This document shows positions 1 through 64,000 of a stretch of DNA of 64,000 bases, in pieces (within the stretch, counting starts at the first letter, position 1; each line of letters starts with the position of its first letter). The translations under genes were made by a program, and so were the position numbers. Source of the DNA: Bradyrhizobium liaoningense (lineage in GTDB: Bacteria > Pseudomonadota > Alphaproteobacteria > Rhizobiales > Xanthobacteraceae); assembly GCF_018130955.1 (NCBI RefSeq), contig NZ_JAFCJM010000014.1:62001-126000 (forward strand), in the 5' to 3' direction. A model generated the notes under the pieces. That model ran no database searches and was not told the origin of the DNA. It saw only the letters and a program-made list of their open reading frames with translations.

Positions 1-613
1 CCTCGATGAAATCAGTCACGCGCGACAGCCGTTTGGCATCGAGCGGCTTGTGCGTCGCGTCAGTCTGCTTCAGCCGCACCGAAGTGGCCGAGTAGCTGTG
101 CACCAGATGGGCCGACAAGGCCCGCCCCAGGCTTTCGATCAGGAGCCGGCCGGTGGAGGATTCCTGGGCAAGTTCCTGCAGGATCCGGTTCGCGACGTGC
201 TCGATGAAGAGATCCTGATCGATGCTTTCGTAACGGATCGAGATGCCCGACGGGTCGATGTCGAGATCCCTGAGCATGGTGTCGTCGAACGGCTTGCCGG
301 GAAGAAAGAGATGCAGAACTTCCTGCATCTGGTTTTCGACGCAGATGAAATCTTCGCGGATGCCGGCGGGGCATAGCCACACCGTGCCCTTTCTGCCGAA
401 GGTGCGCTGGCGCATGCCCGCTCCTACCCGGTCGACGACCGAGCTGCCGCGCAAGAGGATCGCGATCTCGGTGTCGCGCGGCAATTGCGAAGGCAGCTCG
501 CCGGGCTCATGACTCCAGCGCTCCGCGAGAAGGTCCGACCATTGCCGGTCGTTGGACGTCTGAAGCATTCTGCCGGTAACATATTTATCGACAGAGTTGC
601 CAAGCATACCCAT
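1..613 (-). CDS. AraC-family transcriptional regulator, N-terminal part (cut by window edge)
   Basis: The reading frame is open from an ATG at 613 to the left edge, so only about 204 residues are present. A GGAGAG ribosome site lies 8 bases upstream of the ATG. The visible part resembles the cupin-like sensor domain of AraC regulators, with CPAGIREDF, a VLHLFLPG strand and a helical run near LGRALSAHLVHSYS. It ends at KRLSRVTDFIE, where AraC proteins usually enter the first helix-turn-helix. The DNA-binding domain should lie outside the window. The gene is divergent from the molybdopterin oxidoreductase at 804, with 190 bases between them, so it may control that unit (inference). Family assignment rests on overall pattern. 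Confidence 0.75.
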   Translation of the reverse strand, partial: MGMLGNSVDKYVTGRMLQTSNDRQWSDLLAERWSHEPGELPSQLPRDTEIAILLRGSSVVDRVGAGMRQRTFGRKGTVWLCPAGIREDFICVENQMQEVLHLFLPGKPFDDTMLRDLDIDPSGISIRYESIDQDLFIEHVANRILQELAQESSTGRLLIESLGRALSAHLVHSYSATSVRLKQTDATHKPLDAKRLSRVTDFIE

Positions 614-803
614 CGTGAATCTCTCCAGATAACGATGTGTGGGTAACGGTATTGCGAAGGCCGGCAAGGATCATGCCAGAGATCCACCGGGGCGTCCACT
701 CGCTGAGAGCAGTCCGGGAAAAGAAGACAGCACGTTTTGAAAAGCCAGCGCCCAGCCGGCCGCCGCATGCTCCTGACAGCCTTGAATCAGAAGCGGAGGA
801 TCC

Positions 804-2930
804 ATGGTCCGGACCACGGTCATCGGCGCGTGCCCCCACGATTGCCCCGACACCTGCTCGATCCTGACCACCGTCGAGGATGGCAAAGCGATCGCCGTCC
901 GCGGCAATCCCGATCACCCGTTCACGCGTGGGCGGCTTTGCGTGAAGGTCAACAATTATGAGGAGCGCGTCTACAGCGACAAGCGCATCCTGCATCCGCT
1001 CAAGCGGGTCGGCCCGAAGGGCTCAAGGCAGTTTCAACGGATTTCCTGGGACGAGGCGATCGACACGATCGCCTCGCGCTGGAAGGCGATCATCAGCGAA
1101 TACGGTGCGCAGGCGATCCTGCCCTACAGCTATCTGGGCACCCAGGGCATCATCAACGGGCTGAACGTCGGCGATCCCCTCTTCAACAAGCTCGGCGCAA
1201 CAGTTCTCGAACGGACGTTCTGCGACTCCGCGTCGTGCACGGCCTACATGATGACGATCGGACACACGCCAGGAGTCGATCCCGAGAGCTTCGTGCATTC
1301 GAAATACATCATCCTGTGGGCCTGCAACACGCTGAGCACGAACTCGCATCACTGGCCGTTCATCGAGCAGGCCAAGAAGGCAGGCGCCAAGCTCGTGGTG
1401 ATCGACCCCGTGCGGACGCGCACCGCGCGCCTCGCCGACTGGCACATTCCGATCCGGCCCGGCACCGACGCGGCGCTGGCGCTCGCCATGATCCACGTCA
1501 TCATCAGGGAGAACCTGGTCGATCGCGACTATGTCGACAAATACACCGTCGGATACGACGAGCTGGCCGAGCGGTCGCAGGCTTACACGCCTGAATTCGC
1601 GTCGCAGGAGACCGGCATTCCCGTCGAGGACATCCTCACACTGGCGCGGGAATATGCCACGACGCCGCCGGCCGTGGTGCGGATCGGCGTCGCCGTGGAG
1701 CGGCACGCCGGCGGCGGCCAGACCGTGCGGGCGATCGCCTGCCTTCCCGGATTGATCGGCGCCTGGAAGCATGTCGGCGGCGGCTTGCTGCAGCTTCCGA
1801 TCTGGGCATTCCCGGTCCGGTGGGACGTCTTGATGCGCCCCGACCTTCAGCCCGAGACCATGCGCGTGCTCAACTCCTGGCGGCTCGGCCCCGCGCTGAC
1901 CGGAGAACTCGGCTTCGACCCGCCGATCAAGGCCCTGTTCGTCTACAACGCCAACCCGATGGCGATGGTGACCGAACAGGGCAAGCTCGAAAAAGGGCTC
2001 GAACGCGAGGATCTCTTCACCGTCGTCAGCGAGCACTTCCTGACCGACACCGCGAAATACGCCGACATCGTCCTGCCCGCGACCACGCAGCTGGAGCAGA
2101 AGGACATCATGTTCTCCTGGGGACATCTCTATCTGTCCTACAACAACCAGGCGATCGCGCCGCTCGGCGAAGCGGTCTCCAACACGGAGCTGTTCCGCCG
2201 CCTCGCGAAGGCGATGGGAATGACGGACCCCGCCTTCTTCCGCACCGATGACGAGATCATCGAGGCGTCGCTGGATTGGAGCAGCCCGGTGCTCGAGGGC
2301 ATCACCCTCGACGGCGTCAAGGCCAGTGGTTATGCGCGCCTCAACATGCCCGCGCCCGACGACTGGGCGCCGCATCGCGAAGGCAATTTTCCGACAGCAT
2401 CGGGCAAGTGCGAATTCAAGTCGACGATCGCCTCCGGCGGAAACTTCGTCGTGCCGCTATTCCGGCAGGGCTACAATGGCGACCAGGATGGCAGGCCGGT
2501 CGATCCCCTGCCCCACTACATTCCGCCGAACGAGAATGCGCGGACGGCGCCTAGCCTTGCGACACGCTATCCGCTCAGCCTGATCTCGCCGAAGAGCCAT
2601 GCCTTCCTGAATTCCAACTACGGCAACCTGCCCGCACAAACCGCGCAGGCCGGCGAGGAGCAGGCCGTGATCATGAACCCGGACGATGCGGGAGAGCGTG
2701 GCATCGTGGCCGGCGCACCCATTCGCGTGTTCAACGATCGCGGCTCGTTCGAGGCCTACGCGACCGTTTCGCCGGACGTCATGCCCGGAGTCGTGGTGGC
2801 ACCGTCCGGCTACTGGCAACGCTCCAACCGCAAGGGCGCGACCGTGCATGTGCTGACGCCACCCGCCTTCGCCGATCTCGGCCGTGCCCCGACATTCTCC
2901 GACATCCTCGTCCAGGTCGGCCGGGCGTGA
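804..2930 (+). CDS. Molybdopterin-dependent oxidoreductase (DMSO reductase superfamily)
   Basis: This 708-residue protein has the N-terminal [4Fe-4S] site CPHDCPDTC (Cys10, Cys14, Cys18) with the fourth Cys46 followed by Lys48. The length and the C-terminal aspartate-decarboxylase-like fold (from about residue 560) fit bis-MGD enzymes. Cys140 in RTFCDSASC aligns by pattern with the Mo-ligand Cys of Nap-type enzymes. There is no twin-arginine leader, so it is probably cytoplasmic. GGAGGA lies just upstream of the ATG. A ferredoxin and an NADPH-ferredoxin reductase follow, suggesting NADPH-driven reduction or the reverse. The substrate cannot be told from sequence; formate dehydrogenase-like and acetylene hydratase-like groups share this N-terminal pattern. 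Confidence 0.88.
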   Translation: MVRTTVIGACPHDCPDTCSILTTVEDGKAIAVRGNPDHPFTRGRLCVKVNNYEERVYSDKRILHPLKRVGPKGSRQFQRISWDEAIDTIASRWKAIISEYGAQAILPYSYLGTQGIINGLNVGDPLFNKLGATVLERTFCDSASCTAYMMTIGHTPGVDPESFVHSKYIILWACNTLSTNSHHWPFIEQAKKAGAKLVVIDPVRTRTARLADWHIPIRPGTDAALALAMIHVIIRENLVDRDYVDKYTVGYDELAERSQAYTPEFASQETGIPVEDILTLAREYATTPPAVVRIGVAVERHAGGGQTVRAIACLPGLIGAWKHVGGGLLQLPIWAFPVRWDVLMRPDLQPETMRVLNSWRLGPALTGELGFDPPIKALFVYNANPMAMVTEQGKLEKGLEREDLFTVVSEHFLTDTAKYADIVLPATTQLEQKDIMFSWGHLYLSYNNQAIAPLGEAVSNTELFRRLAKAMGMTDPAFFRTDDEIIEASLDWSSPVLEGITLDGVKASGYARLNMPAPDDWAPHREGNFPTASGKCEFKSTIASGGNFVVPLFRQGYNGDQDGRPVDPLPHYIPPNENARTAPSLATRYPLSLISPKSHAFLNSNYGNLPAQTAQAGEEQAVIMNPDDAGERGIVAGAPIRVFNDRGSFEAYATVSPDVMPGVVVAPSGYWQRSNRKGATVHVLTPPAFADLGRAPTFSDILVQVGRA

Positions 2931-3003
2931 TCGGCATCAGCAGCACGCCGCGACGGATGCAACAGGCATCCGTCGTCTTGGCATCAATTACCTGGATTCC
3001 GCG

Positions 3004-3309
3004 ATGACATATGTGGTCACCGACAACTGCCGCGGCTGTCGCTTCACCGAATGCGTCACCGTCTGCCCGGTGGAATGCTTCCACCTCGACGCGACGATGA
3101 CCTATATCGATCCGGAGAACTGCATCGATTGCGGCGGCTGCGCGCCGGCCTGCCCCGTCGGCGCGATCGAGCCCGATTATCGGCTGGCCGCGGACAAGAA
3201 GTTCTGGATCGACGTCAACCGCAAGCGCGCGGCCGAGACGCCCGTCATCAGCGCCCGCCTGCCGCCGCTGCCGGGTGCCGACGAACGAAGACAGGCGCTG
3301 GGACGATGA
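3004..3309 (+). CDS. fdxA: 7Fe ferredoxin ([3Fe-4S][4Fe-4S])
   Basis: This 101-residue protein matches the bacterial 7Fe ferredoxin pattern. Cys9, Cys17 and Cys50 are placed for a [3Fe-4S] cluster, and Cys21, Cys40, Cys43 and Cys46 for a [4Fe-4S] cluster (CIDCGGCAPACP). The start at 3004 gives the usual MTYVVTDNC beginning. The upstream extension of the frame has no family similarity. It lies 73 bases after the molybdoenzyme and overlaps the next gene by four bases (ATGA), so the three genes are probably one transcript. It likely shuttles electrons between the FprA-like reductase and the molybdoenzyme (inference). Confidence 0.92.
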   Translation: MTYVVTDNCRGCRFTECVTVCPVECFHLDATMTYIDPENCIDCGGCAPACPVGAIEPDYRLAADKKFWIDVNRKRAAETPVISARLPPLPGADERRQALGR

Positions 3310-4628
3310 CCGGCCCGGATCGCGTCGCGAGCGATTTTCGTGTCGCTGTGGTCGGCAGCGGGCCGAGCGGCTTCTACGTGACCGAAGCACTGTTTCGCTC
3401 GGGCGCGACTGTCGCGGTCGACATGTTCGAGCGGCTTCCCGTTCCCTTCGGGCTGGTGCGGTTCGGCGTCGCGCCCGACCATCCCAAACTCAAGCAGGTG
3501 ACGGTGACCTTCGACCGGATTGCGACGGCGCCGCGTTTTCGTTTCGTAGGCAACGTCGCGGTCGGACGCGACGTGACGGTCGACGAGCTCAGGCACAGCT
3601 ATGACGCCGTCGTCCTCGCCACCGGCGCCGACGTCAGCCGCTCGCTCGACATCCCCGGGCAATCCCTGCCGGGGAGCCATCACGCCGGCGACTTCGTCGC
3701 CTGGTACAATGGCCATCCCGATTGTCGCGAGCTCCGCTTCGATCTCGGCCACGAGGCCGCTGTTATCGTCGGCCATGGCAATGTCGCGCTCGACGTCGCC
3801 CGCATTCTCGCGAAGACGGCCGACGAGCTGCGGCAAACGGACATCGCCAACCATGCGCTCGAGGTTTTGGCCGAAAGCCGCATTCGCGAAATCCACGTGG
3901 TCGGACGCGGCCAGCCTGCACAGGCCAAGTTCAGCGCCAAGGAATTGCGCGACTTTCTCGACTTGCGCGCGTGCGACGCCTCGATCGGCGAAGGATTGCC
4001 GCCGGACGAACCCGACCGGGACAACCCAAATGATCCGGAGCTGGCCGAGAAGCTGGCGCTGCTCGGCGCGTTCTCGCGACACGCCGCGACGAAGCCGCGC
4101 CGCTGCCACTTTCGCTTCGGCCTGTCGCCGCTTGCGATTCAAGGACGAGGCTGCGTCGAGGCAATGTCGTTCACGTCAGAGTCGGGCGCCGTTCAGGACA
4201 TCCCTTGCGGCCTGGTGTTCAGCAGCATTGGCCGCCGGACGTCGCCGCTCGCCGGCGTTCCCTATGACGAGCATCGCGGCGTGCATGCCAACATCGAAGG
4301 GCGCGTCGCGAACGGCCATTCCGTCGTCGACGGCCTCTATGCCTGCGGATGGAGCAAGCGCGGCCCGAGCGGAACGATCGGCACCAACCGTGGCTGCGGC
4401 ATCGCCACGGCCGAGGCTGTCATCGCCGACCTGCACACGCGCCGGAGGCCGCCCGCTGGTGACCCCGACGCGCTGCTGACACGGATCAGCAACCGCGTCC
4501 CCCACCTCGTGAGCTACGGCGATTGGGCCGCAATCGATGCGGCCGAGAAACGCAGAGGTGCCGCGCTGGGCAAGCCACGCGAAAAGTTCGTCATGGTCCC
4601 CGACATGCTGGCGGCGATCGGGGCGTAG
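3306..4628 (+). CDS. Ferredoxin--NADP+ reductase, adrenodoxin-reductase (FprA) type
   Basis: This 440-residue flavoprotein has an N-terminal FAD site (VVGSGPSGFY, residues 15-24), an NADP-binding segment (VGHGNVALDVARIL) and the C-terminal FAD-contact segment GWSKRGPSGTIGTNR. Those are the hallmarks of the FprA/adrenodoxin reductase family, which moves electrons between NADPH and a ferredoxin. The ATG at 3306 overlaps the ferredoxin stop, which supports coupled translation and a dedicated pair. Length is normal for the family. It would complete a three-part chain with the genes at 804 and 3004. Confidence 0.9.
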   Translation: MTGPDRVASDFRVAVVGSGPSGFYVTEALFRSGATVAVDMFERLPVPFGLVRFGVAPDHPKLKQVTVTFDRIATAPRFRFVGNVAVGRDVTVDELRHSYDAVVLATGADVSRSLDIPGQSLPGSHHAGDFVAWYNGHPDCRELRFDLGHEAAVIVGHGNVALDVARILAKTADELRQTDIANHALEVLAESRIREIHVVGRGQPAQAKFSAKELRDFLDLRACDASIGEGLPPDEPDRDNPNDPELAEKLALLGAFSRHAATKPRRCHFRFGLSPLAIQGRGCVEAMSFTSESGAVQDIPCGLVFSSIGRRTSPLAGVPYDEHRGVHANIEGRVANGHSVVDGLYACGWSKRGPSGTIGTNRGCGIATAEAVIADLHTRRRPPAGDPDALLTRISNRVPHLVSYGDWAAIDAAEKRRGAALGKPREKFVMVPDMLAAIGA

Positions 4629-4648
4629 GGAGCGGACAAGCCGCCACG

Positions 4649-4867
4649 CTACTCCTGGTCGACGAGGTCGTCTTCGAGGATCGCCATCTGGAACTGGAAG
4701 GAGCGGTCGTCGTCCTCATCGTCGACGAAGAGCACGCCGATAAACTCCTCGCCGATATAGACCTCGGCGGAGTCGTCCTTCTTCGGCCGCGGCACGACGC
4801 GAATCTTGGGGTTGCCAAACACGCGCTTCAGATACGCGTCGAGCTTCCTCACTTCTTTGACGTCCAC
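4649..4867 (-). CDS. DUF3126 family protein
   Basis: This is a 72-residue acidic protein without signal or membrane segment. It begins MDVKEVRKLDAYLKRVFG and carries a strand pattern around IRVVPRPKKDDSAEVYIG and FIGVLFVDDEDDDRSF, typical of the small alphaproteobacterial DUF3126 family. It lies downstream of cysE on the same strand, a pairing often seen in this group, so they are probably co-transcribed. Its function is unknown. Confidence 0.85.
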   Translation of the reverse strand: MDVKEVRKLDAYLKRVFGNPKIRVVPRPKKDDSAEVYIGEEFIGVLFVDDEDDDRSFQFQMAILEDDLVDQE

Positions 4868-5015
4868 GGCAAGTCTCCAATCGAAATCTGTTGGGCGGGG
4901 GTTTTAGGACGAGACGCGAGGAACCGCCAGCATGAATTCGCAAAGAATGTTGGGGACGATGGGGGGCCGGAGAACCCGGCCCCTTTCAAGGCAGACGGCC
5001 CGTCAGAGCCCCATC

Positions 5016-5840
5016 TCAAAGTCCCATGGCGTTGATCATCTGGTCCATGGTGCGCGAGGGCTCGGCGCAGCCGGCCTCGCCAACAATCTTTGCGGGAACG
5101 CCAGCAACCGTGACGTTGTGCGGCACGGGCTTGACCACGACGGAGCCCGCCGCGATGCGCGCACAATGGCCGACCTCGATATTGCCGAGGATCTTTGCGC
5201 CCGCCCCAATCATCACGCCGCGGCGGATTTTCGGATGGCGGTCCTCGTTCTCCTTGCCGGTGCCGCCGAGCGTGACGCCGTGCAGGATCGAGACGTCGTC
5301 TTCGATCACGGCCGTCTCGCCGACGACAAAGCCGGTCGCATGATCCAGGAAGATGCCGCGGCCGATTTTTGCGGCCGGATTGATGTCGGTCTGGAACACC
5401 GCGGAGGCGCGGCTCTGCAGATAGTAGGCAAAATCCTTGCGGCCCTTCAGGTAGAGCCAGTGCGCGAGGCGGTGGGTTTGGATGGCATGAAAACCCTTGA
5501 AGTAGAGCAAGGGATCGATGAAGCGCGAGGTCGCGGGATCGCGGTCGTAGACGGCGACGAGATCGGCGCGGAAGGCGTTGCCGAGATCGGGATCGTCGCG
5601 CAGCGCCTCGTCATAGGTCTGGCGCACGAGGTCGCCCGACAGCGCGGCATGGTCGAGCCGCTCGGCGATCCGATGCACCACGGCATCTTCCAGCCGGCTG
5701 TGATGCAGCACGCTCGAATAGATGAAGCTCGCAAGCTCGGGCTCGCGGTGGACGATGTCTTCCGCCTCGCCCCGGATCCGATCCCAGATCGGATCGAGCG
5801 CGGCGAGCTTTCCTCCCGGATTGACCTGATGCACTGCCAT
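5016..5840 (-). CDS. cysE: Serine O-acetyltransferase
   Basis: CysE acetylates serine from acetyl-CoA, the first committed step of cysteine synthesis. The 274-residue product has the helical N-terminal SATase domain (about residues 10-140) and a C-terminal left-handed beta-helix. The active-site region DHATGFVVGE and the hexapeptide turns through IGAGAKILGNIEVG are visible, followed by a tail ending INAMGL. The start MAVHQVNPGG at 5840 was preferred over an upstream ATG (5897) because it gives normal family length and has an AGAGAG site before it. Confidence 0.95.
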   Translation of the reverse strand: MAVHQVNPGGKLAALDPIWDRIRGEAEDIVHREPELASFIYSSVLHHSRLEDAVVHRIAERLDHAALSGDLVRQTYDEALRDDPDLGNAFRADLVAVYDRDPATSRFIDPLLYFKGFHAIQTHRLAHWLYLKGRKDFAYYLQSRASAVFQTDINPAAKIGRGIFLDHATGFVVGETAVIEDDVSILHGVTLGGTGKENEDRHPKIRRGVMIGAGAKILGNIEVGHCARIAAGSVVVKPVPHNVTVAGVPAKIVGEAGCAEPSRTMDQMINAMGL

Positions 5841-6127
5841 TTGGGTTCTCTCTGGCTGCTCTCTCGAATTCTGCTCGTCTTGTTTGACGTATAGCACAGC
5901 TTAAGCGCTTGCGTCCGTGAAGGCTTGCCTGAGAGTGAACATCCCCTTGCCTTCCGAACCCCCATCAACGCGTTGAATCAAAAGACTTTCTTACGCCACC
6001 CCACGCGCGACATGGTGGGTTCAAGGTGGTCAGGGTTTTGCCAAATTCAAGCCGGGCAGCGTCAAACTATTGGTGAATTCCGTCGTAAGCGCTATTTCGG
6101 TCATGGTCGCGACGCGACGGAGAGGAT

Positions 6128-7507
6128 TTGAGCATCACCACCGAAATCCTGCGCAGCCGCGCCACCGGCTCTGCCTGGCTGGGCCTGGCGGTCATCGCAC
6201 TGCCCCTCCTCTTGATCGCGCCGGCGTTCTGGAACGGCTACCCCCTGCTTCAATGGGATACCGGCGGCTACCTGGCGCGCTGGTACGAGGGCTATCTGGT
6301 GCCGAGCCGGTCCACGGTGTTCGGTCTCTATCTGCATATGGGCGAGAGTTTTGGCTTCTGGATCAACCTCGCGATCCAGTCGCTGGCGACGCTGTGGCTG
6401 TTGCAGCTCACGCTGCGCGTGCTCGGCCTGATGCAGACATCCCGCTTCGTCGCGATCAGCCTCATCCTCACCGTATCGACCGCGCTGCCCTGGCTCGCCA
6501 GCATGCTGCTGACCGATATCTTCGCAGGGCTGTCGGTGCTGGCGCTGTTCCTGCTCGTCGTCGGCGGCAAGCGGATTTCGACCACGGAAAAACTCTCGCT
6601 GTTCGCCTTCACTGCCTTTGCCGCAGCAACCCACAGCGCGACACTCGGCGTGCTGCTCGGGCTTTGCGCAATCGGCTGGATGACGTGGCCGATTCTGCGC
6701 CGGCGCATCCCGGTCGCAGGCCTGGTGCAGGGCAGCCTGACGATCGTTGCCGGCGGCCTGATGCTGCTTGCGACGAACCACGCGCTGTCAGGCAACTGGG
6801 CCTGGACACCCGGCGGCTACGGCGTCGCCTTCGGCCGCATGATGCAGGACGGCATCGTCGCACGTTTCCTCAGCGACCATTGCCCGCGCGAAAAATTCAA
6901 GCTCTGCCCCTATCGCAACGCGCTTCCCGCGACCGCCGACGAATTCCTGTGGGGCAACAGCATGTTCAACACGCTCGGCCGGTTCGACGGCATGAACGAC
7001 GAGATGAGCTACATCGTCGTGCATTCGCTCGCCGACTATCCGGCCTGGCAGGCGCAGGCGGCGCTGACGGCGGTGGGCCAGCAATTGCTGCATGCGGCGA
7101 CCGGCGAAGGCACCAATGGCTGGATCCCGCACACCTACGGCATCATCGAGCGCTATATCCCCTCGCAGGTCGCGCCGATGCGCGCGGCGCGCCAGCAGCA
7201 CTGGGGCGTCGATTTCGCCTACGTCAACTGGCTGCACGTCCCGGTCGCGCTCGCCTCGATGCTGGCGCTGGTCGCGCTGCTCGGACATGCGGCCTCGCGC
7301 CGCCGGCTCGACGATCTGACGCTGCTTGCGGCCACGGTGTCGCTGGCGCTGCTCGGCAACGCCTTCATCTGCGGCGTGATCTCGGGACCGCATGACCGGT
7401 ACGGCGCGCGGATGGCGTGGCTTGCGACCTTCGTCGTGCTGATGGCGCTGGCGCGCTATGTCGCCGGCGACGATGATGGCGCGGACGAGCCGTCATCGCC
7501 GGCGTGA
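6128..7507 (+). CDS. Multi-spanning membrane protein, function unknown
   Basis: This 459-residue protein has about ten hydrophobic segments spread along its length, for example IALPLLLIAPAFW and VLALFLLVVGG. The first loop contains QWDTGGYLARWYEG. An acidic residue in the first loop between membrane spans recalls GT-C glycosyltransferases such as the GT39 group, but this is a resemblance, not a proof. The start is a TTG at 6128 with GGAGAGG just upstream; no ATG fits better. The 3' end overlaps the convergent hydrolase gene by 15 bases. The 287 bases before it hold no recognisable gene. Confidence 0.7.
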   Translation: MSITTEILRSRATGSAWLGLAVIALPLLLIAPAFWNGYPLLQWDTGGYLARWYEGYLVPSRSTVFGLYLHMGESFGFWINLAIQSLATLWLLQLTLRVLGLMQTSRFVAISLILTVSTALPWLASMLLTDIFAGLSVLALFLLVVGGKRISTTEKLSLFAFTAFAAATHSATLGVLLGLCAIGWMTWPILRRRIPVAGLVQGSLTIVAGGLMLLATNHALSGNWAWTPGGYGVAFGRMMQDGIVARFLSDHCPREKFKLCPYRNALPATADEFLWGNSMFNTLGRFDGMNDEMSYIVVHSLADYPAWQAQAALTAVGQQLLHAATGEGTNGWIPHTYGIIERYIPSQVAPMRAARQQHWGVDFAYVNWLHVPVALASMLALVALLGHAASRRRLDDLTLLAATVSLALLGNAFICGVISGPHDRYGARMAWLATFVVLMALARYVAGDDDGADEPSSPA

Positions 7508-8251
7508 CAGGAAATCGAGCACGCCGGCCTTGTAGACCTTGTCGCCGACCGCGCGCATGTGATCGCGGTTGGGGATGTCCAGCACTTCCGATCCCGGGAT
7601 GATGTCGCCGAGCGCATGCGCGGAGCCGGCAACCTCGTCGGTGGTGCCGACCGCGATCAGCACGGGCACGTCGATGCGCGCGGCCTCCTCCTTGCGCATG
7701 AGGTCGCGGGTGCCGCGCAGGCATGCGGCGAGCGCCTTGCGGTCGGAGCGCGTCTGATCGGCGAAGGCACGGAAGGTGCGCCCGACGGGATCGGTGACGT
7801 CGTCGAGCGATGGCGCCTCCAGCGCCTCGGCCACCTTCTCGCCGGGGCCGGTGCCCTCGATCAGGCCGCCGATGCCGATGCCGCCGAGGATCGCCGAGCG
7901 CAGGCGATGCGGCTCGTTGAGGCCGAGCCAGGCCGCCATCCGCCCGCCCATCGAATAGCCCATGATGTCGGCCTGGGGGATCGCGAGATGGTCCATCAGT
8001 GCCAGCACGTCGCCGGCCATGATCGGGATGGAGTATTGCGCGGGGTCGTAGAGCTTTGCCGACTCGCCATGGCCGCGATTGTCGAGCGCAATGACGCGGC
8101 GGCCGTTCTTGCGCAGCTCGGAGACCCAGGTCGGATAGACCCAGTTCACGTTCTTGCTCGAGGCAAAGCCGTGCAGCAGCAGGATCGGGTCGCCCTCGCC
8201 TTCGTCCAGATAGGCAATTTCAACGGCGCCGTTGTGGAAACTCGGCATCAT
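7493..8251 (-). CDS. Alpha/beta-fold hydrolase
   Basis: This 252-residue protein has the alpha/beta hydrolase order: oxyanion segment LLLHGFASS (residues 24-32), nucleophile elbow GYSMGG (Ser100), an acid in VGTTDEVAG and a C-terminal His in PNRDHMRAVG. It has no signal peptide. It is close to small soluble esterase/hydrolase proteins often annotated only by fold, and the substrate is unknown. The start has two adjacent ATGs at 8251 and 8248. The stop lies inside the end of the convergent membrane-protein gene. Confidence 0.88.
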   Translation of the reverse strand: MMPSFHNGAVEIAYLDEGEGDPILLLHGFASSKNVNWVYPTWVSELRKNGRRVIALDNRGHGESAKLYDPAQYSIPIMAGDVLALMDHLAIPQADIMGYSMGGRMAAWLGLNEPHRLRSAILGGIGIGGLIEGTGPGEKVAEALEAPSLDDVTDPVGRTFRAFADQTRSDRKALAACLRGTRDLMRKEEAARIDVPVLIAVGTTDEVAGSAHALGDIIPGSEVLDIPNRDHMRAVGDKVYKAGVLDFLSRRR

Positions 8252-8282
8252 TCATTCCGCGTCTGTTGGGGAGAAGACGATC

Positions 8283-9422
8283 TTAGGCCGTGACAGCCGC
8301 GCCCGCTAGAGCGGTCTCGGCAGCGTCGGCCTGCGCCTGGCGCTGCCGCCGCCTCCGTCTGCGGTCACACCAAGATTGGGTGAGACGTTCCGTGGTCGCC
8401 TTGATCGAGGACAACAGGCCGAGCAGCGTGAAGGCGGCGCCCAACAGCCACATCGTGAAATTGAAGGCGCCTGTCACGAGCAGCAGCGCGCCGCGGCCGA
8501 GCAACTTCATGATCGCGCGGGTCTTGCCGCCCTGCGCTTCGGCAAGTCGCGCGGCGCGTGCGACGTCCTTCGGACCGTCGGCGATGCGCAGCGTATCCAG
8601 CGCGCCGCGCGTACCGGTCTTCTCGGCGACGCGCGTGACGTCCTTGCCGAGGCGCACCAGCCCGCCGGCCTTCTCGGCGCGGAACGCGGCCTTGATCGCG
8701 CTGACGCTCTCGCCCGGCCGGAACACGGAGCCGGAGGCAACCGCCTTCTGGAGCGCGGGCGTGTCGACGACCTCGCGCGCGGAGCGGCCGGCCCATGCCG
8801 CGAGCCCCTCACCGAGACGGCCGACCTTGCGGGCATCCTTCACCAGCGACAGCCCTGCGCGCACGGGCGTGGCGCCGCCGACGGAGATATAGGTCGCGGC
8901 CGTCACCGCGAGCCCCGCGGTCGCTAGCCCAAGGATGAGGTGATCGGTCTCCTCGCCCATCGCGAGGTGCTTGCCCTCGCGCACGACGTCCCTGACGTCG
9001 CCGAACACGAAGAGATCGCCGGCGACGGTACCGGAGAGGCTCGCGACATCGTCCGCATTGCCGGTGACGAGACCGGTCGCAAACCGCTTGGCGAAATGCG
9101 TGGTTGAATTTTCGTCCCTGACCGCGTCGTTCACGCGGGTTAAGAGACTGTCCGGCAGCGCGATGTTGCGCTCGCGCGCGAGCTCGACAAAAGAATTGGC
9201 AAGATCGGCGTCGCCTGCGGCCAGCGCGGCCTCGATGTTATCAGGAACGAGCGACGGGTTAGCGGTCAGGAGGGCATCGAGCCGCAGCTCCGACAGCGCG
9301 GCCGGATCGTCCTGCGCGGCGAGGATCGCGGCCGAGTAGCGCGCATGCGGCGCAATCTGCACGAGGATATACGTGCAGGCGAGCAGACCGGTCACGGCCG
9401 TGCTGATTCGCAGCCACTTCAT
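8283..9422 (-). CDS. Hypothetical membrane protein with long soluble segments
   Basis: I do not recognise a family. The 379-residue product starts at MKWLRISTAVTG (ATG at 9422), which opens a membrane anchor. The frame stays open further upstream, but that part reads as noncoding. After an N-terminal helix-rich stretch (residues 30-130) come two hydrophobic segments around LILGLATAGLAVTAATYISVG. A basic, alanine-rich region follows, then two more hydrophobic segments near the C-terminus (ALLLVTGAFNFTMWLLGAAF), and finally an arginine-rich tail. It sits just downstream of the hydrolase in the same direction of reading, but coupling is not clear. Confidence 0.65.
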   Translation of the reverse strand: MKWLRISTAVTGLLACTYILVQIAPHARYSAAILAAQDDPAALSELRLDALLTANPSLVPDNIEAALAAGDADLANSFVELARERNIALPDSLLTRVNDAVRDENSTTHFAKRFATGLVTGNADDVASLSGTVAGDLFVFGDVRDVVREGKHLAMGEETDHLILGLATAGLAVTAATYISVGGATPVRAGLSLVKDARKVGRLGEGLAAWAGRSAREVVDTPALQKAVASGSVFRPGESVSAIKAAFRAEKAGGLVRLGKDVTRVAEKTGTRGALDTLRIADGPKDVARAARLAEAQGGKTRAIMKLLGRGALLLVTGAFNFTMWLLGAAFTLLGLLSSIKATTERLTQSWCDRRRRRRQRQAQADAAETALAGAAVTA

Positions 9423-9730
9423 GCGCAAAACCTGGACGTCCGCCTGCTCATCTGCCTGCCGATTCGGTCCGCTCTCGGGGGTCTCCCACGTCCACAGAAA
9501 TAGTATGCCAAATTTGCGACACAACGTCCCCGACGAAAGAAGGGCTTCTCCGGAAGGACAAGAAAGTGTCGAATTTACATGAGCAAATGAGCATGAGGCA
9601 GTTGCGGGCCTTTTTGGTTCCACTGGACTAGCAATCATCTGCACCCGCCAGTATGGTCCGCGGCCTCTTGAACGATGCCGCGTCAGTTGGTTGTGTTCTG
9701 ACGCCCTTTGCCACCCCAGGATGAGTTCCG

Positions 9731-9976
9731 ATGTCCGACCATGTCGTCCCGCACTTCCACAACGATGCCGGGGTTTCCGTCATCGAGATCGGCTCGCAGG
9801 AGTTCATGTGCGTGGGCGCCAATCCTCCGTTCGACCATCCGCACGTGTTCCTGGACCTCGGCAACGACAACGAGATTATCTGCCCGTACTGCTCGACGCT
9901 GTACCGCTTCGCGGCCGACCTGAAGGCCGGCGAAGCCCGTCCGCCGGAATGCGTCGTGAAGGACAAGGTCGCCTGA
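9731..9976 (+). CDS. Zinc-finger domain protein (zf-CHCC, NDUFS6-like)
   Basis: This 81-residue protein carries the CHCC zinc site of the family that includes the mitochondrial complex I subunit NDUFS6. The ligands are Cys27 in FMCVGAN, a His in DHPHVFLD (36 or 38), and Cys51 and Cys54 in ICPYCSTLYRF. Alphaproteobacterial members are short and soluble, and may assist or belong to complex I (established for the mitochondrial protein; inference here). It stands alone before the monooxygenase. Confidence 0.88.
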   Translation: MSDHVVPHFHNDAGVSVIEIGSQEFMCVGANPPFDHPHVFLDLGNDNEIICPYCSTLYRFAADLKAGEARPPECVVKDKVA

Positions 9977-10009
9977 CCGCGGCCCAGATAGTCTGATAAT
10001 CCTCATCGG

Positions 10010-11212
10010 GTGGCGGTCTCCCGAACGATCTTCATTGCAGGCGCCGGTATCGGCGGATTGACGGCGGCGCTGGCGCTCGCCGCCAAGGGTTTTCGCGTCG
10101 TCGTGCTGGAGAAGGCCGAGCGGCTGGAGGAAGTCGGCGCCGGCCTGCAGCTCTCCCCCAACGCCAGCCGCATCCTGGTCGGGCTCGGACTGTCCGAGCG
10201 CCTGCGCTTACGCGCCGTGACGCCCGAGGCGGTCAGCATCATGAGCGCGCGGGCCGGCGGCGAATTGCTGCGCCTGCCGCTCGGAGAGGCCGCAGCGCTA
10301 GCGGCCGGCGCGCCCTATTGGGTGGTGCACCGGGCCGACCTCCAGGCCGCGTTGGCAGCGCAGGTTGCCGACCATCCCGATATCGAGCTGCGGCTGGGTG
10401 CGACCTTCGAGGACGTGGCGGCCCACGCCCGGGGGCTGACCGTGGTCCACCGCATCGGCAATTCCCGCCGGAACGACGTCGCCAGCGTGCTCATCGGCGC
10501 CGACGGTATCTGGTCGACGGTGCGCCAACATCTGTTTCCCGAGGTGCAGCCGCAATTCTCCGGCCTAATCGCCTGGCGCGGCACGTTCGAGGCCAGGCAA
10601 CTGCCGAAGGAATACACCTCCCGCCGGGTCCAGCTCTGGATGGGCCCCGGCGCCCATCTGGTCGCCTATCCCATCGCGGGCGGTCGCCAGATCAACGTGG
10701 TCGCCATCGTGCCGGGGACCTGGAACAGGCCGGGCTGGAGCACGCCCGGCGACCCCTTCGAGCTGATGGAGGCCTTCCTCGCACAACGCTGGCCGGGCCC
10801 GGCGCGGATGATGCTCACGGCGGTCGATAGCTGGCGCAAATGGGCGCTGTTCGGCGTGCCCGAAGGCTGCGAATGGAGCAAGGGCTCGATCGCGCTGCTG
10901 GGCGATGCCGTGCACGCCATGCTGCCCTTTGCCGCGCAAGGCGCCGGCATGGCGATCGAGGATGCCGCCGTGCTGGCGCAGCATCTTGCCGGCAACGCGA
11001 CCGAGAGCGCCGCTGAGATCGCGGCCGCGCTAAAGCAATATGGCCGCGCCCGCCGCGCGCGCGTGAGGCAGGTTCAGCGCACGGCGCGGCAGCAGGGCCA
11101 GATCTATCACCTCACCGGCCCCTTGGCGCTGGCGCGCGATCTCGCGATCCGCGCGCTGGGGCCGGAGCGCATGCTGGCGCGGCAGGACTGGATCTACGGC
11201 TGGAAACTTTGA
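10010..11212 (+). CDS. FAD-dependent monooxygenase (salicylate hydroxylase-like)
   Basis: This 400-residue group A flavin monooxygenase has an FAD site at the N-terminus (IAGAGIGGLTAALALA), a middle segment ADGIWSTVRQHLFP and the second FAD motif GDAVHAMLPFAAQGAGMAIE. These features place it with aromatic hydroxylases of the UbiH/NahG type. The native substrate is not identifiable and there are no aromatic-ring genes nearby. The start is a GTG at 10010, only a few codons before the FAD motif; the in-frame region upstream contains stops. The ribosome site is weak. Confidence 0.87.
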   Translation: MAVSRTIFIAGAGIGGLTAALALAAKGFRVVVLEKAERLEEVGAGLQLSPNASRILVGLGLSERLRLRAVTPEAVSIMSARAGGELLRLPLGEAAALAAGAPYWVVHRADLQAALAAQVADHPDIELRLGATFEDVAAHARGLTVVHRIGNSRRNDVASVLIGADGIWSTVRQHLFPEVQPQFSGLIAWRGTFEARQLPKEYTSRRVQLWMGPGAHLVAYPIAGGRQINVVAIVPGTWNRPGWSTPGDPFELMEAFLAQRWPGPARMMLTAVDSWRKWALFGVPEGCEWSKGSIALLGDAVHAMLPFAAQGAGMAIEDAAVLAQHLAGNATESAAEIAAALKQYGRARRARVRQVQRTARQQGQIYHLTGPLALARDLAIRALGPERMLARQDWIYGWKL

Positions 11213-11235
11213 GGCGCGCTAAAGCCCTTATCTTG

Positions 11236-11290
11236 TTTGACGCGCTTTCTTGACGCGAACCGGTATCCACTTCGCTTGAAAACGCTCTAG
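11236..11290. repeat. Dispersed palindromic repeat (ACCGGTATCCACTTCGC type)
   Basis: The segment reads GACGCG...GCGAACCGGTATCCACTTCGC...AACGCTCTAG. I recognise this as a short dispersed repeat widespread in Bradyrhizobium and relatives. It overlaps the stop codon of the lipoprotein gene. A related but distinct copy lies at 11771-11850, so the two repeats bracket that gene. Confidence 0.6.
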
Positions 11291-11736
11291 TAAACCGCGC
11301 TGCCTGACTTCGATGCCGGCTGCGGCCGCGACGCGCTGGCGGGCGCGATGACGGGCGGCGTGGGCGGCCCGCCCGCAGTCGCAGCGCCCGGCACAGATTC
11401 GCGGCATCGGTTCTTGCGCCATGCCTCCTCGGCAAAATGCCTTTGCCCCTGCACCGCCACATAGTCGTTGCGATAGGCCATCTCGGAAACGACAGCCCCG
11501 CCGACTCCGGTCTGGGCCTTGTCCATCAGCTTCTGCAAATCGGCCGTTCGCGTAGCCAGCGTCTTGCGCTCGCCCTCGAGCTGCTTGCAGTCCCACAGCT
11601 CGTATTTGCCGGGATCGGCGAAGGCCGGGCTGATCGTGTCGCCGACGCTGGCGCAGCCGGACAGCGCTGCGCCGGAGGCCAGCAGCACGAAGACTGCGCA
11701 GCACGCGCGCAGGCGATGGGAATTCGAAACAAACAT
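11287..11736 (-). CDS. Small lipoprotein, function unknown
   Basis: This 149-residue protein starts with a basic region and a hydrophobic core, ending in a lipobox ALSGC (Cys28). It is predicted to be exported and lipid-anchored. The mature part has two further Cys residues (WDCKQLEGER and KNRCRESV) that could form a disulfide, a helical middle section and a Pro/Ala-rich tail. I do not recognise a named family. It is bracketed by two dispersed repeats and its stop codon falls inside one of them. Confidence 0.75.
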   Translation of the reverse strand: MFVSNSHRLRACCAVFVLLASGAALSGCASVGDTISPAFADPGKYELWDCKQLEGERKTLATRTADLQKLMDKAQTGVGGAVVSEMAYRNDYVAVQGQRHFAEEAWRKNRCRESVPGAATAGGPPTPPVIAPASASRPQPASKSGSAVY

Positions 11737-11770
11737 GCCGGAGTGATAGTCCCCTTGAATTGAGAATGCC

Positions 11771-11850
11771 TAAAGCGCTTCGCGCTTTAGGTCATTCTTG
11801 GAGCATGATCTCTTCGAAAAACCGGTGCCCACTTTTTGGATCATGCTCTA
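11771..11850. repeat. Dispersed palindromic repeat (GAGCATGATC type)
   Basis: Two nested inverted repeats are visible: TAAAGCGC...GCGCTTTA (11771-11789), and GAGCATGATC (11801-11810) with GATCATGCTC (11839-11848) around AAAACCGGTGCCCACTTTTT. This is a familiar dispersed palindrome of Bradyrhizobium-type genomes. It lies between the lipoprotein promoter side and the tRNA-Leu gene. Confidence 0.65.
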
Positions 11851-11984
11851 AGCAAGCCCAGGTGTCCGGATTGAGGCTTTGCCTTGCGGCGCGCCCTCGC
11901 TTAAGGAAGAAGCGCCTTTCCGGTCCAAGAAAGCCAATTCCTCAGGCCGGAAAACGCGTTAAGTCTTTGATCTCGTTAGATCAA

Positions 11985-12073
11985 GCGGGCATGGCGGAAT
12001 TGGTAGACGCAAGGGACTTAAAATCCCTCGGTGCGAAAGCGCTGTGCCGGTTCGACTCCGGCTGCCCGCACCA
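11985..12073 (+). tRNA. tRNA-Leu (anticodon TAA)
   Basis: The acceptor stem GCGGGCA pairs with TGCCCGC, followed by encoded ACCA. The D arm contains GGAATTGGTAGACGC. The anticodon stem GGGA/TCCC encloses CTTAAAA with anticodon TAA. A long variable arm (class II) and the T arm GCCGGTTCGACTCCGGC are present. All arms pair, so this is a functional tRNA-Leu. A short palindrome CCATCACGGTGATGG overlaps the CCA end. Confidence 0.97.
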
Positions 12074-12384
12074 TCACGGTGATGGACACTTCAAACCACG
12101 GACTGAGCCGCATCCGCGCGGCGCGTATCTCGCCAAGGGCTTTGCTTCTGCCTCGAAAAGGCGCGCAGGGGAGACCGCGGTCGGCATCAACGGTCACCCA
12201 CATATTCCGCAAATCAGAAATTCCATCAATCGGATAACCTGGATCGAGGAGCCTGACACGAATTTCGGGCCGAACCGGAACGAAGGCCGCAATTCCGCCT
12301 GCATGACGCGACGGAGGAACAACGCGCTGCCCCATCCGTTGACCCGGCACGAAGCCGTCATTCACGCCTCGTACGGACGCAGCG
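12074..12384. other. Non-coding stretch after tRNA-Leu
   Basis: This 311-base region contains only a short open frame (51 codons from 12082) with no ribosome site or family likeness. I see no gene, no convincing terminator and no integrase remnant next to the tRNA. Confidence 0.4.
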
Positions 12385-12819
12385 ATGAAATTCAGATGCC
12401 TCAAGGACGCTCCGGCGCGCATCTTCGTGCTGGTGCTCGACCCCGGCGAGGAAGCTTTCCACGCGATCACCGAGTTCGCCAATCGCGAGCGCATCACGGG
12501 CGCGTCGGTTACCGCCATCGGCGCGTTCTCGCAAGCCAAGGTCGGCTGGTTCGACCTCGCAAAGAAGCAATACAAGCCGATCGATGTGGGCGAGCAATGC
12601 GAAGTGCTGAGCCTGCTCGGCGATCTCGCCGAGGGCGACGACGGCAAGGCCAGTCTGCATCTGCATGCGGTGCTCGGGCTCAGGGACGGCTCCGTCCGCG
12701 GCGGCCATCTTCTCTCGGGCACCGTCCAGCCGACGCTCGAAGTCACGATTGCGGAGACCGCCGCGCATCTGCGCCGCAGGAAGCGCGAGGATCTCGGTAT
12801 CGCGCTGATCAAGCTGTGA
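12385..12819 (+). CDS. PPC/DUF296 domain protein (putative DNA-binding)
   Basis: This 144-residue protein is a single PPC (DUF296) domain, the same domain that follows AT-hooks in plant AHL proteins. Visible marks are the strand start IFVLVLDPGEEAF, the metal-site-like SLHLHAVLG, and the conserved GGHLLSGTVQPTLEV near the end. Bacterial stand-alone members form trimers; their role is unclear. There is no AT-hook here. It is not clearly in an operon. Confidence 0.87.
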   Translation: MKFRCLKDAPARIFVLVLDPGEEAFHAITEFANRERITGASVTAIGAFSQAKVGWFDLAKKQYKPIDVGEQCEVLSLLGDLAEGDDGKASLHLHAVLGLRDGSVRGGHLLSGTVQPTLEVTIAETAAHLRRRKREDLGIALIKL

Positions 12820-12899
12820 CGAGACTCTGTGCCGCACAACGCAGACCCGATCGACGCGATGACACTCAGGGGAGGCAACAGGCCCTTCATCTACGATCG

Positions 12900-13775
12900 T
12901 CATTCGCTTCTCAGCTCCTCCTGCAAGAACTCGATGAAGCGCTGTGTCTTGGCGGGAAGCAGCCGTGTTTCCGTGACGGCATAGACCGAGGACGGATGCC
13001 CCCGCCAGGCGGACAGGATGCTCACGAGGCGACCGGCCTGGAGGTCTTCGGCAACCACACGCTCGGGAAGAAAGGCGATGCCCATTCCGAGGGTCGTCAG
13101 CCGCCGGATCATGGCGACGCTGTTGCAGGCGAAACGACTGCCGACCTTCGCTTCGAAAGCTTCTGATCCTGAATACAGCGCCCAGCTCGCCAGCGTGTGC
13201 ATGGTGAGGCATTGCCGCCCCTCGAGCTCCGCGGGGTGGGCGGGAATGCCGTCGCGGGCGAGATATTCGGGCGCAGCGTAGAGCTCGGCCGACACCCTGG
13301 CGATCACCCGCGCGATGAGGTTCGGCGATTCCGGCTTGGCCATGCGGATGGCGAGGTCGAAGGGCTCGGCTACCAGATCGACGTTGCGCGGCGTGAGGTC
13401 GAACTCGAACGCAAGACCCGGATAGAGCGTTGCGAATCTCGGCAGCAGCGGCGCGACATAGGTCGTCGCGAAATCGACCGGCATCGACACGCGCAACGTC
13501 CCGGTCGGCTGCGCGACCATCTCGCCGAGCTGTTCATGGGCAAGCCGGGCTTCCTCGACAATCCGCTTGCTGCGCTCGAAGTAGATCTGGCCCGCCTCCG
13601 TCAGCTCCAGGCGCCTCGTGGTCCGGTGCAGGAGCCGCAGGCCAATCTCTTTCTCGAGCAGGCTGATGCGGCGCGACAGCGTGGAGTTGGGCATGTCCAG
13701 CGCTTCGGCGGCGCGGCTAAAACTGTTGGCCTTCACCACCTCCACGAACAGAGCCATGTCGTTCAGCAGTTCCAT
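12900..13775 (-). CDS. LysR-family transcriptional regulator
   Basis: This 291-residue protein has an N-terminal winged HTH (residues 1-60, with NSFSRAAEALDMPNSTLSRR) and a C-terminal substrate-binding domain. It is divergent from an Old Yellow Enzyme and SDR pair, with 95 bases between the starts, the usual layout of a LysR regulator and its targets. It probably senses an electrophile or a related metabolite and acts on the shared promoter (inference). Confidence 0.93.
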   Translation of the reverse strand: MELLNDMALFVEVVKANSFSRAAEALDMPNSTLSRRISLLEKEIGLRLLHRTTRRLELTEAGQIYFERSKRIVEEARLAHEQLGEMVAQPTGTLRVSMPVDFATTYVAPLLPRFATLYPGLAFEFDLTPRNVDLVAEPFDLAIRMAKPESPNLIARVIARVSAELYAAPEYLARDGIPAHPAELEGRQCLTMHTLASWALYSGSEAFEAKVGSRFACNSVAMIRRLTTLGMGIAFLPERVVAEDLQAGRLVSILSAWRGHPSSVYAVTETRLLPAKTQRFIEFLQEELRSE

Positions 13776-13793
13776 GCCGATATTGCCATATAC

Positions 13794-13827
13794 GGAATAA
13801 TCAATTCCATTATACCGGATTTATTCC
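13794..13827. promoter_or_regulatory. Inverted repeat in LysR / Old Yellow Enzyme divergent promoter
   Basis: GGAATAA (13794-13800) and TTATTCC (13821-13827) form a perfect inverted repeat with a 20-base spacer. The spacer is AT-rich (ATTCCATTATACC), standing out from GC-rich surroundings. It is a candidate operator of the adjacent LysR protein, or overlaps the promoter. This is inference from position and symmetry. Confidence 0.45.
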
Positions 13828-13870
13828 ACGAGGGGAATTCCTATCCTTTCGCCAACAGAAAGGAAGGCTC

Positions 13871-14953
13871 ATGCAATCGCTCTTCAACCCCGTGCGGCTC
13901 GGCAAGGTCGACATTCTCAATCGTTTCGTGATGGCGCCGATGACGCGGTCTCGCGCGAATGCGGACGGCTCGCCCGGCAGCCTCACCGCGACCTACTACG
14001 CGCAACGGGCCAATGCCGGGCTCATCATCACCGAGGGTGTCTTTCCGTCCGCCGACGGCAAGGGATACGTCCGCACGCCGGGCATCGAGACCGAGGCGCA
14101 GATCGCCGGATGGAGGGCCGTGACGACGGCGGTTCACGATGCCGGTGGCCGCATCTTCATGCAGTTGATGCACACCGGGCGCATCTCGCATCCCCTGCTG
14201 CAACCGGAGGGAAAGGCGCCGGTCGCGCCGTCGGCGATCCGCCCGCAGGGGCAGTCCTGGACCGATGAAGGCCAAAAGGATTTTGTCACGCCTCGCGCCC
14301 TTACCACCGATGAAGTGAAGGACGTCATCGCCGCTTACCGGCGCGCGACCAGGAATGCCCTCGCCGCCGGGTTCGACGGTGTCGAACTGCACGGCGCCAC
14401 CGGCTATCTGCCGGAGCAATTTTTGTCGTCCGGCACCAACCGCCGCACCGACGCCTATGGCGGCTCGCTGGAAAACCGCGCGCGCTTCATCCTGGAAACG
14501 CTTGCCGCCATGATCGAAGAAGCCGGCCCGGGCCGCGTCGGCCTGAAGATCTCGCCGGACATGAACTTCAACGACATCAAGGACGACGCGCCGGAGGAAA
14601 CCTACGGCTACCTCGTCGCGCATCTCAACGCGAAGGACATGGCTTATCTGCATGTCGCGCTGTTCGGGACAACGAAGGACTATCACGCCTTGCTGCGTCC
14701 ACGCTTTGGCGGCGCCTACATCGTTGGCGGCGGCCTCACCAGGGATTCGGCCGAGCCGCTCCTGAGAGAAGGCAAGGCCGACGCCGTCGCATTCGGCAGT
14801 TCGTTCCTCGCCAATCCCGATCTTCCCGAACGCTTCCGCCGCAATGCGCCGCTGAATCAGCCCGACCGCGCGACGTTCTATACGCCGGGCGCGAACGGCT
14901 ACACCGACTATCCTACCTTGGCCCAATCGTCGGGCCAGGCGGCCGCGCGCTGA
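13871..14953 (+). CDS. Alkene reductase, Old Yellow Enzyme family
   Basis: This 360-residue FMN enzyme of the NemA/OYE type reduces activated C=C bonds with NAD(P)H. Visible marks are FVMAPMTRSRA (residues 18-28), the substrate region HTGRISHP, the catalytic segment VELHGATGYLPEQFLS, and the phosphate-binding AYIVGGGLT. The usual His-x-x-Asn pair appears as HGAT, where Thr takes the place of Asn; this is worth noting but not unique. An SDR gene follows after 15 bases, so they form an operon divergent from LysR. Confidence 0.92.
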   Translation: MQSLFNPVRLGKVDILNRFVMAPMTRSRANADGSPGSLTATYYAQRANAGLIITEGVFPSADGKGYVRTPGIETEAQIAGWRAVTTAVHDAGGRIFMQLMHTGRISHPLLQPEGKAPVAPSAIRPQGQSWTDEGQKDFVTPRALTTDEVKDVIAAYRRATRNALAAGFDGVELHGATGYLPEQFLSSGTNRRTDAYGGSLENRARFILETLAAMIEEAGPGRVGLKISPDMNFNDIKDDAPEETYGYLVAHLNAKDMAYLHVALFGTTKDYHALLRPRFGGAYIVGGGLTRDSAEPLLREGKADAVAFGSSFLANPDLPERFRRNAPLNQPDRATFYTPGANGYTDYPTLAQSSGQAAAR

Positions 14954-14968
14954 CGGAGATTCACAGAG

Positions 14969-15859
14969 ATGAAGCGTGATCCCTCCATTCGCCTGTCGCC
15001 CGTCGACGTGAAGACACTGGACCTGAAAGGCCTCAAGGTCGCGATCATCGGCGGGACCGGCGGCATCGGCAGAGCGCTGGCCCTGTCGCTTGCCGCACAG
15101 GGCGCCCACGTGCTGGTGGTCGGCCAGACCTTTCGCGACGCGGCTGTGCCGGGCATCGCATTCATGAAAGCCGATCTCAGCCTGATGAAGGAGGCGCAGC
15201 GCGTGGCCCGCGAACTTCCAGCGGAGACGCTGGACATCGTCGTCATGACCACGGGCGTGATGGCAGGCCCGAAGCGCGAGGTGACGGGCGAAGCGATCGA
15301 GCGCGATCTGGCGGTCAGCTATCTCAGCCGGCACGTGATCCTGAAGCAGATTGCGGCGCGCCTGGGGACCGGACGATCCAACGCGAGCATGAAGCCCCGC
15401 GTGTTCGTGATGGGTTTCCCGGGCAGCGGCCAGGCCGGTGACGTCGGTGACCTCAATTCCGAAAAGAGCTATGGGCGCTGGAAAGCGCATATGAACACGG
15501 TTGCCGGCAACGAGGCCATCGTGCTCGATGCGCGCGACCGATATCCGCGCATCGACGCGTTCGGCCTCAACCCCGGTTTCGTGAAGACCGACATTCGCGC
15601 CAATTTGTTCGGCTGGAAATGGCTGCGCGGGATCGTCGAGGCGTTGACGAGCGTCACGACCCTCGCGCCCGATGTCTATGCAGAGCGCATCGTCCCACTC
15701 CTCGTGTCATCAGACATCCAGGGACGCAGCGGCGCCATGTTCAACAACAAGGCCGAAGCCATCCTCCCAAGTCCCAAGCTGGTCGATCCGACCTATCGAA
15801 GCGCCGTGCTCGCAGCTTCAGATGTGCTGCTCGAACGCGTTCTCGGACCGTCGACATGA
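14969..15859 (+). CDS. Short-chain dehydrogenase/reductase
   Basis: This 296-residue SDR has the cofactor motif IGGTGGIGRA (about residues 27-36) and an active-site YGRWK, giving the YxxxK pair. The region VVMTTGVMAG replaces the usual NNAG. It resembles fungal and retinol-dehydrogenase-like SDRs with an extended C-terminus (ASDVLLERVLGPST). It is co-transcribed with the OYE gene and may act on the same substrate series. Confidence 0.88.
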   Translation: MKRDPSIRLSPVDVKTLDLKGLKVAIIGGTGGIGRALALSLAAQGAHVLVVGQTFRDAAVPGIAFMKADLSLMKEAQRVARELPAETLDIVVMTTGVMAGPKREVTGEAIERDLAVSYLSRHVILKQIAARLGTGRSNASMKPRVFVMGFPGSGQAGDVGDLNSEKSYGRWKAHMNTVAGNEAIVLDARDRYPRIDAFGLNPGFVKTDIRANLFGWKWLRGIVEALTSVTTLAPDVYAERIVPLLVSSDIQGRSGAMFNNKAEAILPSPKLVDPTYRSAVLAASDVLLERVLGPST

Positions 15860-16058
15860 GCGGCCGATTCCAGGCGCGACAAGATTGGCACGCGAGGCGC
15901 CGCGCTCACCTTTTCGTGTCTGCCGGGGGGCTGCCTGGAATGAGCCGCGCGCTTCCCCAACTTGGCCGCGTTTCTGTCAACGAAATGCGCGATATGTTTT
16001 GCAAGAGCTAACCATCCCGGCGAGCCCTTTGCCGTGCTCTGAGAGCGGAGTGTATCTG

Positions 16059-16319
16059 GTGGATGTTGTTGTACTCCTGATTCTTCTCGTGATGGCGTAC
16101 GCCGCGGGCTACCTCACCCGCGCCCACATCTCGCGCATGCGACACGACCAGGCGCGCAGGTGGAAGGACCACAGGGAACCGGAGTCGCCGCAGCCAGCAA
16201 ATGCGAATGAAGTGATGCCTCAGGGCCAAGCAACGCCCGCGGGGCTCGGCGATCTCGGGCCAATGCTCGACCGATGGGAGCGCAGAGCGCGGGCGCGCTT
16301 GCTGCACGCCTCGGCCTGA
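16059..16319 (+). CDS. Small single-pass membrane protein, unknown
   Basis: The frame gives 86 residues from a GTG at 16059. GGAG lies 8 bases upstream. A membrane segment covers residues 2-18 (VVVLLILLVMAYAAGYL), followed by a charged soluble part ending RWERRARARLLHASA. No family is recognised. The frame is open further upstream, but the ribosome site and hydrophobic start favour this beginning. Confidence 0.5.
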   Translation: MDVVVLLILLVMAYAAGYLTRAHISRMRHDQARRWKDHREPESPQPANANEVMPQGQATPAGLGDLGPMLDRWERRARARLLHASA

Positions 16320-16476
16320 TCGCGGGTCAGCCTCGGACCGGACCCGCCCAACCATCACGCCGCCGTCGCCGATTGTTGTCCGGTCGCCACGTCGCCTAGC
16401 TGCCATCCCGAAACGCCGCTTGTGCGGCGCAGCATGCGCGCTACAAGGTGTATGTCACTTGCAGCAAGGTTCTTTC

Positions 16477-17724
16477 GTGTCCGAGGTCAATGCCGACAAT
16501 TGGGTGTCCTCGGGACACCGCCCGATGGGATTTCCCGAATTCGTCGTGGTGATCGCCGCCATCATGGCGCTCAATCCGCTTGCGATGGACATGATGCTGC
16601 CGGCGCTGCCCAACATCGGCACCGCCTTCAAGATTCCCGTCGCCAATCATCTCCAGCTCGTGCTGTCGACCTTCCTGATCGGATTTGGCGTCGGCCAGTT
16701 CGTCATGGGCCCGCTGTCGGACCGGTTCGGACGGCGGCCGGTGCTGCTCGGCGGCATGACGGTCTATGCGATCGCGAGCGTGCTTGCGATCGCCGCGCCC
16801 TCCTTCGAGACGCTGCTGCTCGCCCGCGCGCTGCAGGGGCTAGGCACCTCGGCGACGCGCGTCATCGCCACCTCGATCGTGCGCGACTGTTATGTCGGCC
16901 GCCGCATGGCGAGCGTGATGTCGCTCGCCATGATGGTGTTCATCGCCGTGCCCGTGGTCGCGCCGTCCTTCGGCCAGGCGGTGCTGATGCTGACGCAATG
17001 GCGCGGCATCTTCGTCGTGCTGATGCTCTACGGGCTGCTCGCGCTGGCCTGGAGCGTGCTGCGGCTGCCGGAGACCTTGCCGGAGAGCGAACGCCGGTCG
17101 CTCGCGCCGGGCGAGGTGCTCGACGCCTTCAGGCAGACCATCACCAACCGCCAGACCATCGGCTATGCGCTCGCGGCCGGCGGTGTCATCGGCTCGCTGT
17201 TTGCCTATGTATTCTCGGCCCAGCAGGTCTTCGTCGGCATCTATCACCTCGGCCATTATTTCCCGCTCGCCTTTGCCGCAATCGCGGCCGGCACCGCCAT
17301 TGCCGCCTTCCTCAATGCGCGGTTGGTCGGGCGGCTCGGCATGCGCGTGATCTCGCATGGCGCGTTGACGCTCTACGCCGTCGTCGCGGGCGCGATGCTT
17401 CTTGCCGAGAGCCTGCATGCGCTGCCGCTGGCGCTGTTCCTCGTGCTGTCGGGACTGATGATGTTCTCCTTCGGCATGATGATCGCCAACTTCACCGCGC
17501 TCGCGATGGAGCCGCAGGGCCATATCGCCGGCACCGCCTCCTCGCTCTACGGCTCGATCACGACGCTGGTCGGAATCGCGATCGGAATCGTCATGGGCCA
17601 GAGTTTTGACGGCACGCTGCTGCCGTTCGCGACCGGCTTCTTCCTCTGCACGCTGGCATCGCTCGCGATCGTGCTGGTCGTGGAAAAGGGACGGCTGTTC
17701 CGGCCGCATCACCGCGCGACGTAA
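16477..17724 (+). CDS. Multidrug efflux MFS transporter, Bcr/CflA type
   Basis: The product has 12 predicted membrane spans, with the MFS loop-2 signature GPLSDRFGRRPVLLGG and the motif RALQGLGTSATRVIATSIVR of the Bcr/CflA (DHA1) drug-export subfamily. The start chosen is a GTG at 16477 with AAGG seven bases upstream (415 residues). An ATG at 16525 (MGFPEF) is the main alternative, and the frame also opens at 16420. The gene probably exports small hydrophobic drugs with proton uptake. Confidence 0.88.
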   Translation: MSEVNADNWVSSGHRPMGFPEFVVVIAAIMALNPLAMDMMLPALPNIGTAFKIPVANHLQLVLSTFLIGFGVGQFVMGPLSDRFGRRPVLLGGMTVYAIASVLAIAAPSFETLLLARALQGLGTSATRVIATSIVRDCYVGRRMASVMSLAMMVFIAVPVVAPSFGQAVLMLTQWRGIFVVLMLYGLLALAWSVLRLPETLPESERRSLAPGEVLDAFRQTITNRQTIGYALAAGGVIGSLFAYVFSAQQVFVGIYHLGHYFPLAFAAIAAGTAIAAFLNARLVGRLGMRVISHGALTLYAVVAGAMLLAESLHALPLALFLVLSGLMMFSFGMMIANFTALAMEPQGHIAGTASSLYGSITTLVGIAIGIVMGQSFDGTLLPFATGFFLCTLASLAIVLVVEKGRLFRPHHRAT

Positions 17725-17786
17725 GAGGCGCGCAGGAACTTCACTGCCGCCCCGATGTTGTCCTGCAGCAATCGGGAGACGGCGAG

Positions 17787-17921
17787 ATGGAATCCAAGAA
17801 CAGCAATCAAGAATCGCGCGAGCGCGACGACGCGCCGGAGCGTGGGTGTCGCACCCAGCCCGCGTTCAATCCGCCGTTTGCCGGCGAAGGGCTGGAGCAG
17901 GTGCGCGATCCGAACTGCTGA
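17787..17921 (+). CDS. Small hydrophilic ORF, unknown
   Basis: This 44-codon frame (MESKNSNQESRERDD... ending EQVRDPNC) has GGGAG eight bases before the ATG and is followed within 20 bases by a strong hairpin. It is polar and probably disordered. No family is recognised. Ribosome site and terminator position are the only support. Confidence 0.5.
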   Translation: MESKNSNQESRERDDAPERGCRTQPAFNPPFAGEGLEQVRDPNC

Positions 17922-17940
17922 CGACGGTCACTGAAACAAG

Positions 17941-17970
17941 AACGGCGCCGCTTATGACAGCGGCGCCGTT
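17941..17970. terminator. Hairpin between convergent genes
   Basis: A perfect 12-base inverted repeat AACGGCGCCGCT / AGCGGCGCCGTT encloses a 6-base loop. It lies between the small ORF and the convergent substrate-binding protein gene, so it could stop transcription both ways. No strong U-tract follows. Confidence 0.65.
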
Positions 17971-18010
17971 CGACGTTTGAGAGCGGATGAAGCCGCGCGG
18001 AAGCCGCGCC

Positions 18011-19618
18011 CTACTCCGACTTGTCGACGTTCCAGAACAGCGGCGTCGCCGGACCATCCAGCACGCCGGAGAGTGATTTGCGCCAACCGCTCGGCAGGAG
18101 GTACTGGCCGAGCGGGACGTAGATCACCTGCTCGTAGGCTTCCTTCTGAATGTCGGCCGCGATCTTCTTCTGCTCGTCGAGCGAGGCCGCACGCACGAAC
18201 GCGTCCTTGAGCTGCTCGATCTTGGCGTTCTCAGCCCAGCCGAACCAGCCCTTCTTGCCCAGGCCGCCGATCGAGAGATTGGCGATCGGGTTGGAGACGT
18301 CGGCCGCGACCCAGTTGGTGAAGAACATATTCCAGCCGCCTTCCTTGACCGGCTTCTGGCTGGCGCGACGGCTCACCACCGTCTGCCAGTCGGTCGCCTG
18401 AAGGTCGACCTTGAAGCCAGCCTCGCGAAGCTGCTGCGCCGCCACGATCGGCTGCGCCTTCAGCGTCACGACGTCGCCGGGCGCCATGATCACGATGGGC
18501 GTGCCGTCGTATCCGGACTCGGCGAGCGCCTTCTTGGCTTCCGCCATGCCGTTGCCCTTGACCAGCGTCTCCGAGCCGACGTCGGTCGCGAGCGGCGTAT
18601 CGCACACAAAGAAAGCGCCGCAGATCTTTTGGTATTTGGGATTGCCGACGAGCGCGTCGAGCACGTCCTTCTGGTTCATTGCCAGCAGGGCTGCACGACG
18701 AACCTTCACGTTGTCGAAGGGCGGAAGCAGGAAGTTCATGCGCCCGAGGGTCTGGTAGCCGAACTTGTTCGAGACCTCGATCGTAAGCTCCTTGTTCGCT
18801 TCGAGCACCGGCAGCATGTCGTACGGCAGGCTCTCCATGAAGTCGATGTCGCCCGATTGCAGCGCGTTCACCGCGGTCTGCGAATCCGGCATGGTGATCC
18901 ATTCGACGCGGTCGACCTTCACCACCTTGCCGCCGGCCGTCCAGCTCGCCGGCTCCTTGCGCGGCACGTAGTCGGTGTTCTTGACGTAGACGGCCTTGAC
19001 GCCAGGCTGGAATTCACCTTGCACGAACTTGAAGGGACCGGAGCCGATCTGCTCGGGGATCTGCTTGTCGGCCGGCGTCTCGGCGATACGCTTCGGCATC
19101 ATGAAGGCGACGCGCGAGGACGGCTTGCCGATCGAATCGAGCACCAGTCCGTAGGGCTCCTTCAGCTTCAGCGTGATGGTCTTGGGATCAGTGGCCTCGA
19201 TGCTGGCTGTGAAATCCATCAGTTTTTGGCCCATGCCGTCGACCGCGGCCCAACGCTTCAGCGAGGCGACGCAGTCTTCCGCGGTGACGGGCGCGCCGTC
19301 ATGCCACTTCAACCCATCGCGCAGCGTGAAGGTGTAGGTGAGCTTGTCGTCGGAGATCTTCCAGTCCGCCATCTGCGGCTGGATCTTGAAGCTCGAATCG
19401 GTCGACACCAGCGTGTCGTAGACCATGTAGCCATGGTCGCGCGTGATGTAGGCCGTGGTGAAGATCGGATCGATGATACGCAGATCGGAGTGCATCACCG
19501 CCGTGATCGTCTTGTCGGCGGCGAGCACTGGCGAGGCCAGTGCCGTCGACAGCGCGACGACGGACAGCGCAAGTTTGGAGACGAGCGTGCGATGTCTCCG
19601 GCGCGTGAAGTGAATCAT
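18011..19618 (-). CDS. ABC transporter substrate-binding protein, peptide (DppA) type
   Basis: This 535-residue SBP_bac_5 family protein has an N-terminal export signal ending near SPVLAADK (residues 1-34). The mature part contains DLRIIDPIFTTAY, the typical YTFTLRDGLKWHDGAPVTAED and the domain-closing region near WNMFFTNWVAADVSN. It binds peptides or similar solutes in the periplasm. The matching permeases and ATPase lie on the other strand from 21172, separated by a divergently read M20 peptidase, so the shared promoter region is 19619-19891. Confidence 0.93.
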   Translation of the reverse strand: MIHFTRRRHRTLVSKLALSVVALSTALASPVLAADKTITAVMHSDLRIIDPIFTTAYITRDHGYMVYDTLVSTDSSFKIQPQMADWKISDDKLTYTFTLRDGLKWHDGAPVTAEDCVASLKRWAAVDGMGQKLMDFTASIEATDPKTITLKLKEPYGLVLDSIGKPSSRVAFMMPKRIAETPADKQIPEQIGSGPFKFVQGEFQPGVKAVYVKNTDYVPRKEPASWTAGGKVVKVDRVEWITMPDSQTAVNALQSGDIDFMESLPYDMLPVLEANKELTIEVSNKFGYQTLGRMNFLLPPFDNVKVRRAALLAMNQKDVLDALVGNPKYQKICGAFFVCDTPLATDVGSETLVKGNGMAEAKKALAESGYDGTPIVIMAPGDVVTLKAQPIVAAQQLREAGFKVDLQATDWQTVVSRRASQKPVKEGGWNMFFTNWVAADVSNPIANLSIGGLGKKGWFGWAENAKIEQLKDAFVRAASLDEQKKIAADIQKEAYEQVIYVPLGQYLLPSGWRKSLSGVLDGPATPLFWNVDKSE

Positions 19619-19891
19619 TTGAAAGTTTCTCCTGACGTGAAACTGGTCAAAGGCGGGTTATTGCTTGTGCATTCGGTTCGTTCTTTAGGCGACCTAACGT
19701 GCTGCAACGCCTTCATCTTTTCGAGACTTGCATCAAGCGCGCAGGCCGTCAATCCGCTTTCGGTGCATGCCCACGACGGCTCCCGCACGGGCTCTCGTCC
19801 CAGCCATTTCGCTTTACAAAGCCGCCCGCAGAACATTCCCTGAGACGCGCGCGACCTTATTGCGCCGCGCTCGAAGCCCGAGAGATCAGCG

Positions 19892-21022
19892 ATGAATCCA
19901 GCCAATCTCCCCTTTGATTCCGAGGCGATGCTGCAAGGCTTGCGCGCCTGGGTGGAATGCGAAAGCCCGACCTGGGACGCGAATGCGGTGAACCGCATGC
20001 TCGACCTCGCCGCGCGCGACATGGCGATCATGGGTGCGACGATCGAGCGCATCGCCGGCCGGCAGGGCTTTGGCGGCGTGGTCCGCGCGCGCTTCCCCCA
20101 CCCGCGACAGGGCGAGCCGGGCATCCTGATCGCCGGCCACATGGACACCGTGCATCCCGTCGGCACCATCGAAAAGCTGAAGTGGCGGCGCGAGGGCAAC
20201 AAGTGCTACGGCCCCGGCATCTTCGACATGAAGGGCGGCAACTACCTCTCGCTCGAGGCGATCAGGCAATTGGCGCGCGCCTCCTTCACCACGCCGCTGC
20301 CGATCACCGTGATGTTCACGCCGGACGAGGAAGTCGGCACGCCCTCGACGCGCGACATCATCGAGGCGGAAGCGGCGCGCAACAAATATGTGCTGGTGCC
20401 GGAACCCGGCCGCCCCGACAACGGCGTCGTCACCGGCCGCTATGCGATCGCGCGCTTCAACCTGGAAGCCACGGGCCGGCCGAGCCATGCCGGCGCGACG
20501 CTCTCCTCCGGGCGTTCCGCGATACGGGAAATGGCGCGGCAGATTCTCGCGATCGACGCGATGACGACGGACGATTGCACCTTCTCGGTCGGCATCGTGC
20601 ATGGCGGCCAGTGGGTCAATTGCGTCGCCACCACTGCGACCGGCGAGGCGCTCTCCATGGCCAAGCGCCAGGCCGATCTCGACCGCGGCGTCGAGAAGAT
20701 GCTGGCACTGTCAGGCACCAGCAACGATGTCACCTTCAAGGTGACGCGCGGCGTCACGCGGCCGGTCTGGGAACCCGACACCGGCACCATGGCGCTCTAT
20801 GAAAAGGCGCGCAGTCTCGCAAAGCAACTCGGCGCCGAATTGCCGCACGCCAGCGCTGGCGGTGGTTCCGACGGCAACTTCACCGGCGCGATGGGCATCC
20901 CCACCCTCGACGGCCTGGGCGTGCGCGGTGCCAATGCACACACGCTCGACGAGCATATCGAGGTCGACAGCCTCGCCGAGCGCGGCCGGCTGATGGCGGG
21001 GCTCTTGGCGACGCTGGAGTGA
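19892..21022 (+). CDS. M20 family metallopeptidase (carboxypeptidase G2-like)
   Basis: This 376-residue M20 zinc hydrolase has metal-site motifs GHMDTVHPVG, GIFDMKGG and FTPDEEVGTPS (Glu-Glu), plus a lid-domain segment GRPSHAGATL and a final His in GANAHTLDEH. It is closest in style to glutamate carboxypeptidase (CPG2), which removes C-terminal residues from N-acyl amino acids or short peptides. There is no signal peptide, so it acts on imported substrate. It is first in a run with the permease genes. Confidence 0.9.
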   Translation: MNPANLPFDSEAMLQGLRAWVECESPTWDANAVNRMLDLAARDMAIMGATIERIAGRQGFGGVVRARFPHPRQGEPGILIAGHMDTVHPVGTIEKLKWRREGNKCYGPGIFDMKGGNYLSLEAIRQLARASFTTPLPITVMFTPDEEVGTPSTRDIIEAEAARNKYVLVPEPGRPDNGVVTGRYAIARFNLEATGRPSHAGATLSSGRSAIREMARQILAIDAMTTDDCTFSVGIVHGGQWVNCVATTATGEALSMAKRQADLDRGVEKMLALSGTSNDVTFKVTRGVTRPVWEPDTGTMALYEKARSLAKQLGAELPHASAGGGSDGNFTGAMGIPTLDGLGVRGANAHTLDEHIEVDSLAERGRLMAGLLATLE

Positions 21023-21171
21023 CGGCGTGAGAGACAGCCGCAGCGCGCAAAACGTGTTGGCTGCATCGCAAAAACGGCGACCCCGATGGCACGGGAATTG
21101 CTGAAATGTTAGGCTCGTGGCAGCTTGCACGAGCTCGTCACGTGATTTGACTCTAATCTGACGGATCCAAC

Positions 21172-22113
21172 TTGCTGGGATATCTCGTTCGCCGAATCCT
21201 CGCCGCCGTGCCCGTGATGGGCGTGGTGGCGCTGTTTGTCTTCCTCCTGCTGCGACTCACGCCGGGCGATCCCGCCGCGATCCTCGCCGGCGACAATGCG
21301 ACGCCCGAACGGCTCGAGCGCATCCGCGAGACGCTCGGCCTCAACGAACCCCTGATCGTGCAGTTCATCACCTGGGTGAACCGGCTGCTGCATGGCGATC
21401 TCGGCACCTCGCTGATCTCCAACCTCCCCGTCATGAAGATGATCAGCCAGCGCTTCGAGCCCTCGATCTCGCTCGCGCTGTGCACCATCATCCTCGCGGT
21501 TGTGGTCGCCGTTCCCTTAGGGGTCATCGCGGCCTGGAAACACGGCACCTGGATCGACCGCTTCGTGATGGGTCTTTCCGTGCTCGGCTTCTCGGTGCCG
21601 GTGTTCGTGGTCGGCTATGTCCTGATCCAGCTGTTCGCGATCGACCTGCGCTGGGTGCCGGTGCAGGGGTTCCGCAGCATCTTCAACGGCTTCGGGCCGT
21701 TCTTCGAACGCATCGTGCTGCCCACCTGCGCGCTCTCCTTCATCTATATCGCGCTGATCGCGCGCATGACGCGTGCAGCCATGCTCGACGTGCTCGGTGA
21801 GGACTATGTGCGCACCGCGCGCGCTAAAGGCATCAACGAGACCGCCGTGCTGCTGCGGCATGCGCTACGCAACGCCGCCGTGCCCGTGATCACCGTGATC
21901 GGCACCGGCTTTGCGCTGCTGATCTCCGGTGTGGTCGTCACCGAGAGTGTGTTCAATATTCCCGGCATCGGCCGCCTCACGGTGGATGCGGTGCTGGCGC
22001 GCGACTATCCGGTGATCCAGGCGATGATCCTTCTGACGTCGCTGGTCTACGTCACCGTCAACCTCCTGATCGACGTCGCCTACACGCTGCTCGATCCGCG
22101 GATCCGGTACTGA
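21172..22113 (+). CDS. ABC transporter permease, DppB type
   Basis: This 313-residue permease has six hydrophobic segments and begins LGYLVRRILAAVPVMG, the usual DppB/OppB opening. The EAA loop is recognisable in ARAKGINETAVLLRHALRNA. The start is a TTG at 21172; this gives the normal N-terminus. It is followed after 14 bases by the DppC-type partner. Confidence 0.93.
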   Translation: MLGYLVRRILAAVPVMGVVALFVFLLLRLTPGDPAAILAGDNATPERLERIRETLGLNEPLIVQFITWVNRLLHGDLGTSLISNLPVMKMISQRFEPSISLALCTIILAVVVAVPLGVIAAWKHGTWIDRFVMGLSVLGFSVPVFVVGYVLIQLFAIDLRWVPVQGFRSIFNGFGPFFERIVLPTCALSFIYIALIARMTRAAMLDVLGEDYVRTARAKGINETAVLLRHALRNAAVPVITVIGTGFALLISGVVVTESVFNIPGIGRLTVDAVLARDYPVIQAMILLTSLVYVTVNLLIDVAYTLLDPRIRY

Positions 22114-22127
22114 GGAACGGTTCAGAC

Positions 22128-23015
22128 ATGTCCATCGAAACCCTTCCCGAACCGTCAATCCCGATCACGACGCCGCTGCGTCCGCGCTTCGGCTTCCTGA
22201 CGGCGACGCCGATCATCGCGACCGCAACGGTCTGCCTCGCCCTGATCATCCTCGCCTCGATCCTCGCGCCGCTGATCGCGCCGCACGACCCGATCCTGCT
22301 GGCGCCGGCGCAGCGGCTGAAGCCGGCCTCCGCGCAGTTCCTGCTCGGCACCGACGCCTATGGCCGCGATCTGCTGTCGCGAGTGATCTATGGCGGCCGC
22401 ATCTCGCTGTTGATCGGCATCGGCTGCGCCATCCTGTCGATCGCGATCGGACTCGCCATCGGCCTCGTCTCCGGCTTCTTCAAGCTGGTCGACGCGGTCA
22501 TGATGCGCGTGATGGACGGCTTGATGGCGATGCCGAGCATCTTGCTCGCGATCGCCGTGGTGTCGCTGTCCGGCGCCAGCATCTGGACCGTGATGGTCGC
22601 GATCACCATCCCCGAAATCCCGCGCGTCGCGCGCCTCGTCCGCTCCGTCGTTCTGTCGGCGCGCGAGGAGCCCTACGTGGAAGCGGCGATCTCGGTCGGC
22701 TCGTCCTTGCCGAAGATCATGGTGCGGCATCTGATGCCGAATACGATCGCGCCGCTGATCGTGCAAGGCACCTATGTCTGCGCATCCGCGATCCTCACCG
22801 AGGCCATCCTCTCCTTCCTCGGCGCCGGCATCTCGCCGGAGACGCCGACCTGGGGCAACATCATGGCCGAGGGACGCCAGTTCTTCCAGATCAAGCCGTC
22901 GCTGATCTTCTGGCCCGGCCTGTTGCTGTCGATCGCCATCCTCAGCATCAACCTGATCGGCGACGCCGCACGTGACGCGCTTGATCCGCGCATGAAGCAG
23001 CGGGAGGGGAAGTGA
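22128..23015 (+). CDS. ABC transporter permease, DppC type
   Basis: This 295-residue permease has a DppC-like N-terminal part (LLGTDAYGRDLLSRVIYGGR) and an EAA loop near VEAAISVGSSLPKIMVRHLM. It pairs with the preceding permease. A dispersed palindrome at 23030-23130 separates it from the ATP-binding gene, inside the operon. Confidence 0.93.
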   Translation: MSIETLPEPSIPITTPLRPRFGFLTATPIIATATVCLALIILASILAPLIAPHDPILLAPAQRLKPASAQFLLGTDAYGRDLLSRVIYGGRISLLIGIGCAILSIAIGLAIGLVSGFFKLVDAVMMRVMDGLMAMPSILLAIAVVSLSGASIWTVMVAITIPEIPRVARLVRSVVLSAREEPYVEAAISVGSSLPKIMVRHLMPNTIAPLIVQGTYVCASAILTEAILSFLGAGISPETPTWGNIMAEGRQFFQIKPSLIFWPGLLLSIAILSINLIGDAARDALDPRMKQREGK

Positions 23016-23029
23016 GAACTATCCGCTTC

Positions 23030-23130
23030 GTCATTCCGGGGCGCGACGAAGTCGCGAGCCCGGAATCCATTTCACCACTTGTGCTGACGCCCGATGGATT
23101 CCGGGCTCGCGCTACGCGCCCCGGAATGAC
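23030..23130. repeat. Dispersed palindrome, GTCATTCCGGGG family (copy 1)
   Basis: The element starts GTCATTCCGGGGCGCG and ends GCGCCCCGGAATGAC. Each half folds as its own hairpin, and the two halves (CCCGGAATCCAT / ATGGATTCCGGG) are inverted to each other around a short spacer. It sits between the DppC-type and ATP-binding genes, within the operon. Confidence 0.9.
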
Positions 23131-23148
23131 GGCTGAGAGTTTTGTTGC

Positions 23149-24798
23149 ATGACCAACACCGTTCTCGACATCAACAATCTCGTCGTCTCCATCGGCAAGA
23201 AGCCGAACGGAGCCACGATCATCGACGGCATCTCGCTCCAGGTGAACGAGCGCGAGACGCTCTGCGTGGTCGGGGAAAGCGGCTCGGGAAAATCCGTCAC
23301 CTCACTGACGGTGATGGGCCTGTTGCAAAAGGGCACGCTGGTCCCGACCAGCGGCAGCGTGAAGCTCGTCGGAGAAGAGCTGTTGACCGCGACCGACCGC
23401 CGCCTGCGGCAGTTGCGCGCCACGCAGATGGCAATGATCTTCCAGGAGCCGATGACGGCGCTCAATCCTGTCGTCCCCGTCGGCCGCCAGATCGACGAAG
23501 TGCTGCGCGCCCACACCGACCTCGATGCCAAAGCGCGGAAGAAGCGCATCCTCGACATGATGGAACAGGTTCACCTGCCCCAGGTCGAGCGCATTTTTGC
23601 CTCCTATCCGCATCGCCTCTCCGGCGGCCAGCGCCAGCGCATCATGATCGCGATGGCGCTGGTGCTCGAACCAAAACTGCTGATCGCGGACGAGCCGACC
23701 ACCGCGCTCGACGTCACCACGCAGAAGCAGATCCTCTCGCTGATCCGCGAGCTGCAGCGCGACCACGGCACCGCCGTGCTGTTCATCACCCATGACATGG
23801 GCGTGGTGGCCGAGATCGCCGACCGCGTGGCTGTGATGCGTCAGGGCCGCCTGGTCGAAACAGGCACGCTCGATTCCATCCTGCGCAGTCCGACGATGGA
23901 GTATACGCGCAACCTGCTCGCCTCGGTGCCGAGCCTGGTGCCGCGCGCGGCGCGTGAGGAGACCAAGGAACCGATCGTGCTGGAGGCTAACGACCTCGGC
24001 AAGGTCTATCGCGAGCGCACCTTCTTCGGCCAGGGGCGCGAGGTCGTCGCCGCCGACAAGGTCACGCTGACCCTGCGCAAGGGCCGCACGCTCGGCATCG
24101 TCGGCGAAAGCGGCTCGGGCAAGTCGACGGTCGCCCGCTGCATCGTCCGCCTGATCGATCCGACCTCGGGCGGAGTGCGGCTTGCCGGCCGCGAGATTTC
24201 GGACCTGTCGCGGCGGCTGCTGCAGCCGCACCGGCAAAGGATCCAGATCGTGTTCCAGGATCCCTACCGCTCGCTCAATCCGCGCGTCACCATCGGCGAA
24301 AGCATTGCCGAGGGCCCGATCAACTACGGCGCCCCGCGCGCGGATGCGCTCAAGCGCGCCCGCGAGCTGTTGGAACTGGTCGGCCTGCCCGCCGACGCCG
24401 TGTCGCGCTATCCGCATCAATTCTCGGGCGGCCAGCGCCAGCGCATCGCCATTGCGCGCGCGCTCGCGCTCGATCCGGACGTGCTGGTCGCGGACGAGGC
24501 GGTCTCCGCGCTCGACGTCTCCGTGCAGGCGCAGGTTCTGGAACTCTTGGACGAAATCCAGAAGCGGCTCGGCATCGCGCTGCTCTTCATCACCCACGAT
24601 CTGCGCGTCGCCGCGCAAATCTGCGACGAGGTGGTGGTGATGCAGCACGGCCGCGTCGTCGAGCAGGGTCCCGCGGCGGACGTGCTGACGAATCCGAAAG
24701 AGGCCTACACCAAGGCGCTGCTGGATGCGGCGCCCGGCCGCGGCTGGGATTTTGCCAACTTCAGGCCCGTCGCCGAGGGCGTGGCGGCGAGCCTCTGA
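23149..24798 (+). CDS. ABC transporter ATP-binding protein, fused DppD-DppF type
   Basis: This 549-residue protein has two nucleotide-binding domains in one chain. The first has Walker A GESGSGKS, signature LSGGQRQR and Walker B LLIADEPTTALD. The second has GESGSGKST, FSGGQRQR and VLVADEAVSALD. That replaces the usual separate DppD and DppF. It powers the permeases upstream. A dispersed palindrome lies just before the start at 23149. Confidence 0.94.
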   Translation: MTNTVLDINNLVVSIGKKPNGATIIDGISLQVNERETLCVVGESGSGKSVTSLTVMGLLQKGTLVPTSGSVKLVGEELLTATDRRLRQLRATQMAMIFQEPMTALNPVVPVGRQIDEVLRAHTDLDAKARKKRILDMMEQVHLPQVERIFASYPHRLSGGQRQRIMIAMALVLEPKLLIADEPTTALDVTTQKQILSLIRELQRDHGTAVLFITHDMGVVAEIADRVAVMRQGRLVETGTLDSILRSPTMEYTRNLLASVPSLVPRAAREETKEPIVLEANDLGKVYRERTFFGQGREVVAADKVTLTLRKGRTLGIVGESGSGKSTVARCIVRLIDPTSGGVRLAGREISDLSRRLLQPHRQRIQIVFQDPYRSLNPRVTIGESIAEGPINYGAPRADALKRARELLELVGLPADAVSRYPHQFSGGQRQRIAIARALALDPDVLVADEAVSALDVSVQAQVLELLDEIQKRLGIALLFITHDLRVAAQICDEVVVMQHGRVVEQGPAADVLTNPKEAYTKALLDAAPGRGWDFANFRPVAEGVAASL

Positions 24799-24799
24799 C

Positions 24800-25089
24800 G
24801 TCGTCCTGGCTTTCCAGGCTGTGCAAAAACTCAAGATTCGGAGAGCTCGATAGAACAGGATGCTACACGCCCCTGCTTTCAAGCTCTTTACTGACTACTT
24901 GGTTCTCTCTTCTGTCGCGCAAGAGAATCAGATTCTACGTCGAAACGAGCGCGCTGAGTTTTTTTACGGCCTGGAAAGCCAGGACCCATTACCCCAGGGA
25001 GACGTTTGGCGACGACTCGTCGTCCGGGACTCGCACCGCACAAAATCGACGGACCTCGCGGTATGGGTCCTGGCTTTCGCCAGGACGAC
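24800..25089. repeat. Compound palindromic repeat (GTCGTCCTGGC family) with an inserted hairpin
   Basis: The right end is a clear hairpin GTCCTGGCTTTCGCCAGGAC followed by GAC (to 25089), preceded by ATGGGTCC. The left end begins GTCGTCCTGGC at 24800, but its hairpin is opened by a segment: a perfect 17-base inverted repeat GTCCTGGCTTTCCAGGC (24803-24819) and GCCTGGAAAGCCAGGAC (24969-24985) brackets about 150 bases. Further in, AAAAACTCA (24825-24833) faces TGAGTTTTT (24955-24963). No gene is visible in 24799-25249. Confidence 0.65.
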
Positions 25090-25249
25090 ACTGAGGTTTG
25101 GCGGATCACTACGCTCACAACACGCACCGTGCACCAGCAGCATCCCCAAAACAGCGTGAGGCCATGCGCGGCGCGATGACGTCCCTTGCTTGCTCTTGCC
25201 GCAAAGGCGGCTAACGTTGCGCGCATCAATTGCCTTGGACCGGAACTGA

Positions 25250-26755
25250 ATGACACGTATCGCCGTCGGCGGCTTCCTGCACGAGACCAACACTTTTGCT
25301 CCGACGAAGGCCACCTTCGCCGACTTCCAGCATGGCGGCGGCTGGCCGGCGATGACCGAGGGCGCCGACGTGTTGAAGGTGATGCGCCGCATCAATGTCG
25401 GGCTCGCCGGGTTCGTCGAGAGTGCCGAAGCCAACGGCTGGGAACTCATACCGACGATTGCCTGCGGCGCGAGCCCGTCGGCGCATGTCACCGAGGACGC
25501 GTTCGAATGCATCGTGAAAGTCATGGTCGACGGCATCAAGGCCGCCGGGCCGCTCGATGCGGTCTATCTCGATCTCCACGGCGCGATGGTCACCGAACAT
25601 CTCGACGACGGCGAAGGCGAAATTTTGGCGCGCGTGCGCAAGGTGATCGGCAAGGATGTCCCGCTGGTCACAAGCCTCGATTTGCACGCCAACGTCACGC
25701 CCGAGATGGTCGCGCATGCGGATGCGCTGATCGCGTATCGCACCTATCCCCATATCGACATGGCCGAGACCGGACGTGCCTCGGCAAAGCACCTCGCGCT
25801 GCTGCTCAAGACCAGACAGCGTTTGGCAAAGGCGTTCCGGCAATTACCGTTCCTGATCCCGATCAGCTGGCAATGCACCAACGACCAGCCGACCAAGGGC
25901 ATCTACGACAGGCTCGCCTCGCTCGAGAGCGATACGGTTCCCACCCTCTCCTTCGCACCGGGCTTCCCCGCCGCCGATTTTCGCGATTGCGGCCCAAGCG
26001 TGTTCGCCTATGGCGTGACGCAAGCGGACGCCGATCGCGCGGCGGACGCGATCGTCAAACTGATCGAGAGCCACGAGGACGACTTCGACGGAAAAATCTG
26101 GTCGCCCGACGACGGCGTGCGCCATGCCATGGAGCTCGCCAAGGGTGCGAGCAAGCCGATCATCATCGCCGACACCCAGGACAATCCCGGCGCTGGCGGC
26201 GATTCCGACACCACGGGTATGCTGCGCGCGCTGGTGCGCAACAAGGCGAGTGCGGCCACCGGCGTGATCTACGATCCCGTGTCGGCCAAGGCGGCGCATG
26301 CGGCCGGTGTCGGCGCCAGTGTCACGTTGTCGCTCGGCGGCAAGTCCGGCATCCCCGGCGATGAGCCCTACACCGAGACCTTCGTTGTCGAGAACCTCTC
26401 CGACGGCCGCTTCGTCGCGCCCGGCCCTTATTATGGCGGCCGCGAGATGGAGATGGGCCCGTCAGCCGCCTTGCGCATCGGCGACGTCCGCGTGGTCGTC
26501 TCCTCGCACAAGGCGCAGCTCGCCGATCAGGCGATGTACCGCTATGTCGGCATCGAGCCGACCGAGCAGGCCATTCTCGTCAACAAGAGCTCGGTGCATT
26601 TCCGTGCCGATTTCGAGCCGATCGCCGCAAAGCTCCTGATCTGCGCCGCGCCCGGCGCGATGCCGGCCGACACTGCATCCCTGCCCTGGACGCGCCTACG
26701 CCCGGGCATCCGCATCAAGCCGAACGGCCCCGTATTCAATCCCCCTTCCCGCTAA
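25250..26755 (+). CDS. M81 family metallopeptidase (MlrC-like)
   Basis: This 501-residue protein matches the MlrC family (microcystinase C, M81). It opens IAVGGFLHETNTFAP, followed by YLDLHGAMVTEH, SLDLHANVTPEMV and YRTYPHIDMAETG, whose Asp/His residues fit the zinc site. MlrC cleaves linear peptides derived from microcystin in sphingomonads; most homologues have unknown peptide substrates. It lies in a run of hydrolase genes with a Dpp-type transporter, which suggests cytoplasmic breakdown of imported unusual peptides. Confidence 0.9.
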   Translation: MTRIAVGGFLHETNTFAPTKATFADFQHGGGWPAMTEGADVLKVMRRINVGLAGFVESAEANGWELIPTIACGASPSAHVTEDAFECIVKVMVDGIKAAGPLDAVYLDLHGAMVTEHLDDGEGEILARVRKVIGKDVPLVTSLDLHANVTPEMVAHADALIAYRTYPHIDMAETGRASAKHLALLLKTRQRLAKAFRQLPFLIPISWQCTNDQPTKGIYDRLASLESDTVPTLSFAPGFPAADFRDCGPSVFAYGVTQADADRAADAIVKLIESHEDDFDGKIWSPDDGVRHAMELAKGASKPIIIADTQDNPGAGGDSDTTGMLRALVRNKASAATGVIYDPVSAKAAHAAGVGASVTLSLGGKSGIPGDEPYTETFVVENLSDGRFVAPGPYYGGREMEMGPSAALRIGDVRVVVSSHKAQLADQAMYRYVGIEPTEQAILVNKSSVHFRADFEPIAAKLLICAAPGAMPADTASLPWTRLRPGIRIKPNGPVFNPPSR

Positions 26756-26772
26756 CCGACAGAAGAGAAGAG

Positions 26773-27945
26773 ATGCCCACCATCGAACGCATCGACGGCT
26801 ATGCCGACGAACTCACCGCCATCCGCCGCGACCTCCACGCCCATCCCGAGATCGGCTTCGAGGAGGTCCGCACGTCGGGCATCGTCGCCGACAAGCTGAC
26901 GAGCTGGGGCGTCGAGGTGCATCGCGGACTCGGCGGCACCGGCGTGATCGGCGTCATCAAGGGCAAGGGCACCAGCGGCAAGCGCATTGGCCTGCGCGCC
27001 GACATGGACGCGCTGCCGATGGAAGAGAACACCAATTTGCGGTGGCGCTCGACCATTCCCGGCCGCTTCCACGGCTGCGGCCATGACGGCCACACCACCA
27101 TGCTGCTCGGCACCGCGCGCTATCTCGCCGAGACCCGCAATTTCGACGGCACCGTGCACCTGATCTTCCAGCCGGCTGAAGAAGGCCTCGGCGGCGCGCG
27201 CGCGATGATCAAGGACGGGCTGTTCGAAAAGTTTCCCTGCGATGAGCTCTACGGCCTGCACAATGCGCCCGATCTCAATCACGGCGAGATCGCCATCCTG
27301 CCGGGACCGGCGATGGCCGGCGCCGACTTCTTCGACCTCCGCATCAGCGGCTACGGCGCGCATGGCGCGATGCCCGAGCGCTCCAAGGACGCGGTGATCA
27401 TCGCGACCACGCTGGCGCAGGCGATCCAGACCGTTGTCAGCCGCAACGTCGAGCCGCTGCAGGCTGCCGTGGTCTCGATCACCCAGATCCATGCCGGCTC
27501 CGCCTACAACGTCATTCCCGGCGAGGCGCATCTCTGCGGCACCATACGCGCCTTCTCCGACGAGGTGCGCGCGCTGATCCGCGAGCGCATGCGCGCGATC
27601 TGCGCCGGTGTGGCCGCCGCGTTCCAGTGCGAGATCGAGGCCGACATCCGCGACACCTTTGGCGTGCTGGTCAACCAGGTCGAGCAGTCCAAGGTGGTCG
27701 AGGACGTCGCGCGCACCGTCGTCAACCCCGCCAACGTCATCACCCGCACGCAGCCCAAAATGGGCAGCGAGGATTTTGCCGACATGCTGCAGACCATTCC
27801 CGGCGCCTATTTCTGGGTCGGGCATGACGGCTCGGTGCCCGTGCACAATCCCGGCTACGTGCTCGACGACAAGATCCTGCCGATCGGCGCCAGCATGTTC
27901 GCCCGCATCATCGAAACGCGCATGCCGGTCGGAGCCCATGCATAA
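26773..27945 (+). CDS. M20 aminoacylase/hippurate hydrolase-like amidohydrolase
   Basis: This 390-residue M20D amidohydrolase (HipO/IAA-amino acid hydrolase type) has LRADMDALPM, the metal-site HGCGHDGHTTM (Cys and His ligands), QPAEEGLGGARAM and the C-terminal MGSEDFADM. It would release an amino acid from an N-acyl amino acid. It lies 17 bases after the MlrC-like gene and overlaps the amidase start by 8 bases, so the three genes are one operon. Confidence 0.93.
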   Translation: MPTIERIDGYADELTAIRRDLHAHPEIGFEEVRTSGIVADKLTSWGVEVHRGLGGTGVIGVIKGKGTSGKRIGLRADMDALPMEENTNLRWRSTIPGRFHGCGHDGHTTMLLGTARYLAETRNFDGTVHLIFQPAEEGLGGARAMIKDGLFEKFPCDELYGLHNAPDLNHGEIAILPGPAMAGADFFDLRISGYGAHGAMPERSKDAVIIATTLAQAIQTVVSRNVEPLQAAVVSITQIHAGSAYNVIPGEAHLCGTIRAFSDEVRALIRERMRAICAGVAAAFQCEIEADIRDTFGVLVNQVEQSKVVEDVARTVVNPANVITRTQPKMGSEDFADMLQTIPGAYFWVGHDGSVPVHNPGYVLDDKILPIGASMFARIIETRMPVGAHA

Positions 27946-37069: not shown

Positions 37070-37680
37070 CCTGAGGCCGTCGGATGCAGCAGCGGCCGAT
37101 AACCGGCAATGAACGCGCGAAGCGATGAGGGCGGCGTCAGCAGCATCGCCTTCCCCAAGATACGCGCATCGCCGTAGCCCGCCGGCGACCACAGCAGCGC
37201 CCTGCCCCGCACGATCAGAAAGCTCTCTTCACCCTGCTGCACCATCGCGCCATCGGGCAGTTCGGCTGATGGCATCGGCAGCGCGTGCAGACGCTTCTGG
37301 CCGCGGTCGAGACGTTCCCCATGCAACACCGCATCCATCGCCTTCGCGCTGATGCCGTTCACGCCATTGCCCTTCTCCCACGCGGCGCGAAAGCGTTTTG
37401 CGTCGTCGCGGCGGCAGAAGAAGCAGGGCCGATGTCCCGCCGCAAAGGCAGTCGCTTCGTCGAGGAAGAACAGCTCGGTCCAGCTCCGCCGCGCCATCAC
37501 CGGACGGCGCCAGCCGCGGAACTCGCAGAGGCAGGTGATCCAGGCCGGTGTCGACCAGCGCTTGGTCAACAGTGTCTTGGTCGCGGGATCGTGGATGATG
37601 CCGCGATTGCCGGTGAAGAGCCCGCGATGCGTTGTCGCAATGATGTCGCCGGTGGGGGTGACGCGGTTTTGGAGGGGCAT
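37066..37680 (-). CDS. Conserved hypothetical protein with CxxC motif
   Basis: This 204-residue protein starts at ATG 37680 with GGAGGGG upstream; the longer open frame is repeat sequence. Visible features are TGDIIATTHRGLFTGNRG, an aromatic-rich middle (SWTELFFLDEATAFAAGHRP) and a CFFCRRDD pair that may bind metal. I do not recognise its function. Similar proteins seem to be found as singletons in rhizobia. It is not linked to an operon. Confidence 0.65.
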   Translation of the reverse strand: MPLQNRVTPTGDIIATTHRGLFTGNRGIIHDPATKTLLTKRWSTPAWITCLCEFRGWRRPVMARRSWTELFFLDEATAFAAGHRPCFFCRRDDAKRFRAAWEKGNGVNGISAKAMDAVLHGERLDRGQKRLHALPMPSAELPDGAMVQQGEESFLIVRGRALLWSPAGYGDARILGKAMLLTPPSSLRAFIAGYRPLLHPTASG

Positions 37681-37690
37681 GTGCGGCTCT

Positions 37691-37828
37691 TCTCCTTCTC
37701 CCCGCTCGCGGGGAGAAGGTCGGGATGAGGGGGAGCCTCCACAAGGTCGGTGAGAGTTGGACGCGCGGAAGCTCCCCCTCACCCGCGCCTTCGGCGCGGC
37801 CTCTCCCCGCACGCGGGGAGAGGCGAAG
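37691..37828. repeat. Dispersed palindromic repeat (CTCTCCCCGC family, copy A)
   Basis: It begins TCTCCTTCTCCCCGCTCGCG and ends CCGCACGCGGGGAGAGGCGA. The inner pair GGGGGAGC...GCTCCCCCTC flanks a short centre with AGTTGGACGCG. A second copy of the same design lies at 44951-45103. Confidence 0.8.
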
Positions 37829-37834
37829 AAAAAA

Positions 37835-38353
37835 CTAACCCGCGCCGTCGCGGAGCGGCGGGTGGTAGGACAGCGCGGTGTCCCAGGGGAAGAATATCCA
37901 GGTGTCCTGCGACACCTCGGTGATGAAGGTGTCGACCAGCGGACGGCCCTTCGGCTTGGCGTAGACGGTGGCGAAATGCGCATCGGGCAGCATCTCGCGC
38001 ACCAGCTTGCCGGTCTTGCCGGTGTCGACGAGGTCGTCGACGATCAACAGTCCCTTGCCGGTGCCGCCGCCGAGCTTCATCGCTGCGTCGGAAATGCCTT
38101 TCAGGACCTGCAAATCGCCCTGCTTGTCGTGGTCGTAGCTGGCGATGCAGACGGTATCGATGATGCGCACCCCTAACTCGCGCGCCACGATCGCCGCAGG
38201 CACCAGGCCGCCGCGGGTGATTGCGATGACGGCGTGGAACGGGCCGACCTCGTTGAGCCGCCAAGTCAGCGCACGGCAATCGCGGTGGAACTGGTCCCAC
38301 GAGACCGGAAAGGCCTTGCCCGCCCGCTCCTGCGCACTCAATTCACCGTTCAT
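37835..38353 (-). CDS. gpt: Xanthine phosphoribosyltransferase
   Basis: This 172-residue type I phosphoribosyltransferase has the PRPP-binding loop [14 protein letters not shown] and the base-binding C-terminal segment DTWIFFPWD, fitting Gpt-type xanthine (guanine) phosphoribosyltransferase of purine salvage. It lies downstream of the CinA-like gene on the same strand. Confidence 0.92.
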
Positions 38354-38390
38354 CCTTGTCTCCTGCCACTGATCGTCCGGCAGCTTGGTG

Positions 38391-39128
38391 CTAGCGGCTA
38401 ATGTTCAATCCCGCCAGCATTTCCTTCACGGCGGCCATGGCGGCGGCGAGCTTCTCCGGATCGCGCGAACGCACCACCAGATTGGTGTTGGGCTTCGACT
38501 CCTCGTCCATGAAGGGGTAGCTGCCGATGATGGTGTCGGGATGGGCGGCGGCAATGGTCCGCAAGGGGCTGCCTATGTCGCCCTCGCGCGCGTTGGCGCG
38601 GACCGACTCGGAGAGCATGCGAACGCCGGACTTCAGCTTGGGCGAAACAATATCCATCATCGCCTGCATGATCGACGGCACGCCCGCCATCACGATGACA
38701 TTGCCGATCTTGAAACCAGGGGCGAGGATGGTCGCGCTCTGGATCAATTCGGCGCCGTCGGGGATACGGGCCATGCGCAGCCGCGCCTCGTTGAGGTCCT
38801 GCCCGCTCCAGCGCTCGCGGAAACGCGCGACCACTTCCGGGTGGTGGTCGATGCCGACGCCGAAGGCCTTGGCCACGCTGTCGGCGGTGATGTCGTCATG
38901 GGTCGGCCCGATGCCGCCTGTCGTGAAGACGTAGGTGTAGCGTTGCCGCAGTGCATTCAAGGCGGCGATGATGTCGTCCTCGTCGTCGGAGACGACCCGG
39001 ACTTCCTTCAGGTCGATGCCGATATTGGTCAGGTATTCGGCGATGAAACCGATATTCTTGTCCTTGGTCCGGCCCGACAGGATCTCGTCCCCGATAACCA
39101 GAATGCCCGCCGTGACGATCTCGCTCAT
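38391..39128 (-). CDS. CinA/MoaB-like molybdopterin-binding domain protein
   Basis: This 245-residue protein is the N-terminal (MoCF_biosynth) half of CinA without the C-terminal deamidase domain. Signature strings are [33 protein letters not shown] and [14 protein letters not shown]. Related stand-alone proteins act as nucleotide or ADP-ribose pyrophosphatases; the true substrate is unclear. The start MSEIV at 39128 has GAGG nine bases upstream; the earlier ATG at 39143 is too close to that site. Confidence 0.88.
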
Positions 39129-39408
39129 AAACCCATTCCTCACCTGTGACGCCGACTTTGCCGAGGTAACGCGTTGAAGTCACGCGGTTTTGCTGCCGAA
39201 ATAAGCAGTCCTCAGCCATTTTTTCAGGCAAGCCGCTGACTATCCCCGTCAAATGCCGTCAGTCCATGCATATCGCGCTGGCCCGGCCCTTGCTACCACC
39301 CCAATAAGTCATGCACTCTCCCCGCATGGCCACAGGACGTTGCGGTCTTCACCAAGCCCTATGCGACCTGACCAATTGCGCAACGCCTGGGGAGAACAGT
39401 CGGGATCT

Positions 39409-40827
39409 ATGGCAGTCGCGTTCGATGAAATGAATATTCCCGGGGGGGACCTCCGTCCCGCCTATCAGGAGCTGGCACGCTGGCTCAAGGAGACGCCTCC
39501 CGAGGCGCTCGAATATCGCCGTCAGGAGGCGGAGCTCTTGTTCCGCCGCATCGGCATCACCTTCGCCGTCTATGGCGATGCGGAGGCGACCGAGCGGCTG
39601 ATCCCGTTCGACGTCATCCCGCGCATCATGTCCGGCAAGGAATGGGCGCTGCTGGAAAAGGGGCTGAAGCAGCGGGTCCGCGCGCTCAACATGTTCCTGC
39701 GCGACATCTATCACGGTCGCGAGGTGCTGCGGGCCGAGATCGTGCCCGACGACCTGATCTTCCAGAACCCGGTGTTCCGGCCTGAGATGAACGGCCAGCA
39801 GGTGCCGCACGACGTCTATGTCCACATCGCCGGCATCGACATCGTCCGGGTCGACGCCAACGACTTCATCGTGCTCGAGGACAATGCGCGTACGCCATCC
39901 GGCGTGTCCTACATGCTGGAAAACCGCGAGATCATGATGCGGCTGTTTCCGGATCTCTTCGCCCGCCACAAGGTGGCGCCGGTCGAGCGCTATCCGGACG
40001 AGCTGCTCGCGGCGCTTCGCTCCGTCGCGCCGCTGAGTGCGTCGGCCGAGCCGACGGTCGCGCTGCTGACCCCCGGCGTCTACAACTCCGCCTATTACGA
40101 GCATTCCTTCCTCGCCGACAAGCTCGGCATCGAGCTCGTCGAGGGCCGCGACCTCATCGTCAAGAACAACGAAGTGTTCATGCGCACGACGGAGGGGTTG
40201 AAACGGGTCGACGTGATCTATCGCCGCGTCGACGACGATTTCCTCGATCCCCTCACCTTCCGTCCCGATTCCGTGCTCGGCGTGCCCGGCCTGATGTCGG
40301 CCTATGCGGCCGGCAACATCACGCTCGCCAACGCAGTCGGCACCGGCATCGCCGACGACAAGGCGATCTACTCCTACATGCCCGACATCGTGAAATTCTA
40401 TCTCGGCGAGGAGCCGATCCTGAAGAACGTGCCGACCTGGCGCTGCCGCGAGCCGAAGGATCTCGCTTACGTGCTCGACAATCTCGGCGAGCTCGTCGTG
40501 AAGGAAGTGCACGGCTCCGGCGGCTACGGCATGCTGATCGGACCCGCCGCGACCAAGGCGACGATCGAGGCCTTCCGCGAGAAGCTGAAGCGCGAGCCCG
40601 AAGGGTTCATCGCCCAGCCGACGCTGGCGCTCTCGACCTGCCCGACCTGCACGGCTGCGGGCCTTGCCCCGCGCCATGTCGATCTTCGCCCCTTCGTGCT
40701 CACGGGCAGCAAGCGCACGACCATCGTGCCGGGCGGACTGACCCGTGTTGCGCTGAAGGAAGGCTCGCTCGTGGTGAATTCGAGCCAGGGCGGCGGCACC
40801 AAAGACACCTGGATTTTGGACGAGTAG
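39409..40827 (+). CDS. Circularly permuted ATP-grasp protein (COG2308)
   Basis: This 472-residue product belongs to the circularly permuted type 2 ATP-grasp group: YVHIAGIDIVRVDANDFIVL, LEDNARTPSGVSYMLENR, ELVVKEVHGSGGYGMLIGP and the end VNSSQGGGTKDTWIL. ATP-grasp enzymes join a carboxylate to an amine or thiol. The start MAVAFDEMNIPGG at 39409 is chosen because it matches the usual N-terminus; ATG 39361 is an alternative. The alpha-E gene follows after four bases. This is gene 1 of the Anbu module. Confidence 0.93.
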   Translation: MAVAFDEMNIPGGDLRPAYQELARWLKETPPEALEYRRQEAELLFRRIGITFAVYGDAEATERLIPFDVIPRIMSGKEWALLEKGLKQRVRALNMFLRDIYHGREVLRAEIVPDDLIFQNPVFRPEMNGQQVPHDVYVHIAGIDIVRVDANDFIVLEDNARTPSGVSYMLENREIMMRLFPDLFARHKVAPVERYPDELLAALRSVAPLSASAEPTVALLTPGVYNSAYYEHSFLADKLGIELVEGRDLIVKNNEVFMRTTEGLKRVDVIYRRVDDDFLDPLTFRPDSVLGVPGLMSAYAAGNITLANAVGTGIADDKAIYSYMPDIVKFYLGEEPILKNVPTWRCREPKDLAYVLDNLGELVVKEVHGSGGYGMLIGPAATKATIEAFREKLKREPEGFIAQPTLALSTCPTCTAAGLAPRHVDLRPFVLTGSKRTTIVPGGLTRVALKEGSLVVNSSQGGGTKDTWILDE

Positions 40828-40831
40828 AGAG

Positions 40832-41776
40832 ATGCTGTCGCGTACCGCCGAAAACCTCTACTGGCTCGCCCGCTACGTCGAACGCGCGGAATATCTTGCG
40901 CGCACCATCGATGCGACCCTGCGTGTCACAGCCCTGCCCGCCGCCTATATCGGCAAGACCAACGAATGGGACTCGGCGCTGCTTACCGCCGGCGTCGCCG
41001 CGAGCTTCTATCAGCAGTACGAGGAAGCCAACGAGAACAATGTCGTCGACTACCTCTCCTTCTCGCAAAGCAATCCGTCCTCGATCAGGAACTGCATCGA
41101 GGCGGCGCGGCTGAACTCGCGTTCGGTGCGCACCGCGCTGACCAGCGAGATGTGGGACACCATCAACTCGGCCTGGATCGAGTTGCAGGAGGTCTGGAGC
41201 AAGGGCACCTCGACGCGCGAGGACCTGGCGAAGTTCTTGCGCTTCGTGCAGGAGACCTCGCTGCGCTTCGACGGCTCGGCCTACCGGACCATGCTGCGCA
41301 ACGACGCCTACTGGTTCTCGCGCCTCGGCCTGCATCTGGAGCGCGCCGACAACACCGCACGCATCCTCGACGTGAAGTATCACGTGCTGCTGCCGGAAGA
41401 GGAGCACGTCGGCGGTCCGCTCGACTTCTATCAGTGGAGCTCGATCCTGCGTTCGGTGTCGGCGCTGACAGCCTATCACTGGGTCTATCGCGAGACGCTG
41501 AAACCGTGGCTGGTCGCGGATCTGCTCATCCTCAACGGCACGCTGCCGCGCTCGCTGGCGAGCTGCTACGACAATCTCGTGCGCAATCTCGACCAGATCG
41601 GCGTCGCCTATGGCCGCCAGGGCCCGGCCCAGCGCCACGCCCGCGGCATCCGCAACCGGCTGGAACACTCCAACATGAACGACATTTTCCAGCATGGCGT
41701 GCATGAATTCATTCAGGAATTCATCGCCGACAATTCCAGGCTGGGCGAAATCATCACGAAGCAGTATTTGATCTGA
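40832..41776 (+). CDS. Alpha-E domain protein (COG2307)
   Basis: This 314-residue all-helical protein opens MLSRTAENLYWLARYVERAE, the standard start of the alpha-E (DUF403) family, and has FSRLGLHLERADNTARILDVKY. Alpha-E proteins almost always accompany the permuted ATP-grasp protein and may be its partner in ligation. The gene is four bases from the ATP-grasp stop. Their biochemical role has not been settled. Confidence 0.94.
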   Translation: MLSRTAENLYWLARYVERAEYLARTIDATLRVTALPAAYIGKTNEWDSALLTAGVAASFYQQYEEANENNVVDYLSFSQSNPSSIRNCIEAARLNSRSVRTALTSEMWDTINSAWIELQEVWSKGTSTREDLAKFLRFVQETSLRFDGSAYRTMLRNDAYWFSRLGLHLERADNTARILDVKYHVLLPEEEHVGGPLDFYQWSSILRSVSALTAYHWVYRETLKPWLVADLLILNGTLPRSLASCYDNLVRNLDQIGVAYGRQGPAQRHARGIRNRLEHSNMNDIFQHGVHEFIQEFIADNSRLGEIITKQYLI

Positions 41777-41782
41777 CACCCT

Positions 41783-41860
41783 GTCATTCCGGGGCGCCCG
41801 CAGGGCGAACCCGGAATCTCGAGATTCCGGGTTCGATGCTTCGCATCGCCCCGGAATGAC
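41783..41860. repeat. Dispersed palindrome, GTCATTCCGGGG family, short subtype (copy 4)
   Basis: Outer ends are GTCATTCCGGGGCG and CGCCCCGGAATGAC, but the centre is the AACCCGGAATCTC / GAGATTCCGGGTT variant with almost no spacer (CTCGAG). It lies between the alpha-E and transglutaminase genes. Confidence 0.9.
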
Positions 41861-41884
41861 GATGCAAGAAACAACCGGTCCACC

Positions 41885-42727
41885 ATGCGCCTGCGAATCC
41901 AGCACACCACGACCTATCGCTACGAGCCGGCGGCCACCAGCGTGATCCAGATCCTGCGCATGACGCCCGGCAGCCATGACGGGCAATATGTGGCGGAATG
42001 GCAGATCGACGTTTCGACCGACACCAAGCTCGACATGCACGAGGACGCGTTCGGCAACGTCACGCATGTGCTGTCCTGCGGACCGGTCAGCGACATCAAG
42101 ATCATCGCCGAGGGCCTGATCGAAACCCATGACACCGGCGGCGTGCTGCGCGGGACCGACGAGCGGTTTCCGGCCGGGATGTTCCTGCGCGCGACCGACC
42201 TCACCGGCGTCAACCCGGCGATGGCGGCGTTCGCGAAAAGCCTGCGCGCCGAGGCCGAGAGCGACACGCTCGGCTTCCTGCATTCGCTGATGTCGCAGGT
42301 CAGCGAGCACATGACGTTCGACGAGGACCCGACCCATAGCGGCACCTCGGCGGCGGAGGCGTTCACGCTCAAGCGCGGCGTCTGCCAGGACTATGCGCAT
42401 ATCTTCATCGCCTGCGCGCGCAGCGCAGGCGTGCCGGCGCGCTTCGTCTCCGGTCACTTCCTGCGCTCCGACGGCGCGGTTCACCAGGATGCCGGTCACG
42501 CCTGGGCGGAGGCCTTTGTGCCGGATCTCGGCTGGGTCGGCTTCGATCCCGCCAATTGTCTCTGCTCGACCGACGCCCATGTTCGCGTCGCGATCGGGCT
42601 CGATTATCTCGGTGCGGCCCCCGTGCGCGGCACCCGTTATGGCGGGGGTGCGGAGACGCTGACGGTGGTGGTCAGGGTCGATCAGGCCGGGCGTTCCGGA
42701 CAGTCGCAATCGCAATGGCAGCGGTGA
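41885..42727 (+). CDS. Transglutaminase-like family protein (COG1305)
   Basis: This 280-residue protein has an N-terminal beta domain of the bacterial transglutaminase type (RIQHTTTYRYEPAATSV) and a cysteine-protease fold with Cys167 in KRGVCQDYAHIF, His205 in DAGHAWAEAF and Asp221 in GFDPANC. It may act as a peptidase, amidase or crosslinking enzyme. It belongs to the Anbu module by position and by known co-occurrence. There is no signal peptide. Confidence 0.93.
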   Translation: MRLRIQHTTTYRYEPAATSVIQILRMTPGSHDGQYVAEWQIDVSTDTKLDMHEDAFGNVTHVLSCGPVSDIKIIAEGLIETHDTGGVLRGTDERFPAGMFLRATDLTGVNPAMAAFAKSLRAEAESDTLGFLHSLMSQVSEHMTFDEDPTHSGTSAAEAFTLKRGVCQDYAHIFIACARSAGVPARFVSGHFLRSDGAVHQDAGHAWAEAFVPDLGWVGFDPANCLCSTDAHVRVAIGLDYLGAAPVRGTRYGGGAETLTVVVRVDQAGRSGQSQSQWQR

Positions 42728-42737
42728 CCGTTTTCCC

Positions 42738-42829
42738 GTCATTCCGGGGCGCGCCTAGCGCGAACCCGGAATCTCGCGCCACAATCTCCAGATTCCGGGT
42801 TCGATGCTATCGCATCGCCCCGGAATGAC
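42738..42829. repeat. Dispersed palindrome, GTCATTCCGGGG family, AACCC subtype (copy 5)
   Basis: Ends GTCATTCCGGGGCGCG and CCCCGGAATGAC, with centre AACCCGGAATCTCG / CAGATTCCGGGTT. It matches the subtype of copy 4 and lies between the transglutaminase and the convergent Sel1-repeat gene. Confidence 0.9.
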
Positions 42830-42838
42830 GACGATAAG

Positions 42839-43249
42839 CTAATACTCGCAATTCCTGTAGTCCGACGCCTCGCAGGCCTGCATCATCGCGCGTGCCTGCG
42901 ACAGGTCGTCCGGCGTCATGGTCGCCGACACCGTCTTCAGCTCCGCCTTGGCCTTTGTGTCGCCGCGGGACGCAGCCAGGGTCAGCCACATGAAGGCATG
43001 GGCAGAACTCCTCGCCACACCCTGTCCGCGCTGATACATCGAGCCCAGCATCATCTGCGCCTTGGTGTTGCCGGCCTTCGCCATGCCGCGGAACACGTGG
43101 ATCGCCGGCACGTAATCGCCGCGGTTATAGGCGGCCATGCCGTCCTCCCAGGGACCGGCGAACGCCGCGCCGCCGATCATGCCAAGAGTCACGACAAGAG
43201 TCATGCCAAGGGCCGCCGCAACCAGGCTGCCGAGCACCAGTCTTCTCAT
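42839..43249 (-). CDS. Exported Sel1-repeat (SLR) protein
   Basis: This 136-residue protein begins with a signal peptide (MRRLVLGSLVAAALGMTLV... ending AAFA). It has a TPR-like unit AYNRGDYVPAIHVFRGMAKAG and a Sel1 repeat AQMMLGSMYQRGQGVARSSA, then a short Cys-containing tail (QACEASDYRNCEY). GAGGAGG precedes ATG 43249. It is read against the Anbu module genes and interrupts their run; whether it is functionally connected is unknown. Confidence 0.8.
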   Translation of the reverse strand: MRRLVLGSLVAAALGMTLVVTLGMIGGAAFAGPWEDGMAAYNRGDYVPAIHVFRGMAKAGNTKAQMMLGSMYQRGQGVARSSAHAFMWLTLAASRGDTKAKAELKTVSATMTPDDLSQARAMMQACEASDYRNCEY

Positions 43250-43406
43250 TCCCCGCCCTCCTCTGCCGGGTCGATTTCTAGCCGTTTGATACGGCACCCG
43301 CCAAGGAAAGGTTTCAGCGTGCCCCTTTGGGGGAAATGGGGTTGGAGCCGTCCATGAAATTGGCTAGTAATTTCCGCGTTCAAGATGGTGCGTTCGGGGA
43401 CTGGAA

Positions 43407-44165
43407 ATGACCTATTGCTGCGGAATCCTGGTTCGGGAAGGCCTCGTCATGATCGCCGACACCCGGACCAATGCCGGCCTCGATAACGTTTCGACCTTCC
43501 GCAAGCTGCACATCTTCTCAAAACCCGGCGATCGCATCATGGCAATCGCCAGCGCCGGCAATCTCGCGATCAGCCAGTCGGTGCTGTCGACGCTGACCGA
43601 GGGTCTGGAAGATCCGGACACCGGCGAGATAGAGACCTTGATGAACGCGCCGACCATGTTCCAGGCGGCGCAGCGCATCGGCCGCGCCATCCGCGCCGTG
43701 CATTCGACCGAAGCGGCGGCGCTGAAGGCCGAGGACATCAATTTCGACGTCTCCTTCCTGTTCGGCGGCCAGATCAAGGGCTCGCGGATGCGCCTGTTCA
43801 TGGTCTATCCGGCCGGCAATTTTATCGAATGCACCACGGATACGCCTTACCTCCAGATCGGCGAGCACAAATACGGCAAGCCCGTGCTCGACCGCGCCAT
43901 GCACTATGACATCGAGCTCTATGAGGCGCTGAAGACGAGCCTGATCTCGATGGACTCGACCATGCGCTCCAATCTCGGCGTCGGACTGCCGATCGACGTG
44001 CTGGTCGTCCGTCCGGACGTATGCGATGCCGACCTCAATCATCGCATCGAAGCGGGCGAGCCCTATTTCCACGATTTGCGCTCGCGCTGGTCGGCGGCGC
44101 TGCGCGCGGCACATCAGAACATCCCGCGGCCGCCCTACAAGAACGAAAAAGACTCCAAAACCTGA
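43407..44165 (+). CDS. Anbu proteasome-like peptidase (COG3484)
   Basis: This 252-residue Ntn-hydrolase is the bacterial Anbu (ancestral beta subunit) type. After Met removal Thr2 becomes the N-terminal nucleophile (MTYCCGILV), with Asp18 and Lys33 (FRKLHIF) placed as in HslV and proteasome beta subunits. There is no HslU-type ATPase nearby. The ATP-grasp, alpha-E and transglutaminase genes upstream are its classical neighbours. An SDR gene follows after 22 bases. Substrates are unknown; it likely self-assembles into rings. Confidence 0.93.
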
Positions 44166-44187
44166 CAAACAGAAAAGGCAGGAAACG

Positions 44188-44946
44188 ATGAGTGAAGCAA
44201 AGAAGATCGCAGTGGTGACGGGCGCCGGCACGGGTGTCGGGCGCGCGGCCGCGCTGGCGCTGATGGATGCCGGCTTCACGGTGGTGCTCACGGGACGGCG
44301 GCTCGACAAGCTGGAAGAGACCGCAAAGCTCGGCCCAGCCGGAAAAAGCCTTTGCGTGTCCGCCGACATGACCAACGCCGACTCGATCGCCGCGCTGTTT
44401 GCCAAGGTGAAGGACAGCTACGGCCGGCTGGACGTGCTGTTCAACAACGCCGGCATGGGCGCGCCGCCGGTGAATTTCGAGGATCTCACGCTCGAGCAGT
44501 GGCAGGCGGTAGTGAACACCAACCTCACCGGCCCGTTCCTGTGCACCCAGCACGCCTTCCGCATCATGAAGGACCAGTCGCCGCGCGGCGGCCGCATCAT
44601 CAACAACGGCTCGATCTCGGCGCATGCGCCGCGGCCGTTCTCGGCGGCCTACACCTCGACCAAGCACGCCATCACCGGCCTGACCCGTGCCAGCAATCTC
44701 GACGGCCGCGCCTATGACATCGCGGTCGGCCAGGTCGACATCGGCAACGCGGCGACCCCGATGACCGACCGCATGGTCGCCGGCCCCGGCGTGATGCAGC
44801 CCGACGGCACGATGAAGCACGAGCCGCGCATGGACGCGAAAGCCGTCGGCGATGCCGTGGCCTACATGGCCGGCCTGCCGCTGGACGCCAACGTGCTGTT
44901 CATGACGGTCATGGCGACGAAGATGCCGTTCGTGGGTCGGGGCTGA
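44188..44946 (+). CDS. Short-chain dehydrogenase/reductase
   Basis: This 252-residue classical SDR has cofactor motif [13 protein letters not shown] (residues 10-22), the NNAG motif in LFNNAGMG, and YTSTKHA (Tyr/Lys pair) after Ser in [19 protein letters not shown] lies before the ATG. It follows the Anbu gene closely and could be transcribed with it; the chemistry linking them is not evident. Confidence 0.92.
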
Positions 44947-44950
44947 GCTC

Positions 44951-45103
44951 TCTCCTTCCCCTCTCCCCGCTTGCGGGGAGAGGGTTGGGGTGAGGGGAAG
45001 TCTCCACAGGGACGGTAACAGTTGGACTCGCGGAGAGTCCCCCTCACCCGCATCGCATCTTCGATGCGATGCGACCTCTCCCCGCAAGCGGGGCGAGGTG
45101 AAG
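44951..45103. repeat. Dispersed palindromic repeat (CTCTCCCCGC family, copy B)
   Basis: Ends TCTCCTTCCCCTCTCCCCGC and CTCTCCCCGCAAGCGGGGCG. The centre (AGTCTCCACAGGGACGG, AGTTGGACTCGCGGAGAG) follows copy A. A variable hairpin CATCGCATCTTCGATGCGATG sits near the right end. Confidence 0.8.
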
Positions 45104-45110
45104 AAATGCC

Positions 45111-46331
45111 CTACTCCAGCCGCTCCACCTTGCGCAGGCTCGGAAACAGCTTCATCCACAGCAGCGCCACCGCGATGGTGCCGATGCCGCCGAGCACCGC
45201 GGCCGGCATCGCGCCGAACAGCGCGGCGGTCAGCCCGCTCTCGAACTGGCCGAGCTGGTTCGAGGCGTTGATGAAGAGGAAATTCACCGCGCCGACGCGG
45301 CCGCGCATCTCGTCGGGGGTGGCGAGCTGCACCAGCGAGAAGCGGATCACGACGCTGATCGTATCGGCAGCACCGAGGATCGCGAGCGAGGCCACCGACA
45401 GCCACATCCAGTGCGACAGCGCGAACACCACAGTGGCGATGCCGAACACGATCACGGCCTGGAACATCCGCATGCCGACGCGCCGGTTGATGGCGTGCCG
45501 CGCCAGCACCATGGTCATGACCAGCGCGCCGACCGCGGGCGCGGCGCGCAGGACGCCGAGCCCCATCGGCCCGGTCTGAAGGATGTCGCGGGCATAGATC
45601 GGCAGCAGCGCCGTGACGCCGCCGAGCAGCACCGCGAACAGGTCGAGCGAGATGGTGCCGAGGATCGCCGGGTTGGAGTGGATGAAGCGCACGCCGGCAT
45701 AGATGTCGTCGTCCGCCGCCGCCTTGGCGATCGCCTGCGGCCGTGGCCGGATCACACCGGTGAAGATCATGCCGAGAATCCAGAACAGCACCATGATGCC
45801 ATAGGCGAAGTGCGGCGCGATCGCGTAGGCGAAGCCGCCGAGCGCAGGCCCCGTGATGGTCGCGATCTGCGCCGCGCCGCTGGAGACCGCGGTCGCGCGC
45901 TGCAGCGAGCCCTCCGGGGCGATCAGCGGCAGCAGCGCCGCGGTGGTCGGGCTCTCGAACGCGCCGGCAATGCCGAGCACGAAGGTCGCGACAAAGATCT
46001 GCACCTCGCCGACCGCACCGTAATAGGTGCTGACCGCGAGGTAGAGCGCGGTGGCGGCTTCGGCCAACTGGCAGAGCTGGACCACGCGCTTGCGCTCGTA
46101 GCGGTCGGCGGCGTGACCGGCGACGAACACCAGCAGCGCTGTGGGGAGGAACTGCACCAGCCCGACCATGCCGAGCGCAAAAGCGCTGCCGGTGAGGTCG
46201 TAGATCTGCCAGCCGATCGCGACCGCCGCGATCTGGCTGGAAAAGCGCGACAGGCTGCGCGAGAGCAGGAAGAACAGGAAGGCCCGGTGCTTGAGGAGTG
46301 CGCCGGCGCTGACCGGCGGTTTCGCGGACAT
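45111..46331 (-). CDS. MFS transporter (EntS/MFS_3-like)
   Basis: This 406-residue protein has 12 hydrophobic spans, the segment VAIGWQIYDLTGSAFALG and the loop VAGHAADRYERKRVVQ of the MFS_3 group, which includes enterobactin exporter EntS. The start MSAKPPVS at 46331 is preferred; an ATG at 46388 adds an unlikely polar tail. It probably exports a small molecule, but the substrate is unknown. Confidence 0.87.
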   Translation of the reverse strand: MSAKPPVSAGALLKHRAFLFFLLSRSLSRFSSQIAAVAIGWQIYDLTGSAFALGMVGLVQFLPTALLVFVAGHAADRYERKRVVQLCQLAEAATALYLAVSTYYGAVGEVQIFVATFVLGIAGAFESPTTAALLPLIAPEGSLQRATAVSSGAAQIATITGPALGGFAYAIAPHFAYGIMVLFWILGMIFTGVIRPRPQAIAKAAADDDIYAGVRFIHSNPAILGTISLDLFAVLLGGVTALLPIYARDILQTGPMGLGVLRAAPAVGALVMTMVLARHAINRRVGMRMFQAVIVFGIATVVFALSHWMWLSVASLAILGAADTISVVIRFSLVQLATPDEMRGRVGAVNFLFINASNQLGQFESGLTAALFGAMPAAVLGGIGTIAVALLWMKLFPSLRKVERLE

Positions 46332-46497
46332 CGACTGCTCTTGGCTGTTGCTTGGGGGCCTGGTGCGGCCCGAAAGGGTCGAAATCATCGCGTGACTGAG
46401 CCGGCCGCGGTTGTCAACAACTGGGGGACCAGCCCCGCGCGCGGCATTGCGTTTGCAACGCGCTCACTGCCATAATCATTGAGGGATTGGGGACATC

Positions 46498-47748
46498 ATG
46501 CTGCGGTTGCAATCGGCACTCGGCATTTTCGCATTGCTGTTGATCGCCTGGGCGCTCGCGGAGAACCGCCGCGCGGTTTCGCTGCGGCAGGCCGCGATCG
46601 GGCTTGTCGCAACCCTTGGCACGGCGATCGTCCTGCTCAAGCTGCCCATCGTCGCCCACGCCTTCGGCGCGATCAACGATGCGGTTGGCGCGATCTCCTC
46701 AGCCTCGCGCGCAGGAAGCGCCTTCGTGTTCGGCTATGTCGGCGGCGGCACCCTGCCCTTCGAGCTGAAGGTGCCCGGTGCGGATTTCATCCTCGCCTTC
46801 CAGGCGCTGCCGATCGTGCTGGTCATGAGCGTGCTGACGACGCTGCTGTTCTATTGGCGCGTGCTGCCGCCGATCGTGCGCGGCATGGCGTGGCTGCTCG
46901 AGCGCACCCTCGGCGTCGGCGGGGCGGTGGGCTTGTCGACCGCCGCCAACATCTTCCTCGGCATGGTGGAGGCGCCGCTGTTCGTGCGGCCTTACCTGGC
47001 GCAGATGACGCGCAGCGAATTGTTCCTGGTGATGACCGGCGGCATGGCCGGCATCGCCGGCACCGTGCTGGTGCTGTACGCCACCTTCCTTGCGCCGCTG
47101 ATCCCAGACGCGGCGGCGCATTTCGTCATCGCCTCCGTGCTGGGCGCACCGGCCGCGATCCTCGTCAGCCTGATCATGGTGCCCGAAACCAGCGACAAGC
47201 TCACCGGCGGCAGGCTGGAAGATCCCGAGATGCATGCGTCCGGCACGATGGACGCCATCGTCAAGGGCACCTCCGCAGGGCTCGAACTGCTGCTCAACAT
47301 CGTCGCCATGCTGCTGGTGCTGGTGGCGCTGGTCTATCTCGTCAATGCCGTGCTCGGCCTGCTGCCGAACGTCGGCGGCAGCGCAATCTCGCTACAGCGC
47401 ATCCTTGGCCTCGTGATGGCGCCGGTGTGCTGGCTGATGGGCCTGCCCTGGGACCAGGCCGTCACCGCCGGCAGCCTGATGGGCACCAAGACCGTGCTCA
47501 ACGAGCTGATCGCCTATGTCGACCTGTCAAAGCTCGCGCCCGACGCGCTCGATGCGCGCTCGCGGCTGATCATGCTCTATGCGATGTGCGGGTTCGCCAA
47601 CTTTGCCAGCCTGGGCATCATGATCGGCGGCCTCGGCGTCATGGCGCCGGAACGGCGCGACGAGATCAACGCGCTCGGGCTGAAGTCGATCGTGTCGGGG
47701 ACGCTGACGACGTGCCTGATGGGAGCGATCGTGGGGGTGTTGACGTAG
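46498..47748 (+). CDS. Concentrative nucleoside transporter (NupC/CNT family)
   Basis: This 416-residue membrane protein has the CNT substrate-site pattern STAANIFLGMVEAPLFVRPY and FGYVGGGTLPFEL near the N-terminal half, and the C-terminal GTKTVLNELIAYVDL. CNT proteins import nucleosides with H+ or Na+. The gene is read alone, divergent from the MFS gene. Confidence 0.94.
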   Translation: MLRLQSALGIFALLLIAWALAENRRAVSLRQAAIGLVATLGTAIVLLKLPIVAHAFGAINDAVGAISSASRAGSAFVFGYVGGGTLPFELKVPGADFILAFQALPIVLVMSVLTTLLFYWRVLPPIVRGMAWLLERTLGVGGAVGLSTAANIFLGMVEAPLFVRPYLAQMTRSELFLVMTGGMAGIAGTVLVLYATFLAPLIPDAAAHFVIASVLGAPAAILVSLIMVPETSDKLTGGRLEDPEMHASGTMDAIVKGTSAGLELLLNIVAMLLVLVALVYLVNAVLGLLPNVGGSAISLQRILGLVMAPVCWLMGLPWDQAVTAGSLMGTKTVLNELIAYVDLSKLAPDALDARSRLIMLYAMCGFANFASLGIMIGGLGVMAPERRDEINALGLKSIVSGTLTTCLMGAIVGVLT

Positions 47749-47759
47749 GTCATCCCCTC

Positions 47760-47865
47760 GTCATTCCGGGGCGCGCGAAGCGCGAGCCCGGAATCCATTT
47801 CCCCGCGTGTACTGCGGCCCGATGGATTCCGGGCTCGCGCCCAAGAGGGCGCGCCCCGGAATGAC
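47760..47865. repeat. Dispersed palindrome, GTCATTCCGGGG family (copy 6)
   Basis: A full element of the CCCGGAATCCAT / GATGGATTCCGGG subtype between the convergent nupC-type and rhomboid genes. Together with copy 7 it flanks the rhomboid gene. Confidence 0.9.
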
Positions 47866-47881
47866 GGCGGAGAGGTTCCGC

Positions 47882-49096
47882 TCACCCACACAACTTCGAC
47901 TTCTCCAATATGCGTTGCCCCTTGCCCAGCCTGGCACGGCAAGGATCGGCCGCCATGGCCTTCGCCTCGCTGTCCCGCTTCTGCGCGAGCAGCAACTCCG
48001 CCAGCACGGCTTGCGCCGCGGTGCGCGCCGGCCCGCCCGCCACATCGGAAGCGGCGAGCGACATGGTGGTTCGCAATTCCGTCTCGGCGGCACCAAAACT
48101 CTTTTGTTCAATGAAGAAGATCGCACGGAACAGATGAGCCCGCGGGTCCTTCGGGTAGCGGGTGACCAAATCGAGAGACCTGCTGGCCATCTCGCGCGCG
48201 TTCGCCGGCAGTTCCGACGCGCGGATATACTGCGCGGCGTCGGCCATGTAGGACGAATAATGACCGGCGGCGAAGCCGGCGCAGATCAGAGATCCGGCGA
48301 AGGCTGCGATCATCGTCATGCCGGCGCTCCGCGGCAGGCTGTCATAGGACCGGAAGGCGAGCCACGGCGTGATGGCAAGCGCGGCGCCGGCCAGCGCACC
48401 ACCTGCGTGAGCATAATAGTCGGTGTTGCCGGAGGCGCCAAAGGCAAGCGGCAGCAGCGCGGGAATACCGAAGAAGAGCGACGTCTTCAGTCGCGAGATC
48501 GTTTGATCGGCGTCCGCCTCGGGATCGAAGCTCGCGACGAACAGGGCTGCGATGAGCCCGGTGATGGCGCCGGACGCACCGACGCCGGGCATGCCCGGCG
48601 CATTGCCCAGCAGCGAGCCGGCCTCGCCGGCCAGCGCACTGGCAATGAAGATCAGCGAGAACAAGCCGCGGCCGATCAGAGGCTCCAGCCTGACGCCGAC
48701 GATGAACAGCGCAACGCAGTTGCCGATCAGGTGCGAGTTGCTGCCATGCAGAAGCGGCGCAAGTCCGATCCGCCACCACTCTCCCTTTCCAACCACCAGA
48801 TCGTAGCTGGACGCGCCATAAGCGATCAGCGAGCGGACATCGAGCGAGCCGTCCCGCCCAATGCTGATCGCCAGATTGCTTTGCAGCCCGTAGATCAGGA
48901 TCAGGAGAAAGATCAGGCCAATGGTGAGGAAGGGAATATCGGCCAGAAGCTTGTTTTCGCGAAACAGCGTCCCCTCTTCGGAGTCGGACTGATCGCTGTC
49001 GCGCACGACCGCTGGCGCGATCGGTGCTGCGACGGGTTGAAACGATACTCTTGAGGGAGGCGCCACGGCGCCGCGTCGGCCAAAGGTCGTCGCCAT
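47882..49096 (-). CDS. Rhomboid-family intramembrane serine protease
   Basis: This 404-residue protein has a cytoplasmic N-terminal tail (1-50), a rhomboid core and a soluble C-terminal helical part. Core marks are HGSNSHLIGN (conserved His/Asn), the catalytic GASG with Ser175, and His230 in YYAHAGG. The C-terminal 120 residues resemble TPR helices (RYPKDPRAHLFRAIFFIEQ). The start MATTFG at 49096 is preferred; an ATG at 49186 is the alternative. The substrate is unknown. Confidence 0.88.
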   Translation of the reverse strand: MATTFGRRGAVAPPSRVSFQPVAAPIAPAVVRDSDQSDSEEGTLFRENKLLADIPFLTIGLIFLLILIYGLQSNLAISIGRDGSLDVRSLIAYGASSYDLVVGKGEWWRIGLAPLLHGSNSHLIGNCVALFIVGVRLEPLIGRGLFSLIFIASALAGEAGSLLGNAPGMPGVGASGAITGLIAALFVASFDPEADADQTISRLKTSLFFGIPALLPLAFGASGNTDYYAHAGGALAGAALAITPWLAFRSYDSLPRSAGMTMIAAFAGSLICAGFAAGHYSSYMADAAQYIRASELPANAREMASRSLDLVTRYPKDPRAHLFRAIFFIEQKSFGAAETELRTTMSLAASDVAGGPARTAAQAVLAELLLAQKRDSEAKAMAADPCRARLGKGQRILEKSKLCG

Positions 49097-49255
49097 GAAA
49101 GCATGTCTCGCGTTTTTACAGCCCTGAGTTGACGCGAGAGGTATTTTCGACTGGTTAGCGCCCGCGCTGCGGGCGGCTGAAATCATTCGACCGGTAACTG
49201 CCCGGTTTCGCGGATCGGATGCATTCTAACGATCGGTGCTGGCGGGCCAACCACG

Positions 49256-49361
49256 GTCGTTCCGGGGCGCGCCACTTGACGCGAGCCCGGAATCCATTGG
49301 GCCTCAGCACGTATGGTGAAATGGATTCCGGGCTCGCCGCTTCGCGGCGCCCCGGAATGAC
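49256..49361. repeat. Dispersed palindrome, GTCATTCCGGGG family (copy 7)
   Basis: Runs from GTCGTTCCGGGGCGCG to CCCCGGAATGAC, with the central CCGGAATCCATT and AATGGATTCCGG. It lies between the rhomboid start and the cupin gene end. Confidence 0.9.
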
Positions 49362-49404
49362 AGAGGAAAAAATGTCCGGCGCCGCCGAATGACGACGCGA
49401 CAGC

Positions 49405-49956
49405 CTACGCCTTGATCTCGACCGTCTTGAACTCCGCCGGCAAAATCACTTCCAGCAGTTCGACATCGTCGGAATAGTCCAAAATCATGTGCTTGATTTT
49501 CGGCGGCTGGGTCCAGGCGCTGCCTTCTTGCATCAGCGTCTCGCCCTGCCCGTCCATGTAGGTCTTCACCCAGCCCTTGAGGACGTAGACCATCTGGAAT
49601 TCGACGTCGTGATAGTGAAGCTTCGACACCTCGGCCGGGTTGCAGGGGCCTTGCAGCCGGATCACGTGCGCTTGCGCGAGGCCGTGGGTTGCATCGGAAA
49701 TGCCGAGGTCGCGATACTTTGCGTAGGCGCGCAGGCCGTCCGCCTTGAAATCCTCTTCGCGATGATGGCTGACCGCGATGCGCTGCTTGGGACGCGCGGG
49801 TTTCTTGGCGGAGGATTTGGCAGCGGTCGTGCGCGCCTTCGACGTCACCGCCTTGCGTGCCGATGGCCGGGCCGCGGCCTTGCTGCCGCTCCACTTCTTC
49901 TTCACCGCGGATTGCGCTGCGCTGCGCGACGTCGCTTTCTTGGTCTTCTTGGCCAT
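49405..49956 (-). CDS. Cupin protein with lysine/alanine-rich (histone H1-like) N-terminal tail
   Basis: The first 60 residues of this 183-residue protein are a low-complexity Lys/Ala/Ser/Arg tail (MAKKTKKATSRSAAQ...KKPARPKQR), like those of histone H1-like and PHA-granule regulatory proteins. Residues 75-183 form a cupin with HVIRLQGPCNPAEVSKLHYH and FQMVYVLKGWVKTYMDG. The tail suggests nucleic acid or polyanion binding; the cupin suggests a small-molecule or metal site. GGGAGG seven bases before ATG 49956 fixes the start. Confidence 0.85.
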   Translation of the reverse strand: MAKKTKKATSRSAAQSAVKKKWSGSKAAARPSARKAVTSKARTTAAKSSAKKPARPKQRIAVSHHREEDFKADGLRAYAKYRDLGISDATHGLAQAHVIRLQGPCNPAEVSKLHYHDVEFQMVYVLKGWVKTYMDGQGETLMQEGSAWTQPPKIKHMILDYSDDVELLEVILPAEFKTVEIKA

Positions 49957-50009
49957 GCTTTGCCTCCCGTTCTTGTTCTGGCGGAAGGCTAGCACAGATT
50001 TGAGGAATC

Positions 50010-50131
50010 GTAGGGTGAGCAAAGCCAACGGCGCGCGATGCGCGACCGTTGGCGTGCCCACCACTTACAATCGCAATCGTGGAGACGATGGTGGGCACGG
50101 CGCGCGAAGAGCGCGCCTTTGCCCACCCTAC
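50010..50131. repeat. Dispersed inverted repeat (GTAGGGTG family)
   Basis: Outer arms GTAGGGTGAGCAAAG (50010-50024) and CTTTGCCCACCCTAC (50117-50131) nearly match, and an inner pair GTGCCCACCA / TGGTGGGCAC is perfect. It lies between the cupin start and usg end. Confidence 0.75.
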
Positions 50132-50147
50132 AGCACCGCGTGCGAGG

Positions 50148-50435
50148 TCAATGCAGCCTGAACACGCCGTCGACTGCGCGCAGCTCGGCCGGCTTGATCA
50201 GCTTGGAATGTGCCACCGTCACCGAGAACAGCGGACCGTCGAGCTTCTGCTGCCAGAAGGCGAGGAAATCGGTCAGCGCCGGGAATTTCGGGAAGAGATC
50301 GTAGTTCTGCCAGACATATGTCTGGAGCAGCGCCGGATGATCCGGCATCCGGTACAGGATCTGCGCCGTCGTCAGTCCGTAGCCCAGCATCTGTTTCCGG
50401 AAGTCCTCGGAAACGCCCCCAGCCCGCAAGCCCAT
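50148..50435 (-). CDS. usg: Usg family protein
   Basis: This 95-residue protein matches the alphaproteobacterial Usg family: VSEDFRKQMLGYGLTTAQIL, then YRMPDHPALLQTYVWQNYDL and the ending AVDGVFRLH. The start at 50435 (MGLRAGG) has GGAGG five bases upstream; the earlier ATG at 50495 gives an unlikely proline-rich tail. Its function is unknown. It is divergent from groES. Confidence 0.92.
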   Translation of the reverse strand: MGLRAGGVSEDFRKQMLGYGLTTAQILYRMPDHPALLQTYVWQNYDLFPKFPALTDFLAFWQQKLDGPLFSVTVAHSKLIKPAELRAVDGVFRLH

Positions 50436-50750
50436 GCCAACCTCCTTTGCAGGAGCGCATTCAGGGGGTGGCTTGATCGGTGCCCCGGGAGCCACCCGGA
50501 AAAGATGCGCTCACATGAGAGAAATGTGACGCAAACTGACAATCCATCTCAAGCCCAAAAGTTTAACAAGCTGTTGAAATTCAATGCGTTAGCAGCAGAT
50601 GCGGCTCCGTGCTAATACGGTCCCCGGCGTCACGTTCCCGCCCATTAACGATGGTAAACAATTCTGGCAGGCAGCGCTTCAGAGTGCTGATTTTTCTGCT
50701 AGAAGCCCTTGCTCCCGCAAATTTCCTGTCCTATCTCAGCTCCGCCCGTG

Positions 50751-50777
50751 CTAGCACTCGCGGGCATCGATTGCTAA
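50751..50777. promoter_or_regulatory. CIRCE-like operator upstream of groESL
   Basis: CTAGCACTC - 9 bases - GATTGCTAA matches the CIRCE consensus TTAGCACTC-N9-GAGTGCTAA with one change in each arm. It lies 43 bases before groES. HrcA repressor binding is expected for CIRCE; the changed bases may weaken it. The rest of the 385-base gap between usg and groES (50436-50820) holds no gene I can see. Confidence 0.85.
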
Positions 50778-50820
50778 CACCCCAAAAACTCCATCTCGTG
50801 CAAATGCTTAGGAGGACTGC

Positions 50821-51135
50821 ATGAAATTCCGTCCGCTTCACGACCGCGTCGTGGTCAAGCGCATCGACGCAGAAGAGAAGACCGCTGGCGGCATCATCAT
50901 TCCCGACACTGCCAAGGAAAAGCCCTCCCAGGGCGAAGTCGTCGCCGTCGGCCCCGGTGGCCGCGACGAGGCCGGCAAGCTGATCCCGATCGATCTGAAG
51001 GTCGGCGACCGCGTGCTGTTCGGCAAGTGGTCCGGCACCGAAGTCAAGATCGACGGCGTGGACCTGCTGATCATGAAGGAAAGCGACATCATGGGCGTGC
51101 TCGACGTCCCCGCTTCCAAGAAGAAAGCCGCCTAA
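50821..51135 (+). CDS. groES: Co-chaperonin GroES
   Basis: This 104-residue protein has the standard GroES sequence: [20 protein letters not shown], the mobile loop [18 protein letters not shown] and SDIMGVLD. It caps GroEL during protein folding. AGGAGG lies directly before the ATG. It is first in the operon, 89 bases before groEL. Confidence 0.98.
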
Positions 51136-51151
51136 TCAACCGCTCGCACCG

Positions 51152-52865
<1,714 letters not shown>

Positions 52866-52899
52866 GGTCCGACCGCTTAACGCGATCTACGAAATGCAG

Positions 52900-52928
52900 A
52901 ACCCCGGCAGCGATGCCGGGGTTTTTGT
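52900..52928 (+). terminator. groEL terminator
   Basis: Stem AACCCCGGCA / TGCCGGGGTT with a 4-base loop, followed by TTTGTTT, 35 bases after the groEL stop. This is a classical intrinsic terminator. Confidence 0.93.
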
Positions 52929-52942
52929 TTGGCCGTTCGCCA

Positions 52943-52979
52943 TTTCGGGCTCGGTGCTTCGCACCGCCCCGGAATGACG
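52943..52979. repeat. Half copy of the GTCATTCCGGGG family
   Basis: Only the right half is present: TTTCGGGCTCGGTGC through CCGCCCCGGAATGAC. It lies just after the groEL terminator and 25 bases before the split element at 53004. Confidence 0.75.
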
Positions 52980-53003
52980 GAGAGAGGAACCGCCGCCGCA
53001 CTC

Positions 53004-53403
53004 GTCATTCCGGGGCGCGCCTCTTGGCGCGAGCCCGGAATCCATAACCACGAACGCTAGTTGGATATCCCGCTGTAGAGATCGTCCCAATTCGGGTTCT
53101 GCTCCTCGATCAGCCGCGTCTTCCAATCCCGCCGCCACTTCTTCAGCTCTTTCTCGCGGGCAATGGCCGTCGCGGCGTCCTCGTAAATCTCGAACAGAAC
53201 CAGCTTGTCGACGCCATACTTCGTCGTGAATCCGAGCACCGCCTTCGTCTTATGTTCGTAAACACGGCGCACCAGATCACTGGTTCACGCCGATGTAGAG
53301 CGTGCCGTGCTTTTTGCTGGCGAGGATGTAGACGTAGTAGGCCATTCCTGCCGCCTGTGGTTATGGATTCCGGGAGCGCCGCTTCGCGACGCCCCGGAAT
53401 GAC
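53004..53403. mobile_element. Palindromic repeat split by a GIY-YIG nuclease gene
   Basis: The left part starts GTCATTCCGGGGCGCG at 53004 and ends CCCGGAATCCATAACCAC (53034-53051). The right part starts GTGGTTATGGATTCCGGG (53357-53374) and ends CCCCGGAATGAC at 53403. The two inner arms are an 18-base perfect inverted repeat. In the seven plain copies in this window the halves are joined by a short spacer; here that spacer is a complete small gene (GIY-YIG) of about 290 bases. The stop codon sits five bases past the left arm and the start codon 11 bases before the right arm. Confidence 0.7.
53057..53345 (-). pseudogene. GIY-YIG nuclease-family protein, frameshifted
   Basis: The start MAYYVYILASKKHGTLYIGV (ATG 53345) has the GIY-like YVYIL and YIG-like LYIGV strands. 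The frame then hits a stop after VNQ. The rest of the domain continues in the next frame: RRVYEHKTKAVLGFTTKYG, then a tail ending NWDDLYSGISN. Removing one T at 53284-53285 (plus strand) would restore SDLVRRVYEH. Full length would be about 95 residues, the usual size of stand-alone GIY-YIG proteins. It could be real decay or a base-calling error. Confidence 0.85.
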
Positions 53404-53420
53404 GGCGGAGAGGGACTCAT

Positions 53421-54167
53421 TCACTTCACCTTCATCCAGATCCGCTCGGGCCGGACGTCGTCAGTGCCGATGGAGAGGTAGATCCGCGTCACCTTGCCGA
53501 CGATGTTCTCCATCGGCACGTAGCCCACGGTCGACAGCACCCGGCTGTCGGTGGAGTTGTCCCTGTTGTCGCCGAGCACGAAGACATGGCCCGGCGGCAC
53601 GGTGTAGACGTTGGTGTTGTCGTAATAGGCGTTGTCGATGCAATCGAGAATCTCGTAGCTCGCGCCGTTCGGCAGCGTCTCCCACCAGCGCTTTGCCTTG
53701 GTGCCCGGCTCGATGCCGCAGGCATAGTCCTCCACGCCATCTTTCAGGCGCCGCCGCGTCACGGGCTTGTCGTTGATGAAGAGCTGGCCCTCTTTCATCT
53801 GGATCCGATCGTTCGGCAACCCCACCACGCGCTTGACGTAATCGACCTTGGTGTCGCTGGGCAGGCGAAACACGATCACGTCGCCGCGCAGGGGCTCCGA
53901 TCCGAAGATGCGCCCCGAAAACGGCGGCAGCCATCCCGGAAACGAGTAGCGGCTGTAGCCATAGGCATACTTTGCGGCGAACACGTCGTCGCCGATCAGC
54001 AGCGTCGGCACCATCGAGCTCGAGGGGATGCTGAAGGGCTGGTACAGAAAGAAGCGAACCAGGAACGGCGGCGACCACAGCACGGGGATCAGCAGGATCA
54101 GGATGACGACCGCCTTCCATTCCCCGGATTTGCGCGAGGGTTTTGCTGTGTCCTGAAGAGCGGTCAT
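53421..54167 (-). CDS. lepB: Signal peptidase I
   Basis: This 248-residue type I signal peptidase has one or two N-terminal hydrophobic stretches, the nucleophile region IPSSSMVPTLLIGD (Ser51), the general base Lys112 in DYVKRVVGLPND and the box E GDNRDNSTDSR. It cleaves export signals at the outer face of the inner membrane. The start MTALQDT at 54167 is preferred; the frame runs on upstream into sequence with no likeness. Confidence 0.93.
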   Translation of the reverse strand: MTALQDTAKPSRKSGEWKAVVILILLIPVLWSPPFLVRFFLYQPFSIPSSSMVPTLLIGDDVFAAKYAYGYSRYSFPGWLPPFSGRIFGSEPLRGDVIVFRLPSDTKVDYVKRVVGLPNDRIQMKEGQLFINDKPVTRRRLKDGVEDYACGIEPGTKAKRWWETLPNGASYEILDCIDNAYYDNTNVYTVPPGHVFVLGDNRDNSTDSRVLSTVGYVPMENIVGKVTRIYLSIGTDDVRPERIWMKVK

Positions 54168-54274
54168 GCAGATGCCCTGCCCAAAGCTTGTCTCGGCGGC
54201 GAGACTACCGTTCAGCGGGTCGCGCGCAACCCCGGCCGCCTCACTATCTTGGTCGCGAGCCGCTCGGACTGCGT

Positions 54275-55220
54275 TCAAAGGGCGTTGCCGCGACATTCGT
54301 TGGGGGCCGCGCCGAACCGGCGGCGAAAGCTTCGGTTGAAGTAAGAAATGTCGTTGAAACCGCAGGCGAGCGCGATCTCGCCGATCCTGAGGCTGTCGTT
54401 GCTGCGATTGACCAGCATGCGGCGGGCCTTGCCAAGCCGCAGCGCGAGCACCCGCTCGGTGAAGCTTTGGCCCGTCTCGTGCAATATCTTCTGGATGTAG
54501 CTCGGCGACAGGCCCGTCGCGATCGCAACACGCTGCACCGAGAAGGCCGGGTTGCAAAATCCCTTGCCGATCACGCGGACGATCTCGGCATGCCGGGCGG
54601 CGCGCAAGCCACGCATGCTTGCAAGTTCCGCGACATCGCGTTGCGCCCCAAGCGCGAGCGCGGCGAGATCCAGAATCGTGGTTTCGACGTGATCGATGAG
54701 AGGCTGATCGTCGCTGATGCTGCCCGGCTCGTTCATCATGCAGAGATAGCGCCGCAGATGCCGCATCGCCGGCAAGCTGCCGTCGAGCGGCACCGACAAC
54801 AGCGACTCGGGATCGGGGACCAGCGCCTGGAGCGCACGTCGCGGCATCGCCACGCTGAGGACGTCGGTTGCGCCGGCGGAGCGATAGGTCTCGGTCAAAC
54901 TATAAAGGAACGGCTGCCCGCTCGCCCGGATCAGATCCCCCCGCTGGGAGAACCAGCTCGCCGAAGCGCCAAGGTTGAAGCCCAGGGCGAGCATATCAGG
55001 GCGGCATGACGGCGGTTGAGCGAGACGCGCCGCAGACCCGGCCGAACCTCACCTCGTTCAATTCGTTGAACGTCCATTCCATGGCAAAGGGTTCGTCGGA
55101 CAGCCGCTTCATGTCACAGCGGACGACCCACTCGCAAAAGCTGTCGTGCCAAACTCTGAAGCGCGCCTTATCATCGAGCTGCGCGGGAAGCTCCGCCGTC
55201 GAAATCGTCAGTTTCCGCAT
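54275..55220 (-). pseudogene. AraC-family regulator, frameshifted (paralogue of the next gene)
   Basis: Two pieces line up with the intact neighbour at 55254. The first is 74 residues from ATG 55220 (MRKLTISTAELPAQ...), ending at a TGA at 54996. The second is 239 residues, readable from ATG 54994 (MLALGFNLGAS...), and holds the rest of the sensor and the C-terminal AraC HTH pair (VQRVAIATGLSPSYIQKIL, GFNDISYFNRSFRRRFG). The frame changes between them and about ten residues are missing compared with the neighbour. A coupled restart (TGATATG) is possible but a broken gene is more likely. Confidence 0.7.
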
Positions 55221-55253
55221 CGTTGCAGCTCTCGCGGGGCGTCGCTCATTGGC

Positions 55254-56216
55254 TCATCCACAGCGGCATTCGTTCGGAGCTGCGCCAAAACGGCGACGGA
55301 AGCAGCGGTTGAAGTAGGAGATATCGCTGAAGCCGCAGGCGAGCGCAATCTCGCTCACCTTGAGGGCGTCATTGCGCGGATCCGCGAGCATGTCGCGTGC
55401 CTTTTTCAACCTGAGCTCCAGCACGCGCTCGGTAAAACTATGGCCGCCTTCCGAGAGCAGTTTCTGGATGTAGCTCGGCGATAGCCCGGCGGTCACGGCG
55501 ACGCGCTGCACGGAAAAGCCCGGATCGGCAAAGCCTCGCGCGATCAGACCTCCGATCTCGGCGTAACGGGCAGCGCGCAATCCGCGCATCCGCGCCATGT
55601 CGGCCGCATCGCCCGAAGCGCCAAGCGACAGCACGATGAGATCCTCGACCGTATCGAGCATGTGATCGGCAAGCGCCTGGTCGGCGGTGGCCAGATCGGG
55701 TTCGTCCAGCAGGCACAGATAGCGGCGGAGATGCCGCAGCGCCGGCAGGTCGCCGTCAAGCGGCTGGCCGAGAAGCGCCTCGGCCCTGGAGCCGAACGCA
55801 CCCAGCATGCGTTTTGGAAACGCCATCACGACATAGTCGCTGGCGCCGACATATTGGTACGCCTCGTCCGCGCGGTAGAAGAGCGGCCGGGTGTCCGGCA
55901 CGGTATGCTCACGGCCGAGCTGGGAGAACCGATGCGCGGTTCGCGCCAGGTTGAATCCGATGCTGAGCTTCTCGTCGCCAGCAGCCGGAATCTGGTGAGC
56001 CTCGCGCTGGCCCGCGTGCGGCGTGCCGCGAAACCGGCACATGCCAAAATCGTTGATGCGGGCAAAACTCCATCGCCCGACAAAGGGGTCGTTCGTCAGC
56101 CGCTTGATGTCCTCGATCCGCCCGCAATAGGTCTCCTGCCAGAGCCGAAAGCGCGCTTCGTCATACAGGTGAGCCGAGGGCTTACCGGTCGAGATCGTGA
56201 ATTTCTGTATCGCCAA
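55254..56216 (-). CDS. AraC-family transcriptional regulator
   Basis: This 320-residue protein has an N-terminal sensor domain (about 1-200) and a C-terminal AraC DNA-binding domain with two HTH units (VQRVAVTAGLSPSYIQKLLS; GFSDISYFNRCFRRRFG). It is an intact copy next to a broken paralogue, sharing the tail RRFGAAPNECR. It is divergent from the large autotransporter gene at 56440, so it may regulate it (inference). Confidence 0.92.
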   Translation of the reverse strand: MAIQKFTISTGKPSAHLYDEARFRLWQETYCGRIEDIKRLTNDPFVGRWSFARINDFGMCRFRGTPHAGQREAHQIPAAGDEKLSIGFNLARTAHRFSQLGREHTVPDTRPLFYRADEAYQYVGASDYVVMAFPKRMLGAFGSRAEALLGQPLDGDLPALRHLRRYLCLLDEPDLATADQALADHMLDTVEDLIVLSLGASGDAADMARMRGLRAARYAEIGGLIARGFADPGFSVQRVAVTAGLSPSYIQKLLSEGGHSFTERVLELRLKKARDMLADPRNDALKVSEIALACGFSDISYFNRCFRRRFGAAPNECRCG

Positions 56217-56439
56217 GCCCCGCGCCCCAACCTCTCTCAGTCCCCAGCATTGGTCCGTCCAAGGTCAAGAGGGTTCAATCGCGGCGTGTGCGCCCGGCGT
56301 GGCAAAAAGGCGACAAGCCGGCCAAATCGGCGCGAGGAGCGTTTAGTCCAAATCCAGTCCGGCCCAGAACAAGACAGTTTCGGCTGTCCCATGCAGATTG
56401 GCCAAGTGATTTGATTCATTTGACAATTTTGGGTACGAC

Positions 56440-59400
56440 GTGAAACTGCTGTCTGCGTATCGATCCCCGCGCAAGAGCGCGCTGCTGGCGTCCTCGGCCC
56501 TACTGACCGTCCCGTTCCTCGGCATGCCGCAGGCAATGGCGGCGTGCATCGCCAACGGCACGACCACGGTCACCATCGATTGTGCCGCCAACACCGTCAC
56601 GACGAACACCACCAACACCACGAGCACCAACACCTCGACCAGCGACCGCATTCAGTCGTTCGATGCCGCGTTGGTTGGCACCGTTCACTCCGGAATCAGC
56701 ATCAGTGGCGCGGGGCTCGAGCTGAAGGCGACGGGCGCGACGCCGCACAACATCGATGTGACCAACAGCGGCGCGGTCAGCATCAGCACCGCCGGCGTCA
56801 CCACGGCGCCGTGCAACTGGACGGCAATGGCGGCGCGATCACCTATGGCGGCGCGGGGACGGTGTCCGGCGGCAGTAGCAATGCCGGCGCGTACATCACC
56901 AATGTCGGCGGCAACATCACCTTCAACGGCACCGGTGCGATCTCGTCCGGCTTCACGTCAGGTATCACGACGCAAACCACGCTCGGCGGCGTCACGACGC
57001 TGAACATCGCCAATGACGTGACGGCCGCCGGCGTCTTCTTCGGCGCCGTCACGGCGTTCGGCGTCAATGGCGCCACGACCGTCAACATGACCGCCGGGAG
57101 CGTGACCGGTAACGCCATCGGGATCGAAGCCGCCTCCTCCGGCACCGGCGGCGTGCGCGTCAACATGACCGGCGGCTCGATCGGCTCGGTGGCGGCTACC
57201 CCCAACGCCGCGATCTACGCCCAGAGTTCGGGGACCGCCGGCGACGTCACCGTCACCGCCGGAGCGCTCTATGCGAAGTACACCGGCGTCTATGCCCAGA
57301 TCACCAACGCCGCGAGCACCGGCAACATCCGGGTCGATTCCAACGGCATGATCGTCGTGACCACGGCGCCCGTCTCGTTCGACCAGGGGCCGATCTACGC
57401 CAGCACCGCCGGCAGCGGCTCCGTCACCGTGAACGTCAACGCGTCCATCACGGCGCTGGCGACCAACATCATCGGCGTCGACGCAAGAAGCATGGGAAGC
57501 GGTGCGGTCACCATCAATGTCGCTGCCGACGTCAACGCCGGCACCGACACCAACAGCAGGGCCGTGACCGCAGGCGGGACCAACGGCACCACCACCATCA
57601 ACATGACGGCGGGTACGATCCAGACCGGCGGCGACGGCCTGCGCGCGGCGTCCCTGGGCACGGGCAATGTCGTCGTCAACATGACCGGTGGTCAGATCGG
57701 CGGCCCGGGCGGGCCCGGAGGAGTTGGTGCCCCCGTCGGCGGAATCGGCATTGTGGCGTCGAATCCGACGGGCGCGTCCGGCGCCATCAACGTCACCGCC
57801 GGCAAAATCTACGCCGACACGATGGGCGTCATGACCACGATCGGCAACGCCGCAAACAATTCCAACACCGTCATCACGGCGAATGGCGCGATCCAGGCGG
57901 GCTCGGTCGGCATCTATGCCAGCACGGCTGGTGCTGGCAACATCACCGTCACCAACAACGCCAAGATCGTCGGCGCCCACGGCGTCGACTTCATCGGCGG
58001 CTCCAGCAACAGCCTGACCAACTCGGCGACCGGCAACATCACCACGACCACCGGCTTCAACGGCTACGCCGTGCTGGGCACCACCGGCAACGAGACCGTC
58101 AGCAATTTCGGAACGATGACGGGTTTGGTCGATCTCGGCGCCGGTACCAACAGCTTCACCAACCAGAGTTCGGGACTCTACGATTCCGGCCAGGTGATTT
58201 CGGTCGGCGCCGGCAACAGCTTTACCAACAAGGGTAGCTATGCCCCCGGCGGCGCCGGAGCGATCATGTTTTCGAACGTTACCGGAAATTTCGTGCAGAC
58301 GAGCACGGGCAAGTATCTCGTCGACATCACGCCAACCCTATCGGACACGACGACCGTGAGCGGCACGGCAAGCCTCGCAGGCACCGTTCAAGCCACCTTT
58401 GGATCTGGCAGCTACATCGCAAAGTCCTACACCATCCTCTCGTCAAGCAGCCGCACCGGCACGTTCGCGAGCCTGAGCACCGTCGGCCTGCCCTCCGGCT
58501 TCAAAGCAAGCCTGTCCTACACCACGACCGATGCGAAGCTCGACCTCACCGCCGACCTTGGGGGCACCGGCGGAGGTGGTGGCGGCGGAGGCGGTGGTGG
58601 TGGCGGCGGAGGCAGCAGCACCGCCCTCGCCCCCAACCAGTCCTCCGTCGCGACGGCGCTCAACACTTATTTCAATGCCGGCAACGCGCTGCCCGCGCAA
58701 TTCGTCACCCTGTTCGGCCTCAGCGGCGCGGCGCTGACGAACGGTCTCGACCAGATCTCCGGCGAAGTCGCAACCGGTGCCGCGGCAGCAGGCTTCAGGG
58801 CGACGGATTCGTTCCTCAATATGATGCTCGACCCGTTCCTGGACACCCAGCTCGGCAACGGACCGTCGCAGCCGCGCGCGATCGGCTATGCGTCGGAGCA
58901 GGCGCTTCCGCCCGCGGTCGCCGCAGCCAACAACGCCGCAGGCGCTGCGCCGGCATCAAGCCGCGACACGGTCGAACGGCGCTGGGGCACCTGGGCTGCA
59001 GCCTATGGCGCGCAGGCCAAGCGCAACGCCGACACGCTGGTCGGCAGCCACGCGCTCGATGCGCGCAATGGAGGCGGCGCAGCCGGCGTCGACTATCGCG
59101 TCTCCGCCAACACCGTCATCGGCGCGGCGATCGCGGGCGGTTTCACCAATTGGGGTGTGGATACGCTCGGCTCCGGCCGCGGCGAGACGTTCCAGGCCGG
59201 CCTTTATTCCTCGACCAGGCTCGGTAACGGTTATCTCTCGGCGGCCGTTGCCTATGGCTGGCACGACCTCAGCACAAATCGCACCGTGATGCTGCCGGGC
59301 GCGCTCGACCGGCTCGACGCCAGCTTCAAGGCGCAAAACTATGGCGGACGCATCGAGGCCGGCTATCGCATCGCGCTGATGAATTTTGGCATCACGCCCT

Positions 59401-59822
59401 ATGCCGCCGGACAGGCCCAAAGCTTCCGCACGCCGGCCTACACCGAGACCGGCCTCGCCGGCGCCGGCGGTTTTGCGCTCGCCTACGCGGCACACACCTC
59501 GACACAGATCCGCAGCGAGCTCGGGTCGCGCTTCGACAATCGTTTCATGATGGACGGCGGGACGGAGCTGATCCTGCGCGGGCGCGCCGCATGGCTGCAC
59601 GATTTCTCCGATCGCATCACTGCTGCGGCGTCGTTCCAGGTGCTGCCGGGAACGGAGCTCACCGTGATCGGCGCCCCCGCGGTTCGCGACGCGGCACTCC
59701 TATCGCTCGGCAGCGAATTGCGTTTCGCCCACGGCTTCTCACTCGCCTCCAAGGTCGATGCCGAGCTGTTCGGCCGCGGCAACGCCTATTCCGGAACGGC
59801 GACGCTGCGTTACGGCTGGTAG
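56440..59822 (+). pseudogene. Autotransporter outer-membrane protein, frameshifted after the N-terminus
   Basis: The signal peptide (MKLLSAYRSPRKSALLASSA..., cleaved near MAA) and first 120 residues are in one frame (56440-56811). The remaining passenger and barrel are in another frame that continues to 59822. The join lies at ACGGCGCCGTGCAACTGG (56803-56820); adding one G or removing two bases would restore it. The passenger has repeats such as GNVVVNMTGGQIGG and TTTINMTAGTIQTGG, typical of a beta-helix. A poly-Gly run links to a C-terminal autotransporter barrel of about 280 residues ending LRYGW. Intact length would be about 1,127 residues. Confidence 0.85.
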
Positions 59823-59827
59823 GATTG

Positions 59828-59855
59828 AAGGGCCGCCCGTGGGCGGCCCTTCTTA
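59828..59855. terminator. Hairpin terminator after the autotransporter
   Basis: AAGGGCCGCCC and GGGCGGCCCTT form an 11-base inverted repeat with a two-base loop (in practice opened wider), followed by CTT. It lies between convergent genes and could act both ways. Confidence 0.8.
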
Positions 59856-59873
59856 GGTCTCACGCGCTGTCGT

Positions 59874-61025
59874 TCACGCGCTCTCGGGCGCCTTCAGGCG
59901 CACGAGCCGGTTCAGCAGGGCGTCGAGGCCCTGGCCGTCGCCGGCATGGAGGTCGATGCGGCCGACCTTCTCGACCAGCCGCTCCAGCGACTCCAGCTCC
60001 TTGAGCCGCAGCAGCAGGGGGTTCTCCTCCATCAGGCGGGCAGTGTTCAGAAGCGAACGCGTTGCCGCGGTCTCTTCCTGCCGGCGGATCAGGTTCGCCT
60101 TGGCGACCCGCTCCGCCTCCACCACCTTGTTGACGAGCTCACGGATCTCGCCGGGCAGGATCACGTCCTTGACGCCGAGCTCCGTCACCTCGACGCCGGA
60201 CTCCGCGACGCGTGCGCGCACATAGTCGCGCAGCTCCGCATCCAGCGCCGCCTTGGCGGACAGCACCTCGTCCAGCGTGCGGCCGGCCACCGCCTCGCGG
60301 ATCGCGAACTGCACCAGGCGGTACAGCCACGCATCCACATCGGGCACGGTCGCAACCGTCCGCTCGGGATCAACCACTCGGCGGAACGCCGTCAGCGTCA
60401 CCCGCAGCGCGATGCGATCCTTGGTCAGCATCTCCTGCGCGGTGATCTCGACCGCCTGGGGCCGCAGGTCGAGGCGCTTCACCTCGATCTTGCGGCCGAC
60501 GGTCCAGAAGGCGTGCCGGCCGGGCGCCAGCCGCTCCACCAGCCGGCCCTCGACATAGAGCAGGCCCGCTTCGTGGCTCTCGACCACCGCTTCCATCACG
60601 ACGGTCGCGCGGTTGCGCTCGATCATCGTCAGGTGTCGCGCGCCGACCCTGACATCGCTGGACACATCGATGCGCTCGACATCGATGCGGGTCGCGACCT
60701 TCCAGTAGACGCGGATCTGCCAGGGCGTGAGCAGGTGCACGGGCCGGCCGTCGAGGCTGACGATGGCAATCTCGTCGGCCCTGGTCTCCACCGCCTCGAA
60801 CAGCTCGGCGGCGAGATCGGGCCGCGCAGCCTTCAGCACCGCGTAGCGATCCGCGGGGAATTCCGCGCGCACGACGTCAAACAGCTCGGCCTTGAGCTCG
60901 TGCAAGGGATCGAACAGGCGATGCCGACCAGGCGCGAGCACGCGCATGAGCTGCCCGTTGCGCGTCAGCAATGCACGCTCGCCATCCTTCACCGTCACGT
61001 TCAGCATCAGCAAATGCCAGCTCAT
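59874..61025 (-). CDS. Slipin (SPFH/band 7) family protein
   Basis: This 383-residue protein carries a SPFH/band 7 domain (about residues 155-330): HAFWTVGRKIEVKRLDLRPQ, the assembly helix region AELRDYVRARVAESGVEVTE and LGVKDVILPGEIREL. The N-terminal 150 residues look like a second, degenerate copy of the same domain (LMRVLAPGRHRLFDP, like VERLAPGRHAFW later), so it is a tandem slipin. It has no clear membrane anchor. Slipins act as membrane-associated scaffolds. Confidence 0.88.
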   Translation of the reverse strand: MSWHLLMLNVTVKDGERALLTRNGQLMRVLAPGRHRLFDPLHELKAELFDVVRAEFPADRYAVLKAARPDLAAELFEAVETRADEIAIVSLDGRPVHLLTPWQIRVYWKVATRIDVERIDVSSDVRVGARHLTMIERNRATVVMEAVVESHEAGLLYVEGRLVERLAPGRHAFWTVGRKIEVKRLDLRPQAVEITAQEMLTKDRIALRVTLTAFRRVVDPERTVATVPDVDAWLYRLVQFAIREAVAGRTLDEVLSAKAALDAELRDYVRARVAESGVEVTELGVKDVILPGEIRELVNKVVEAERVAKANLIRRQEETAATRSLLNTARLMEENPLLLRLKELESLERLVEKVGRIDLHAGDGQGLDALLNRLVRLKAPESA

Positions 61026-61356
61026 GGCACGCCTCCATCGTTTGCGCCCGGCCGGATGCCGGACAACAGGTTTCGTTTACAAAGGACGTGAGGACGCGGA
61101 CGACGCTTCCCATGAAATCGGCGGGCCGCGGCTTGAGCTTGCGCGATGACGGGCGCACGCGCGCGATCGCGCGACAAAAGTACGCGCGATCGTGCGGAGC
61201 CACCCGGCATCAACGCAAGCGGTATCCACCGCGGCGCGAAGCCGGTCTCACAGTGTCTAGGTTCGGACGGAAAGCCTTGCGGCAAAACGGCCGGACTGCG
61301 ACTGAAGCGCGCGTCCGGTCCCCTCTTAGGGTATCAGCTTTTCAGGCTGAAACGGA
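61026..61356. other. Non-coding stretch between slipin and tRNA-like sequences
   Basis: Nothing gene-like is seen in these 331 bases. A notable feature is the palindrome-rich run CGCGCGATCGCGCG near 61160 with a partial repeat ACGCGCGATCGTGCG near 61183. It may be a regulatory or structural site. Confidence 0.4.
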
Positions 61357-61428
61357 GCGCTGGAGCGGGATTCGAACCCGCGTCACGATGATTCACGGTC
61401 ACCTGCTCTACCACTGAGCTATCCTTTG
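61357..61428 (-). tRNA. tRNA-like sequence A (degenerate, GTG anticodon-like loop)
   Basis: On the minus strand a D arm (GCTCAGTGGTAGAGC), a 5-base anticodon stem (GGTGA/TCATC) with 7-base loop CCGTGAA, a 5-base variable loop and a perfect T arm (GCGGGTTCGAATCCCGC) are all present. The loop would read GTG (His), but position 33 is C instead of U. The acceptor stem (CAAAGGA / TCCAGCG) has three mismatches and no CCA follows. Probably a tRNA relic. Confidence 0.4.
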
Positions 61429-61430
61429 GT

Positions 61431-61500
61431 TGGTACATGAGATCGGAATCGAACCGATGCCTTCGGATTTTACCCCGACGCTCTCCATGAGCTACATCCT
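61431..61500 (-). other. tRNA-like sequence B (degenerate, ends in CCA)
   Basis: Two bases from sequence A, the minus strand has a T arm (ATCGGTTCGATTCCGAT) and 3' end CTCATGTACCA. The D arm is short (GCTCATGGAGAGC) and the anticodon arm TCGGG/TCCGA has a 6-base loop. The acceptor strands do not pair. It looks like a decayed tRNA rather than a working one. Confidence 0.4.
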
Positions 61501-61691
61501 GCAACTTCGTTCGGCGGAACACGACACCGGAAACCGGCACGCGCCAGTCGGGATCTCAGAGAGCCCGAACACATGGCCGAGGCGAAGGAGCGCGCTAATA
61601 GACGAAGCACGTTCGGGTTGCAAGAGGGTGGCGCAAGATTTTTCGTCGCGCATCTTGCGCTGTGACGCGATCGTCACACCGGGAGGTCGCC

Positions 61692-62525
61692 TCAACTGCG
61701 CGACATGTCCTGGAAACACGCCCTCACCCAGTCGATCGTCACGCGGGTCGCAGGATCGCGCTTGAGGTGATTTTGCACGAGCAGCCAGGCGTCGCGCCGC
61801 TTCGGTAGCAGCGTGGCGCGCAGGCGGCGATCGCCGAGCAAATCCGCGCAACTATACTCCGGCAGCACGCCGGCGGCCTGATGCGAGCGGATCAGGTTAC
61901 GGATGACGCGCACGTTGTCGGTAACGCAGCGCGCGCGGGCTTGCTTCGTGCGCAGGTACTGCATCTCGGGAATGGCACCGAGTTCGTCCGGATAGGCACA
62001 CAGCATCGGCTCGCCCTCGGTCGCGATGGGCTCGAAGTAGTAAATGCGGATGTCGCCGAGCTTGGAGATCGCGAAGTCGCCCTTGTCGGGCTTGCGCAGG
62101 CGGACGGCGAGATCGGCCTCCCAGCGCGAAAATTTGACGTTCTCGCTCGAGGTCAGGAATTGCAGCGTCAGGCCGGGATTGGCGCGCAGGAAGTCGCTCG
62201 CACGCGGCGACAGCACCTCCTCGGCGACCGTGTTGGTGGAGGCGATGCGCAGGCGTCCCACCGGACCTGCCAGGCTCTCGCCGACGCGACCGATCTCGGC
62301 GGCATGCGCGGCCATCGCCTCGACATGCGCCAGCACCGCCTCGCAACTCCGCGTCGGCCTGCGGACGCCGTCGGCGGCCTCGAACAGACGCAAACCGAGC
62401 GCACGCTCGATGCGCGACAGCCTGCGCCCGACCGTCGTCTCATCGATGCGCAGCCGCGCGCTGGCCCCGGCATAGGTGCCCTCGTCCCTGACGGCAGCGA
62501 TGATGCGCAGATCGTCCCAGTTCAT
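61692..62525 (-). CDS. LysR-family transcriptional regulator
   Basis: This 277-residue protein has a winged HTH at the N-terminus (DEGTYAGASARLRIDETTVG, residues 13-32) and a substrate-binding domain with IASTNTVAEEVL. It is divergent from the isochorismatase/GST pair at 62653, with a symmetrical site between them. The protein is a little shorter than typical LysR members. Confidence 0.92.
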   Translation of the reverse strand: MNWDDLRIIAAVRDEGTYAGASARLRIDETTVGRRLSRIERALGLRLFEAADGVRRPTRSCEAVLAHVEAMAAHAAEIGRVGESLAGPVGRLRIASTNTVAEEVLSPRASDFLRANPGLTLQFLTSSENVKFSRWEADLAVRLRKPDKGDFAISKLGDIRIYYFEPIATEGEPMLCAYPDELGAIPEMQYLRTKQARARCVTDNVRVIRNLIRSHQAAGVLPEYSCADLLGDRRLRATLLPKRRDAWLLVQNHLKRDPATRVTIDWVRACFQDMSRS

Positions 62526-62554
62526 TGCTCGAGCTTATACCGGCCGGGAGCTGC

Positions 62555-62584
62555 CTGCAATATTGCAGCCATCCGCTGCAATAT
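62555..62584. promoter_or_regulatory. Likely LysR operator
   Basis: CTGCAATATTGCAG (62555-62568) is a perfect 14-base palindrome containing T-N10/11-A style symmetry. A second half site CTGCAATAT follows at 62576-62584. Both lie between the divergent LysR and isochorismatase genes. Confidence 0.55.
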
Positions 62585-62652
62585 CCCTGCATATCGGCAG
62601 GCATTCCCGGGGCTATGTTTGTCGAGCCTTTTGTCCCGGAGATTTCCAGACC

Positions 62653-63246
62653 ATGACGACCGCAAAGACCCTGCTGCAGCTCGCCGGTGCCGATCTCAAC
62701 CCGCCGCGTCTTGGCGACGCCGCGCTGCTGCTGATCGATATCCAGAACGAATATCTCGCAGGTCCCCTCGCCTTGCCCGACGCCAGGCCCGCGATCGCAC
62801 GGGCGGCTGCACTCCTGGCACGGGCACGCGAGAGCGGAGCCGCGATCATCCATATTGCCCATCGCGGCAAGGCCGGCAGCCTGTTCGATCGCGGCGCCGA
62901 CCGCGGCGCCATCGTCGCCGAGCTAAGCCCCCGTGCCGGCGAGCTGGTGATCGAAAAGGAGTTGCCGAATGCGTTTGCCGGCACTGATTTGCAGGCGCGC
63001 CTTGCCGCAACCGACAGGAAGAACATCGTGCTGGCCGGCTTCATGACGCATATGTGCGTCAGCTCCACGGCGCGCGCCGCGCTCGACCTCGGCTTTCGCA
63101 CGACTGTTGACGCCGACGCCTGCGCCACGCGCGACCTACCCGACGGCCGCGGCGGCACGCTGGACGCCCGGACCATCCACGAGGTTGCACTCGCCGAGCT
63201 ATCCGACCGCTTCGCGATCATCGCGCGCGGTGATGCCCTGAAATAA
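62653..63246 (+). CDS. Isochorismatase-like cysteine hydrolase
   Basis: This 197-residue protein has the cysteine hydrolase triad pattern: Asp in LLLIDIQNEYL, Lys in VIEKELPNAFAGT and Cys in GFMTHMCVSSTAR. Relatives cleave vinyl ethers, nicotinamide or other amides; the substrate is unknown. The ATG at 62653 opens the family-like region. A GST gene follows after 12 bases, so they are one operon. Confidence 0.92.
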   Translation: MTTAKTLLQLAGADLNPPRLGDAALLLIDIQNEYLAGPLALPDARPAIARAAALLARARESGAAIIHIAHRGKAGSLFDRGADRGAIVAELSPRAGELVIEKELPNAFAGTDLQARLAATDRKNIVLAGFMTHMCVSSTARAALDLGFRTTVDADACATRDLPDGRGGTLDARTIHEVALAELSDRFAIIARGDALK

Positions 63247-63258
63247 CGGAGCAACGCG

Positions 63259-63891
63259 ATGCTGCAACTCTATTTCTCGCCGATGGCCTGCTCGCTTGCG
63301 AGCCGCATCGCATTGATGGAAGCCGGCGTGGACGCGCGCTATCATCAGGTGCATCTCTCGACCAAGACGGTCGTGGACGCCGACAGCGATTTTCGCGGCA
63401 TTTCGTCGAAGGGCGCGGTGCCGGTCCTGGTGCTGGAAAACGGCGAGCGGCTGACGGAATGCGCGGCGGTGCTGCAATACATCGCCGACCTGAACCCTGA
63501 GCGCGGCCTTGCGCCGCGGCCGGGCGATGCGGATCGCTACCGGCTCCAGGAATGGCTGAGCTTCATCGGCGCCGAGATCCACAAGGCCTTCCTGTTTCCG
63601 ACCTTCTGGTACAAGGACGACGGCTCGCTCGCCAAGCCGCGCGCGAGGATCGCTCAGACCTTGTCGGTGCCATCAGCGCATCTCGCGGACCGCGAATTCC
63701 TCATCGGTCACAGCTTCACCGTTGCGGATGCATATCTCACCTGGGCTTTGCTGCTGCTCCGTACCGCGGGCGTCGACATCGCACAATGGCCGTCATTGTC
63801 GGCCTTTTCCGAACGCATGCAGAAGCGGCCAGCTGTGCGGGAGGCGATTGCGACCGAAATGGCGTTACGAAAAATGGTTGCAACGGCCTGA
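63259..63891 (+). CDS. Glutathione S-transferase (GstA/beta-like)
   Basis: This 210-residue GST has an N-terminal thioredoxin fold with LYFSPMACSLASRIALMEAG (the Cys of bacterial beta-class enzymes), the cis-Pro segment GAVPVLVLENG, ECAAVLQYIAD, and a helical C-terminal domain (SFTVADAYLTWALLLL). It is co-transcribed with the hydrolase and probably works on a related compound. Confidence 0.92.
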   Translation: MLQLYFSPMACSLASRIALMEAGVDARYHQVHLSTKTVVDADSDFRGISSKGAVPVLVLENGERLTECAAVLQYIADLNPERGLAPRPGDADRYRLQEWLSFIGAEIHKAFLFPTFWYKDDGSLAKPRARIAQTLSVPSAHLADREFLIGHSFTVADAYLTWALLLLRTAGVDIAQWPSLSAFSERMQKRPAVREAIATEMALRKMVATA

Positions 63892-63899
63892 GGCGCGGA

Positions 63900-64000
63900 T
63901 TACTCGATCCGCGCCAGCACGGCGAGCTTGCGGATGCCCTTGTTGCGATAGGCATCGAGGAAGGCGTAGTAGTCCTTGAACGACACGCAGCCGTTGGAAT
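63900..64000 (-). CDS. C-terminal end of a probable L,D-transpeptidase-like protein (cut by window edge)
   Basis: Only the last 32 codons are present: SNGCVSFKDYYAFLDAYRNK, then GIRKLAVLARIE before a TAA. The S-x-G-C-V motif resembles the YkuD-type catalytic Cys segment of peptidoglycan L,D-transpeptidases. The assignment rests on this short motif. Confidence 0.5.
   Translation of the reverse strand, partial: SNGCVSFKDYYAFLDAYRNKGIRKLAVLARIE

Follow-up and report, generated by a model that had tools for sequence, protein, structure and literature searches.

The gap between the genes that we take, from their translations, to be groEL and lepB in a 64,000-nucleotide stretch of Bradyrhizobium liaoningense DNA (the window, drawn from an 8.29-Mb genome in 158 contigs) contains a decayed unit in which a GIY-YIG nuclease gene lies between inverted CGTC-tagged REP hairpins. 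Genes of this nuclease family are associated with flanking REPs, the REP type matches the nuclease clade, and the units are polymorphic in their insertion and are exchanged within conserved surroundings. We consider it likely that the family consists of site-specific GIY-YIG nucleases, each paired with cognate REP targets.

The nuclease gene and its two REPs

An earlier note on this DNA had described a GIY-YIG gene sitting between the two halves of a dispersed palindrome; that observation is confirmed and is more general than first seen, and the interpretation built on it is partly supported. The 18 innermost arm bases (CCCGGAATCCATAACCAC) are indeed perfectly complementary; the right arm is separated from the start codon by 11 bases, and the left arm from the stop codon by 5. 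The arms pair over an outer stretch of 15 nt (53003-53017 with 53390-53404, 100%) and an inner stretch of 23 nt (53029-53051 with 53357-53379, 91%). They are not halves of one palindrome, as had been thought, but two whole REP units, each arm being itself a complete hairpin; beyond its 8-bp stem the left one has a longer loop that is itself paired. Folded as DNA, the left REP reaches -18 kcal/mol (z -5.55) with its tag and tail unpaired, and the right REP -14.2 kcal/mol (z -3.0). The unit and the REP remnant beside it comprise the following features:

52935-52979, minus strand: lone degraded REP half adjoining the unit
53003-53051, plus strand: left CGTC-type REP, with tag CGTC, stem ATTCCGGG.../...CCCGGAAT and unpaired, gene-facing tail CCATAACCAC
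53057-53345, minus strand: frameshifted pseudogene for a GIY-YIG nuclease, belonging to the REP-associated family
53357-53404, minus strand: right CGTC-type REP, inverted, with tag CGTC and its tail toward the gene

A frameshift after about 20 codons breaks the gene. Its C-terminal 71 amino acids match PF01541 (E=2.9e-6), and in domain matching only GIY-YIG scores above cut-off; no NCBIfam model scores above its cut-off for the nuclease, and Rfam gives no match at gathering score in 52860-53460. The GIY-YIG signature residues, among which the catalytic ones are well known, are invariant in 12 intact relatives. The nearest solved structures by sequence are the UPF0213 entries PDB 1zg2 and 1ywl (E 4e-11 and 4e-7). 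A phage origin of the nuclease was considered and rejected, with no match among 50,697 phage records. Plasmid records match in 33 of 72,556 cases, where 14 of the 15 among the matches listed exceed 600 kb and some resemble misfiled chromosomes. We note that two records named as Neisseria gonorrhoeae plasmids, NZ_CP119142.1 and NZ_CP119140.1 (~2.17 Mb), are of a size that suggests whole chromosomes.

REP flanking across the nuclease family

At least 58 of the 60 genus genomes sampled carry the family, often in multiple copies, as do 38 of 120 genomes sampled across the phylum. A scan of named genomes yielded 585 relatives; the best 80, which were kept, come from Alpha-, Beta-, Gamma- and Deltaproteobacteria, Omnitrophota, Parcubacteria, Flavobacteriaceae, Chloroflexi, Myxococcota and one archaeal MAG, where the taxon labels of MAGs may be wrong. 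The genus set consists of 40 of the 46 matches listed in single- or few-contig genomes, picked without sight of their flanks; the six omitted are one low-ranked match each in G004, G026, G052 and G055 and two of those in G054.

Inverted repeats between the 150-base flanks of each gene were compared with those at 300 gap-matched random positions. Such genes do not lie mostly outside palindromes: the flanking repeats outscore 99% of the random positions at 38 of the 40 genus loci, the other two being L057 (p=0.02) and L067 (p=0.89). The same is true of 61 of 79 cross-phylum loci (one of the 80 was dropped at a contig edge), or 67 when direct repeats are included, and the flanking repeat is absent in the remaining 12.

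REPs were then called with a detector that looks, within 130 bases and in either orientation, for GTC, an 8-bp stem with at most one mismatch, a loop of 3-32 and a following C. Calling and the co-variation analysis below used 151 of 158 genes; the low-scoring L200, L202, L203, L204 and L205 were dropped, and two duplicates were merged (L061 kept as L178, L096 kept as L091). Thus the 39 genus genes are the 40 loci less L061, and the 82 cross-phylum genes are the 80 loci less L096, L145 and L168 plus five genes on L120, L121 and L155. With one detector and one family alignment underlying all counts, 27 of 39 genus genes have CGTC-type REPs on both sides, while 6 of 432 control ORFs do (Fisher 6e-29); the cross-phylum figures are 53 of 82 genes and 5 of 664 control ORFs (7e-54). 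The REP-gene-REP layout, proposed earlier to be an element, thus recurs far beyond chance in both sets. The phylum sample, which is without controls, has two-sided REPs at only 8 of 24 genes. The REP tails preferentially face the gene, with 92 facing and 35 pointing away upstream, and 95 and 44 downstream, among the 151 genes; control ORFs show no such bias. No REP is called on either side of 24 of the 151, and by eye the detector is blind to two REP types, the long-looped L050 type and the short-stemmed L070 type.

Other GIY-YIG genes behave differently. Among the nine examined, six were counted and none has a called REP on either side. The three omitted are UvrC (L005), for which the locus does not extend across the whole gene, and the REP-flanked L200 and L202, which are taken for broken members of the nuclease family because they are matched in two pieces. 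The six include L203-L205, distant GIY-YIG genes outside the family that we guess to be of the UPF0213 kind, and none of these three is REP-flanked.

REP type and nuclease subclade

Inspected by eye, the REP types divide along the nuclease subclades, one type to each. Co-variation was assessed over the 151 genes in 11,107 pairs, after removal of 218 pairs whose outer context is shared. All 37 pairs with at least 80% protein identity reach the REP match score, and REPs are shared by 64.5% of the 155 pairs at 70-80% identity and by 0.4-1.0% of pairs in the three bins below 50%. Flank similarity follows nuclease identity with a Spearman rho of 0.31, and none of 300 label permutations gave a value as high. 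Paralogues of less than 60% identity in the same genome share their REP in 2 of 28 pairs, and genes of at least 70% identity in different genomes in 21 of 23.

These results bear on the idea that the gene is a passenger: intergenic gaps would accumulate REPs, and whatever small dispensable gene lies in such a gap would come to stand between them. In its favour, REPs are common in the window, and a REP is called on one or both sides of 14-19% of control ORFs. Two-sided REPs are, however, about 50 times (genus) and 86 times (cross-phylum) rarer at control ORFs, which are at least 150 aa long, lie at least 1 kb from the family gene and are not matched to the family genes in length; other GIY-YIG genes have none called, and in unrelated contexts the REP type still goes with the identity of the nuclease. 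We therefore reject the idea, on the two-sided REP counts and the clade matching, as very improbable.

REP number is a less uniform correlate. In tests that ignore relatedness and use identity limits for a "matching gene" that were set by hand, the strict motif of the window type has a median of 9 copies in the 12 genomes with the matching gene (flanking copies subtracted) and 1 in the other 48 (p=6e-6), and its count is not related to the presence of a non-matching gene (p=0.86). For a second REP type the corresponding counts are 8 (14 genomes) and 7.5 (46 genomes), with p=0.28 when flanking copies are subtracted and 0.06 when they are not. Since one type is positive and another negative, REP number is not taken as proof. 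Many genomes retain a REP type without its gene.

Plain REP dimers in the window

The 12-mer GTCATTCCGGGG, with at most one mismatch, occurs 16 times in the window, where shuffles predict 0.53, and the strict motif of one REP type has 10 copies genome-wide. The seven plain copies reported in the earlier note are all found, and the copy at 29409 does share the GTGGTTATGG edge with the gene-bearing unit. They had been regarded as one family, but their inner tails divide them into three REP types (typed by eye), the gene's own type accounting for one dimer, a sister type for four and a third type for two. The inverted dimers are listed here with their counterparts in the syntenic genome G046:

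23030-23130: plain dimer, sister type with CATTTCACC tail; missing at the orthologous place in G046
29409-29505: plain inverted dimer of the gene's own type, tails CATACTCAC.../...GTGGTTATG and a 22-nt spacer
34867-34972: plain dimer, sister type; G046 has another REP family there (GTCATTGCGAGC...GCAATCC, by eye)
41783-41860: plain dimer, third type, with CTCGAGATTCC centre; common to the window and G046
42738-42829: plain dimer, third type; common to the window and G046, with the central spacer inverted
47760-47865: plain dimer, sister type; a single third-type dimer is in its place in G046
49256-49361: plain dimer, sister type, at the far edge of a 1.4-kb segment that G046 is without

As single-stranded DNA, the dimers at 29409, 23030 and 41783 each fold into a long hairpin (-53.4 kcal/mol, z -12.4; -47 kcal/mol, z -10.0; and -35.9 kcal/mol, z -9.2, respectively). 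The REP places of the two genomes thus include some occupied in one only, one with a different REP family and one spacer-inverted dimer. In the last of these, at 42738-42829, colinear flanks enclose a spacer that is the reverse complement of that of G046, which means that the segment inside the arms has been flipped. We also note a rhomboid protease ORF (47882-49186, minus strand; PF01694 E=3.5e-25) between two REP dimers at 47760-49361; the 1.4-kb segment that bears it is missing from G046, which has one dimer of another REP type instead.

By eye, some plain inverted dimers have tails that match the ends of gene-bearing units, which is what non-autonomous forms would show. The earlier suggestion that the plain copies are deleted, non-autonomous forms is borne out to that extent; it does not carry over directly to this gene, for six of the seven window copies are of the two sister types. 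Elsewhere, the sister and third REP types flank other nuclease subclades.

Allelic variation and exchange of the unit

Comparison from the groEL side took in 25 loci, of which 24 reach lepB. Alleles at this site include the gene-bearing unit and single or paired REPs without the gene. In the units of L065, L068 and L092 the gene belongs to another subclade and points the opposite way, L089 has an internally deleted gene inside its arms, and the intergenic region of L086 has no REP at all. L093 and L094 have a second, heavily deleted nuclease copy in tandem with a full-length one and a single REP between them, and in L082, L084 and L091 a further palindrome, GCCCGGATGGAGC...CAATCCGGG, occupies the groEL-lepB gap, where the nuclease is absent.

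The window and G046 are 92-93% identical in nucleotide sequence around the site and 95% identical in LepB, whereas their nucleases at this same site are only 68.5% identical (C-terminal part, 73 residues) and lie in opposite orientations. Against G002 the relation is reversed, with 67% identity in LepB and 93.3% in the nuclease (C-terminal part, 75 residues). From this contrast we conclude that the cassette has been exchanged in one lineage or the other.

A second place has the unit in G057 (L096), a plain dimer in L105 and nothing in the window (~61.64-61.67 kb), G046 or G005. On the right, homology resumes within 4 bases of the outer end of the unit; on the left it ends 57 bases short of the unit in the window and G046, at a diverged junction. 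No target-site duplication is recognised at this one comparable insertion, whose left junction is the diverged one.

Strict homing, in which the enzyme would cleave a plain dimer at the same place and repair from the arms would bring in the gene-bearing unit, would be a special form of the nuclease-REP pairing that we favour. Several of the observations suit it: arms that enclose the gene exactly are also found as plain dimers, one orthologous site has gene-bearing, REP-only and REP-less alleles, the cassette has been replaced within conserved flanks, and GIY-YIG is a known homing fold. Yet the unit also occurs where relatives have no REP (window, L209, L048), the group I intron endonuclease model scores far below its cut-off (16.4 against 56.05 bits), and gene copies are few and REPs many. 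We regard strict homing as rather unlikely, and a REP with a dedicated nuclease, in the manner of REP/RAYT, fits at least as well.

Relationship to known systems

The 2013 survey by Di Nocera et al. defines CGTC REPs by a 5' CGTC, TGTC or CCTC tag, an 8-9 bp stem starting with AT, a CCA tail and an occurrence as dimers, and gives the loop as 4-5 nt while noting that Bradyrhizobium CGTC-1 has loops of differing length (PMC3733652). There they are described as high in copy number and mostly dimeric, as frequent in Alphaproteobacteria, Bradyrhizobium among them, as known from five phyla and as including Neisseria dRS3 (PMC3733652). The same survey describes them as lacking associated transposase genes and raises the possibility that their mobile units have been lost (PMC3733652). 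By that description the window arms are CGTC REPs in their unpaired CGTC tag, AT-starting stem ATTCCGGG and tail CCATAACCAC, and the high copy number and dimers are matched by the 16 tag-stem matches and the seven dimers of the window; the difference is that a GIY-YIG gene family lies between them here, where the survey found no dedicated transposase (PMC3733652). Our search of open-licence PMC papers gave none that joins GIY-YIG to palindromic REP sequences or to CGTC REPs; GIY-YIG and repetitive extragenic palindromes came up together in a Moraxella survey, and the papers that mention GIY-YIG alongside RAYT deal, by their titles, with mitochondrial genomes and other subjects.

RAYT is a HUH Y1 transposase, and the enzyme here is GIY-YIG and not Y1 HUH. 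REP/RAYT systems (REPtron, REPIN) share with the present one short palindromes, inverted dimers and few enzyme genes flanked by their own REP type; own-type, clade-matched REPs around the enzyme gene are what is found here as well. The REPs of those systems are GTAG-tagged according to the survey, and those here are CGTC-tagged (PMC3733652). The window unit is not a REP/RAYT member, since both the defining enzyme and the defining tag differ. It has inverted arms, as classical IS and MITE elements do, and the target-site duplication that would go with them is not recognised at the one comparable insertion.

A further parallel is Ssn, the subject of a 2025 study in Nature Communications that reportedly describes site-specific single-strand GIY-YIG nucleases and the NTS repeats of Neisseria, and is said to report that natural transformation is modulated. 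The Neisseria relative of the present family (57% identity), presumably Ssn itself, is flanked by CGTCATTCCCGC...GCGGGAATCC repeats (ATTCCC-N8-GGGAAT). These repeats fit CGTC-1/dRS3 as given in the survey (PMC3733652). Ssn and the present nucleases are both small one-domain GIY-YIG enzymes, and the Neisseria relative sits among repeats; the difference is that Bradyrhizobium genomes have several paralogues each with distinct REP types, REP-gene-REP units and exchange of these. The Ssn family and the REP-associated family are probably the same.

Two further relatives extend the range of contexts. In Azospirillum lipoferum 4B (L211, 2841-3500) the nuclease gene lies between REP dimers and splits the suf operon at sufB/sufC. 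In Sinorhizobium meliloti (L212, 2761-3480) the gene lies between CCTC-tagged hairpins, CCTCATCCCTGTG...CACAGGGAT, in agreement with the CCTC form that the survey gives for the CGTC tag (PMC3733652).

Another explanation is that REPs serve a single-strand nuclease as address tags in a host function, namely to limit or shape the uptake and recombination of incoming ssDNA, and that the REPs spread by other means. It draws on the position of the Neisseria relative among dRS3-type repeats and on the REP type that is equally common without its gene. The modulation of natural transformation that is reported for Ssn also points that way. Genes that are broken, lost and exchanged look more selfish than a conserved host function would, however, as do several paralogues per genome with REP types of their own, and plain dimers and gene units that share tails. 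We see the address-tag role as quite possible, if short of an even chance; its odds overlap with those of our preferred explanation because both include the nuclease-REP pairing and differ in the last step only.

A proposed mechanism for REP spread

Our preferred explanation remains a nuclease paired with its REPs, which would also act in their movement, and the best reading is that the system works like RAYT/REP with another enzyme. The intact relatives would be one-domain nucleases of about 95 residues that recognise their cognate REP. By analogy with the family and with what the Ssn study reportedly describes, the enzyme would cleave REPs and prefer single strands; its likeliest substrate would be the folded single-stranded REP hairpin, read through the CGTC tag and CCA tail and cut there. 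Such cuts might be repaired from other REP copies, by which REPs would be spread, swapped, inverted or deleted between intergenic places, and the whole REP-gene-REP unit may rarely be carried along by the same repair. Gene-less REP dimers would be non-autonomous forms served in trans. Hairpins could in this manner be spread and exchanged, through single-strand cuts and repair, by a nuclease that forms no covalent link to DNA, and we infer that the nuclease drives the spread and mobilisation of the REPs.

How CGTC REPs spread was left unexplained in the 2013 survey, according to which a dedicated transposase seems to be lacking (PMC3733652). We suggest tentatively, as a nearly even call, that the GIY-YIG family supplies the dedicated mobilising enzyme that had been missing for the CGTC REP superfamily, and that the two form a second and independently evolved system beside GTAG/RAYT. 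With a clade-matched nuclease gene between the repeats, a single small enzyme and short oligonucleotides would be enough to test this. The enzyme itself may not be new, since Ssn is probably of the same family, and the interesting part is the pairing of the nuclease with CGTC REPs; should the Ssn study already link such enzymes to CGTC REPs, what would remain new is that REPs are matched paralogue by paralogue and that units are exchanged. If the enzyme does move REPs, then bacterial systems of a REP plus an enzyme have evolved at least two times with unrelated chemistries, and the dRS3 repeats of Neisseria would be tied to the same system as the REPs of Bradyrhizobium.
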